NCBI GenBank assembly: GCA_018389105.1
Contig: JACATO010000999.1
Span: 434,001-498,000, forward strand
Direction of reading: 5' to 3'
Origin: Nautilus pompilius
Taxonomy: Eukaryota; Mollusca; Cephalopoda; Nautilida; Nautilidae
Length of the DNA: 64,000 nucleotides
Shown: one piece after another, positions 1 through 64,000 of the stretch
How positions within the stretch are numbered: the first letter of the stretch is position 1
Layout of the letters: every line of letters starts with the position of its first letter
The notes under the pieces: generated by a model
What the model was told of the DNA's origin: nothing
Database searches by the model: none
What the model saw: the letters and a program-made list of their open reading frames with translations, nothing else
Made by a program: the position numbers and the translations under genes

Positions 1-2114
1 AAGATAAGGCCTGCAGAGTTCCTCACTTCCATCATAATTACATTATCTAATTATGCATCTGAACAACGCCACGTAACCACAGTATTGTCTTGATTCTCCA
101 ATTTGCCGTTTTAAAAATCTGCCTTATTTTACTAAAACAACCTTCTGGTGGAGATCAAAGATCGTGCGCCGATTCAAACCTCTTTATTAACTCGTGTTTG
201 GCAATTTGGTTTTGTCTGCCAAACACAAGGTGAATTAGGTTTGCAGTGTCAGTTAGCAAAGTTGTTCCATTCGGTTTAGTTACTTTTGTTTGACTGACTG
301 ATGGGACTAAAGAATATCAGTCAAAGCAGAATAACACGTTAAAATAAACAAGGGTAGAAATGCAAGACAAACAAATCAATGTTCAGGACCTGTAATCTAA
401 TTATTTTGTGTATTTTTTTAAGTTTTACAACAACTTGTTAACTGTTAGTTTTCTGCTAACCTTTGTCAAGGGCTGATTCTACGACGTCATAATGATGCTG
501 TCACTTGAATCATGGTACTCAAGGATCTGTTGATATTTTTATATTAATGCTGTTGTTCTGATGCAATATTACATCAAAAGTTGTTGTGATATTTTGTCAC
601 CGTTTGTTGCACTGATGTTTCTCTGTGATGGCTGGTAAATGCGTGTGAGCTATTTTTAAAACCCAGACTGGCATTAACGGCTTTCCCACCAATGAAGCAT
701 TTTCCGCCTCGCTCTCATTCAAGGCAAAAGATAATTCAGCCAATCGCTGGTTTCGTTCTATTTTCACAGCGAGTACAAACCCGCATTTGCTTCTAAGTTT
801 ATCCGTTCATTTAGTAAAACGTTACCTTTATAAGATTTAAAGTTTTCTTAATTAACCTGACGGCGCAGACGGAGACGTTGGGCAGAGGAGCGAAACAGCT
901 TTGTCTCTGTGTTATCTTTTGTCGGTTGCTGCTGCCACATACCAAGAGTTTTTCCCGCGAATTTCTTTACAAGCAAAAGTCCATCAATTTAGTCGCCATT
1001 CGTTCACGATCATTCTGCCGCGCAATTTGCCACATTCGTTCACAAAGGCCATTGAAAAACGTACCGGTCATTGGAGCCATCTTTAGAATACAGCAGCTCA
1101 GCAGACAGCAGACGATGATTATTACCGGAGCCAACAAAACATTATAAATTATTTTGGGGAAAATTCCCCAGAGATTAAAATGAACGTCGATAGCGATTCT
1201 TCGAGAGGTCAAAGGGTGAACTCAGAAGCTGCCTGCAATTAAAGCTATCGTAGGAATCTGGTAATTACGACAATCGCAAAGCGGACATGTGGCGAAGTCA
1301 AGCAATTTGCGAACTACCTCGTGACAAAAACAAAAACAAAGAGAAGTCTTCCAACTCTGATAATAAAAGGCAATATTCGTTCTGCATTTCAGAAATGGCG
1401 TCAAGTTATGGCTTAGGTTTAGCTTGCTGAACAGGCTGGACATCAAAAGAATAATAACGCGACATTTTCACGATCTTTAATAACCGTTTTTCAACTATCA
1501 GTTAGTAGTCGCCAAATCCGCGGTTTAAAGACTCACTCGCCCGAAAACAAAGAATAAATCGGTCAGATTCACGTGGTTTCTCCTGTAGGCAAGAAGACAG
1601 CCAGCCTCAAGTACCCTGACTTATACAGCACTGGCAAGGTGCGAGAATATTTACTGGTGCGGTTTTGAAACTGGTCTACAAATTCTTCTTTGAAATCCCG
1701 CTCGTTTAGAATTCTCCTCGTGGAACCAGGGTTCTAAATTTTAAAAGTCTTCGTCGATTTATATTCCAGCTTTCATTTTGTAGTAAACAAATAGAAACAT
1801 TCGGTGAATCTCGGACAAAGCTCCTCTCCTGGCGTGAGTGATTAGACGATATGATGTCGACGTTTTCGCAGACTTCGCCTTCCGGATGCTATGACGACCA
1901 TTATCAACAAGTCGAAATCTAAGCCTCATGGAACCCACAGACTCCACGTCAGGATTACTCAGCTGAACGAACTTTCTTTATACGAGCATCTTAGAGCCTT
2001 ATTTTGCACAATCTAATTACCCAAACTGTGTAAGTTCTTGAGCACACGCGCCTAACCCTAGCCCTCCATCTCCATCTTCTTTTGGGGAGATTTCGCGATA
2101 TTTAGCCGTGGCTT

Positions 2115-2136
2115 CAGCTGATATTTGTATCAGCTG
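2115..2136. repeat. Perfect 9-bp inverted repeat (hairpin)
   Basis: The arms 2115-2123 (CAGCTGATA) and 2128-2136 (TATCAGCTG) are perfect reverse complements around a TTTG loop. Each arm carries a CAGCTG E-box. It lies 48 bp before an isolated TGACGTCA. It could be a paired E-box element or chance. Confidence 0.6.
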
Positions 2137-2183
2137 TGATGACAGATCAATGTACTACGCCGTGGAGTATGATCGATACGAGG

Positions 2184-2191
2184 TGACGTCA
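2184..2191. promoter_or_regulatory. Isolated ATF/CREB palindrome TGACGTCA
   Basis: Perfect 8-bp cAMP-response-element palindrome. It is one of nine isolated copies in the window. No adjacent gene start is recognised, so function is only inferred from the motif. Confidence 0.35.
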
Positions 2192-3045
2192 TGTCTGCAG
2201 GAATGGGATCATTTTATTCGTGTGGAGAGGATACCGAGAAATAGCATAATTTTTTCGCACTCCATCGTCAAACTTGCCAAGCGATTATGCGAAAGAAACT
2301 CGGTATTTTAAGGGCTGGTTTTCCTTACCTTGCCTCTCTGTTTACGACAAAGGTATCTCATCTCTAGTCCCCCCCCTACCACCTCCTCCTCTCACAGATT
2401 TTAATCGTACGAAATTCAGGAAACCTTCAAATTACGAGGTTTTTAACAGCCCAATTCCCCACTCCCTCCCATTTTATACGAAAATCGCGGACAAAACGAG
2501 AAAAATTAATCTAACAAAATCAGCTCGACATCCTACACGCGCCACTGGGGCGGTCCCCATATAATTCCGTCCACGTTAAACCGTCTCCGTCTTCATACGA
2601 TCCTCGCGATCTCAAGTAGCATCAGCAGCATTTTTCAAAATAAGAACAAACTAGGCGGGAGGATCTAGAAGGCTATCATTAGACAGTTTTCCACTCTTTC
2701 ATAAGCCATCCGACACATGACAACCGATATCAAAAGTACGGAAAGCACCTGCAGAGATATAAAAAAGGGTGAACCTGTTTTATAGCCTTAAAACTGTGAG
2801 CACGGAACGTGGTTTTAACTTTAATAATCAAAACTCTGATCCTGAGTTAATGACCGAAATCTTTATCTTTTCTTGTGCACGCTAACCAGCCGGCGCAGCG
2901 TGCTCGCGACTGTAGTTCTGTGTATTGGTGACCTTGACCTTCAGTCTAATAATAGCCGCATCACGCCACGTCAGATAGTCTCGATCTACACGCGCTACAG
3001 TGAACGTATGTTTAGCGCACTTGGCGATTTGTCGCGAGTTGAACA

Positions 3046-4060
3046 ATGGAGGATCTTGAAGAGCGACGTGTTTGTGTGGAATTCTGTTTCAAATTGGGAA
3101 AAACGTTTACGGAGACTTTTCTAATGTCGCAACAGGCCTATGGGGGGATTGTTTGAGCCGTACGCAATGTCACGAGTGGTACCAGCGTTTCAAATCGGGA
3201 AGGACATCCACCGAAGACGGTCCCAGATCTGGACGACGATCACATCGAGAAAGTGCGCGCTGTGATCCGCGACTGTCCGTGAAGTTTCCGAAGAAGCTGG
3301 CATCTGTAAAAGTTCGTGTCACGTGATTTTAAAAGAAAAGCCGAACATGCATCGTGTAGCCGCAAAATCTGTGGCGCGTCTGCTGACAGATGAACAAAAA
3401 GAGAACCGAGTCAGTCAGTCAGGAGCCCTTTGATCGTTCGAATGCTGATGACAGCTTCCACAGTGTCATAACAGGTGACGAAACGTGGGTGCACGGCCAC
3501 AATATCGAAACAAAAAGGCGGTCGTCGCAGTGGGTTGGATCATCGTCAGAGTCGCTCAAATGTGAAGGTGATGTTGATCGTCTTTTCTGATTGGAAGGGA
3601 GTCGTTCATCACGAGTTTGTTCCCCACGGTCAGACGATCAATAAACAGTTTTACTCGGATGTCCTGAGGCGGAGGAGGCCTGAGGCATGGAAAAACAAAC
3701 CCTGGATGCTGCACCACGACAACGCACCTGCTCACGCGTCACTCCTTATCCGTGATTTTTTCGCAAAGCACGAGACGACTCTCGTCCCCCCGCCGCCCTA
3801 CTCTCCGGATTTGGCCCCTGCGGACTTTTTTTTGGTTCCCAAAGTTGAAATCCACCCTGAATGGTCACCGATTTCAGACGATAGAAGAGATCGAAGAAAA
3901 TTCGCTACGAGAACTGCGCACTATCCCTGAAAACGCGTTGGGAGCGGTGTATCAACAGTAGAGGGAACTGCTTTGAAGGAGACAAGTCTGAGTAAATTGG
4001 AAGTAAAGCAATAAATTTGTTTTTTAAAAAAGTTCGGTTTCTTTTTGGACAGACCTCGTA
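3046..4060 (+). pseudogene. Decayed mariner transposon (DD34D transposase)
   Basis: Relic of a mariner cut-and-paste transposon. The original start is the ATG at 3046 (MEDLEERRVCVEF...) and the original stop is TAA at 4012, giving a span close to the ~345-codon family size. Conserved blocks appear in order: SRTQCHEWYQRFKSGR (helix-turn-helix region), ARLLTDEQKENR, GDETWV (first catalytic Asp codon at 3477), HHDNAPAHASLLI (second Asp, 3718) and YSPDLAPADFF (third Asp, 3823). The second and third Asp codons are in one frame with exactly 34 residues between them, the mariner signature. The reading frame changes at about 3140, 3550, 3850 and near 3955, so no transposase can be made. The right end (about 4030-4058) looks like a terminal inverted repeat followed by TA, the mariner target dinucleotide. 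I find no matching left end, so the copy is probably 5'-eroded. Confidence 0.92.
4028..4060 (+). repeat. Mariner right-end inverted repeat and TA target
   Basis: Immediately after the old transposase stop there is a sequence ending in GGACAGACCTCG and then TA, as expected for a mariner terminus. Its reverse complement is not found upstream of 3046, so only one end is recognisable. Confidence 0.6.
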
Positions 4061-4442
4061 TATATATATTTCTCCATTGTCAAGTATATTATTTATCTTA
4101 GTCCAAGAGAACTGAGTACGAGTCCGTCTATCACTCGTTACCACAGAGCGTGGAGAAATGGTGAGGGAAGCTCCCTAACCCTGCAAGGATTCAATAAAAA
4201 AGGACCCAGTGAATCATTTTTTCCAAGTAGTATTTAATTAACGTCATAGGCAGTCATTTAAAAATGGTGTTTATTGTTAATTAATTACGAGTTCTCTTTA
4301 GTTATGCCTGTATGCATTAATTTTTTTAAAATGTCTATTCAAGGATAATTTAGAACCGGTCATTATTATATCCTTCTTAAGGAAATGGCACTGGCAATCA
4401 CCCGGATTGTGTTAATTAGTACACGAAAGCTGCATCGTCACT

Positions 4443-4490
4443 TATAAAATAGGTGGCTCTTCCACGATGATGATGCTTACCTATTTTATA
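4443..4490. repeat. Perfect 12-bp inverted repeat with 24-nt loop
   Basis: Arms 4443-4454 (TATAAAATAGGT) and 4479-4490 (ACCTATTTTATA) are exact reverse complements. The loop shows no further pairing, so a microRNA precursor is unlikely. It may be a miniature transposon remnant, a cruciform-forming site or chance. Confidence 0.6.
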
Positions 4491-4933
4491 TCCGCATTAG
4501 AACCGCGGCGGCTTCACCAAGAATTACATTTCCGCTTATTAATTCACTCTGGCAATAACTTGCAGTATCGTTTATTGTCCAGTTTATCAAAATCTTAACT
4601 TATGAAATCCGTGCTCTCTGTAAATATTAAAACTTATTTGTCAGAGGGGGTCTTCATCGTTAACCAACTGACAACGATAATAAGAAAGAAATCTTTACCC
4701 CTGCCTAAGGCGACCGACGAGCGAGGGCCTAGTAGCCAGCAGGCCACCGTCTTCCCTGTTTAAATACTCTTATGGAAAACGTTGACCGTTTTCATTTTGA
4801 AAAAAAAATGTCAAACAGAACAGAGTTTTAATTAGAAAAATTAAGGAATTTTTAATTCAGCGAGATAGAAATAAAAGAGGCTGATGGAGATGATAATTTA
4901 AAGGGATGTTTGTCGTTTGTCAGTAGCCACGTG

Positions 4934-4941
4934 TGACGTCA
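4934..4941. promoter_or_regulatory. Isolated ATF/CREB palindrome TGACGTCA
   Basis: Perfect 8-bp palindrome preceded by a CACGTG E-box a few bases upstream (near 4928). No gene start is recognised next to it. Confidence 0.35.
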
Positions 4942-7609
4942 TTGACTATGGACGTGTGAATACGTCAGTCTTGTGCGGCGGCGCAATGGAGGGGCACAGA
5001 GATTAGCATCCTGAGCGGTGGAAACTTGTTCGGACCAAATTAAGCTATTGCACATCGTTCCTTTCATCGCAAAAAGTTTGCGGTTGTTTACTTTCCTGGG
5101 TAGGTCACCACCTCGTGGACGGTTTCATTAATCTGAGCTAAAGTCATTTGCAGATATCGCCCCGGAAGAGTGCAAGGTGCCCCCTCCCCCGATCGCTTCA
5201 GGTTTGCCAAACGGAAGTAGCTTTTCACTTCAGAGAAAACGACAGAGGAGGGAGGGCCTTTGATGGTGAGACGAGAGGCCCGGCCGGCCTCGTGACATTC
5301 CAGAGGGACGTGACGACTGTTATTTTTTTGGATAACTATCAACTCGTTTAGCCAGAAGCAGGTAAACAAGCAGAAGTCAGAAAATGTATAAAAAAAGGTA
5401 ACTTATAAAAGCCAGGTGCTGAGGTTGGGCAAAAGATATCACGATTTCTTGATTTCTTGAGGTCGAGCCCCAAATTTCTTAATCTGGACTATTATAATTT
5501 TTTTGGACGGGCGAGGTACATTTTCTAGGTTTGTGTCAGGATCCGACGTTTATACCGAGCTCATCCAAGAAACGGTCAGCTGATTTAAGAGCTGGCGGCT
5601 ATTGTGCAAGAAATCTCCAGTTTAGATCTTAGTTGGCGGATGTTCGATAAATGAGATTATTCACAGCGTGTCATAAGTTGCACTATGTCCATAGGAAGCA
5701 GGCGATCGCATATAACGTCGAAGGTGTTTCTATATAAAGAATATTCTCCACACCATGACGCTGCCCCCCAAACTAAACGACTTTGCTCTTTTTTTTAACC
5801 AGTGCCCAAGGCAACGCTGGTCAGCTGCGAATTCCATCTTTAGATTCGTCACTAAGAGCAATCGCTGTCGCTGGCATCATGCCGACGATGATAAAGAAGC
5901 ATCGTGTTGACAGTTATTTTAACTTTATTTATTTATTTAAAAAAGAACGTGGGTGGTTCTTCATCTTTAAATATGAACTTATACCTAAATATAATTATAT
6001 TCCACATCTTTAAAAAATGAAGAAAAAAAAAACATTGCTATACAAACCAATCAAAGAAAAACTGGATATTACAGGATTCCACGGAATCTTTAGAACTTAA
6101 GCCGGGCAATTTCTCACATGTGACCTTCTATATATAGGTTATAAGTCTTAAGCGTTTTGGAAAAGTCAACAACAAAGCTCGGCATTATTCGTAAAATTGG
6201 TTATTATTTCTGTCATCAACGTAAAAGCGTTCGAGTCGTTCCAAGGTAACCCGCTCGCGACATCAACGGCTCTTTCCGGCCTCGTTTTGAGGTGCGCAGA
6301 TCAGAAACGGGGGATGATAGCTGACAGAACCGAGAATCGTCTCATGCGAGCTCTTCTGAATACTCAGACTAAATGGCTCCTTCCCCACCCAACCCCTTAT
6401 TTTTCTTTTGTTTTTGTACGATAACTAGAATGCTCCAGGGTTTCTGAGCATCTCGAGTAATCCTCAGATGGTACGTGGCGTGGACAGTGTAGGTATTCCA
6501 GCTATTTACGGTCAGAAATACGAAGAATCACAAACTGACCGAAGTATCTGCGCGGCCTGATATAAACGGAACGAAATCACCAACCGGGATTGTAGCTGGA
6601 AGAAATAAATTACCTTAAAAATACCGTTGCCAGATGGCGCTGGTGTAAAATCAGTTTCAGAATCAAGTTCAAGGATCTTTGTTTTCCACACAGAGCCTTG
6701 TGTTAGCGCCGACGATTCTTTGCCGAAACTCAACTAAATGATAGTTCGGTAGTTCAGTCTTCTGACTGCAGCAAACTCTTCCCTGGAAATCCTGAACGTG
6801 TGATAAGTTTTAAGAAAATAAAATAAAACGTTCGTGATAATTATTAATTAATACCGTCTTTCCTTTATCAAATAAACCTTCTCTTCCACCACGGTGATTC
6901 CGGGTATATACACAGCTGCTCTAGGCGCAGCCGTTTGACGCTAATACTTCGATGCTGAGCAACAACAAAAAAAGAGGCTCTCAGCATAAAAAATAGTTCC
7001 TTACTGGTGTTTATTTCAAGTAAATATTTGTGAAATAGTAAATAAACTCTTCGCTCTTAAGCTTGTGTAGAAAATTAAAAACAACAACAACAAACAGATA
7101 TCTGAACAACAAAAAGGGTATTACGTCTGGAGAGCAGTCACGGTGAGTTGGCATGAAAGTCTCTGGGAGTTTTTCCGGAAGATGTTATGCGAACACCGAA
7201 GTCTTAGTAGTGGCTTCATTTAGCCAATATATTTATCACCAGTGTTAACTATGAATAGACGCGGCACAAAATCAATTTGCCTAATTAACTCTCCCCAACC
7301 ATTAGAGAGTAGAATCATCTTTACGTGGCATTTGCGTGACATTACATCCGACAGATTATTAAATGGCACGTGAACGCTTCGTCAGGAAAATGGCTTCGCT
7401 CTATGGCGACAGCCGTTGAAGACGATTTTAAAGGACCAAGACGTGAAGCGTGGACGCTGAGTCCAGTTAACTCTGTTGCGGAAGTTGGCGGCCCAAAAAA
7501 AAGAAACAAGAGTTTTTAGTTATCAGAACAGATGCGAAAATCTGAAATTTCGCTCCAAAGAGGAGAACCAGAAATTCGTTTGGAGTTTCTCCAGCACGAA
7601 TGGCGAGTC

Positions 7610-8130
7610 TCTGGATGTTCATCCGGGGCCCGAATCGTTCCTTTCCGCTACGAGGACGTCACCAAGTTCCCGGATGGTTCGCGGCATCCTGGAGCATGTT
7701 CTGGATACGATAGACCAAACCAAGGTCTCGAGGATGAGCTCTTGCTCCGGCCAGGCCAGGTGCGAACGGGTGTTATCCCGCACGAGGATGAAGTTGTCTC
7801 CAATGACGCCAGTGTGTGTAAATATCAAAAGTCCCATACTCGTATTTAAACTTGTTAATGTGCCATTCTGGATCGCGCGGAGGCTAGTCTCGCCATTCCA
7901 TCTGGTTCCTCGCCACAACATCAATACCTCATCTCCGCAGCGAGACTGTTCACAAACGTCGGTATCTTGAAACCTCCACTCTGGTCTTGTTGGCGCATAC
8001 AAAAATCACTGGTCCATAAAAAGAAGAGAGGTCCCATCTTAAAGGCGATTACGCGAGTTTGCGTGGAAACACTGGCACTGTTACGTCTTGCAGCCTTGAT
8101 GATGATGTGTTGTCTGTTTAGCTCGGCCTT
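7610..8130 (-). pseudogene. Decayed Tc1-family transposase fragment
   Basis: Read on the minus strand, the region gives a degenerate DDE transposase of the Tc1 superfamily. The clearest block includes the segments EVLMLWRGTRWNGETSL, AIQNGTLT and GVIGDNFILVRDNTRSHLA. The last corresponds to the family's GDxFxLxxDNxRPH block holding the second catalytic Asp. Further on, TIRELGDVLVAERND fits the C-terminal motif that follows the third catalytic residue. Upstream on the same strand, in another frame (about 8000-8100), WTSDFCMRQQDQSG resembles the FxDESRF block with the first acidic residue damaged. Frameshifts and the missing SPDLNPIE segment show the copy is dead. Its ends and inverted repeats are not recognisable. 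The sequence differs from the + strand Tc1-like relic near 29 kb, so the two represent different lineages. Confidence 0.75.
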
Positions 8131-11100
8131 CACCTGACTTTCGCTAGCCTCGCCTGCCGCACGACACCTAAATGCTCCAATCCCCTCTAGCAAGTTCTGT
8201 TGCCGTCAAATGCAGCCGTCGTGCTACTGTATCAACCAGGTTCTTCTCCTTTCTTTTTTTTTGCTAAAAATGACAAATTCAGCGACGAAGCATTTCTTAA
8301 ATGGCAAAATGGCAGCGGCCCGCACGATGACAGGTGCGTGGAAATCATTGACCATCTCAAACCCCGACCGGCGTGGACGCCAGGTGCTCTGCGAGGGGAT
8401 CCTAACATGAAAGTCACAGTTAGGGACGGAAAGTAGATCGCACTGGTAAACGAAGTAATGTCTGTTGATAATCATTCGATCCGTAGAAAAGTTTGAGTAC
8501 TGTGCTGACGTAATGGACTGGATGATTTCGACACACAGCTGGTGAGCAGGACTCGCTCAATATATTCGGCCTCCTGAAAGACAGTAAAACCAAAACGTCT
8601 TGATGTTGCTACGCTGACTGTTACGGACATTTGTCTGTAATAAAGTTTTTATATCGCTTATAGAACTTAACACTGGTTTGCGGAAATAATAAAGGGGCTC
8701 ATCTAGATTTTAAGACGTTATTTGTGATCTTTTGTTTCGTGGATATTTCAGCTACATCGTTATGCATTCAGCCTTGATGGAAAGATGCTACTTCTTCTTT
8801 GCTCCGCTTTCATTGGCTGAGCCAAGAGAATGAGTTCACGCGACACTTCCGTGACTGTAAAGAAGGCCTCTTGATTTGTGATGCCTCACGAAGGCGTAAA
8901 TAAAGTTTCCTGAAGTATTACTCCTTGGACTGTGGTTTTAATCTGCATGTGAACGGGAATGCATACTGCGAATGCGTGTCATTTTTTAAAAATCATTCTT
9001 ACTGTAACTGTCGTTCACCAGTTGTTCCGAGCCTTCATATTTGGCTCCAATTTCGCGTATGCACAGTTAATGCCTAAAATATTTATAATGATTAAAATAA
9101 TACTTAGATTTTAACTTTCCAGATTTCCCGTAGATAACAAGGATGCCGTATTTAAATTTGATTTCCCTCAGCTGATTTATCTAGTCACAAATGAAAGTAT
9201 TACACAGAAGGTCAACTCTTGACATTTCCACTGGTTTCCGGTATTCATAGATGTAATCACTTATGCGTAACAACATGCGGGCTTGTTAAGACAAGTGTAG
9301 AAGATCATTCCTTTTATCTTGAGATTAAATTGTTTAATTATTATGTAGATATAGATAAATAGATCATTGCCATGAATATTGCTTGTCATAGTGGAATAAT
9401 CGAAAATTTCTAGCAGAAACAGTAAACCCAGGGTAATGAGCAGAAAACATCTGGTGCGAGCGGTATTTTTTACTAGCACGCGTGTCCCCCTACCGGCAGG
9501 CGTGGGAATCTCTTGTCGAGAAATATTTCTCCACGTTTCATTTTCTAGATTAAACCCGGTCGGTTTTGTCCTTATCTTTTAATCAACCGGTTGACGGCTT
9601 CCAGAAGACGCCAAGTCTTTTCTCACTTTCAATTTGTTACGTCTGCAGATTTTGGAGTAATGAAGTTTTCCAACCGCGACAGGGAGCGATTCACCAGCAC
9701 GTGACCGCCCGCCCGCCGTCTCGGTACTCTTCGATGTGTACACGCGCGCAGGGAAGCTCACGGGAGCTGGAAGCATGGCAGTTAAAATAATTTTTTCTTT
9801 CTTCTTCATCACCCGCGGATCACTTTCCACATATCCTCAGAGACAAGGAGTAATTTTCTAGAAGTTGTCTGTGGCGAACGAGACATTTTAGAGCAAAGGG
9901 GAAATGTTCGACCGATAGGGAAAAAAGACAGAATCATTGTAAGCTTTTCTGGAAATGAGAGTAGTAAAAAATTGTGGCACCAGAATTCGTAGGAACGCCA
10001 GTGATCACTATGCAAAGCTATGACGTATACAAAGCTCTTTTGTGGTCTTCCTGACAAGAGAGCTATGACGTCGCAACTTTGAAATTACTGAAATTCACTA
10101 TAAATTAAAATGAAGTAGGTAAGTCGTCGTAAAAAATGTTTTCGGCAATGGAGTATGCTAATTTACTGGCACCTGCAAAGAATCGATACAAAAATATCTA
10201 AATGTTTATTCTCTATATTAACCAGATAAGTTGTAATACATCTTGTTTAAAATATCTTTCAAACTATTGAACTATATAAACTCTTATATACAAAAATCAT
10301 ATTCTTTGCGCGCAATTCTGTTATGATCTCCTTATCGATAGAGTTGCCACGTTATTGTTTGTTACAAATTGTACTGATGGATTTTTTTTAAAAAAGGATT
10401 ATATTCGAAAAGTTTTACTATTTCGAACATAAAAATACGATTTTCAGTGTGGAAATATCAAACCAAGAAATCTGTGTTTTTGCGACAGTTTCCAAACGAG
10501 CAGGGTATGATGTTTCCCAGCTTCATGAATTCTTTAGCACAATCGTAGAGGATGTCCAAAACACATCCGAGGCAGACAGATCTGTCGGATCAGCAGTGAC
10601 CCCAGCGCTGCTATGGGGAACTCTTTTCGAGTAATGAAACCAACGATACGAGGTCTAACATTGGATCGCCGTCTCTATGGGGAGGACCAGGAAAGTAATA
10701 TTCTCAAACTTCGGGTTGGAGGGCCCCATAATGATCGGAAACTGCCTGGCCTCTTCATGTTTAAATGGTTACTATCATATTAAATATTTTCCTATGGCAG
10801 CCGATTTTAACGCGTTAAAAAAATCAAGATTTATTAATATTTTTCCTCATTCGCATTTTTCCTCTCGAACCATAGCCTATTTGAATTTAAATCGACTTGA
10901 GACATCGTACATTTTCTCCGGCCGGAATCTGAACCTTTTGGTTTTACTTCATCGACCGGCGCCGGGGTCTCAGCAAGAATATCTAAGAGAAGTTAATTTT
11001 TAAAAACTCTCTAACCTCTGCGGGTAATCTCCTCCATCTGCGGCCACGTTCCGCCAGTCTTTTCGACCATAGTGGAAAACCTTGTTGGGATGAAGCTACA

Positions 11101-11160
11101 AGGGGCTGACTGGGCTGCTTCCCACTCAGCTTACACTTACAAAGGCAATTTCTTTAAATT
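8131..11160. other. No gene recognised; unassigned sequence
   Basis: I see no conserved exon, RNA gene or long repeat. Parts such as 9300-9400 and 10100-10450 are AT-rich. The N-terminal part of the Tc1-family relic may extend a short way into the start of this stretch but cannot be traced. Confidence 0.5.
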
Positions 11161-11188
11161 AGTCGATAAGAAGGATCGATGAGAGAGG

Positions 11189-11400
11189 GATGACGTCAGT
11201 ACAGAGATAGATGACGTCAACAAATAGAGATGGCGTCAGTACACATAGATAGATGCCGTCAACACAGAGAGAGATGACGTCAGTATAGAGATAGATGACG
11301 TCAACAAATAGAGATGACGTCAGTACACATAGATAGATGCCGTCAACACAGAGAGAGATGACGTCAGCACAGACAAACAGAGAGAGAGAGAGAGAATCCC
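11189..11400. repeat. TGACGTCA higher-order tandem array (84-bp period)
   Basis: Nine palindrome sites start at 11191, 11212, 11231, 11254, 11275, 11296, 11315, 11338 and 11359. Six are perfect TGACGTCA, one is TGGCGTCA and two are TGCCGTCA. Successive spacings are 21, 19, 23, 21, then 21, 19, 23, 21, so the array is an 84-bp unit built of four ~21-bp subunits and repeated slightly more than twice. Spacers are GATA- and GA-rich, and the array runs into a pure GA tract at about 11378-11395. The reverse-complement flank CTCTGTACTGACGTCATC is shared with the arrays at 30.6 and 59.4 kb. The open frame across it on the minus strand (FVDVIYL, TDVISLCVDG repeats) is a by-product of the 84-bp period, a multiple of three. 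Confidence 0.9.
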
Positions 11401-12628
11401 TTTGAAACGTAATGGTACTGATAACTAATGGAGCAGATGAGAGATAAAACGTTTTCGCCAAACGCGTCGTTACCTTAGCTAGAAAGGATAAATCAGTGAT
11501 TTACTGAATGTGCAGACTGTCCCCGCTTATTGTCATTGTTACGATGTCATCATTCACGCTAAGAGGATTCGTCGATTTTCCCGTCAAACTTTTATAAACT
11601 CTTCCTTCTTTTTCTCCGTCATGTTGTTTATTATGCCGAATAAAGACGAGCTGTATCCGAGCGCGTCTACTCGCTCCTTCGTTTAGCCTCGGTAAGTGGC
11701 CGACCTTGGTCTTGGGAAATTTCTAACGTCTGAGAGCTTTGACACAGACTCTCTACTTCTTTCCCGTTTTCTACCAACTTCTCTGCCTCGGATTCAGACG
11801 CTTCTCCATCCCCCCCTTTTTTAACCATTTAGGAACGGGGTCTCACCAAATAATTATCAGACCCGCTCTTCACGTTTAGCAGACGGCAAGACTGTCGACC
11901 TCGGCCAAAGAGTGACACCCCAGCAACATTCTCCTTAAAGTACAGATAACTGCTTTCAGAGCTCGGAAAAACAATGCTATTCAATAAAACCCCAGAGACA
12001 AGAAGAAAAAAAATTTGTCAAACTTCTACTTGGTTGTTGCATACGGTTATTAATTAAATCTCATTGTCACTTCTTGCAATCGTCTCGACAAGAACCAGAA
12101 TACGAGCCAGTGCGATTTATTAACCGTAATGAATTTGTCTCCACAAGAAAAGCCCACGTTACGGATGCTTAGTGCCGATGGTTTATTACAGTTCAGATCG
12201 CACTGCATCCACCGACACGGACCTCTCCAAATCGTCCTTGTAACGTGCTACTGCAGTCATTTGGTCACAAGCACTCTACAGGTGTAGATATCGCTGCAAA
12301 AAGAAAAACAAAATTCTATAGCGGAACTTTTATCTTTGTTCTTTGCACATTTCAGTTACAGATCGGAGAATCTATCTATCTATCAGCTATCAGTTGGCTG
12401 CTTGGCATCACTTGAGGAGAGCTGCCCCAGTTCCTGCGCCTCGTTTTCTTTCTATTCATTTCGCGACCCGACCAGTTCTTCCCTTCTCTCCTCCCTCGGT
12501 TCATTTGTTTTATTTATTAGGTAAACTATAAACCAGCCACCCTCGGTAACTCATATCAGCTATCGCTCGTTCTCAGCCAACTTTTATCATCGCGCGCCTT
12601 ATCTCTGGCTCCGAGGTATTTAACAGAA
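11401..12628. other. No gene recognised
   Basis: Mixed-composition sequence with no recognisable coding block, RNA gene or repeat. Confidence 0.5.
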
Positions 12629-12634
12629 ATCTCT

Positions 12635-12666
<32 letters not shown>

Positions 12667-12847
12667 CCCCACCTCTCTCTCCCCCCATCTCTCCCCCATC
12701 TCTCTCTTCCCTCTCTCCCTCTCTCACCCTCCCCTCTCTCCTCTCCTCTCCCTCTCTCTCTCTCTCTCTCCCCCCATCTCTCCCCCCCCTATCTCTCCTC
12801 TCCTCTCTCCCTCTCTCTCTCTCCTCATCTCTCTCTCTCTCTCTCTA
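12629..12847. repeat. CT-rich microsatellite, interrupted
   Basis: About 220 bp of almost uninterrupted pyrimidine on the + strand: CT runs broken by CCCC and CCAT blocks. This is a polypurine-polypyrimidine tract able in principle to form triplex DNA. Confidence 0.95.
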
Positions 12848-15800
12848 TTAGAGTTCTCTTTAACTCGGACAACTTACACATTTCCTATCCACAATTTACT
12901 TCTTAGACATTAGAATGCTCGAGCAGTTTAGCGCGCTAGTTGAATACGTCGATCAGCCGGAGATCCTCCATTACAAAAAAGGGGAAAAAAAGAAAAATTC
13001 ATTAGTAATAATGTTCTCCTACCTATGGAAATTGTTCACTGGTAATTTCGCAGGTTTACTTGCGTCTGTCAATTTGCTTTTGTTCCGTTAACTGTCTCGG
13101 TCCTTTAACTAACAGATACCGACTTTTAACTGCATTATGGGTAAGAGATTTTTTACTCAGCTGCAGTCGTAGTTCCCGCCCGCCTCTAGCGAAAGACGAA
13201 GTCGACTGTTATCTGGTCAACTCGATTAACGTCTCAACTGACAACAGAAAAATATATACGATTTTATGCAAAAAAAAAAGAGAAAGAGAACAAATTGAAA
13301 TGCGACGTAATTGTCGTCTCTTGCAGCCACAAGATGTCGAATCGTAAAAGTGCCAGGAGGCCAGTTTCCCGCAATATATTCACTGCCAAAATCTACAGCC
13401 GGGACCAAAAGTTGTGCATCACCCTGGAAATAACGATAGCAAAACATCCAATCATCTCTTGACACTTGCACCTGCTACCTACGACCTCTCCTAAAGGTCT
13501 GCTTTTGCTATACTTCCGTCGCACTTGTCGTCATGACTGATAAAGCCCTGTAAAGTCGTTTCAGAAATCGTTGCCTCATTTCGCGATCTTGACCATTTTT
13601 TTTTTGCTAACAACGATTATAAGAGCAATGCCAACATGAGTCAGGGCAAAGACAGACAGTTGTACAGGCCGCCAAGAAAGCTGCACGAGAGTAAACTTAA
13701 TATTAATTCACAAACAATAACAAATGGGCTGCAGGAAAGAGTAGCCAGAAAGAAGCCATTTATCAGTAAGAGAAGGGAAGCAAGCGACCGCTGCTCGTAG
13801 AATTGCTGAATAGGGTTTCATGGAGAGATGAAGTAAAACAGGCTAATTTCTATTCTAGCTTGTTGGCGGGAGCAGCCCGGTGAAGAGTCAGATGAGACAG
13901 AGGTAGTGTCGGAGCGTTCTGTTATCAGGTTATTGAAGTGGAATTCGACTTTTTAAAAAGGGAGAAAAGACGCTTACGTGGAGATTTTGGAAAGAAAAAT
14001 GATACCGTCTGCAAGGAAACTGTTGGGGAGGAATTACATATTCTAGCAGGACGAGGGTTCCGGCCTCACCTGGAAGTTAGTGATGTTGTTTCTGTCTTTG
14101 GAAAATAAAACCAACCGGATTAGCTGTGGAGAGACAGGAAGCAGAGCGAACGTCGAGTCAGCCAAAACTACTGAGCTCTGTAGATGTGCATCCATTGTTT
14201 AAAAATTCCGTCAATCGGCTGAAAATACCTTTTAACTCTGTATATACTGTGCGTGCCCTTAAATGAGCTTTATTGATAGTACAACGATGTTCTTTATGCA
14301 TATCTTAAGACATTTCTTTCAGTGTAGAAAAGTTGGGTTTAGGTGATTTCTTTCTCTCTCTTTTTTTAAAAATTAAAAGTCGCGGAACTCTCTCGGAGAG
14401 GTTAACCGGAAACGGTCGGAATGGCGATCTCCCTGTATTCGATATTACGAGCCGTTCCCTGTCTTTGATCGGCTCTTTGTTCGCCAGTAATCAGATGACA
14501 AATCGCACCTAGGCTAATCTTGGCGTTAACTTTTAATTCCCATGCTTAATGATTGTTTCTCGTAACACCTGCGCTCTCTGCGGGCCCGAAGATCGACGGA
14601 AGGTTAGTCGCTAACGACCCACCAGATATAGCCCTGTGACCCCGTGTTTTTTTTAGGGTAAGACCTTTGAGAATGTTTAAAGAACTCCCGAGAATCCCTC
14701 TGACTCATGGAGCCTCCGATTTTTATTCGGAAACCTCCTTAAAAATATATATATAATAATAAAAGGGGTTTTTTGTTTGTTTGTTTGTTAGACACTGCCT
14801 GATCTCACCTCGTTAAATCATCATCAGCGCAGTCGAAGGGGCTCGCCTGTCCGTTTGATGTATCGAAAGATGACGACTTGGAAAACAGATTTGGCTTTCA
14901 CCGAGCAGGTGCTCGTTACATCATTAAGGCCATTCACCGGGCCGCTTGTTCTTTAAGGACCGTTATTTTCAGAAGGATTCTGCGAAGGCTGTTAAGGATT
15001 CCGGCCGTGTTACATGTATGAGCGGTTAGCGGCAGTTTCTTTGAGGAGGAGACCGATCTCAGCTTGATGTGTCTATCAAATTTTCTAATCTCTGCTTGTT
15101 TAACAAAATAATAATTATTTAAAAAAAAAAAAAAAAGAAATTGCGCGCACATTAAGTAAGAATCAGGGTTCTCGGTGCACCAAGTACGAGTCAACTCCCT
15201 CTCATCTGTTTTATAGGCAAATCTGATTTTGTCGGTTACTTGTGAGAGTCGATTTAGGCTGCTACCGTCCACAATGGCAATCAAAACTGTCGGTCGTGCA
15301 CAGGCTCAAAATCTGCAATTATTTTGAAAATCTCTCAAGATTCCTTCAAACGTCTAAAATCCAGACTTAGTAGATCCAATATTCTTAACTGATCGGCGAT
15401 TTTTCGAAGACTTAGCTTAGTAATTTTTCCAAATGCTGGACTTCTTAATCATCGTTGAACTTAATGACTTCACACCTACGGAGCATCTTCCGGATAAGAA
15501 GGATTGATACAGCGAAGATCTAAAACTTTTTAACCTTACGTTTAATACTCTGGTTAATTACCCTTAAAATTTTCCTTTCGCTTTGCTTGCCGTCGAATTA
15601 CACTGATACCTCTTCATGTCTGAGATAATGGTTAACAGCTACTCCAGCCATTCCTCTCTGAAGGTACACTTTCCAGTCCAAGGCCAATCGTATAACTAGT
15701 GAGCAGAGCGCGGCGCGATTTTAGAGTTATGAATCTTGGAAGCAAAACTTTGGTACAGTTGTAGCTTTCAGAAACAGACAACTGTTAAAGAGATTGGACT

Positions 15801-18800
15801 TTCTGAGGTTCTCTCTTTTCCGATATCAATACAATAAAAACTAAAACAGTCAAGACATTTTAAATCCTTAATTATTTTTTTTGGTTCTTCTGATAAAATT
15901 CAAAAGTAATTTTATTACGCTCGGTAAAGACCCCTTTTCTCTAGAACGGTGTAAAGCGCCCGCCCCTGGGTCCTTAGATCGCAGGTCGTTAACGACTCTA
16001 ACAAACAGCCTAATTAGCATCACAACCGATGATCGTCTCTCGGTTTTGGTCGCCTTCCTTTCGTGTTTTTGTTGTTGTTGAACAGATGATTAATGGTGAG
16101 TATTGCAGTTTATATATTCTCTCTTTTTAAAATTGTTTCAGTCATGTTTCATAGGGGGTTGATTGATTGTATGGAGGGAGCTCCCAGCATTCGTTCTGGC
16201 GTGAGTCAGACAAGCCAGCAGCGAACGGAGCCGAGAGCCCTGCCACGGTCAGCGACTGGCTGGGGGTTGGGCCCGGCCGCTCTTTGAAAGGAAAGGTGGG
16301 ATGATGGAAAGTCGCAGGGCCTTGTCTCCGACCACTGCTGTCAGAAACCAGACAACTTCCAGTGGCGTCGTTCCTCTCTCTCGCTCGCCCGCTACCCTCG
16401 GAATAATGGCGCTTAGGAGGAGGGGGCGACAACACAAACGAAAAACAGAGAAGCCCTTTCTTTTTTTCTCCCTTGAGACGAAGTAACAAGCAGCGGTTGT
16501 AGTGACCGGGACTGTATCTGGTTTCCGGCTGACAGATAAAAGTGAAACTAACCCAGACGATTTTGCGCAGCTAGAGACACCGTACGGGATGCAGAAGGGA
16601 GGGAACCTGTCTGGCAGCCAACAAGCCCGAAGATTTGAATTATAGCCCTGGCGCAGCCTGCCAAAATTCGTTCAAATAAAACCAGTTTCCTCTCCCCGCC
16701 GAACGTTTCACGTGGTTTCTTTTCTAATTTATTATTGCCATTACACAGGGCTGCTGATGGACGAGAGGCGGTGGCGATCCGCTGAGCAGTTTCGTGCCAA
16801 ACACTTAAATAATTTATATCTGGTCGAATCGCACGATGACAAATATCCAAATGGCAGAAAGCGATCGCACGGGAAGCCAAAATATTTCCTCGTAAGTCTG
16901 AGTTACCCTCGTCTGGACCTGGACGAAGGAAAATCTTTTAATAGCATCTGAGATAATTGTTCTCTGAAGTTACGAATTAAGATGGCGGGCAGAATAGTGT
17001 TTCTGGCTATACTTTATACGGTTATTTGTGGGTTAGGGCACATCTTTAAACGCTAATAGAGGAACATCCCTGGCGATGATGAATCAGCCGCACGAAGCAA
17101 ACGATGCATCTGACTCGTTTTCGACACTTCGCTTTATTGGAACTAACTACTCAGCCCGTTTCCTGTCGACATCGTCAGAAGAGGCTCCATTAAGAAAACC
17201 TCGTTTTGGTGCCGGTGTATCGAGGATGTGAGATGTGTCCTTTCCTTTGTTGTGAGAGTTTAATCTTTTCTCCAACATGTCACTTCCGGTGACGCTGTTA
17301 CCCACAACATGACCGCGTCGCCGTCAGCGACGTCTTGGTTTTGCTGACTGGGTCCTGATAACTCGAAAAAGTCATCCTTTTCCTTTTCTCAATCAATAAA
17401 AGTCAATTAGTTTTCCCTGATAATAATATTTTATATTTTTTTTTTTACATTTTAAAATATTTGTTTCTCTGTCTGGCGGTTATAATTGCGGCATCCCCTA
17501 TTTGATGTATAGCCCGCCCACTCTTAGCACGTGACTGCTAGAAAATGCATGATAACTGTTGTATTGCATATTATTACTTTCATTACCTATGACTATTTTC
17601 ATGAAAATATCTATTCCGCGCTGAACCCCCTATTCTCGACCCTTCTGTTTCATTCCAGAGGAACTCAATAATGCTGGGATCTGGATACTGACAAGGGTAA
17701 TTCATCATTTTCAGGATCCCATCCGCTCCTTCCCACGACGGTTATTGGTTGCTTGGTTTGGCTGAGCATCCGATGTCATCGTCTCGCTGTATGGTAAAAC
17801 CCGAACCCATCAATCGATGCTCAGAAACTATAGTCTGATGCTGTAAAATTATACGCTTCTTTTCCTCAGAAAGAATTCCATCGATTTTTCAAATTAACTC
17901 TTCAACCTGAGAACCATCGAAATAGCCCCTATTTTCAAATTTATTCATTTATGCTCATCTGAACGCACAACGCACTGGATTTTTGTCCAAACCACTATTC
18001 AAACCTTGAAGTAAAGGTTTCCAGTTGGTTCTCATCCGACCGTAGTACTTTCTACCACTGCTGAGTTCTGTAACACTGATGTTGTCTTGCTCAATCAAAC
18101 CGTTTCATTCCCATGCCGCACATCTAGGGAAGCCTTGCAAGCAACTATACGACCAATCGAGCAAAATTTTCTCAAAGTCTCTTCCGACGTTGTACTGGAA
18201 ATGGGTGTTTCTGAGAGTACTACCGTGGACGGTTTAGTCGTGCGCTGGTAGAGAAGCGATTCGCTTCAGCTTCTCCGCTAATTAATCCGTCTCTTTCTCA
18301 CGCCCACTTTTGGTATGAGTCGGATCTGCGGCTGATTTCTTCGCTTACCGTCTTCCTTACTTCCGGCTGAGAAACTCCCGCTTGTCGAGCTGCTTCGCAT
18401 CTGGTGTGACCAGCTTCGTCAGGGGCAAAATATAAATCCGCCCTGCATTTATAATTTCTTGTCTTGAAGGCGATTTTCACCTGGCGACCAACCAGAGATT
18501 CTTCTATCACAAAAGTGCGTAGACATTCAAACAACTTTTCAAAACTACAGATTGAAAGATGCTCCTCTTATCGGTTTATATTGAAAATATATAAAGCAGT
18601 CTCCGAAAGGTTTTCTGTGATCAAAGACCCAAAGTGAACTTATTCTGACACTTTTTTTTGTCGTGTATGTGCTTTCTTACAGTCTGACTGTCAGTCGATA
18701 CGTCTAATTATGGGAGACGTTTTTTCTATTGTTCGCGCGGTCGTACAGCAGTGACAGGGGGCAGTGATACGGTCTCCCAAAAGGAAGCCTTTCCGAACCT

Positions 18801-19351
18801 GCGCCACGTGAAAATGAGCACTTCCGACTTTGCGGGGAAATCTCTATAGAGCTCTTTAAATTTGAGCGGAAACAGGTGCACCAGGAGAAAACTCAAGGCC
18901 AGCTGTGGAAGAAGCTTTTCCAAGCATGACCGTTCCAAAGGGAAATGAACTTTGGTCTTCCACTCTGGTAGTCCGGTAGGCTCACCACCGCAGCTCAGTT
19001 ACCAAAGTTAGGGATTAATAACTATATACTGGCCAAGCCAAAGTAACAGCAGTGCTACTTTACGTTTGAAAACGTTTCCTGGTAAAGTAAAATAACAATG
19101 TTGGAGATAGCGTATGGCTTTGTAAATCACAGCATACCCTGTCATAGCCAAAATAAAACTAAATCAAGCATTTAAGAAACAAAATCTGTCTTAGTTTCAG
19201 AATCTAATACATATTTTGAAGTGTTTGTGTGTGTGTTTTTTGCCACAGTTTCATGGCCAAACCGTAGACCCCAAACTTTGGCTGAAGTAGGTACTTCAGA
19301 GGGCTTCGGGTACCCAAGTTAAAACAATGAACAACGTTTAGATAAAAGATA
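12848..19351. other. No gene recognised; unassigned sequence
   Basis: About 6.5 kb with no coding block I can identify on either strand. It includes short A runs (15,121-15,136) and a YY1-like AAGATGGCGG at 16,979-16,988. Open frames up to 116 codons are of chance length. A multi-exon gene with small exons could be hidden here, and I cannot exclude it by eye. Confidence 0.4.

Positions 19352-19419
<68 letters not shown>
19352..19419. repeat. (AAT)n microsatellite
   Basis: About 22 perfect AAT units. On the minus strand it yields a poly-leucine open frame that is not a gene. Confidence 0.97.
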
Positions 19420-21186
19420 GCTATTTAAAATCATTCCAAACTTTTTATAGAAGAGCTGAGAATGTCTTGTCCCACCGGTTAACGGGAGTAAGTAGATCCT
19501 CTAGCGCCAGCTCTCGTCGACGCATCGGAGCTGAGTAATTAGCGACTTGGATGACGACTTACCCGGTATTTTCAGAGTGACTGTCCCTGACCTTATGCCA
19601 GCACCCGGTCTTTAGGCTGGTGCCTGTTTAACCGCATTTTGGAGTAATCGGAATTTAAACGCTTCACGATGGCGGAAACGACCGGGCCGGGTTTCGATGG
19701 ACGACAGCGCTCCCAGGGCGGAAGAAGTCCGCCGACCGAACCCTGACGGGGGCTCCTTCTCGTTCTCTCGCTCCAGCGATCGCTTTGTATGCTCACATCT
19801 CTCTCATCCGCCGCATTAAGTCGAAGAATAAACTCTGGCGACTCGTGTGCTCGCGGACGACAGTTCGTAACCAAGTCCTCGGCGTCGTCGCCGCTACGAC
19901 AGGCAATTTTTTTATTGGTTAAGAACTCGCAGATCGTTTTACGTCGTGCAAAACAAATTGTAAAATTAGTGGATTTTCTTTTTAAGATTTAAAAAAAAAG
20001 AGAAAGAATCTGTTAGACTGTTGGTGGTGAAAGCGAGCTGAAGGGATGCGCCAAGAGGGACAGATTTTGAGAGGATGTTCGCGTCCAATCGCCCGTGGAC
20101 AAAGCGGTCGGCCACCCCACCGCCTACTGCCAAAGGCGGTGACGACCCGATTTCAATACCCGGTGTGCACCTTTGTGATATGGTGTCTTCCTTTGTTCAG
20201 TCCAGGGTTTTCCCTGCGGGGTTTTGTGGCGCAGAATGGCTCACCCCACGGCACGAGACTGGAGAACTAAAATTTTAAAAGGCATTTGTTGCTCCTACAC
20301 TTTGTCTGGGGAAGCTTTTGGTCAGACACTACGTGGTTAATAACAAGATTATTCCCCCGGAGTCTGGTTGCGAACGTATTTTATCTGTTATATTCTACTG
20401 ACGTGTAGAGATATATGATGAACCACCAACCAGCCCCTGCCAATTGCGATCTCTCCCCCTCCCTCTGTTCGTGAGATCACGCTCTAACGATTTGTTCGCA
20501 TCCTTTTCCTTAAAATTTTGCACTCGTGTCTTTGGTTCAGTTTTCCTGGACGCACCTGCCTCGGGTTATCAGATTTTTTCGCGTTACTTCTGTTCTGGCC
20601 GGTTAGTGTATAATAACCAGCAAATTATTTCCTGTTGGCTTATATATCCTAATTCTAGCTGAAAACTTTTCGCCAAATATGGCATCAACAGAGCTGTCAG
20701 ATGCATGAAGGTGAACTGTTCGCCAAAGTGCAAGCGTATGTAGTGCCATGACAGTAATATCGGTATATTAAATTAATTAGTTTCCTCTATGGAATGGAAA
20801 TCTCCTCTTTCCCCATTATATACTAACACTATTAATCCGAGCAAAGGTTATGACCTTCGGAACGCGATGCAGCTGCGTAACCCTGACTACGCACTAAATC
20901 TCTGTGTCGGCGACATTTCGAAAGCTGCTCCAAATTTGCGTAACGATTAAAAATCAACAGATGAAGGAGAAACTGCAGATTTTTTATTACCTACATAAAA
21001 TCATCGACTGTAAAAGGACACCGACGAGTTAGCATATTTTACCGCTATTTATATTTGATTTCATTATTAAAACAATAAACATTAATGATCCGAGTAGCTT
21101 ATGAATAGTCTAACTGTTCTAATATCGCTACTTCCGGCCATTTTGTGGCTCAGCTCTTTTCCGAAGGGAGGGTAGAAAAAGTGTAG

Positions 21187-21194
21187 TGACGTCA
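21187..21194. promoter_or_regulatory. Isolated ATF/CREB palindrome TGACGTCA
   Basis: Perfect palindrome, about 220 bp before a YY1-like AAGATGGCGG. A promoter is conceivable, but no transcript start or exon is recognised. Confidence 0.35.
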
Positions 21195-21953
21195 GGACTC
21201 GCACCTGCAACCGTGAAGACGGTGAAAAAACTCATTACAAAAATAAATCTGTTTTAATTATGGTACACATTGAGTTTCAGACTTCAGTATCTCTTTACGA
21301 CACGGATCTAAGATGAGCGAAGCGTTTTCCCGAAAAGAATCCGCTGTTGGGCTCTAGTTAGTTCTAGGATGCGACCTCCCTTGTATGCATTCTGCCAGGT
21401 AGATTTAAAGATGGCGGTATTGCGATAATCGATAGACAGCTTCTCCCAACCTAGACAACTACAGCCATTTCCTTCGCTTTCTCTTTAAAACCGAGGAAAG
21501 GCTCTGAAGGTGCTCAGCCTGCAGCCGTTCTTCCTTTGTGTACTTGCACACCGGAATATGACGTACACGTTTCGATTTAATTCTTATTATTTATAATGGA
21601 ATTGAGAGTGAAGTGGTCTTTGAAAAAAAACTAGGCGAAAATTTCATTTCTAATGTTTTCCAACATTTTGTTGAAAAAAAAATAATTCTTAGCACAATAA
21701 ATAGTCACCTCGCGTATTTAAATGTACAGTATTTTTGACAGCATGCGTGCACAGATAACCGTTGCTTCATTAATGATATTTTCCATATTTCATACATAAT
21801 TTTATCAGGTGCTATATTAACACAGATAAGAATAGGACTGTTAGAAAGTATATACATGTGACGATTATTCTTGTTATATGATATGAGATGGAAATTATTA
21901 TGGCCGCGTTATCAGTTGTAAATGAGAAATTATGTTTCTTGTACATACATACA

Positions 21954-21979
21954 CGTGTGTGTGTGTGTGTGTGTGTGTG
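21954..21979. repeat. (GT)n microsatellite
   Basis: About 13 GT units following ACATACATACAC. Confidence 0.95.
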
Positions 21980-24566
21980 CCGATCATCAGAGATTAGTTC
22001 CTATTAACACTAGAAGCATCCTTTATAGTAAAATGTTTTGCGTTCACTCATCAGAAAACCGAAGACCGAAATGGAAGAGATCATATTCGAGGTAATAGAA
22101 AAGTGACAAAAAGCCAACGGTAATATTATTTCAGGTGTTACTGGTCAGGTGTTAACGAGAGATTAATTAACTGATTTATTTACTGTTACTCTTACAACGA
22201 TTTAATCGACTGTGTTCGGTAATTTTGCCGTTTGATCCGCGTCGTGTGTAGCAGAGGGAAGGCCGGCAAAGTCAAATCGAAAACTTAGTAAGTTTCGTTC
22301 CCCCCGAGGCAGAGAATATCCGAACTCTTCGTCCGTTTTTCGGGCAGATTCCGATCAACAGAATCCTTATATCGTGCGCGTGTAATAGCGCACACTAATG
22401 CGGTGAGTGTATTTGTTCTCCTTCCTTGTAAGCCATGGAGCAGCACTTCGTCGGGCAAATATCGTGACAGCTGGCGTTAACCCAATCTGGCGAGTGGACA
22501 GCGACCGGCTGAGCCGGGCTGGGAAATGGGAGGGTTTTTAAGTTTCGTTTTAGAGTAAATGGGAAGCGGGTTTCGTTGGGGGGGGATCCCTCGCTTCGAC
22601 AGTTTATCGGTGCCTCATCTTCTAGCCCCGCCGCGCTCAGTAGGTTCTGGCTGCCCGGTATAAGAAGATGAATGCGCTGTGACTGCTGGCCAGGGCGATA
22701 CGAAATCTTATTCTCGCTATCGCGGTAAGCGACAGACGGAGACGGGGTTTGCGCCATGTTGGAGGAATCAAAGACCTATCTCGCTTGAACAGGGGGACTT
22801 CCGTACGACAAAATCACATCGAAGCAACTGTCCAATAGGAGCCAGAAACGTGATGTGGATGGCGGATGCACGAAGCGTCTTTCCCGTGCCATGGCGTGTT
22901 CGCTATACCGACCTTTGTTCTGGTAAATGGAGGGGGAAAAAGAGAAAAAAATAATGGTAATTACTTCAATATTTCGACATGTGGATGAAGTTCCCTTTGT
23001 TTTCGGAGGATATTCTTTTCAACTCCGATTAAAATGTCAAGATTGCAATTACAGACGTAATGAGGCTTTTCCGCTTGCGGAGTAATACGCCTACTGAGAG
23101 CCACACTGGAGTGGCCTATTTTTATCTGATATGTCTTTTACGTGTTTGGCGAGGGTTATAATCCTCATAGACATGAAGCTAATAAAAGCTAATCTGCTTG
23201 TTGCGAATGAAAGGGGGTAATAAGAGAAAGTGGAGCTCGCCGAGATATGGGATAGTTTAGGCATTTTTTGAAATTGCTGCTAATTGAGCAGTTAGATAAT
23301 TGCTACGTGTGTGTGCTATGGCTCAGACTTTACCAGCCTCGGCGCAGTTTTGCTTTGAAAACAGATTAATTCTTTTTTCTTCTCATTCCTCTTCACGTTT
23401 TCTCCGCGCAGGAAAGAAATAATTCGAGAAAAGGGGGAGTAGAAGCAGAGAGTTTCATCTGAGAAGATACCAGAAAGTTAAGCCCAGGTCACGTGGGCAA
23501 TAAGTCGTCATTTAACAAGATGGTGTCCGAAACGGACGATTTATGGGGAAGTATTCCGTTTTTTTATAAGAGAGCTGACTGGATATTCAACCATATAAAC
23601 AGTTTAGCAAAAATAAATTGAAATTACCGAACTATACTTAACATCAGAAATACTTTCCACTAAAGCTTCTACCTGGCTGCGAGGACTAGAGCGTTCCCAC
23701 AATGCAACAACTACCAGAAGCCGAGATTAGTTCTAGCGTTAAAGCGAAAGCACACGACGACTGCTTCCCTCCCCTTGATTCTTTGAATAATACGCAGCAC
23801 TTTACTAGGATTTGACCTAATACACCAGGACGTGCTACACCGCAAGATGCTGCTGCCCTGTGCGCTGTGCTACCACACTCCGTGTTCTCCTCTTTCGTAG
23901 CAACTTAGTAATCTGGGTTTGAAAAAAAAGATGGTTCTAAAAATGTGGAAAATCGACAGGCGGTTGATCGATGAGCTTCTAACCTAGCGAGAAAGTTAGG
24001 AAGTGAAGCAGAGATCAGGTTATTTAATGCGCACGCCATTCTGGGTATTCAAGGCGAGATAAGACGACGGGATGTTGGCGAAGCGATGTTTAGAGAAGCG
24101 AGCGGGTTCATTTGGGGCGGGGGTGGAGTGATGGCCCGGCGACTTCGGTGGGCGGCAGGGTTAGTCCAACTGCCGCATTCACGAGTTAGTAACCGTTCAG
24201 TGGCAAGTTCCAGACCAGAAACACGCGCGCAGGGAGTTTTGTTGTGGGGCCTTCATCAGTTATAGGTACAGCTAAAACTAAGCCACCGGCTTCTGTTTCA
24301 ATACTGACAACAGCGTCCCGAAAGATCTCTTTCTCCAGAGACCACGGAGTATGTCCGAACGTCACGGGCCCTGATGCCATCTTCACAGAACCGCCGCCAT
24401 CGTTTTGTTGCTGATGGAGAAGAACTGGTAAAACGGATGCGGGTACCACGTCATCACTCTATGCTAATAGATCGTTGTTTCGTCACGCCCCCCCCCCGCG
24501 TGCCTGATTTTTGTGTTAACGACTTTCCCGTATCATTGTCAGGGTTATTACAAATTAAATATTTCT

Positions 24567-24569
24567 CCT

Positions 24570-24632
<63 letters not shown>
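24567..24632. repeat. (CT)n microsatellite
   Basis: About 66 bp of CT repeat with a single TT interruption. Confidence 0.95.
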
Positions 24633-24636
<4 letters not shown>

Positions 24637-27600
24637 CAGCAGTTAATCAGTATAATTCGCTTGGCCGTTATGTGTCCAGAATTTGTCGTCTACTTTTCTT
24701 ATCCCAAATTTTAATTTTTGTTCAACATATCAAACGATTTCGCACTAGGTGGTAAATTCAGGTTTTAATGTGACACGCCGATTCCTTCTCATCAGTTATC
24801 TCTTTAGAGTTGTACATTTATGTATTTATTTTAACTATTCCGTGTATATAAAATATGAACATTCCACACACACAAACACGGGTTAGAATGGCCGACTTTC
24901 TATACAATTCATCTTTTGCCAGTGTGTACCAAATTATACGCCCCCCTCCTTTTTTCTGTCGGTCTGCAGGTTGTTCAACTTGATTTTTATTAGACATCTG
25001 AAGCGGAAATAAATCTCCACCATAGAACTTTATTTGGTTATCTTCTCTTAAAATGTTGAAAATCATCAGAGGCGAGATAAGGAGAGTTTGGATTCTCAAT
25101 GGTCCGAACACTGAGTCGTCATCGGTGTCTTCGTGCAGACTTTTGACGAAAATAGATAACAAAGGGGGCAGGAGAACAAGCAGACAACAAATGCCATCAC
25201 ATCACGTCAAGTACCGAGTGCTGCGAATTAACCCCAGCGCTCGGAGTACATCAACGGTCAATCTTATCTCGGCATCGCGCTTCCGAAATTAATTATCCCA
25301 ATACAGGTACGGAAGCCCTTATTTATAATTTTACGACATCGCTTTCCCATTTTGGTTTTTATCCCGTTAATTTACTTCCATTGGCGGCCTCCTGCTTCAA
25401 GTGGAAACCATGTTTAAGGTTATCTCCGGTTGCCTTGGAAACAAGCGAATCCAGACGTTTGGTAATTTATATATTTAACCTCGGTGTGCAAGACAAACTT
25501 GATATTCCAGTGGAAAATGGAAAAAAAAAGAAAAGCAATAATCGATATCACTTTCGGAAAATCTTATTTTGATAAATTTCTTTCTCTCTCTGGTTTTTTT
25601 CCTTTTCTATCTTTGTCAATACTTCTCCTGAACAGTCTATTAGCATGTTAATTTTATTTTTTAGTACATTAAGATTTAAGTTATTCGGAGGTTGATTGAA
25701 ATATTTGATTGGTAAAATTATCCAGAGTTGAAACTGGAAGGAACAGCTCAACGAACGCTTCGCATCTTCGGTAGAACAGTTCGAAAAGAGACGGGCGGGT
25801 GTTGGCCGAGATATACGGTATTCGCTGCTGGATCCATAGCAAGGGAGGGACAGGGTCTCTCCGGCGAAGACGAAAACACACAGGCCTGTCACGTGACTAC
25901 ACGTTACTTTCGTTTCTGTCATCGCCACGCAAAAGACCTTCGACCTTTTCAGCAACGTCGGTCGCATCAGTCAACACTAAAAACCGCCTCGCTTTTCTCG
26001 GCAAGCATCGTCTTGTACGGACGGACTGATGGCTGGTGGAATATTTGGGTTAGCAGGAAACATCGCTGGACGAAAACTGATTATTTTTCAAAGGCACTTA
26101 ATGCTTTCATTTTAGTAAAATCTGATAGAAATCGCAGCTTGGTCTTTGCGAGAGAACTCGGCCTCTGTTACGAAGCGTCCTTCTGTAGCTAAGTAAACTC
26201 GTTAGGAGGGGATGAAGAAGAGCTGGGTTCCGAGAGAGAGCTTGTTAAATCTGACCAGCTGCTGTAACTTGGTAACAGCGCGTTATGAAATACCATTCGC
26301 AGTGCCGTGAAAATTCGAACTTGGTTTAACAAGGCGATATAACAGCAATAAAAATTCAAAGATGGCTTAGGTACCGAGCGGGATAATTACTCTAAGTTTT
26401 CACTTCGCCACCGTGCATTGCAGACTGGTTTTGCATCTACCGGCTAAAGAATAAAAGCGGTCGGTGGGTGACTGGTAGTCTATGGTTAGCGCTTTAAAAC
26501 GTTTATTACCTCGATTAAAAGTGACACCGTGATGTTCATTTGGCGTCAGTTAGCCAATATTTAGTAGCCCTTCTTTATTTAGCAGCAAATACAGCGGAAC
26601 AGCCTCATATTATGAAATGTAATAAATTCTCACGCAATTGAACTGCGTTTAAAATATCCCTTTTCATCTGTACACGATTCTCAAAGGGCATTTTCAGATT
26701 TTTCCCTGCACTCTTGGAAAATATGATTTGTGCACGAATTCTGAATCTGCTCGATGAATATCGCGATCTATTATGAAATGAGAAGAGGGGAGAGCGACCT
26801 CTAGCGTCCTGGATATTTTACGTAAATCGTCAAGATCCTTCCGACTCTGGTTTAAGCTTCCGGAGAGAACTGCCCCCCACCTGCTCGCTATACGCTTGCT
26901 GATCCCTCGTGGGACTTTGCGTATCATAAACAGTGCAAACCTTTCTGCGTCTCATGCCCAGACGACAAGGCTACCAGAGGTTCATCGGGTTAATTATCAG
27001 CATCTGTCGGATGGTGGATTTTAGACTCAAAATGAGTGCGGTCCTGCGTTCGGAGAAATGTCCAATTACTTATTGATTTTCTCAAAGAAATTTTGATCGA
27101 TCTCTTTGGGTCAAGTGATGACGATCTTCTGAGCATATCATCGGGTACTACTACAGCTTGTAATGTGGCAAATGGCAATCCCAAAGCCAAAGAACGAGGA
27201 GAGAGAGCGAGACTGCCTGTCAGGTGCTTGTTGGCTCAAAACTTACGAAAAGCTTTATTTTCACGACTGACTCCCGAAAACGAAATTAAAGTTTCTCATC
27301 CGACTGCAAGCAAAGATATCGATCGAGTCCACTAATAAAGGAACCGTTCTCAAAGCAGATCATCGTCTATTTTGACGAATTCTACTGAAAGTCGGGGGTG
27401 GAAAAGGTACTGCAAGAACCACTAGGAAAGACCCTTGCCCCGATCCTTGGCAAATTCTAACAGAACTTTAAAGAAGACAACCAGAGCGGCAGTGGCGAAG
27501 CATCTTAAGAGGCAAGTCTCATCACAGAAGCATGGTCACGTCGCCATCTGCCTGCGGCTGGCGTTGATAGTCTAGCGCTTGTGCAAAAACTACAAGTAGG

Positions 27601-28849
27601 CAACTGGAAAATGGTGCCTGCGTTTCTTTGTTGGATTTGCGCGCATTCACTGGACGCGACACAGTCAGCGACTTTTCAGGAGAGGGCGAATTTAATACAC
27701 CGAAGTTCCTTCGCCAGTGCCAAGCATTTCAAGACCCCTTCACAGCAGCGTGAAAGCAATATCTCTTGGCACGTAGCCTCTTCGCAGTCCTCTGGTAGTT
27801 TACGTATGGATTGTACGCTTCTCCGTATTGTACGCTTTTCCGTATTCGGTCTGTTATGTGAAGAAACTCCATTATCAGCCGTGGCGAGCAAAAGAAAGGT
27901 CCCCAGAACAACCTCTCGATACCCAGTGGGTGACCAGCTCTCCTGCACTTTAGGGCAAACTTGGAATTCACACCCTGTAGATGCCTTCGGACCTGTCAAC
28001 GCACCAGCTCTCCGTGACTGTCGGATGGACCGAAGTACTGCACCAACATGACGGGTGCGGACGAAAATGATTCAACACTGGATGTACTCGATGAAGATAA
28101 GATGAATTTGACAATGAAAAAATATGAAGTCCTGAAATGGGGTAGTCGTTAAATCCAGAAACTCGAATTCTTTGTTCGTCAAAATTACAGATGTCCATTA
28201 ATAACTGCCTGTGTTCGTGCATTTCGTTTTGCATGGCCTTCTGTTCTATTTACCCGGTAAACGTTGAATTGCGGTTTTTATCTTGAAAACTGTCAAATGT
28301 GTAAAGTGATGCTATTACTCACATAATTATATAATAGATTACAGTAATCATTCGCTTCAGAAATCAGGATCTTTGGTGCTGCACGATAAAGAAACACTTG
28401 GACGTTCAAAACCGAAGAAACGTTAATGTTATTCGCTCACTGCGGCAGTTTGATTATCGATTTAGTGGGCGCGGACCTCCGAGTTTGAGATGTGGCGTAA
28501 AGTGAATAATGATTTTATCCGTATCGCATAAGATAGTTGTTATCCAAGAATAAGCTGTCGATCGCATACATCTACTAAAAGCCTCCCATAATAGTGCTTT
28601 TCTTTGAAAGCAAATTGATACCAAAAAGCTAAAAGGTACAGGATATCCTGCATTCATATATGTAAAATATAGATAATAAAATGCAAATAACACATGACAA
28701 AATCGCGTCTCATGTGTAAAAATGAAATACTTCATATTAATTCATGTGTTAGCATAGTACTCTGTCAGTGGTTGTCATGCAAGCAATCAGAAAGGGCCAC
28801 CACGACTGCAGAAGTATACAAGTATAAGCAGTGATATCATTGTAGAATG
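24633..28849. other. No gene recognised; unassigned sequence
   Basis: Open frames of 154 codons (25,728-26,192) and 156 codons (27,581-28,051) occur on the + strand. Neither has a domain or motif I recognise, and several frames of this length are expected by chance in 64 kb. One TCACGTGA E-box palindrome lies at 25,889-25,896. Confidence 0.45.
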
Positions 28850-29690
28850 ATAAATACTACTACGGCTCCTCGAAAGGAAATACCACGTGACAAGCGTTTG
28901 AAAATCAAAGCCTTAGCCAGTGAGGGTACCTCATGCGGTAGACTGCAGCCCAACTTCATATCTCAGAAGGAGTTGTATGCAAGACTCTGAGTATACACGA
29001 AACTCGTACTGCTGACAAGAGACCAGGCAAACAGTCCAAAAGTGATGTTAAATACCTCGGCTCGGGGTGACGAGCCGACCTAGCTAGAGGTAAGGGTGTT
29101 TAAAGTTAGCCGCCCCAAGAAGCGGAACTCAAAGAGGGGGCAGTAGAGATAAAACAGTGAGATTATCAAACCCGAAAGAAGTTGTTCAATAAAAATTAAT
29201 TAAGGTGTGAACTGTTTGGCAATAATCAACAGCGATTTGTTCGAAGGTCGGCCGAGAAGCAATACAACAGGGGTGAAGTATGGGGACAAATCATCAATAC
29301 AAATATAGAGCTGCATATCAACCAGGGGTGTGGGAAATTTGCATAAAATCCCAGGTATACTGACTGCTGACAAATACAAGCGAGTTCCCCCATCAGGAAG
29401 ACGTTTCATTGGTCTGAAGGGGGTCATCTTCCAAAATGACAATGACCCCAAAATCACAGCTAATGTAGTATATGGGCTGATGAAACACTCACAAAGATGC
29501 ATTAACCTGGACAAAGTCCCGATGAGACTATGGGGATACTGAAAAAGGGCCAAACAGCAACCAATCACTTTGGATGAATTGTGGAAAGTGCTACTGGGTA
29601 TTTGAATCTGTAGTCAAACTCTGGTAACCTGGAAACAAGGCTCATTGTCTCTATAAGACAAAGAGCTCACATACCAAACTCTAATGCACA
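28850..29690 (+). pseudogene. Decayed Tc1-like transposon
   Basis: Relic of a Tc1-like DDE transposon on the + strand. N-terminal part at about 28,860-29,040: APRKEIPRDKRLKIKALASEG, the paired helix-turn-helix start, then ETRTADKRPGKQSKSD in a shifted frame. The middle is missing or replaced at about 29,050-29,205. Coding similarity resumes with CELFGNNQQRFVRRSAEKQYN (the SKFELFG and VRRRxGERYN block) from about 29,208. It continues as GVGNLHKIPGILTADKYK in another frame, then GVIFQNDNDPKITANVV at about 29,428-29,478, which holds the second catalytic Asp (consensus FQQDNDPKHT, here with His changed to Ile). QPITLDELWKVL near 29,560 is the C-terminal motif. At least three frame changes and internal stops make it non-functional. 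Terminal inverted repeats were not found. Confidence 0.88.
29058..29077. repeat. GC-rich hairpin inside the Tc1-like relic
   Basis: Arms CGGCTCG (29,058-29,064) and CGAGCCG (29,071-29,077) are perfect complements with a 6-nt loop. It sits exactly where transposase similarity is interrupted, so it may belong to inserted foreign sequence. Confidence 0.5.
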
Positions 29691-30630
29691 GTAAAACGTA
29701 TTCATTCTGTTTTTTTTTTTTTGGTATTTTCTTGTAATAATACATTGTGGATGTATTATATACGTTTATCAGTTGAAATTACTCATTATTTTGCATATCC
29801 TCCATATTTTTCCATAATTATTTCCAAAAATTTTGTATATAAAGAGATACTGACTAATGTTATATCGCTTTATGTTATTATTTTCACTATAGAGAAAGTG
29901 AGTTAGTTTGTGATCTGCTGTTTGGAAAAATATCGCTGAAGAAGGGGACTGAGTCCCACCTCTTTTTAGATTATTGTATCATCTGATAGGTAACCCTAAC
30001 AAACTCGATTATCAAAGATTCAGCACCAGAAATTCTGTTTTGTAACGCGGACAAATTTTTTCTGTCTTTCAAAATGGCGATTTAAATTTGATAACACGTG
30101 ACCAATATGTCAGGTTTCTCGATGTAAAAATACATGCATTCTGAAAAGTCTTTCTCTTTTTAATTCTTAACTGAAAAAAACTGGGGTGAGGAGGGGTTAC
30201 TCGATTAATGCTCCGCCAGTAACGAGGGATTGTTCCGAGCTATTTTATTCAAATAACGTGCACGGCCCGTGATTCATGTGCGTCACGTGATCGCTTCCGA
30301 ATGGCGTCACGGAGGAGGAGGAAGGCGTGACGAGACAAGTAGAAAAAGCCAGTTTTATGGTCTCTTTCATCATCGGCTTGTAGATCGATCCCGATCGTAA
30401 TTGTAGCTACCGCGAGAAGTTCGTCGAATGAAAATTAGGCGACTCTTTTGGGCTGTGTATGTTGAGAACGGGCGTTGAGGGGAGGAGGTTAGACCGGGTT
30501 TTTCACGCGGAGAAATCGATACCGGCCAGCATCGTTCTTATTGAATATTTTTGGAGAGAGGCCCCTCGCTTTAGAAAATTGGAATCAGGTGAAATGTCTG
30601 AAAAGCAGCCAATCAAAGGACTGAAACACG
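29691..30630. other. No gene recognised
   Basis: AT-rich sequence to about 30 kb, then a more GC-rich stretch with a TCACGTGA palindrome at 30,283-30,290. No coding block is recognised. Confidence 0.5.
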
Positions 30631-30631
30631 C

Positions 30632-30728
30632 ACTCTCTCTCTCTCTCTCTGTACTGACGTCATCACTCTCTCTCTCTCTCTACTGACGTCTATCTCTCTC
30701 TCTCTCTCTCTGTACTGACGTCATCTGT
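30632..30728. repeat. CT repeat with embedded TGACGTCA units
   Basis: Three units of CT repeat each ending in TACTGACGTC. Palindromes lie at 30,655-30,662 and 30,716-30,723 (perfect TGACGTCA) and 30,684-30,691 (TGACGTCT). Spacings are 29 and 32 bp. The core CTCTGTACTGACGTCATC equals that of the other two arrays, so this looks like a young or minimal member of the same family. Confidence 0.9.
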
Positions 30729-33700
30729 ATATGTGTACTTTATTATTCGCGTGTAATACGAATGCGAGCAAATTATTAAATTATTAACATAATTAATATT
30801 GTCACACTGTGAATATAACAGTTTCTAAAGAGATTGCCTTTCTTGATTGGATTTTCCTACCTGGCTCACCTTGTTTACCTTATTTAAGCAACTTGTATCT
30901 TTATACGACGTCTGGCGGCATTCACCGACGATAAGAACGATTCCTGATACATAGAGGGAGAGGTTTTGAATGCAATATGAGCAAAGAGAAACCGTTGCGG
31001 CCGGAAGAGCACGAATTTTATTTATTTCAAATATACAATATATAATATTTAATTTTAAAGAATATGCTGTAGGTATGCAACGCGGTCGTGTTAGCTGACC
31101 TGCCTTATTTCCCCATACTTTTGATATGTTACCGGGAGACGAACTTCAGCTTAGTTATCTGACGCTGAGCTAAGGCGGGGGAGGAAGCATCCGGGTCTTT
31201 TCCTTGTGTATGTTTTAATTAGTGGCTCAGACGCCCGGTCACGCCGGTATTACTTTTCAGTAAGCAATAACAAAGACGGCAGCAGCGAAGACGGGCGCCG
31301 CGCTCAGAGATGAACAAATAACAGCGGGCACTGGTTTTTCTTCTTCCAGGCTTTCTTGTTATGGCTAACCAGCTGCAAATGTCCCCCGCCTGACTTCCAG
31401 GTAATCTTCCACTTACAGTCAGCAGCGCCCAGAACTTAGCTAACCACCGAGACCCGGGCTTAGTTTTCTCTCTGCCCTGTTGTACACCTTTTTTTCCACT
31501 CCAGCTTTTCTAACATCTGGAAGCGCTGAGTACGTATCGATTCAAGTTGTTAAAACAGAGACAAACAGATTGTAAACAAATCACTGCTCTCCAGGCTGTT
31601 TTATTGTTCAATATTCCATTTAACTACATGATTTTTGTCTCTCAAAACAGATCTCAAAATTTTAAAATGTAATTTAAATTAGTTTGTGTGTGACCCACTG
31701 TTCTCTTCTTTCACAAGCTCAGATTTAGCGATTATTGTCAGACACCCGCCAGATCGATGGAGAGCTGTTATTTTAAGATTTTAAATACTCTTTCTGATTC
31801 TCTGATTAAAAGAACGGCGCTTCTGTAGCGAAGAGACTTCTGCTTCCCAGAAATGTGATAATCGTCCGTAGTGTATAGTCGTCTAAAATGGTGTTTGGGG
31901 TCTTAATGTATGGAACACCTAATAGAACAGTTAGAGACAAGAAGCAGATTGACTCGTTAACTAATTTGCCCAGCTTCCTTAACCGTCCCGTTGCTGGCTA
32001 TTAAAGGCGCAAATTCAACCATGTGCGTTCTCGACCTGACCCGCGTGCTCTGCGAGTCGCTACCGAGGTAGTCGATGACGTGTCTTTGCGTGATTGGTTG
32101 ACCGCTCTAAACGATCGGTACTATCTAGACAACGTGAGGTTATGTATAATTCGTTTTTGTTTGCCTGTATATCAGTTGTAGTCTGTATAACGTTTTGGTA
32201 CTTTATTAAATGGTCAAAGATCACGTGTTCTGTGCTTAAAGTAAAATTTTTTTATTATAACTTCAAATATTTATATAGAATTTTGATAAAACCCATATAA
32301 GTCAAAACGCTATATTATCAGTAAAAGCCAACTACTGTAGTATCTTTTCTTTAAACACAGAGCATAGATAGAGACCGTGCCCAGCTGTTTAATATCAGCA
32401 ACAAAGTAAAACATCCGCTCCTTTACACAGCAATTTCAGTAGCCCACTGACTAACGGTGCTCGATACACGTAGTTAACTCAGAAATGATGATGTAACAAC
32501 TCTGTAAACAGAGATATAATCCCTTAAACAAACAAACAATAAAGACGGAGTGCACGTGATTATTGTCGATTACAATGAATTTAAAGGCAAACTGTTGTGG
32601 TTAACGCGATTTCATTTACAAACCACTGCTATAAAAACATATATCCATGAATTTAGATGCATAAGTGATCATCTACACTAAACCAAACGAGGCGATACTC
32701 TGGGTAAATTAAAAAAAAAACAACAAATAAAACTAAAAAAGTAAATAAACAAGAAGAGATAATTAACTGCCATCATATTGAAAAATATATTCAAAGTTTT
32801 TCGAGGATAGGATTTGCTTTAATACACGTAATCAGAACTTTTCCAAAGCCAGAGAATCTTCTAACTTCACGCCTGAATGACGTCAAAGAAACAATATAAT
32901 AATAACGCAGCAGATGTAGTATGAATGGTATTTGTTAGATGGATGGTTTGGTTTCTCGACCTAATAAGGAATTTTAAGTAGCAGGGCGAAAGTCAAATGA
33001 ACAGTGGAAGTGGACTTGATGCTGCTATCACTTAACGTATTCTAGAATCTTGGGATAGAGAAAGCTCTGTTTGTAACTTGTCAAGTTGCACGATTTATGT
33101 AAAAATATCCAGTCAGTCATCGAAGTAAATACATTGACACCAAACAAAATATTTACGTGAGGTTTTTTTAAAGTTTCTAAAAATATAATAAAAGTCTAAA
33201 TATGGAATTATTATATCTGTCTTCTGCATGGGGCAAGAGTTTTTTGTTTTTTTGTATAATTCCAAATAAAAGAGTTACCAAATGTTTATTGTTTAGACAG
33301 AAAACACTCTAAAGATCGGAAATGACTTCATATTTACTTCTTTATAACCGAACTTAATCAGAAGTTTCTGCGTAATATGTCAGTGCGCATACATGCGGTA
33401 TTTCTGACAGAGGGTTCTTTCCGTTGATCAGAATTTTCTGTGCACCACGCGTAATCTAAAACCCTCAAACGCAAAGTCCTTGGGCCATATTTTGTCACGT
33501 GACTTGTGGAAGGGGGAATTCTGCGTCCGCACTCGCTAACTGATTATAATTGACGAAGTTGTGCTATAACGTAATGTCTACACTTTATTGCTTTGGTGTT
33601 GTTCTTGTCAAAGGAGAACGAACTGAATTAGGGGCGCTATCATCACGCTTCAGAGAGCAGGCAATCAATCAGCCGTCCGCTGCGTTCTGCGAACAGACGG

Positions 33701-34264
33701 CGCTGAATGCCGCAGATATTATGAAGTAAGAGTGCGCTTCGGTACAAGTAACGGGAGCAGTAATACGGAAACGGTTCAGCCGCCGAGGTTCTTTGATGTC
33801 TGCTTGTGGTTACCTATAATAATCCTATACAGTTAGTGCGGAGTCGGGTAAAATGGATTTTTGACAGTGGAGCCGCTAATTGTCTTTAATGCGGAGCGCA
33901 ACTCCGACTGTAATAAAACATGTAGTAAATGGCTGGGTTCATCGGCATGGCCAGAGAGGGAGGGCATAGCCCCACCAGGCACCGACAAAAACCAGCAAAT
34001 TCTGCTGTTGGAAAGGTACCCAGGAAATCCCCTATTTCCGAAGACACTAAGATCAGCCGAGAGTTTTGTCGGGAGGGGGGGGGGCAGACAGAGATAATAT
34101 TCACAAACGTGAAATCTTTGGTCCGCAGGATGAATAATCTGGTAATATATTCGTGAAACGTTTGCATGGACATAACGTATACAAATCAGTGGGGGGGGTG
34201 GGAGGATCTTTTCATTTCGGTCCTGATATCGCCGACGGTATTGAAGCAGCCCCCCACCAGACAT
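30729..34264. other. No gene recognised; unassigned sequence
   Basis: Largely AT-rich, with no identifiable exon or RNA gene. It holds an isolated TGACGTCA (32,878-32,885) and a TCACGTGA (33,495-33,502). Confidence 0.45.
32878..32885. promoter_or_regulatory. Isolated ATF/CREB palindrome TGACGTCA
   Basis: Perfect 8-bp palindrome in AT-rich unassigned sequence, with no neighbouring gene recognised. Confidence 0.3.
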
Positions 34265-34265
34265 C

Positions 34266-34297
<32 letters not shown>

Positions 34298-34332
34298 TGG
34301 AGATAGATGGAGAGAGAGATGGAGAGAGAGAT

Positions 34333-34365
<33 letters not shown>

Positions 34366-34878
34366 TGAGAGAGAGAGAGATGAGATAGATGAGAGAGAGA
34401 GATGGAGAGAGAGAGAGAGAGATGGAGAGAGAGAGAGGAGAGAGAGAGAGAGAGGAGAGAGAGGGGAGAGGAGGGGGAGAGAGGGGGGAGGAGAGAGAGA
34501 GGAGAGAGGGAGAGAGGTGAGAGAGAGAGGAGAGAGGGAGAGAGGGAGAGAGAGAGAGAGGGGAGAGAGCGAGAGAGGAAGAGAGATGAGAGAGGGAGAG
34601 AAGGGGGAGAGGGAGAGCGGGAGAGAGAGGGGGAGAGAGAGAGAGAGAGATGGGGAGAGAGGGGAGAGCGGGGAGGAGAGAGAGGAGAGAGCGAGGGGAG
34701 AGAGATGAGAGAGAGAGATGGAGAGGGAGAGAGAGAGGAGAGGGAGAGGAGAGAGGGGAGAGAGAGAGGAGGGAGAGAGAGTTGAGAGAGAGAGTGAAGA
34801 GAGAGAGAGAGATGGGGGAGAGAGGAGCAGAGAGATGGAGAGAGGAGAGAGAGAGAGGGTGAGAGAGGGGAAGCCGCG
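34265..34878. repeat. GA-rich polypurine tract
   Basis: About 610 bp that is almost entirely A and G on the + strand, with GAT, GC and GT interruptions. Long open frames in all three forward frames (Arg/Glu/Gly repeats) are produced by the dinucleotide repeat and are not genes. Such tracts favour triplex (H-DNA) structure and replication slippage. Confidence 0.97.
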
Positions 34879-35263
34879 CGATGGGGAGAGATTGGGGGAG
34901 AGCGAGAGAGTTCTGTCTTGCTTCGCCTTGTTTTCTGTATATTCTGCGAGCCGGGCGGTGTCTGATTAAGAGGAACTCTGATGTGTGACAGCGAAAAGGC
35001 TAAATTTCCCTCGTAGTTTTTGTAATGACTCGTCCCTCATTAAATGTACCGGGGAATTCTAATAAGCTAGATGTTTTTCCAACAGGCATGATGCCGTGGG
35101 TAGCTAGAGGTGAAGAGCACAAACAACCTCGCGTGAGTCACGTTTTGCTGGGCGCCGTCGCGAGCGACCTGACGTCATCGCTATTCCTCTCTACTTCCAA
35201 AGTACGGATACGAGAACTTTTCATCTATTATTCTCACATGCATTTGATACACAGTTTAGGCGA
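34879..35263. other. Unique spacer between two low-complexity tracts
   Basis: About 385 bp of unique sequence between the GA and TTCTG tracts, carrying a perfect TGACGTCA at 35,170-35,177. No coding block is recognised. Confidence 0.5.
35170..35177. promoter_or_regulatory. Isolated ATF/CREB palindrome TGACGTCA
   Basis: Perfect palindrome about 90 bp before the pentanucleotide tract. No gene start is recognised nearby. Confidence 0.3.
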
Positions 35264-35714
35264 TTCCGTTCTGTTCTGTTCTGTTCTGTTTTGTTCCGTT
35301 CCGTTCTGTTCTGTTCTGTTTTGTTCTGTTCCGTTCGTTCTGTTCTGTTCTGTTCTGTTCTGTTTGTTCTGTTCTGTTCTGTTCTGTTTTTGTTCCGTTC
35401 CGTTCTGTTCTGTTCTGTTTTGTTCTGTTCCGTTCCGTTCCGTTCTGTTCTGTTCTGTTTTGTTCCGTTCCGTTCTGTTCTGTTCTGTTTTGTTCTGTTC
35501 CGTTCCGTTCTGTTCTGTTCTGTTTTGTTTCTGTTTTGTTCTGTTCTGTTCTGTTCTGTTTTGTTCCGTTCTGTTCTGTTCTGTTCTGTTCTGTTCTGTT
35601 TTTGTTCCGTTCCGTTCCGTTCTGTTCTGTTCTGTTTTGTTCCGTTCCGTTCTGTTCTGTTCTGTTCTGTTCTGTTTTGTTCCGTTCTGTTTCTGTTCGT
35701 TTTGTTTTTGTTTG
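35264..35714. repeat. TTCTG/TTCCG pentanucleotide satellite
   Basis: About 450 bp of the pentamer TTCTG with scattered TTCCG, TTTTG and TTTTTG variants. The variants recur as blocks (CCGTTCCGTTCTG...), suggesting segmental amplification as well as single-unit slippage. Because five units span 25 nt and three frames read the same pentamers, all six frames stay open (FCSVL on one strand, NRTEQ on the other). The long open frames of up to 263 codons here are artefacts. Confidence 0.97.
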
Positions 35715-38700
35715 CAACCAAATCGTAGTGAAACACGATTCCAGTTTTTCCCTTCCCCATTCCCACCGGTTCGTAGCCGACTTCTCCTCCATTTTTTCCC
35801 ACAGTTTGGAATTTAAACAAACCCGAGACCTTTGTTCAAGCCCACAATAGAAAAGGCAACAGCTGGGATGAGCAGTTTTGTTCCGATTGTACAACCCAGA
35901 GAAACAGGGGGCATAGAAAACCGATTGACATTCATTCATTCACCTGCGCGTCGCCATAATGAGAACAACCTGAAGGGTTAAACGGCCTCGGTGCCGTCAC
36001 CGGTGTGGATGTCCCGCCCCTCAGAGTAGTGGGGACCGCGGCTCGATCAGGTGACCGCCAGAAATAAACCCGCTTTCTTGGAAATTTGAAATATCGTTAT
36101 GTCGCTGTGCAGCTTTCCGAAGAAAATTAATTTTTTTAGCCTTCGCAGAAATATAATCTCTCTCTCTCTCTCTCGATACCTCCAGCGACCTTGCGCTTCA
36201 AAGCTCCGCTAGGTGGCGGTCGATGAGGCGAGTTTATTCCCCGACGGACTGCATTTCGTTTTTGTTGTTTTTATAATTTCGAGGCTGTACCGAGCCAAAA
36301 AAAACCCAACAAACTTCGCTTCTCTGTCTACTTATTTTTACGCGCGATCTAAATCTGAGGCTGAGATAAGACCGACGCGGATAACCTCCCTGGAGAAATT
36401 CCATTCGTCGCATCGCGAATCAATATTAAAGATGGCGGCTATGCTATGTTGGTCGATCACCTTTTGCTTCGGTTCATTAACATGGCGGTCGAGTATCTCA
36501 CCAGATCGTGCCGACCCTTTGCAGTGTCGAATATTATCGGGTAGCCAGCCTCCCTCCCCCATGGCGGTTTCCTATCTCTCTGTGAGACTCCAACTTTAAG
36601 CTGCATCATTCGTAACCTTCCCTGTATCCTTCGTTCTTTAAATTATCTAATGCATTTACGTAACGTACAGCGGGCTTTATTTGTTGTTTGCTCGTTTGTT
36701 GGTAAAGATGGAACAGAACCGATCAGGAGTTGGGCTTGTAAGAGTTAGGGACGCCATGATATTCCGGCGGATGTGTACAAACAAGCAGACCGAATACCGC
36801 CGTCTTCAGCGGAGAGAGAAAAACCAGAAACTCTTTAGCAGTGGGACAGCTGATGTTGGCAACATCTATCAAAGGTGTGATTTAATATAAATATATATAT
36901 ATTTATCCGCATTAACGATGCGATAGTCAGGTGATCGTTTTGAAATAAGTTCGGAAAAAAAATGTTTTTCTGATTTCGACGATTTTTTCCCAACCAATCA
37001 GAACCGAAATCCTGTTTTCTGCGTAATACGCTTTTCCTTTTTTTAAAAAAACAATATCGGTGGGTAGACCCGGCCACCGTCTCTTGATTCGATCAACAAG
37101 CTTTCGAGAAATCAAAGAGCTTCGCTGTAAGCCAATAAACAGATCGAGAGTGGTCGACTGCTTTCGAGCAATTATATCCTGCTGAAAACTGACTAATGCT
37201 TGGTGAGCTAGTAGACGGAGAATACCGAGCAGTAATCCGACGCCATTAGTCGGGCTCTCGCCGGTCCGTGCGGTTGAAAACCTACGGGCGAGAAACGATT
37301 CGGAGCTTGAAAAGGATGGGATGCGGCAGGGAAGACGACAGCCAAGAACAACCTCGAGTGGTTTAAGAAAGTAGGAGATATAACCAGTCTGTGTTTTTAG
37401 TATTTGAAAAATATTAAAACGATGAAGTCCGTTCAAGGTAGAGTTTTGCACGCAGAATTTTGGCGTTATCCCTGTGGTGGCTGACTTAGCTCCAGAAGAG
37501 ACGACGACGTTCGTCAACTAAGCATGAAATCAGTCGACGAGGTTCAAATTTTAACTGAGCGCCCGAGCCAGCGGTCACGGCTCTGTTTAGCAGAGACGTT
37601 GATGGCCGTTACGAAGAGAACTGTTGAGGGTCGCTTTATGATTGCATATGGACATTTTTTAAAATAATAATTAAGTAAAGGTAAGTAAAACCCAACCGGC
37701 ACACGGCACTCGCGCTATATCACAACAGACAGCTCTTGTCTGGTCTTCGAGGTCTGTCGTGCAGAATCAAAACCCTGTTTCCCAACCCAGCCCCGGCCTG
37801 CTAAATGTCACGTAAATACAACGGTAACGCGGTCTTTTTGGTTTTTTGTGTCGGTGAATAAAGATGAACTTTACATCGTCTAGAGACGGACGGATTAAAG
37901 AATCTCGCTTTCTTTTTTCTTCACGAGTCAAATCCGCATCTTTCTGCGAGACTCGCTCAGAAAGCCGTTTCCGCGGTGCGCTGCTGAGACAGGTTTCGAA
38001 CTCAAGACTTGTAAACTGTTGCCTTATATTCACCGTCTGACACCCGGAAGCGAGAGGCGATCTTTATTGCGCGGTATCTATGTGATATTTGCTGCCCTTT
38101 GTATTTAAAGGTCGTGTTAACAAACCACTATATTTCTGAATACTCGGGATTGGACTGTAATCGAGACAAACAGCGATATCCAACGTTTGGAATTTAAACA
38201 AGCGACAGATGCATCGGTTTCCTTGATGGTAAAGGAAATTCTTCCCCAGAATTACCGCGAAAAACATTAACAACAACAAACAAGCAGTGAAAAAAATGCT
38301 GAGTTATTTCCGTGCAAGGAAGATGGAAATGTGAATTCGTTTGAAATTTTTTGCTTAGCATTCGGTCCGCCTTTCGTGGTAAACTTGGGGAATTACGGTT
38401 AATTTCGATTAACCCGCTGGGTACCACCAGGGTTGGTTATATCTGTGTGTTATCATTCAGGATACGGAAACAATAGAAGCCAAGGTTTCGTCTTTGGGTT
38501 AGCCAAAAGGCGTGAACTGTTTTAGTATCACGACCGTAATTAACCTCCACTTTAAATTTTTAAAAAAAAGCACTACAAGGAGACAAAATTTTCCGATTAA
38601 CGGTGAGATAACGGATATAACATCACAAAGCAGCAAGGATGCGTGCGTTTGCCAAACGAGAAGCTGGAAAATAGATTCAAAAGAACGTTTTCGGCGTGGT

Positions 38701-38842
38701 ATGACTCATTCCGACTTTTAATTCCATTTTTGGTGTCCATGCTCGAATAAAACAAATTGGCGGTAATAATAGTGATGTATTATACGTTTTAAGCCAAATC
38801 CGGAAAAAAAATATTATAAAATCCAGGATTGCTTTCTTCTTT
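35715..38842. other. No gene recognised; possible promoter-like patch
   Basis: No coding region identified. Between 36,180 and 36,600 the sequence is GC-richer and carries a short CT repeat (36,158-36,174) and three ATGGCGG motifs at 36,432, 36,482 and 36,561. One of them lies in a perfect YY1-type AAGATGGCGGC. A 196-codon minus-strand frame (36,927-37,517) has no recognisable domain. Confidence 0.4.
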
Positions 38843-38847
38843 TATTA

Positions 38848-38888
<41 letters not shown>

Positions 38889-38939
38889 TATTATTATTAT
38901 TATTATTATATTATTATTATTATTATTATTATTATATTA

Positions 38940-38979
<40 letters not shown>

Positions 38980-38981
38980 TA

Positions 38982-39064
<83 letters not shown>
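38843..39064. repeat. (ATT)n microsatellite, interrupted
   Basis: About 220 bp of ATT units with occasional single-base slips (ATATT, ATTT). It gives a poly-Leu/Tyr/Ile open frame that is not a gene. Confidence 0.97.
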
Positions 39065-39066
<2 letters not shown>

Positions 39067-39817
39067 AGTTAATAATTCTCAAAGAGCTATGATTCTATAT
39101 TATTTTACATTATTTGATTTTCCTTTGAGAAATTCAAAAGAGTTATCTTCTCTTTTACAAAATACTAGCCATCTATCAACGTAGCAAGGACATTAATTTG
39201 AACTGTGTAAATTCTTCCGCTTTGTTATCTGATGTAAAAATTCACCAAGCAAAAGGTCATCTTTGCATGACATCTACTATTCTGTAAAGACTGTGTTTTG
39301 GTTCTTTATGCCAATTATTAAAGATGAAATTAAGATGGCTTTTCGTCCATTGATTTATCCCGCTTACTTGATGATTCATGCGGTCTTTCTTCGGATTGGG
39401 TGAAGCTGACTCTAACGGCTAGTCTGCCATTGATTGCTGTACATATAATCTCTGTTATCTATTTATGTAAAAACAGGTTACTATCAAACGAAATGAAATG
39501 TTTATGCTTTGGTTATATGGACATAACCAATCCTCTGCAGTTGTTTTCCATGTTCGATTAATAATCGTACAGAGCCGAAGTGATTACATTACAGTGTAGC
39601 GTAACATCGATCAAATCAACTGTATTAGTCACTTTAAATTAACAATGATGTCCACAAAGTTTTAACATATTTTACTGATAGCTGTTAGGATTCTTTATCA
39701 CTGCCATACTTACGAAATGGATTCAGAGTTGAAAAAAAACTACAGGCTTTCACATCGATAATCCGCATACCGCCATCTCGCGACAATAAAACGATTTTGT
39801 GAGAATACAATGAGCAG

Positions 39818-39825
39818 TGACGTCA
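39818..39825. promoter_or_regulatory. Isolated ATF/CREB palindrome TGACGTCA
   Basis: Perfect palindrome in AT-rich non-coding sequence, with no gene recognised nearby. Confidence 0.3.
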
Positions 39826-41470
39826 GAATCCATAGAGCAATATGCACAACAGTGACATATTCAAACTTATGTGATCTTCTTGACAGGAGAACTTTGGCAG
39901 TTCTTATGCATATTTAAAAAGCATTAGTAGTTGTACATTTACCGAAATATTCTTGAAATTATGCATATGGGAAGGTATTATTTATCGACTTAGTTGATTA
40001 ATAGTTTTTACTTTAAAGTTATGAAGGTAAACTGCTAATTAGATCAAGTATATCCAATGGAAGAAAATTAATATTTTATTACGTATAATTCTATCAAAGA
40101 GGTTGAATTTACAAGAGTGCATATAGTTATACTGCAGACATTCGATGATAAACAGAAAAGTAGGTAGTTCTCAAAATGACTATTAATGTATCCATATTAT
40201 TCTTATTCAAAACTACATATTAGACAATTGTCTGTTTCCTTGTAATTTTTTCTCTTTACAACTACATATGACGGGAATTCTTCAAATAATTTTTTTTATT
40301 GATCAGCCCAGAAAATTGTTTAGCATCTGCACATTTCAATTACATTTCTAAAATCAGTTTAGCAATTTTTCCTATGAGTTTCAAGAGCATGCCAGGCACA
40401 AGAAAGATAGTATTTAAAGTTTTTAAAAAAAATTATTAGAAAATGTATAGGTAACATTCAGTAGCGATCTTGAAGATGCTACCATTACACTAAGTCCGTG
40501 ATGTTGAGAGAGTACCAACACCGTGGATGCTAATGCCATTAATTTATGCAGAATATAAAGGTCACATTCTGCGGAGTGACTTGTTGTACAGGCTTGTTTT
40601 TTGTAGTATTTAAAACAATTTTCTATCTAATTATATAATCTTGAGATTATGTGGCTGTGTGTTTGTTTCAGTAAAATGATTCTCTTTTAGGAATCAGAAA
40701 TTCACGTCGCTACCTGGAGCAGTTTTCGTCCAGGTACCGATCATCCATTCACTCAACATTTCGATTTTCCTGCATGAATACCTATAAAACTGACATTTTT
40801 GTTCGCCCGGAAATATTTCTTGTAATCGATATATCACGCGACTCTCACTTGTTTAAATGTACCGAGCACTCTTGCCTTGTTACCATGCACGACACCGAAA
40901 CTCGCAGCTCGGAGAGGGCGGGACATTGACACCGACAAACAGCATCCTCACCTAGCTAACCAAAAAAGAAAAAGGAATGTTTCGTAATTTGTCATTAAAT
41001 ATCGTGAAACTTTCCTTTTCGTAAATCAGAAAATCTCGGTAAATATTAAGTGAAGTCCATCTCTTTGTCAATACCGGCAAAGGCTTTTTGCGCGCGCACA
41101 CACAGCCAGAAGTGCAATAAGAATGAGGAAAAGATCTGCAGGAGTCAGTTATCCGGGGTCTTCCGGGGCTGCTGCTGTTGCTGCTGTTGTTAACTTATAA
41201 TTAACCGCGTCCGAGTTGGAACTTAAATGAGTCAGCTGCGACTCTGCCATAAATCCCATTTGCAGCAGAAAAAGATCAAAACACCCGGCACATCTGTTAC
41301 CATGGCGACGTCTTGAATGACCCTGGAGAGAAATTTAAAAAAAAAAACGCTTAATGCAGCTAATCTTTGATTTATGTAGGTGTTAATTGCTTATCGACAG
41401 CAATGCGCATTTTACCGGATCGAGGGAGAGGGAAGAATCGCAAGAGAATCCACGTCATCTTGAACGGTGC

Positions 41471-41478
41471 TGACGTCA
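41471..41478. promoter_or_regulatory. Isolated ATF/CREB palindrome TGACGTCA
   Basis: Perfect palindrome about 35 bp before a CCGCCATTTTTG, which on the opposite strand is a YY1-like motif. The pairing resembles a core promoter, but no exon is recognised. Confidence 0.35.
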
Positions 41479-41930
41479 CCCGTTGCTATGACAGCTACTG
41501 TTTTCCGCCATTTTTGTAAAAAAAAAACAAACAAACAACCGGAGTCTAATGCTTAAGTTATTGAAATGATAAAAAAATGTATTTTAAAATTTTGCTATAC
41601 AGAACCTGCCATATTTGTGCTTAAAAAAAAAAAACTTTATTAAAAATGGGTAAAGCGTAGAATTTTCAGTTGCGTATTTGGCCTCGTAATGAACGCATGT
41701 CAGACGGAAAGAACGCTTATGGCGTTTGATGGCAGGGTTAATGTACATATGACGCGGTTAACATGATGGGATAACATGCACAACATCCTCGGTTGGATGT
41801 GAAACGTTGAAGCTGTTTTCGCCAGTATGCAGACAGATATTTATATCTGGTGAGTAATCACCTGTAATCCAGATTTACCTAAAATTGCTAAAACTTCAGA
41901 GGTCTGATTTATTCAGTCGTTTTACTAAAA

Positions 41931-42235
41931 TCCAGACCGATTTCCCAAAATATCCGCTGTCTGTCAGCGCTAAACCAAAATTTTTCTTGCTCGTTGTTTT
42001 GTGAGGGCTGGATGGACCCCGTAAATTCCTCGCCTGCTGTCTAGACTGACCCTAGAATCCTTCATCCGCTGTCTAGTGACGTCGAGACATGCATATAAAT
42101 TTCTCACGCGCTTCGGAATTAAGTCTAAACAGACCCTTTGAGTTCATCGTACCCGTCGGTCAGTGAAGTCCAGACCAACCCCTTAAATTTAAGACAGACC
42201 CCCAGAATTCTTCATTTGTTGTCTGGGGAGATGTC
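41931..42235. repeat. Degenerate ~40-bp tandem repeat
   Basis: A loosely repeated pattern of CAGACC(C), then AAATTC or AGAATTC, then TTCATCCGCTGTCTAG. Recognisable CAGACC-like starts lie near 41,933, 42,014, 42,048, 42,131, 42,170 and 42,195. CGCTGTCT- or TTGTTGTCTG-like ends lie near 41,955, 42,035, 42,067 and 42,219. Unit lengths vary from about 25 to 80 bp, so this is an old, diverged minisatellite or a chance resemblance helped by pyrimidine bias. Confidence 0.4.
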
Positions 42236-42898
42236 ACTTAAAACAAAACGAGATCACCGGCTTAGCGCCAAATCTAGCAACTGTAGAATTCCGCCTTTTC
42301 CCGTTTCCAAACTGAGATCTGTCAGGTCCTCCCGACAGCGTTCTGTCTCTCGCAGAGACTCCAAGAAAAACAAACGTCCGGGAAGAGGGATATCACCAAT
42401 ACCATCTGTAACCACCAACACATTAATCTTTTTTGCCTAATTCGGTCAAACCTGCGGTAGTTTAAACCGGATAAGACCTTAACGTTCTCGGTACTAACAA
42501 TTTACACCTGTAGTCGAGGCGGAATGGGTTTTTGCCAAAACGCACGCGCGGTTCTGTGCATCACTCTTGACATGTTTCTCAAAGAACTTCGCTGATTAAA
42601 AAGTCTACGCTGTGCTGGTTCTTGCGTCTAACGTCTTTGTCTCCCTTAATCCGAAACGACTCGACCCTTTAGCATATCATCCTTTTACGGAATAGCCAGT
42701 AAGGTGGCTGGTAATTCCCCAGCTAATCAACTAAGCTCGACTTTCTGCCGATGTCTCCAATACTTTTCTTTCCATTCTCGAACATTCGAACAGCGTGGTC
42801 GCTCTAAGCGATAAAATCCACCACAGCATTATTAGAAAGAACTGGTGCCGATCCACGTTGATACTAATTCAAAAGGCAAATATTTATAGCATTTGAAC

Positions 42899-42899
<1 letters not shown>

Positions 42900-42946
<47 letters not shown>
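42900..42946. repeat. (ATT)n microsatellite
   Basis: About 15 perfect ATT units. Confidence 0.97.
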
Positions 42947-42947
<1 letters not shown>

Positions 42948-45611
42948 GTAGTGGTAGTAATCTTGTTGGTGCTGGTCACTGTTAGTTTAAAACATCTTTT
43001 TCCTCAAGAAACTTCAGCAGTATTCAATAACCCTTTTAAAGCGGCTCCGCGTGCATTCTCACTCTATATTCTAGTTGCTGACAATTTAGAAAAAAAAGGA
43101 GGGTGGACTATTCCACAGTGCAATGCCACAAAAAAACAAACAAAAACAAAACACGATTGTCTTTGAGTAGCAATCAATAAAAGTATTTGCCAATCTTTAG
43201 ACGCAAATCAAAAAGGCTTCTCTAGCTTGATGTCTCTGGGCGGAGTTTCGCATTTTGCTCTCTCTTTTTTTGGAGAGTTCAATGGGCGATAATCAGAGCC
43301 ATATCAAAAGGCTTCTTAACGGTGCACCGTGGGAAGGCTTTCTACATCAGTGGCAGATGGAGGCCATATTTGAATTGCACACACAGCCGTCTAATTTTTT
43401 TTTTAAATTTTATAAATACAGTATTTCGTAACTTGTTTATCCGACGAGTACTGAAACTCCTCCTTTTCACGCCGTCAGTTTACCTCAGTTATGACGCTCT
43501 CTCAGCAGGAACGTACCGGCAGCATTGCCAATTTCTAACCCGTGGTTTCTGAACGTGATACAGGGTTGCAGCCGGCGCAGATACGATTTAATATTTAGTC
43601 TTACAATCGGCCAACAGAAGGTAACGCGAAAATGAAGGTACCACATTAAAACTTTCTCATCGGCCGTTCACGAGGACAGCTAAAGAAAGCGCTAAATTGT
43701 TAATTATTTAACTCCGTGAAATAAGAAATGCAGGGAACCGTCTTTTCTCCTAAAAATTATCATCTGAATATGCTAAACAAAATACTGCATAGGCGAGTGA
43801 TGTATTCTTGTATTAGAAAAATGGCGTGAGTTTTGTGCCTCTTCCCGGGGGAGGGTGTGTGTGCTGATTCTAGAGATGAACAGTGGTGTTATATTAGCAG
43901 ACGTAATCGAGCGATCTTGTGACAGAACTATTTCAAATAAAGCCGGGTCTCCGCTTCCCCCATCTGTTCGTTCTTGATCTCCTCGAATTCTCGGTTGTGC
44001 GCTGGCGGCAATCAAACATCGCTCTGGCTGATGTCAGCAGCCGTGGCGAAGTCGGGATGTAATCAATGGGTTTTAGGAGAATCGTATTTGCGAACCATTG
44101 TCGAAGACCGATTCCCGCAATCGGATGGCAATTTCTTTTGTCTTCTCAACTCTCGCTGTTCTTGAATCTCAAAACATCGGAAAGAAGCGTAAATGATGGT
44201 CCCGGAATCAACAGGCGAAGAAACCTTAACTGTTTACAAAGCTACCGACAACGAAGCGGATTTTAATGTGTTTTGGGGGTTTTGTTTTTTGTTGTATAAA
44301 CGGTAAGACGTAAACTGAAACCAGAACAGAAATATCCGTGTCCTATATCGGACATTTAGGGACAGACCGGAGTCTACACCGTGTGCTCCATAAGACGTGA
44401 AATTAAATCAGATGTAAACATGATTTGACATCAAATGTTAATTACAGTAAAATCGGCATTTATTTCATAAGAATATTTGAAATTATAGCTAATGTACTAA
44501 GTGACATTATAGTTTTATTTAAGTGTCGAATAGTACGTTAAATTACATTTTTTACGTAATTTTGTGTTAAATCAGTATGGATTTTTCATATGTTATGCGT
44601 ATTTACTATTGACCTAATAGGTTTTACTGTTAAATAAATTTTAATTAGACTTGAGTATTTGAATTCGTTTACTTCTAACAAATTTATGAATACATTTTCT
44701 TCCGAAAATAATAATCTTTTGTTTGTGTGAAGCCGTTTATATTGTTTTTAACAAACGTTCTAGAGTAACTAAGCTTCTTTGGCGGCTTCAGAGGGTAAAG
44801 AGTTAACGCGGAAAATTGTTAACACACTATTATAATAATATACGTCGTAATTAAAATCATTTTGTGTAAAAACTTAAGCGCATTTTTCCGTCAGATTTCA
44901 CTGTCTAATAGAGTTTCCAAACAACACCATAATTCTCTTCGCCTGTTGAACAACAAAAGAAATTCTGTGCGTCATGGATGTGCATATTTTTGAATGATGT
45001 TCGTTTGCGTGTCATAGATGTGCAAAATGATCTGCTCTATGGCGTTGGTATTGGTTCTACCGTCAGTACAATTTCAACTCTCACTCCAAAAAGCAGACAA
45101 CACCGAAGCATCATCATGAGATATTTTATTAATCATATCGCTATGCATTTGATGACCTGTGGTGTAGCGGCAGGTGCTGGAGCTGTGTGGACTCGTGTCG
45201 TTTTAAGCAGCTGTCCCATGTGGTCCGATCTCTGAGCCAGGCGCGATGCTTCTCTGTAGCGGTAACAGCGGCGATTTCTTCGCGATCCAGGACTTCGCAC
45301 CGCCGCCACACCCACCCGAAAAAGAAAAGAAAGTCAGTCATCTCGCCTCCAACTACGGAGCGAAATCCTTTGAGAGCGAAGAGGCGCCATCGTAGTCATA
45401 CCAGAGCCTCGCCGCTCGCTAATGGCAGAACGAGCAGCCCGGCGGGTGGATGCAAAAACGATCTAAATCTGACTCTAGAGACCGCAAAACAAAACAAAAA
45501 AAGTGGTGTGGAGCGTGGATCTTTTACAGATCTTCAGCTGTTGGTGCTGAGATTACAGAATTCCAGCGAGCAAAGCACCACACACACACACACACACCCC
45601 TGGAAAATTTC

Positions 45612-45619
45612 TGACGTCA
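45612..45619. promoter_or_regulatory. Isolated ATF/CREB palindrome TGACGTCA
   Basis: Perfect palindrome shortly after a (CA)n repeat, with no gene start recognised. Confidence 0.3.
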
Positions 45620-45914
45620 CAAACACAGAAGTTATTGCTGTTTTCCCCATTAACGTCTCTAAGGAAACCAGAAACGTGACTTGTGTTTGTTCGTTTTGTT
45701 TCGCCTGGTAGCAACACAGGAGGAAACGTCATCCTCACATCACTTTTAAAGCCAAAATGCCATCTTTACTTGGTATTCACGTGTTACTTACTGTCTTTTT
45801 CCTTCAAATGCCGTGGAAATAATCAGTCGCTTCCCACACCTTTATTTCGGCGGAATCACTGAAGATGAAGAGGAGATAACTTTTTTGTCCAGCGTAAAAT
45901 AAAATATCGCTAAA

Positions 45915-45925
45915 CCCATCTCTCT

Positions 45926-45959
<34 letters not shown>

Positions 45960-46066
45960 CTCTCCCTCCCTCTGCCATCTCTCTCCATCTACCACTCTCT
46001 CTCTCTCTCTCCCTCCCTCTGCCATCTCTCTCCATCTTACCACCCCTCCCTCTCTCTCTCTGCCTC
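45915..46066. repeat. CT-rich microsatellite with CCATCTCTC units
   Basis: About 150 bp of CT repeat including two copies of a segment with CCCTCCCTCTGCCATCTCTC and the following CATCTACCAC-like block about 57 bp apart. This suggests a short higher-order duplication within the tract. Confidence 0.9.
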
Positions 46067-49000
46067 TCTGACTCGCTTCCCGATAGGAGACTGCTACTCC
46101 AGCAGTCCTTTCTGGGCCATATAAAACGTCTACCTTATTTACTCTCCCTTGATTTATAGAACAAAGGGATACCTGTCTTCCACTGCTGTACTGATCGAGA
46201 CAGATTGTTTGTGTGTTTAGACCCGCGCACTATCTAGGGCTGGTGACTCCTTATAAAACATATCCGTGACGAACTATTTGGTCGATCTGAACGATCCGTT
46301 TGTAACATTCAGCTTGAAAGTAGGCATTCGTGTTTCCGCGGAATATTGTTGTTGTTGTTGTTTCATTTAACGTTAAATAAAATATCGACGCACATTTTTT
46401 TATTTTTCCATCTATTTCGAGCAAATTAATTTAAACCTTTCGCGACCTCGTCCAGCCAGTTTTAAGAAGTCTCGCCGGTAGGGGGGGTGTATTATCAGCA
46501 TCTGGCACTTCTCTCCCACCACAAAAGTTGTTTGATATTTGGTTCTGGTTGGTTCACAACTTTTTTTGGCACGGTAACCATGGTTAACTGAAGCGGTTGA
46601 GGGACTCGTGAAAACTCCCTGGCACAGCTTCCTTCTTAATTATTTAACCGAACTGTGTGATTGTTCCCTTGTGTTTTCCCTTAAACCTTTGGATGACATG
46701 TCGTGGTATATTCTGCACGTTTAACGCCCTGTCTTAGGGATTTTCTTAATTTCTGAAACTTTCCTAATCACGAAATTTGAAACATTCACCAGCAACTTAC
46801 AAACTGAGGTAAATAACAGAATTTCTTAGGACATCGGATGAAAGGGATCAGGTAGAACGGATTTCTAAATATGAATGCATTTGGAGTTTTTAAAAAAAAA
46901 AAAAAATCAAGATTGTTACGGGTCCGTAATGGATAAATATCTTAATAGTATATTTGGGGGAAATGCTTTTGAGGAACATACAGGGTTGAATCCTTAAATA
47001 TTTTCTGTTTACAACTGCTGAACTGAAACCAGTTGAAAATATAAATATTAGTTAAAGTAAAAATATTGGTGCAAAATTAGATTTTTTAAAATGTAAATAT
47101 TTCCTATCCGACCCCCAAAATCCCTTAAACTGAAAACCAGCTCGTTTGCCGTTAGCGAGAACCTGAAGCTGGTGATGCTGCTGATGAAAACGTATTTTGT
47201 TTGCATTCTGAATTTTTCACGTGTCTCTCTCTTTTTTTTTTTTTTTCGTTAAACTCCGACTTTACGTAGGAATTCAGGATGGAAAGGATGATAAGGTTAG
47301 GGTGGCAGCAGGAATTTTCTGTAGCAGCTACCGCGTAGAGGCAGGTGACTTCTAAGTATCCTCACCGGCAGTAAGTCCTCTCTACTATCTTTGAGGGTGT
47401 AGACTTCCAAGAGCAGCGAATGCATAATGTGCTTGCTCAGAGGGCCATCTTAAAGAGGTTTCCCATTTATAATATAATGAATACCAGGAGACGTTAGCCC
47501 ACTAGTCGATAAAACTATTGACAAAGCTTCCGCAAAACCACGGCAGAGAAAAGAGAAGCTGAAAACGCAGCTTGATTTGAAGAAATTAGAATCAACAGAC
47601 ATGCAAAGAGATTTTGATATGTTACAGAGTAGAAATTAGCAGGCCATCTGCATGGGAGACATTCCTTCCTAAATGTCCACACTCATAGGATAGAGGTGGC
47701 ACACTGCGAGGACATACCCTAATTGCTAACATGTCTGAAACTTCAGGGCATTATCTCAGAACGGGTCCAAAATACACTCAAGGCAGTTATAACTATCAGC
47801 CCTCTTTAAAAAAAATTAATTAAGAGAAATAGCCTTTTTCTGTTATTCGGTCAGTATGCTTACAGACGAGCTGGATATTCTGCTATGACCGGATGTTGCC
47901 CTGATGTACGCATGGGCAGATAACTCTTACATACTGTCGTTGTTAGGCCGGAAAGAAAAGGGTCCCGCGATATGTCTTTGCTTCCTCGAGTTTGCGGGCA
48001 GAGATCTCGATATTTCTTGTGGATCTGTGACCGATGTCATCGCAAACATCACTTCTGCCACAAAACGATACGAAAGCCGTAACCGACGCCATGACGGAAC
48101 GCGCCATTGCCCGCCAGGTCCGCATTCGCCGTGAAGATTATCCTACTGACATTGTCCATGCAACAGAAAGGAGCAATGGACCGGTGCAATGTCATCTCCA
48201 TCGACATGGCTTCGAAGGGTGCTCGACACGTAGGATGATAGCCCCCCTTTGTGCAAATGTGGAGCTTCTTAATCGTCTTGAGAAAAACGAACCACCCGGA
48301 TAGTTAACCCGGACCAGACCATAATACGAAATCTTATGAATTAGACGCCATTAGAGGCCGGCTATTCGTGGTTCAGGAGGAGGCTCGATGATCACGTGGC
48401 AACATGCCTACTCCATCGCTCGTCTTTATTATTTTGTTTTCCTCCGCAACAAACCAACACGTCTAAAAGCGACAGTTGAGAAGACTATTTTTATTATTAT
48501 TATTATAAAGTCCTACCAGCGAGAGCCGAAGGAAACAGCAGGAAGAAATTGGTGGCCGAGACATCCTCACAGAGTAGCAGTTTCTCATAAAGATGCGACC
48601 GAGTAACAAATAAAGCAATAAGCTCCGATAATCGCGTGCTCTGCCACGTGGTTTAGACTGGGAAGCGGTGAATCATAGCATTGGATAATCTGACGAAACA
48701 GGACAGATCTATTTGGCATGGGTGCGACGATATCAGCCATATCACTGCAACACACATTGCGCTCGAAAAATGCGTATTCACAACAAAGCGGGGAAAAGAA
48801 AAAAATAGAAAAGTTTATAATTATTATTATTATCATCTCTTTTTTTAAAATTTTCGATATAGGAATTTTCAAGTCACGCGTTGGCGAATTTTCTTGGTGC
48901 CAACACGTGATGCCAAAGAAATATGACGCACGTCATCGTTTGCACTTCCTACCAAACTGTTCGTAGGAAATAGGACGAGAAGATCGCATGGTGGCTGCGG

Positions 49001-50648
49001 AGTAGAGTGCAGACTGGTCAATTGGTGGACAGTAATGACTCTTGAATCCTTCTCTTCTCGTTTTTTTTTTCGTGAAAGCAACTGCCCAGCCGGAACCCTT
49101 CTTTGCGCGGACGCCAGGCCGGAGTATGCCCTTAACAAATGCTGCGGTTTCCTGCCAGTGTCCCTGTTGTCAGAACGGACTCCGTTAGCGATATCTGAGA
49201 GATCTATTACAAACAGGAATAAACTTGACCTCTGATATTCATAAACAGAAGTATGGATGCTTGGATAAATAAGCTCCAATATGAGTAGGTTCATAAAATT
49301 TCGCGAATATTCATAAGTTCGAGCGTGAAATTGTATGAGCCTACAGTGGCTGACAAAACAAGTAGGCTCGTAAATATGGACGTTGCTTCACCTTCTAGGC
49401 ATGTAAAAGAAAAAGGCGAATTAACATCCGCAAGTTCTTCGGAAGTTCAACGAGCCAGTCTTGGAGCCGCGGGCCCCGACGGTGTTGTCGATAAGCAAGC
49501 TCCAAGTATCCTTTTTTTTTTTTTTCAGCTCTTCGTCGATACACCTGGACGCATTCAGCCTCAAAGGATTCACCTGGATCTCCGCGATTCCCCTCTCGCG
49601 CGCTTCGAATTGTCGTTGTATCCCTACGTTCAAGTGAGTCGGCGAGAAGACGATGCTATGGATGCTGCGCTCCATCCGTTCGGGGCGACGGCTGAAACAA
49701 TTCCAAGATTCGCGCCCGCAGACTTTCATCTTGGTTTTCAGCCAGATGCGCTGCTCCAAGACTCTTGGCTGAAGCCGACCGATTGAAAAAGCTCGCACTT
49801 TTTGGTGCCAAAGTCGGTGTGTGTGGCTAGTTGTTGCAGGTAGCTATAAGATGTTCTATAACCCCCTGTCGATGCTCTGAAAAGACTTACATTGACTCAG
49901 CTTTATTCTCGACACCAATTTCCAGTGGAAATCTGCGATCAACATAAAGAGTTTTTAACTGGTTCACATCACAATCCACCGTCGCGGTCCTAGCCGCCCT
50001 CTCTGCCGACAAACGCACACGGCGAGTCGAGCAGCGGGTCTGACTCAACTCAGGTGTGGGCAGAGTTCTCCAGTCGATGACGCCCGAGGTCGACAATGAC
50101 ATCTCACCGCGCTGTCAGCTGACGGGACCACGTGACTAGTTCCGCCGGACTATCTGGGCCGCCAAGCTAACTAGTTTAGCCCACGCAAATATCTCGTGAA
50201 AGTGGACTTCATCTTGCGATTTACTAAAGACCCCGTTCAGCCTGCAATAAATCCCGGGACCCAGCGAACTTCAGTTTTGAAAATAAAATTAAATAATTGG
50301 ATATGCACGTAATGTAAAGAATGCCACACAGTCGTACTATTGGGGATTGTAAATGTTTTTCGCGTCATGGGATATTTCCGTTGACCCCATAACCAACCGG
50401 TAAATTACTTTAGGTTGCTTTTTTTGTCGTCCATTTTCTCCAGCTCGTGCTGGGCTTTTTTAGAATATCACCAAAAACACAGATTAAAATTATTTCAAAT
50501 TTCTTAACTGATGCAACTTCATTCCCGGCTGTTTTATTCTTGATTGAAGTCTTTTGAAGTGAGACTCTTTTCTTGTTTAACAACGGCAACCTTGTTAAAA
50601 AAATATGACATTTCCAGGGCAAAATATTTCAAACGTACACATACATTT
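46067..50648. other. No gene recognised; unassigned sequence
   Basis: No convincing coding region. A 153-codon + frame (49,325-49,786) and its antisense 125-codon frame show no known domain. An open stretch near 47,490-47,640 weakly recalls non-LTR retrotransposon linker sequence (see rejected items). Confidence 0.4.
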
Positions 50649-50861
50649 ATCTCTCTCTTCTCTCTCTTTTTCATCTCTCCTCTCTCTCTCTCTTCTCTTC
50701 TCTCTCTCTTCTCTCTCTCTTACTCTGTCTCTCTCTTACTCTGTCTGTCTCTCTCTCTCTCTTTCTTCATCTCTCTCTTCTCTCTCTCTTACTCTGTCTG
50801 TCTCTCTCTCCTCTCTCTTTCTTCATCTCTCTCCCTCTTCATCTCTCTCTCTCTCTCTCTG
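50649..50861. repeat. CT-rich microsatellite with CTGT and TTCATCTC variants
   Basis: About 210 bp of interrupted CT repeat. Segments with CTTACTCTGTCTGTCTCTCT and TTTCTTCATCTCTC recur about 60 bp apart, so the tract also has a longer-range repeat unit. Confidence 0.93.
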
Positions 50862-51719
50862 CAGCAGAACCTCCTCAGAAGTTGAATAACAGAGAAGTAA
50901 TCGAAAACCCCGAACACAACAATGATTACCTAATGAACATTATAGCTATATTAAGTGAAGACAGAATAACGCTTTAGATCGCTCTAAGTCATGAGTTTCA
51001 ATAGAAGTACGTTGTTATAAGCTGTTTGTTGTGACTAACTTCAGTTCCCTTTGACCTTACTGATAATCGTCCTGCTTGGAAAAGCAAAAGAAAATCGTAA
51101 AAATATATACATGAGTCATCGTCAAAAGCCCAGCACTTCTCAAATGACTGAATAATGAAAACAGAGTGAATTTCCATAAGTGGGCGGTAAAATTTCACCA
51201 GTTTTCAGAAAAATGTTAAAAAAGGGGCATTTTTATTGAAAATCCTGTTTGTTCACCTTTAATTTCTCTACGAGAGCGTACGTACGCGGACGCGGACACT
51301 TAACCGGATCGACTCGTCGTCTGTTGAGCTCTGTAGCCTGGAGTCAAGACGACGGTTTTAGAAATGTTTATCATTGTTGAGAAATTCAGATTGCAGTTTT
51401 TTTCTCTGTGATTTTATTAAAAACTTTAGATGATGTTTAGATGTGAAATTAGTGTTAATAGTAGGTAGTAACAGTAAGCAAGTAGCAGATAGTGGTGAGA
51501 GATAATAGTACGTAGTATTCATTAATATTTGTAGTATGTAGCAATGGATCAGGACAGGTAGTAGTAGATTAGTAGTAACTAGTGGAATGTGGTTATCGGT
51601 GGTGGCTATAGTGCGCGGTGGCTCCGAATGCCAGCCCAAACCGTCAGGCTAAACTCCAGGAACCAGAACTGGCCAGAGCTGCTCACGTGACGGCCATGCT
51701 GTCGGCGGAATGTTAGTTA
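50862..51719. other. No gene; TAG-rich patch
   Basis: Contains a degenerate run rich in TAGTA and AGTAG words (about 51,450-51,600). No coding block recognised. It abuts the 3' end of the retrotransposon relic that follows. Confidence 0.45.
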
Positions 51720-53010
51720 AGTTAGGGGTACCAATCGATTTCCTGCAGTCGTTGGTTCAGATCATTGTGCCAGTGATCACCGGAATAAGAGGGTTCTCAG
51801 TTCGACAGCTACCCGACCACAGTTTCCGATCTTTCCCGCTGTCTCCCCCAATATCAGTTATCTGCACTTTCCTTCCGTCCCGTCGGTTGGTGGGGAGAGT
51901 GTTTCTCGTTCTACGATTTGCTCTGGTGTGTTCCTTGCCAGTATAGCTCTTCTCTTTTACCACACACCGGTGGACATATCTGGAGAAGTTGCTATGACGG
52001 TCGTGCAGACAGTTGCTTTTTTGGCCAAGGCTTCGCACCCCGCTAAAAGATTTTCGACGGCTGCCAGGTGCTTATGTCAGATTTTGCAGTTGGACTAATT
52101 CTTCTTCCAAAGATGGCTGACGTAGTACTGAGTGGGAAGAGATGACATGATCCTGTTTTTGTATTTGTATCTGCAGTTTTTTCTTGGATTTATTTCTCAA
52201 GTTGGAGTAGATTGTTACTCTGTTTGCATCTTCCTCAGTGGATAGATATCCTTTACCTCTTCCTTCTTTGTGTTAGTAGTGCAGCCTGTCTGTGCCGGCT
52301 TCTTTGTCGTTTATCTTGCACCTATTGAGCTTTTTCTTCTTCTGTACTTGTCTAGTACCTGTTTTTTGTTGCTTTGTTCTAGTTAACTACGTCATTAACA
52401 AAGCTATTGATGGAAGCGATCTTGTTCTTTACGTAGGGTTCTGTTTATGGACCGGGTCTTCTTCAATATCTATTTCTATATTTTGATGAATTGTTCTTTC
52501 ATCTCGTTGTTGTATGTCTCCACTCTTGTCAGTGCCTAGATACACGTACGTGCCATCTTTTTGTAGGCCCCGCATGATGTCGTCTTTCCTGAGTCTGGTA
52601 TCTGACGATAACACTTGGTGCTGTGCCCTTTGATTGTCATTTTTGTGCACTCATCCGCACCAAACTGCATTCCAGTGTTTTCGCTAAACAGATGTACTGT
52701 ACGAAGTAGACTCTTCAGCTCACCATCATCTTGGCAAATAAGTTGAAGTCACCCATGTAAAGGCGGTGGCTTATCAGATTCCTCTCTTCTAGTTCCACTT
52801 CTTTTCCAGATTCTTTCAGATCAACCAACACTCGTTGGATTGAGCGAGAGCCAGAACAAGAGAAGGAATAGGCTGTCGCCTTAGAATATTCCTCGTGTGA
52901 TGCTCTTGTTACCAGTCGGCACGTTTTCGTTCCCATGCGTTCGATTAAATATTGGGCATCAGTATTTTAACATCTTTGACAAACGGCGGTAAGACATTCG
53001 GGTGTCGCGC
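51720..53010 (-). pseudogene. Decayed non-LTR retrotransposon, RT plus RLE-like C-terminus
   Basis: Read on the minus strand from 53,010 down, this is the 3' part of a non-LTR retrotransposon ORF. Reverse transcriptase: RGIF-stop-GDSLF (52,895 downwards; consensus RGIFQGDSLSP, with Gln replaced by a stop), then EERNLISHRLYMGDFNLFAK, whose YMGD (52,759-52,748) is the polymerase YxDD box with the first Asp changed to Gly. LLRTVHLFSENTGMQFGADE, CTKMTIKG and GLQKDGTYVYLGTDKSGDIQ complete the thumb-side motifs. Downstream, LLAGCEALAKK (52,050-52,021) fits the zinc-knuckle region, and TGKEHTRANRRT, KVQITDI and PLIPVITGTMI fit the restriction-like endonuclease (RLE) domain of R2-type elements, whose usual ANRPD is degraded. 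Stops, frameshifts and the lost catalytic Asp show it is dead. The 5' part is absent. It lies head-to-head with the MARCHF5-like gene, about 200 bp away. Confidence 0.78.
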
Positions 53011-53135
53011 CATGAGATAGGCTTTTGTCAGGGGCTTATGAGGTCATATACAGTGAAATCTTTTCAAATAAATAGATAGAATTTTTATATACATATTATA
53101 ATCAGGAATGTCATTGTGATACAATGTCATGATAG

Positions 53136-53143
53136 TGACGTCA
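53136..53143. promoter_or_regulatory. TGACGTCA 68 bp upstream of the MARCHF5-like start
   Basis: Perfect ATF/CREB palindrome between the retrotransposon relic and the MARCHF5-like coding sequence, 68 bp from the end of the motif to the start codon. Position and orientation-independence fit a proximal promoter element. Regulation by CREB/ATF factors is inference from the motif only. Confidence 0.5.
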
Positions 53144-53210
53144 TATTTAGAATTATAATTTCTAGATTAGCTTTCTTTTCTAACGTTGTCTTTTTAATCG
53201 CTCCATAATT

Positions 53211-53816
53211 ATGTATGCCAGTTTTATGGGGAAAGGAATGATGGACTTAAGGACAAAAGATAAATTCTCTGCGAGTAATGAAAAGACGGAGCGGACGCGA
53301 AAAATCCCGGAATTTTACGATCCAGAAGCCAGGCAGAAGTCCATGACAGACAGCGAGGAGCGGCTTTGCTGGATCTGCTTTGAGTGCGGTACGGACGCCA
53401 CCGCCCATAGATGGACCACACCCTGCCGCTGTAAAGGCTCCATACAGTGGGTCCACAACGGCTGCCTGCTGCAGTGGGTTGACCAGAGGCGGCGGGAGAC
53501 GGAGCCGTCCGAGGCAGTCGAGTGTCAGATCTGCAGGACAAAGTACGTGGTGGTCTACGGCGAATGCAGCCCCCTTTTCCGCTTCGTCCACGCTGTCCGA
53601 AACCTCGCGTACAGATTCCCTTTCAAGTTCACGCTCACCAGTCTCATCGCCTACAACATCATCTTCGGCTTTTTGCGGTCGAGTTTCCACAGGGGAGTGA
53701 TGGCCAGCGTCGCGTCTATGGCCACCAAGGAGCTGCTGGAGGCGTGCTACAGGCGCCAGGTCCACCTGCACCGAAACAGCCGGACCGTGAAGGACTACCA
53801 GGAACCCGCCGCGTGA
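53211..53816 (+). CDS. MARCHF5-like RING-CH E3 ubiquitin ligase, short form
   Basis: Predicted 201-residue protein with a complete RING-CH (RINGv) domain, the E2-binding module of membrane-associated MARCH E3 ligases. Ligands C53, C56, C72, C74, H82, C85, C105 and C108 give the C4HC3 pattern, with family signatures CWICF, PCRCKGS and WVHNGCLLQWVDQ. The C-terminus (about 140-201: a hydrophobic segment, then GVMASVASMATKELLEACYRRQ and the tail VKDYQE) resembles the end of MARCHF5, the mitochondrial outer-membrane ligase. MARCHF5 has about 278 residues and four membrane segments, whereas here at most one weak one (about 140-156) remains. An in-frame TAA at 53,181 makes the frame 5'-complete. ATG 53,211 is chosen as the first start, and M11 (53,241) has a better Kozak context. 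The frame is uninterrupted, intronless and GC-rich at third positions, unlike its AT-rich flanks. It could be a retrogene, a lineage-specific paralogue, or the terminal exon of a longer gene. Confidence 0.8.
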   Translation: MYASFMGKGMMDLRTKDKFSASNEKTERTRKIPEFYDPEARQKSMTDSEERLCWICFECGTDATAHRWTTPCRCKGSIQWVHNGCLLQWVDQRRRETEPSEAVECQICRTKYVVVYGECSPLFRFVHAVRNLAYRFPFKFTLTSLIAYNIIFGFLRSSFHRGVMASVASMATKELLEACYRRQVHLHRNSRTVKDYQEPAA

Positions 53817-53901
53817 TGCGCCGAAGATGAACCGGCCGGGCCACAATGACCCCTGTTGTTTCTGTTAACAAAGAAGTTATGATTCAGCTATTTAAAAAAA
53901 T

Positions 53902-53907
53902 AATAAA
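53902..53907 (+). terminator. Polyadenylation signal AATAAA
   Basis: Canonical AATAAA 85 bases after the stop codon of the MARCHF5-like gene. It would give a short 3' untranslated region. Transcript ends are not visible in sequence alone. Confidence 0.5.
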
Positions 53908-56900
53908 ACGCCCGAGTTTCGGCCGCAAGTCTTAGCACCGATTTAGGTTGTTTTTCTTTAAAGGGTGAACACACACATTTTATACCAGACCCCGAAGGAA
54001 GTCGTGTGTCCGTCAAAGACAATTTTCCAAACTGATTTACGCTATCACCATCGCTGAGCAGCGTCGAGAATCCGTCATCCTTTCCTTCACCATACCAACC
54101 TCTTGGACTCTCCGTGTTCGCTGTTGGCCAGGGGGCGGGGTCGTCGGCACGGAAGTGCTATTACTTCCTGTTTGAAGACGTACTTCGAAATTCGAGAAAG
54201 TCTATAGCGTTTCCGAGTAGTTGTGCGGGACGGGTTCCTTTCAGTACCAGGAAATCCTTGTTAAAGAAGCCACACTCCTAAAAACGTTTTCAGTCCCCCC
54301 ACTTCCTTTTTATTTTCCAACACTTGTAGTTTTGAACAAATGTAACGGCAGCAAAGGTCAAGGGTCACTGAGAACAATGTTCACGACGTTTGGTCTGGTG
54401 TAGGTACAAGATGGCCACTCAACAGTGATCGGTGATTTATTCCACTCATTAACTATTCCGTTAATAAATATAAACGCGATTTCTAACCGGTTTGGAGTCT
54501 TAGATGTAATTATAACCACTAGTAGTAGTAGCTGTAGATAGCGAAAATAGCGTGGCCCTCTTTTCACACTTAAAACCCTTAACTGCTTTTGACCCCCCCT
54601 ATTAAGTTTCTTCTTAAGCGTCTAAAATTGAAACTTGGTAGATCGAATTTTTTCTTTTTTCATTCTGCGAATTTCAAATGATTGATTATGTATATATATA
54701 TATATTTAAAAAAATGGAATAAAAATAAGTCAACGCTGATTATCGTAAAGTTAAAACTGCCAAAAATTCAACTTTAATAGGTGCTAACAACGGATTCAAT
54801 CTGATACAACATGAAATTCATTCAACTAGGAGAAAGAAGTCCGGCTTGCTTTCGTGTGGACACCGTCTTCAAGTATAAGTTTACGAGCACTTCTGTGTTT
54901 CTCATCTCAGGCCCTCGAAGGACGCTGTACGATTGAAATCGGAACTCGTCCAGTATATTCTGATCACGTGCTTGTCACTGTGTCCAACATACGACCCTGT
55001 TGACATAGAAAGGCCAGAAAATAGGATGCGCCTTATTAAAGGAACACTGTAGTCAGTTATATTACAACTATTTACGACTTGGTTTAAACGCCAAAATTAC
55101 TAAACACAAATGCCTATACCAATTAGTTAATTATTTATTTTCATTTTCAAAACTTTAACCACGCCACCTGGTGGGTTTATTTTTAATAGCACTTTTGAAG
55201 TGAAATGGGTCAGAGTCCATGCAAACATCTTACAGCCCAAAACCGTACACAACTATGACGTATAACTAAGCGTCATACCCAGAGACAACTATGCTCAACT
55301 ATGGCGCCGGCTCTACGGCAGCACTGATACACACTTGAAAAGCAGCGGAAATTTTTCAATTTACAGAAATCACTTTGACATGAATCTAGGCAACTTTTAG
55401 GTGTGTAGTTTATCAGCGGCCGGCAGCGATACTCTTAGTTCACGTATGATCAACTTTGGGCCTCATTCGCTCTTTTATTAAATGTCATGTGAAGAGTTCA
55501 CAGTTATCATTTTAAGAGGATATCATTATATAAACAGAATTATTATTATTTTTTAAATATATAGCAAAAACCTCTGGACAATTTGCGATAAGATTTAAGA
55601 CCTCCCAAGGTATAGCTTCTTCTTTTAATATTAGTGCGGACTTCTTCCTTCCGGGTCACACCCCTGTATAGCTAGAAAGATCGCTAAAATAGCCTTTCCG
55701 GGTTCTGGGCGCGACATGAAACTGCACCTCGCTCTCTACTTACACCCTCGCACTGCCAGAACCGGCGTCGTCGCATACGACCCAGCATCCATGAACAAGA
55801 AAACCCAGGTGTAGGATAAGAGTAGCTGAAATATTTCACCGATATCAGTACTTAATCTGTTTAAACGTGCGACCATAAGAAACAAGCAAGCATAATTATT
55901 CTTATATAAACTGTTGGTGCCTGAAAAGTCTGTTGTTGCTAGGGGGGGGGGAGAAAGAGGGGTTACTACCAGACATTATTTCGTCGGATAACATAGCGGC
56001 CCTGTCGACTGGGCGGTTACCAGTGTAGAACAACCATTTACCACTTAGTTTAGAGAAAACAAGAAGAAACAAGTTCCATCTGAAATTTTAAAAATTATTC
56101 TTTATAGGAAACACCCTACTCTCGATGCAAAAAAAAATATCTAGAAACCAACATCTGATTTATTCGAATACTCCACGGAGCATTTTTTTGTTTAATACGA
56201 AACAAGAGGAAAATCCCTTTCAAGTACATCCTGGAGTTCTGCTATATAAAGAACAATGGCTGCTCTTCGTAGTAATTGCTCATTGCTGAATAAAGCGGGC
56301 AGTAGTTTCATCTTCCAGGTTGGTCATTTTCTTTTACATGTGTTTATATATGCATTTACAGGTATCATAACCTCTGTCATTAGCATAGGTTTTCATTCTC
56401 GCCACGCTTCTTTTACTGCCATTGTGAAATATTAAAAAAAATCCGTTAAAGAGTTATTATCGTTTTGCTCGACTCTTGGTTATGATCGGCCGATTTTTGG
56501 AATATTTTGTAATTTTCGCCCTATTTTCTACTCTTTTTTTTTTAAAAAAAAGTACCGTTTAAAAGACTTTTATGTTTCCAAAATCGAAAGCCAGATTTTT
56601 GGCACATTTCCCTTTAATATATGTATGTTCGGCCTCAATCACTGTCTTCACGGATCATTTATTATAACCGATCCCTACAAAATTAATAATAAAACAAATC
56701 GTGATAATATTTGTCATGCGCTGCTACGAATTAGACTCTTAAACAAAGCAGAATTTTTAAATATTTCCACTCTTTGCTTCATGGAGACTCAGGGTTACGG
56801 CCACGGAACTGCTATGGTTTTGCGCGATTTCCAAACCATGGGTCGAAAAGAGATGGGATGGGGATCGCGAGGCAGCAGGAATCAGGGTTGTTTTCAAAAA

Positions 56901-59340
56901 AACTCCGGCTGTTCCCACCCTGGCGATGTATTACCCGACAACCTCGAGGTGTAGCTATCCCGTGTCAAAGAATGCAGGACCAGAGTTGTTTACCTCGATC
57001 GTCGCTTGTTTTATTTTCCATTCCGATGGTGCGTTTCTCCGGATGTCCCCACCACCACCACCACCCCCGTCCAAGCAGGAATCGCGCCTCGGGCTCGCAC
57101 TAGTGTTGCCGAAGGTTGGGAGTCACAAGAATCTGTCACTGAGTATGCGGTCCAGATATCGCGCTTGTAGTTTAAGGTTACGTTCCCCCATCTCTGCGAG
57201 AACGTTAGTTACACGTGAAAGAGCCGCTAGATGGCGGAAAATTTTGGCATTTTCGATAGTTTATTTTCAATGGAGAAATAAGTACGCACGCCGCCACCCA
57301 ACGTTAGAGAGTGTTATTGACCCCTGCATTCACCTGTAATATTACTTTCAAAATCATTTACCCTGCTGATAGGCTTCTTAAATAATTAGCATGGAAGTTG
57401 ATATCTTGTTTCAGTGATCCTTGTATTATAGATTTTTTAAAAAATTTCTGTCAAGGCGCTTACTTAATAATAGTAATAATAACGGACAAACACGAAAACT
57501 TTCGGCTTATAGGCGCACTAGGGAAAAGACTCAATTATTTTATTTACTTTATCTTATAAGAATCTCGCAACAATTATGTCTGTTGTAGCGCGCTGACGTA
57601 TTTTCGTGATTATCGTTCTTGATTCGGCGCGTTCTCAACAAATGTAGATTTCTTTGCCGACCTGCATCTCGTCGCTGAAGAAGAGAGAGAGGGGGGGGGG
57701 AACCATGTGATGGAGATCTGCCAACCTGTGTCGTGGCCCTCAATGACGGTGTCGATAATGCATGATCAGATTATTATCGATTCGGACTGCCGGCGACTCA
57801 GTGGCTACTGGGCTTTGAGAGCTTGAATCTATTTCCGATCGGACCGGCTTGACCTGCCTTCGCAGCATGGCTTCTTTTCCACTGTGTCGTGCGGGTTCTC
57901 TCCCCTGTCGATGTCGGCAGCTGCGCTCTCGTGGCGCAAACCGCGGCACCACGTTCCCGTGCCAGAGGATCTGTAAAGACTGGAAAACAAACAAACATTT
58001 TAAAAAATATATAATATATTAGGACGGGGATACACACACACACACACAGAGTATATAGTTTGCGGACTTCCTCACAGGTTGCTACGAATAACATGGTAAC
58101 CGAAGGTCGTCTGCATGAATGAGTGGCTGAAAGTCTTCCAATTGTTGCTCGAAAACTGCATCTTATACGATTTATATGACAAAACGCCTACCAATAAATT
58201 TATTCTTTGATCACACAAGACATTTTCATCAAAACATTCTTCATTACATTCCATTGGTGAGTCATAAAATATGGCCGCCTATGCGTGTGTGTGCGCGCGA
58301 GCGTATATACAATCTGATATTATTCTTGAAATTTCTAATTTCCGCTCTCCAGGATATAATCCAAACATTATTGACTGTCATTATGAAAATTTCTCAAACT
58401 CTTACTAGAAAGGGCCAGCCCGGACCTTCGATGAATCGAGAGTATTTTAGTCAATTATCTGTAGCTACGATGATTAAATGTTTCAACTTAGTAACACAGG
58501 CAAGTTTATTAAATATTCAAAAGGTCTTCAGCGAGCTGAAAATTAAAGTGCTTTCAGAATATTAAATCATTTACAACAACAACAAAATAAAACATAAATG
58601 GCTTTATGAATAATTAAAAAAAAATTTTTTTTTTCCTGTTTAATTTTTTTACCGGACGCATTGACAAGGAAGGGGAGAGAGCCTCGAGGTGATTAAAACA
58701 ACAACAACAACAACAACAAACACCCGAAATGAGAAGCAAGCAATTTGATTGGCCGACTACTCAAGCAAAACAAGATTGGTGATGGGCCGCCTGACGATAA
58801 TTATTATCTGCTAAGATCTTATAAACTGAACAGTATTTGAAGCCCATAGTTTTTCACGCCATTCACCCTGAGAAGCAGAGTTTGCTGTTGTTCATCCTCA
58901 GAGAAGGGGGGCGTCGTCTGCTTTGCTTAGAAGTCTAACTACGCGTTTATAAGGTAGACTGTCAAATGCTTAGACCCAAGCCAATCAAAGTCGCCTTGAT
59001 CAACGTAATATTAAGTCCAACTGCAATCGATAAATAGACACGCAGGGTTAAGAGAAAGATGTTCGTTAAATAAACTATCACTTTTATTAACATAATTTAC
59101 ATGCATTTCTAATAATAATAATAATTTGGAAAATATAATTACTTTTGTTAACACTTGTTTCAGATAATTTCTCAGCATGCTCAAGTTTGCGTCAAATTTT
59201 ACATTAAAGAAAATGAGGACATTTCTACTTGTAAGAAAAGACATCGGCTCAGTTGCATTCATTACTCTATCTAAGCTGACAATTCAAGTTATTTCCATAC
59301 AGTCCACGAAACTAGCAAAGTTCGTCATTTTTCCGCCCTT
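53908..59340. other. No gene recognised; unassigned sequence
   Basis: Mostly AT-rich with short TA (about 54,690), CA (58,030-58,047) and ACA (58,699-58,722) repeats. Open frames up to 137 codons lack known domains. No further exon of the MARCHF5-like gene was recognised downstream. Confidence 0.45.
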
Positions 59341-59342
59341 CG

Positions 59343-59374
<32 letters not shown>

Positions 59375-59703
59375 GTACTGACGTCATATATCTCTTCTCC
59401 TGTTTCTGCTGACGTCATCTCTGTCTATACTGACATCATCCGCCTCTCTCTCTGTACTGACGTCATATATCTCTTTTCCTATTCTGCTGACGTCATCTCT
59501 GTCTATACTGACATCATCCGCCTCTCTCTCTCTGTACTGACGTCATATATCTCTTTTCCTGTTTCTGCTGACGTCATCTCTGTCTATACTGACATCATCC
59601 GTCTCTCTCTCTCTGTGCTGACGTCATATATCTCTTCTCCTGTTTCTGCTGACGTCATCTCTGTCTATACTGACATCATCCGTCTCTCTCTGTCTCTCTC
59701 TCT
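59341..59703. repeat. TGACGTCA tandem array in CT repeat (80-bp period)
   Basis: Four units of 79-81 bp, each with three palindrome sites separated by CT-rich spacers. Sites start at 59,379, 59,410, 59,431; 59,458, 59,488, 59,509; 59,538, 59,569, 59,590; 59,619, 59,650, 59,671. The first two of every triplet are perfect TGACGTCA (eight copies) and the third is always TGACATCA (four copies). Spacings within units are 30-31 and 21 bp, and between units 27-29 bp. Spacers are also conserved: ATATCTCTT between sites 1 and 2, TCTCTGTCTATAC between 2 and 3. Plain CT tracts flank both ends. The core CTGTACTGACGTCAT links it to the arrays at 11.2 and 30.7 kb. The 257-codon open frame across it is a by-product. 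Confidence 0.93.
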
Positions 59704-62700
59704 TTCTGTCGTTTTCTATATAAAGGCTCTGAAGCTTTTATTTGAGGTTTTCAAATGTAACCACAAAAGCCATCTATTCGAGGACAATGAGAGGTCACCA
59801 GATGTTCGCCAACCTCTTCAGGCAAGCTTGACCGAAGTCCACTTACTGAACCTGGAATTGCTTCTACCCAGGGCGGGAGTTGGGGCTACAAATAATTTCA
59901 AATTTTTGCTGCGTAATACAACAGTTAAGGAGGGTCGAAATTTAAAATAAAAATACCGCCGTTGTGAGTTCGATGAAAATAAATTGTGTCAATTCTTTTC
60001 CTTCCTGTGTGTGCCATGATAATAGAAGAGAGAATGCGGGCGGCACTCTCGTTATTTGCGACAATGAGTCATGCTGACACCGACGTATAGAGCTACGCGG
60101 ACGCTAAGCAGGATCCTTTACAACCAGTTTAAGGACACTGAAGCAAATATCACGACCTAACGTCAGCTGCTTACATTAAGCCCACAAATAAGGATCTCGA
60201 ACAAACAACACGTGACCCGGCACCTGTCTCTATCTCTTTCTTTATAATGACTATTCTTGAACAACATCAGACAAGAAAGAGCCCATGAAAGCAATTTTTT
60301 AAAAAAGATTGTTTGCTGCATTTGATTATCGATTTGTTTTCATTTCCGGTTTCAACTAAGACTGAATAGAGTTTAGAGAAATTAAAAAAAAAGAAAGTAT
60401 GTTTGATAAATTTAAATTTATTAAAGTTGTAAATGCACCGACCAGACTGACAACACAAATCAGATTTTTAAAAATACGAAATAACGCTAACCTTCCACGC
60501 TTTAAGCTACCAGAACCACGCGGAGCAAGTAATAACATCTCGTCCCGCACAAAATATATACTTCACGTTGATTGGATGACCACGAACTCGGGGGGGGGGG
60601 AAGAAGAAACTGCCGCAGCACTGTTTTGTTTGTCTGATGAACTTCCAGCATTTTTGGATTTTAACTCTTCGGGATATTAGCATGGAAAACAACGTCGCCT
60701 GTTTAGATATTGATTTCTCCCGCGTCATAAATGGGGATGATCGAGTAGAAATTAGCCCGAAATTCAAAAGTCTGCCTGAGCGGACTCGTTACACCGACTG
60801 ACAGGTGCTAAGTCAGAAGAGCGACCTTGTATTGAAATGCTACACCATACTCGGTGGCGTTCGGGTGGAATAACTCCGTTGTGTCTTTAAAGAGTTAACT
60901 GAACGACCAGTAATAACTACTCAACGGTTGGTTATATATATTTTAATACAATGTTTCGGTCTTATGCAATGCGAAATAAATTGAACAACAACAAAGAATA
61001 TTATTACTGAATTTTTATTCAAATTTCGTTTTCGAGATCTGGGGGTTTCCGTTTATGCCCAGGGTTCATCCCACGAGGGAGACAATTATAGAGCCCTATT
61101 TATGCTGTTAGTGACATGAGACAATATTAAATATAGAAGATAGTAAGTTTGTGCAACCATTAAATGAAGATTAGCCTGTTGATTCTTTAAAGATGAAGCA
61201 AAGCTGACGTTTCCACCAGTGTGAACTCGTATTTACGGGCACCAGCTCTCGGAGAAGAGTCGAGTTATTCACCCGTGTAGTCTGTTAGGATGTTGCTTGA
61301 TATGAAAGAGTCTTCTGTGTACATAGTTTTTCCCCCGGTAATGTGAATGGCTGTAGAGAGTTTAAGTGACAAGACCTGGGGGGCATAGAGGGATGGATAG
61401 GGGGAAAAGGAACAAACCAGGACGACCTGGTATCATTAATTTGAGCGACCATTAAATCGTATGTGGCCTGCTAGTGCGGCTTATTTCACAAGAACGGGAT
61501 TCGTATAGAGCTCGGCGTAGACCGGAAGTGAAGACGAGTCGCACCTCGTTCCTTGGCTGCTGTTGACGTACGGATCCAGCAGGATGTTTCGATGGAGGAA
61601 AGATTGCCCACTCCATCCTAATTGCTGTCCACTACCAACGGCCAAAATAAAGGTTAGGCTGGTGAGCATTCTGCTGAGGGAGAAGTAGATAGTCCTGCGG
61701 TGTTTGGCAAACAAAGCAATCATGATTTCTGAAATAGCAAATCTGGTGAAGTAGGCGATATTAAATGCGAGCTGTTCCGCTTCTAGGTGTCGGCGCCAGA
61801 ACATAAGAGAAAAATGATGCCACCCGCTTGTGGAAGTAGTAATTCTGATTTTAACAATAGAGTCAAAGCCAGGCAGTGTATGCAACAATTTACAGTGAGA
61901 TTTAAAATTATCATCTGTTAATCTATTGATATGAGAAATGATAACAAACCTTTGTTCGAGAATTTGAATGACCTACGTCTTCCACTAACAGAATTATATT
62001 TATTTTTTAAATTGAAATCCGAGAAGGAAGATCAGATTTTTGAAATGTAAATAACCCATCAAGCGGCAGGTGAGGGCCGAATTATTCCCGTGCGGATGAA
62101 AACGTCTAATCGGATTAAACGAGAGAAAAAATCGCGTCTGACGTTTGACGAGCTCCATTTCCTTGTTTCACGTGACTTTTTATAGGTGAAACGAAGGCCT
62201 GGTTTTATTGGGATCCTTCCAGCGACTTTGGCTGATGGGTGAGTTTACTTACATCTCTGGGAAACCTGTATCGTCATCCCGTGATTCGTAAAACTTTATC
62301 GAACATTTTGAAGAAAAGACTGTGGGCAATAAACTTGATAAAACCAGCATAATGCGCTAAACAGCGAGTTTGGAAGGGTTTCTTAAGCATCTGGAACAAT
62401 CTGAGTAATGATTTAATTTTGATAGTGCATATAATAACCACAGGACGGAAAATGGGGCTGATGATATTTACTGTGCGCGGGGTGAAGCTACAATGTTCGT
62501 GGGGGAATGAGAAGGGAGACAGAGAGATTTGGCTTAAAATAAATTTAGAAATTAAATCAGACGAATGCATTTAAACTTAATTAAACCTGGGATATCCCAC
62601 AGAGATCAAAGTTTCTTTGATCTTTATCATACCACCACAAAGTTCAATGTATGACAGAAGCGCGAACCTGACGGAACCCTGACTCTTTTTTCACAGGAGT

Positions 62701-64000
62701 TACAAATGCTATTTTTACTTCACCCAATTAGCGCTGATTGTCCGGCACGCGGTACAAAACTCCGCAGGTCGGCGGACTTAAAAATGCGTTTAGAGTCCTC
62801 GGTTATTCGGTGCAGAGCCGCATAATTCAGCCGTAGAGATGCGGAAGACGGCGACTTAAAAAATCCAGATACGCTATTGGTTTTAGCGGATTTGCCGAGT
62901 GGCGGTCATCCTTTGTTTGCCTGAAAACGAAACACTGTCAAGGCCAGTCGCGCCTTCGGCTCTAATAAAGTCTGACCTTGACAGGGTAAGCAGCTTTCAT
63001 CTATCCAGGTAGACTGGACTCTGGCATCAGTCGGCAGACAGCGAATTCGGGGTGTTCCGCTTCTTGCGTTAAAATGGGAAACTTTGATAAAAGTGGGGGG
63101 GGGCATGGAGATATTATGGAAAACGGCCGATACCTGCCCCTTCGATCACCTTAGAATAGCTTGCCCTTATTTCTGCTTCCGGTGTCTGAACATCTAAGGG
63201 TTATGAGATTACGGTAAGCTAATAAAACTTCTTCTAATAAAGATTCCTAATATAGAAGGACAATCTTTAACTATTTTCAGGGGTTTTTTTGCTAAGTAAT
63301 GTTACTTCAGTATGAATGCCCAAATTAGAACCCGGATGTAACGTGGCTAGATCGGGTCTGGTTGGGAGTCAGGGCTATCCTACTCCTCTGAAAGTGTTCT
63401 ATTGTTGTTGCTGTTGTTGCTTGCTGTGTGGCAGCAGGCCACCCACCCGACTCCTTCCCTTTCGGGCAGAAGCGGGCGAAAATTTATCCAAACGGTTGCC
63501 TAAGAACCGGAGCTTTCTCTCTGTGTGTTCCGTATGAGTTGGAACTTCTCGGCCATCGGAGAAACTCCCGGCGTTCTGCGCCATTCGTCCTGAAAGAGAG
63601 AGAGAGAGTGTGTGTGAACACTTTAATGACCGCCTGGACACACACAAAAGAATCAAGACCTTTGGCTTAACAGAAGACGTGTATTAGTCTCTACTTAAAC
63701 GTGGCCGGCCAAGCTAATTACAGGCACCAGTGCGGCCAGTTAGCCAGCAATTCGAAAAACCACCCCGGTCCGGTCACCGAAGTTCCGAAGCTCCTTTCAC
63801 TTGGAGACAGCGCGCTCACGGCGGCTGGGGTCTCCGGACGACGAGAACCGACCTCGCGCCACTTTAGCTCTCGTACCTCGGTATAATTTAACAATAAACA
63901 ACAACAAAAATAAAACAACTTTTGATACAATATACTATTTTGCCTAATCTAAGGCTGTAATACAGTTTACACATAAAGATAACTTACTGGGATACCTGTC
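59704..64000. other. No gene recognised; unassigned sequence
   Basis: No conserved coding block or RNA gene seen. It includes a G run near 60,590-60,600, a TCACGTGA palindrome at 62,168-62,175, a short TTG/CTG repeat near 63,402-63,421 and a short GA repeat near 63,594-63,608. A 135-codon minus-strand frame (61,481-61,888) is somewhat hydrophobic but unrecognised and of chance length. Confidence 0.45.

What the first reader, a model, noticed from the sequence alone, without database searches (positions are those of the whole stretch)
59341..59703. Tandem array of 12 ATF/CREB palindromes with conserved triplet architecture
Seen directly: four ~80-bp units, each TGACGTCA - 30/31 bp - TGACGTCA - 21 bp - TGACATCA. 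The third site carries the same G-to-A (CpG-to-TpG type, seen as CA) change in all four units, so it predates the amplification. Spacings of 31 and 21 bp are close to three and two helical turns, which would put the sites of a triplet on one DNA face. A CT microsatellite that has captured a bZIP-binding palindrome and amplified it could act as an enhancer, a transcription-factor sink or a recombination hotspot. I do not know of a described repeat of this design. Function is inference.
Basis: partly seen in the sequence, partly recalled or inferred. Interest (0 to 1): 0.72.

Follow-up and report, generated by a model that had tools for sequence, protein, structure and literature searches.

The report
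Dispersed CT repeat carrying CREB-type sites
The array of CREB/ATF-type DNA sites is real, but it is one of probably thousands of similar arrays in which a short motif sits inside CT repeats across this animal's genome, and the CREB site looks more like a passenger of a spreading repeat than a built enhancer.

Summary
The array is real: four units of 79-81 bp, eight TGACGTCA and four TGACATCA, within CT repeats. It is not a one-off. The window holds two more arrays on the same core (11182-11373, minus strand; 30633-30724). The 728-Mb genome holds 17,620 exact GTACTGACGTCATC, against 20 for the reversed control. In the arrays read, GTAC-cores on the CT strand point one way, 250 to 0. Twenty-two arrays share no flanking DNA beyond repeat text. 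No copy of the 81-bp unit closer than 85% was found elsewhere (40 of 860 candidates scored), but a 26-bp module of it recurs at an unrelated locus. The palindrome is not kept better than the GTAC beside it. One palindrome-breaking variant is commoner genome-wide than one palindrome-sparing variant (1,356 against 744). Two stretches read show expansion with no TGACGTCA at all. Spacings are not in helical phase.

Best reading: a dispersed minisatellite family living in CT microsatellites, spreading by copying between CT tracts and re-amplified locus by locus, with the CRE mostly a passenger. Enhancer or sink function is untested.

The parts
59343..59705 (+). CT-rich array of the finding; higher-order repeat of 4 units of about 81 bp (TRF core 59362-59695)
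59379..59657 (+). eight intact TGACGTCA sites (starts 59379, 59410, 59458, 59488, 59538, 59569, 59619, 59650)
59431..59678 (+). four degenerate third sites TGACATCA (starts 59431, 59509, 59590, 59671)
11182..11373 (-). sister array, 9 sites spaced 19-23 bp (6 TGACGTCA, 1 TGGCGTCA, 2 TGCCGTCA as read on the + strand), 84-bp higher-order repeat of 2.3 copies
30633..30724 (+). sister array, 3 units in a CT tract (GTAC-TGACGTCA, CTAC-TGACGTCT, GTAC-TGACGTCA)
59717..59724 (+). TATAWAAR match just downstream of the array; may be chance

Best explanation
The array is one member of a dispersed minisatellite family whose unit is a 12-14-bp core, GTAC-TGACGTCA-T(C/A), set in one orientation inside CT microsatellite tracts. 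Shown: genome-wide abundance of the 14-mer; in the arrays read, CT context and fixed orientation; in 22 arrays, unrelated flanks; local higher-order repeats in the larger arrays; a 26-bp module shared by two unrelated loci. Inferred: the motif moves from CT tract to CT tract by DNA-level copying, with CT repeats on both sides giving the homology (ectopic conversion, template switching in repair, or reinsertion of repeat circles). Each tract is then re-amplified by slippage and unequal exchange, which made the 4 x 81 bp block here. The CREB/ATF palindrome came along with the core. It can probably be bound by bZIP proteins (inference from the consensus), but expansion of an array does not depend on it.
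For: 17,620 copies of GTACTGACGTCATC against 20 for the reversed pattern. GTAC-cores on the CT strand: 250 forward, 0 reverse, over 37 site clusters read (two clusters have no such core: a non-CT pair in L017 and the L041 array, which has CTCC in front). 22 arrays, 44 flanks of 600 bp: five short matches (30-85 bp), all in leftover motif/CT text at the trimmed edges. Only one of the 22 has any other repeat shared within the sample and within 400 bp: L025, whose first site lies about 70 bp past the end of a repeated element. The 81-bp unit: 100% and 94% here, at most 85% elsewhere among 40 scored of 860 candidates. C259 (L041) has the module TGACGTCATCTCTGTCTATACTGACA in other flanks and another order. 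Arrays on one contig share rare words more than arrays on two: C1/C2 only, 19 arrays, 0.39-0.54 against 0.19-0.34 over five settings; permutation p 0.007-0.032, size-blocked p 0.013-0.108. No TGACGTCA in L042 (45 GTAC-cores in 1,751 bp) or L043 (12 in 651 bp). Positions of GTAC kept at 86-97%, of the palindrome at 85-97%, 243 sites.
Against: No empty site, allele or related species could be read, so direction and mechanism of copying are inferred. The flank search that might have shown a copy without the array did not complete. Between paralogous units the whole palindrome changed less often than other repeated spacer 8-mers (32 of 274 against 505 of 1,996; bootstrap 95% of the difference -0.21 to -0.05). 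That could be constraint, although CT slippage also inflates spacer differences. The neighbour effect is modest, rests on two contigs, and its distance trend on C1 reached p < 0.05 in one of five settings. The loci were chosen for holding the motif, so they do not sample the genome at random.
Confidence: 0.62

Rival explanations
1. The arrays are selected regulatory platforms: clustered CREB/ATF sites acting as enhancers, promoters or a transcription-factor sink.
For: Perfect consensus CRE in 8 of 12 sites here; 93,914 TGACGTCA genome-wide against 19,528 for its reverse; whole palindromes changed in 32 of 274 comparisons, other repeated spacer 8-mers in 505 of 1,996; a TATAWAAR lies just downstream of this array, and 2 of 22 arrays have one within 100 bp downstream, against 2.1% of random windows (binomial about 0.08 by my arithmetic).
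Against: GTAC is kept as well as the palindrome; G2-to-A, which breaks the CRE, has 1,356 copies and A(-2)-to-G, which spares it, 744 (one position each); stretches with no TGACGTCA expanded; no in-phase spacing; 0 of 22 arrays have a TATAWAAR within 100 bp upstream.
Confidence: 0.15
2. The arrays are internal tandem repeats of a transposon (for example a Helitron-like or other non-autonomous element).
For: Dispersed over the genome; some transposons carry internal tandem repeats (recalled).
Against: No shared flanks among 22 arrays over 600 bp each side; the one repeated element found within 400 bp of an array ends before it, and four other copies of that element show no array in the 160 bp printed after their ends; no target-site duplication seen by eye in the 50 bp printed for each flank.
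Confidence: 0.1
3. Convergence: mutational bias around CT repeats made the same motif many times.
For: Convergent flank patterns are reported for human (AC)n microsatellites (PMC509290, abstract read).
Against: A specific 14-mer at 17,620 copies against 20 for its reverse, one orientation (250 to 0), and a 26-bp module shared by unrelated loci call for copying.
Confidence: 0.04
4. The motif is a meiotic or repair hotspot signal (like the fission-yeast M26/CRE heptamer ATGACGT), and breakage at it drives array instability and spread.
For: The heptamer ATGACGT is present at all 16 intact sites of the three window arrays, read on the GA strand; the M26 link is recalled, from no call.
Against: Stretches in which the heptamer is destroyed still expanded (L042); many array sites elsewhere have TGACGTCAC and so lack it (L014); no recombination data.
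Confidence: 0.07

Closest known systems
Euchromatic dispersed satellites of Drosophila (1.688 / Rsp-like)
   Same: Tandem arrays scattered at many euchromatic loci; spread by circles or conversion has been suggested (passages of PMC7642928 and PMC7919458 read).
   Different: Those are longer-unit satellites not embedded in a dinucleotide tract (recalled); here a 12-14-bp core lives inside a CT microsatellite. A passage of PMC7642928 says that repeats on the same chromosome did not cluster more often (the sentence goes on with 'although', not seen); here same-contig sharing is somewhat raised.
Compound or interrupted (CT)n microsatellites
   Same: CT-tract body, 2-bp length steps.
   Different: The interruption is one and the same 12-14-bp core in very many tracts and itself forms higher-order repeats.
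GGAA microsatellites used as neo-enhancers by EWS-FLI1
   Same: Would be the functional model if bZIP proteins use these arrays (titles and starts of abstracts seen in a search listing).
   Different: No binding or expression evidence here; the site is a core within the CT repeat, not the repeat unit itself.
Drosophila GA-rich MSL recognition elements
   Same: GA/CT-rich motif dispersed over a genome (recalled).
   Different: No transposon carrier found here in 22 arrays; no link to a sex chromosome tested.

Membership tests
ATF/CREB site (CRE) | consensus palindrome TGACGTCA (consensus recalled) | tested here: met
   8 of 12 sites in this array; 157 of 243 relaxed sites in the sample
ATF/CREB site (CRE) | bound by CREB/ATF bZIP proteins in vivo | not testable with these tools
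   no chromatin or binding data held
ATF/CREB site (CRE) | palindrome conserved beyond its neighbours (sign of use, not part of the definition) | tested here: inconclusive
   Against: per base 42/2192 in the palindrome, 19/676 in GTAC, bootstrap interval spans 0; G2>A 1,356 and A-2>G 744. For: 32/274 palindromes changed, 505/1996 spacer 8-mers
Minisatellite / satellite | head-to-tail copies of a unit over 6 bp | tested here: met
   TRF period 81, 4.2 copies
Dispersed satellite family | many unlinked loci of one family | tested here: met
   17,620 exact 14-mers; first 100 places lie on 5 contigs, related arrays listed on many more
Dispersed satellite family | unrelated flanks at different loci | tested here: met
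   44 flanks of 22 arrays
Transposable element | common body or ends around the repeat | tested here: not met
   (22 arrays only)
Transposable element | target-site duplication | tested here: inconclusive
   looked at by eye in the 50 bp per flank printed, none seen; CT edges make it hard to score
Helically phased site array | spacings at multiples of about 10.5 bp | tested here: not met
   167 spacings, resultant 0.195, phase -3.0 bp; 111 odd, 56 even

The most novel reading that the evidence does not exclude
A 12-14-bp motif that behaves as a parasite of microsatellites. It has no ends, no gene and no carrier. It uses the CT tracts on both sides as homology to copy itself from one CT tract to the next, more often nearby, at roughly 6,000 places (extrapolated: the first 100 matches fall by eye into 35 clusters), and so strews tens of thousands of potential CREB/ATF sites over a genome.
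Probability: 0.35. Interest if true: 0.7.

Novelty: new variant of a known kind. Interest (0 to 1): 0.5.

Why it matters
If the copying reading holds, a motif of 12-14 bp can colonise a genome with nothing but a common microsatellite as its vehicle. That would be a simple way for transcription-factor sites to be scattered genome-wide without transposons. It can be tested directly with alleles and related species. It also warns that a dense array of perfect CREB sites is not by itself evidence of an enhancer.

Tried and rejected
Locus-specific enhancer design: rejected as the main reading once two sister arrays and the genome-wide count appeared. Helical phasing: rejected. Transposon carrier: rejected for the sample; the list was capped at its longest rows, so relisted every non-simple repeat near an array. 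Coding repeat: the frame 59168-59950 is open, but units of 79, 80, 81 and 81 bp do not hold a frame; not pursued. Known RNA: no Rfam match at gathering score in the window. Viral contigs: CTCTGTACTGACGTCAT, 0 matches. Literature: no paper held the string GTACTGACGTCA. Other full-text searches showed no description of such a repeat in the titles and abstract starts listed: 1 paper; 10; 1; 10 listed of 97; 4; 8 listed of 486. The unlisted papers were not seen, and the library holds open-licence papers only. A first locality test (39 of 95 same-contig pairs, 71 of 370 different-contig pairs, none of 2,000 permutations reaching the difference) mixed arrays cut at unequal lengths, so it was redone on C1 and C2 only. 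The single-strand DNA folding signal (z -6.0) pairs the palindromes with each other and was not taken further.

Full report
What is there. The finding is accurate in its main facts. Between 59343 and 59705 a CT-rich stretch holds four units, cut here as 79, 80, 81 and 81 bp; TRF gives period 81, 4.2 copies and 94% matches. Each unit carries TGACGTCA, TGACGTCA and TGACATCA; the twelve site starts are. The 31 and 21 bp in the finding are start-to-start distances. The four units differ by substitutions in five columns, none of them in the 24 site columns; with 57 other columns this is too few to show constraint. The window has 25 TGACGTCA against 0.78 expected, none of 100 shuffles reaching that.

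It is not alone in the window. Two further arrays use the same core: 11182-11373 on the minus strand (9 sites, spacings 19-23 bp) and 30633-30724 on the plus strand. All three read (CT)n-GTAC-TGACGTCA-T-(CT)n on their CT strand, with variants. Of 10 CT tracts that a simple census found in the window, 3 have the site within 150 bp.

It is a genome-wide family. The window lies at C954:434001-498000 of a 727.6-Mb assembly. GTACTGACGTCATC occurs 9,011 + 8,609 = 17,620 times, against 7 + 13 = 20 for the reversed pattern. TGACGTCA occurs 93,914 times against 19,528 for its reverse; another palindrome, TCACGTGA, gives 16,076 against 10,068. The first 100 places listed fall by eye into 35 clusters, so roughly 6,000 places genome-wide (extrapolation; density is uneven: the window has 25 TGACGTCA in 64 kb and the first 160 kb of C1 has 100, against a genome mean of about 8 per 64 kb). 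I read 20 loci of about 10 kb chosen because they hold the motif on C1 and C2, eight small ones on C5-C7, one on C259 and three chosen for the degenerate variant. Over 37 site clusters in these and the window, GTAC-cores on the CT strand number 250 forward and 0 reverse; two clusters have none, a chance-like pair outside CT in L017 and the L041 array, whose sites have CTCC in front. Of 170 CT-context TGACGTCA, 110 have GTAC in front and 19 CTCC. The larger arrays show local higher-order repeats of their own.

It is not carried by a transposon, in the sample. Flanks of 600 bp on both sides of 22 arrays gave five short matches of 30-85 bp, all in motif/CT text left at the trimmed edges. A complete list of non-simple repeats within 400 bp of these arrays shows one element beside one array: the first site of the L025 array lies about 70 bp past the end of an element that has copies in L009, L018, L021 and the window (28658-29831), and these show no array in the 160 bp printed after their ends.

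Copying between loci. The 161-bp query from this array matched its own locus at 100% and 94%; the best elsewhere is at most 85% over part of it, from 40 scored of 860 candidates. C259 shares the 26-bp module TGACGTCATCTCTGTCTATACTGACA with the window array in different flanks and a different order. Another triplet-type array (one degenerate and two intact sites, 7 and 13 sites in all) is on C23 (L044), so the triplet design is one of several. Arrays on the same contig share rare words more than arrays on different contigs: C1/C2-only test, 19 arrays, permutation p 0.007-0.032 over five settings, size-blocked p 0.013-0.108; the distance trend on C1 is negative in all five settings and below 0.05 in one. 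This is a modest local bias.

Is the palindrome what matters? (a) In 243 relaxed sites the GTAC positions are kept at 86-97% and the palindrome positions at 85-97%; the worst kept palindrome position is the CpG G. (b) Between paralogous units of 18 arrays the palindrome differed at 42 of 2,192 bases and GTAC at 19 of 676; the bootstrap interval of the difference spans zero. In the same call whole palindromes changed in 32 of 274 comparisons and other repeated spacer 8-mers in 505 of 1,996, which speaks for some constraint or for slippage in the spacers (an earlier count that did not condition both classes alike gave 25 of 1,013 palindrome bases and 33 of 497 bases in front of it). (c) Genome-wide, G2-to-A inside the palindrome has 1,356 copies and A(-2)-to-G outside it 744; the CpG transitions have 2,750 and 2,033. 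One position on each side is a thin comparison, but it goes against constraint. (d) The 1,751 bp of L042 hold 45 GTAC-cores, of which 24 are TGACATCA and 14 TGACACCA, and no TGACGTCA; the 651 bp of L043, part of an array, hold none either. Arrays can grow without a CRE.

Spacing. Over 167 adjacent intact sites less than 70 bp apart, frequent spacings are 17, 19, 21, 25, 27 and 37-41 bp. Odd values outnumber even ones 111 to 56. The preferred phase for a 10.5-bp turn is -3.0 bp with resultant 0.195 (nominal p 0.002, but paralogous spacings are not independent). The spacings follow 2-bp CT steps, not whole helical turns.

Surroundings. A TATAWAAR match starts at 59717, just after the array. Over 22 arrays, 2 have one within 100 bp downstream and 0 upstream, against 2.1% of random windows, which does not establish a promoter class. 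Of ten open frames given to Pfam, one near this side is a RING-variant frame at 53184-53813 (MARCH-type by recall) and one is a transposase fragment; eight had no match. Lone TGACGTCA outside arrays is also frequent: 22 non-CT singles in 261 kb, 9 of them in the window, 1 of 22 with GTAC beside it. These look like a separate population, perhaps ordinary regulatory CREs (inference).

Verdict. A confirmed observation with an unusual scale: a CT-microsatellite-borne minisatellite family, probably at thousands of loci, whose core contains a perfect CRE. Most likely it spreads by DNA copying between CT tracts and is re-amplified locally. Function of any array remains open. The literature searches showed no description of this repeat in what they listed, within an open-licence library only.

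Noticed in passing
L009, L010 and many contigs of G000: 117 COX1 matches (96 scored of 180 candidates), most of them with TGA inside: the assembly is rich in mitochondrial insertions. One piece reads open with code 5.
   Followed up: partly
window, 9 lone sites (2184, 4934, 21187, 32878, 35170, 39818, 41471, 45612, 53136): TGACGTCA outside the arrays is the most over-represented palindromic 8-mer in the window (9 against 0.62 by an order-2 model); none of these nine has GTAC beside it in the contexts printed.
   Followed up: partly
window, 15 matches at 13 places listed: E-box CACGTGAC is over-represented in the window, but TCACGTGA is only 1.6 times its control genome-wide.
   Followed up: partly
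L017, L019 (arrays near base 5000): Degenerate cores TGACATCATC run on into (ATC)n stretches, a second microsatellite apparently born from the motif.
   Followed up: no
window 3472-3927: Mariner-type transposase fragment (Transposase_1, DDE_3); the region has an 85% identical copy in L019.
   Followed up: no
window 28658-29831; L025:3357-4669: Copies, about 70% identical, of a repeated element also in L009, L018 and L021; Tc1/mariner type is a guess from recall.
   Followed up: no
window 35264-35706 and 34266-34867: A 443-bp (TTCTG)n array and a 602-bp AG tract without the motif.
   Followed up: no
window, whole: CpG observed/expected is 1.04, yet the two CpG transitions of the array motif outnumber the two non-CpG transitions counted (against 112, 121); arrays may be methylated in the germ line although the surroundings are not.
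   Followed up: no
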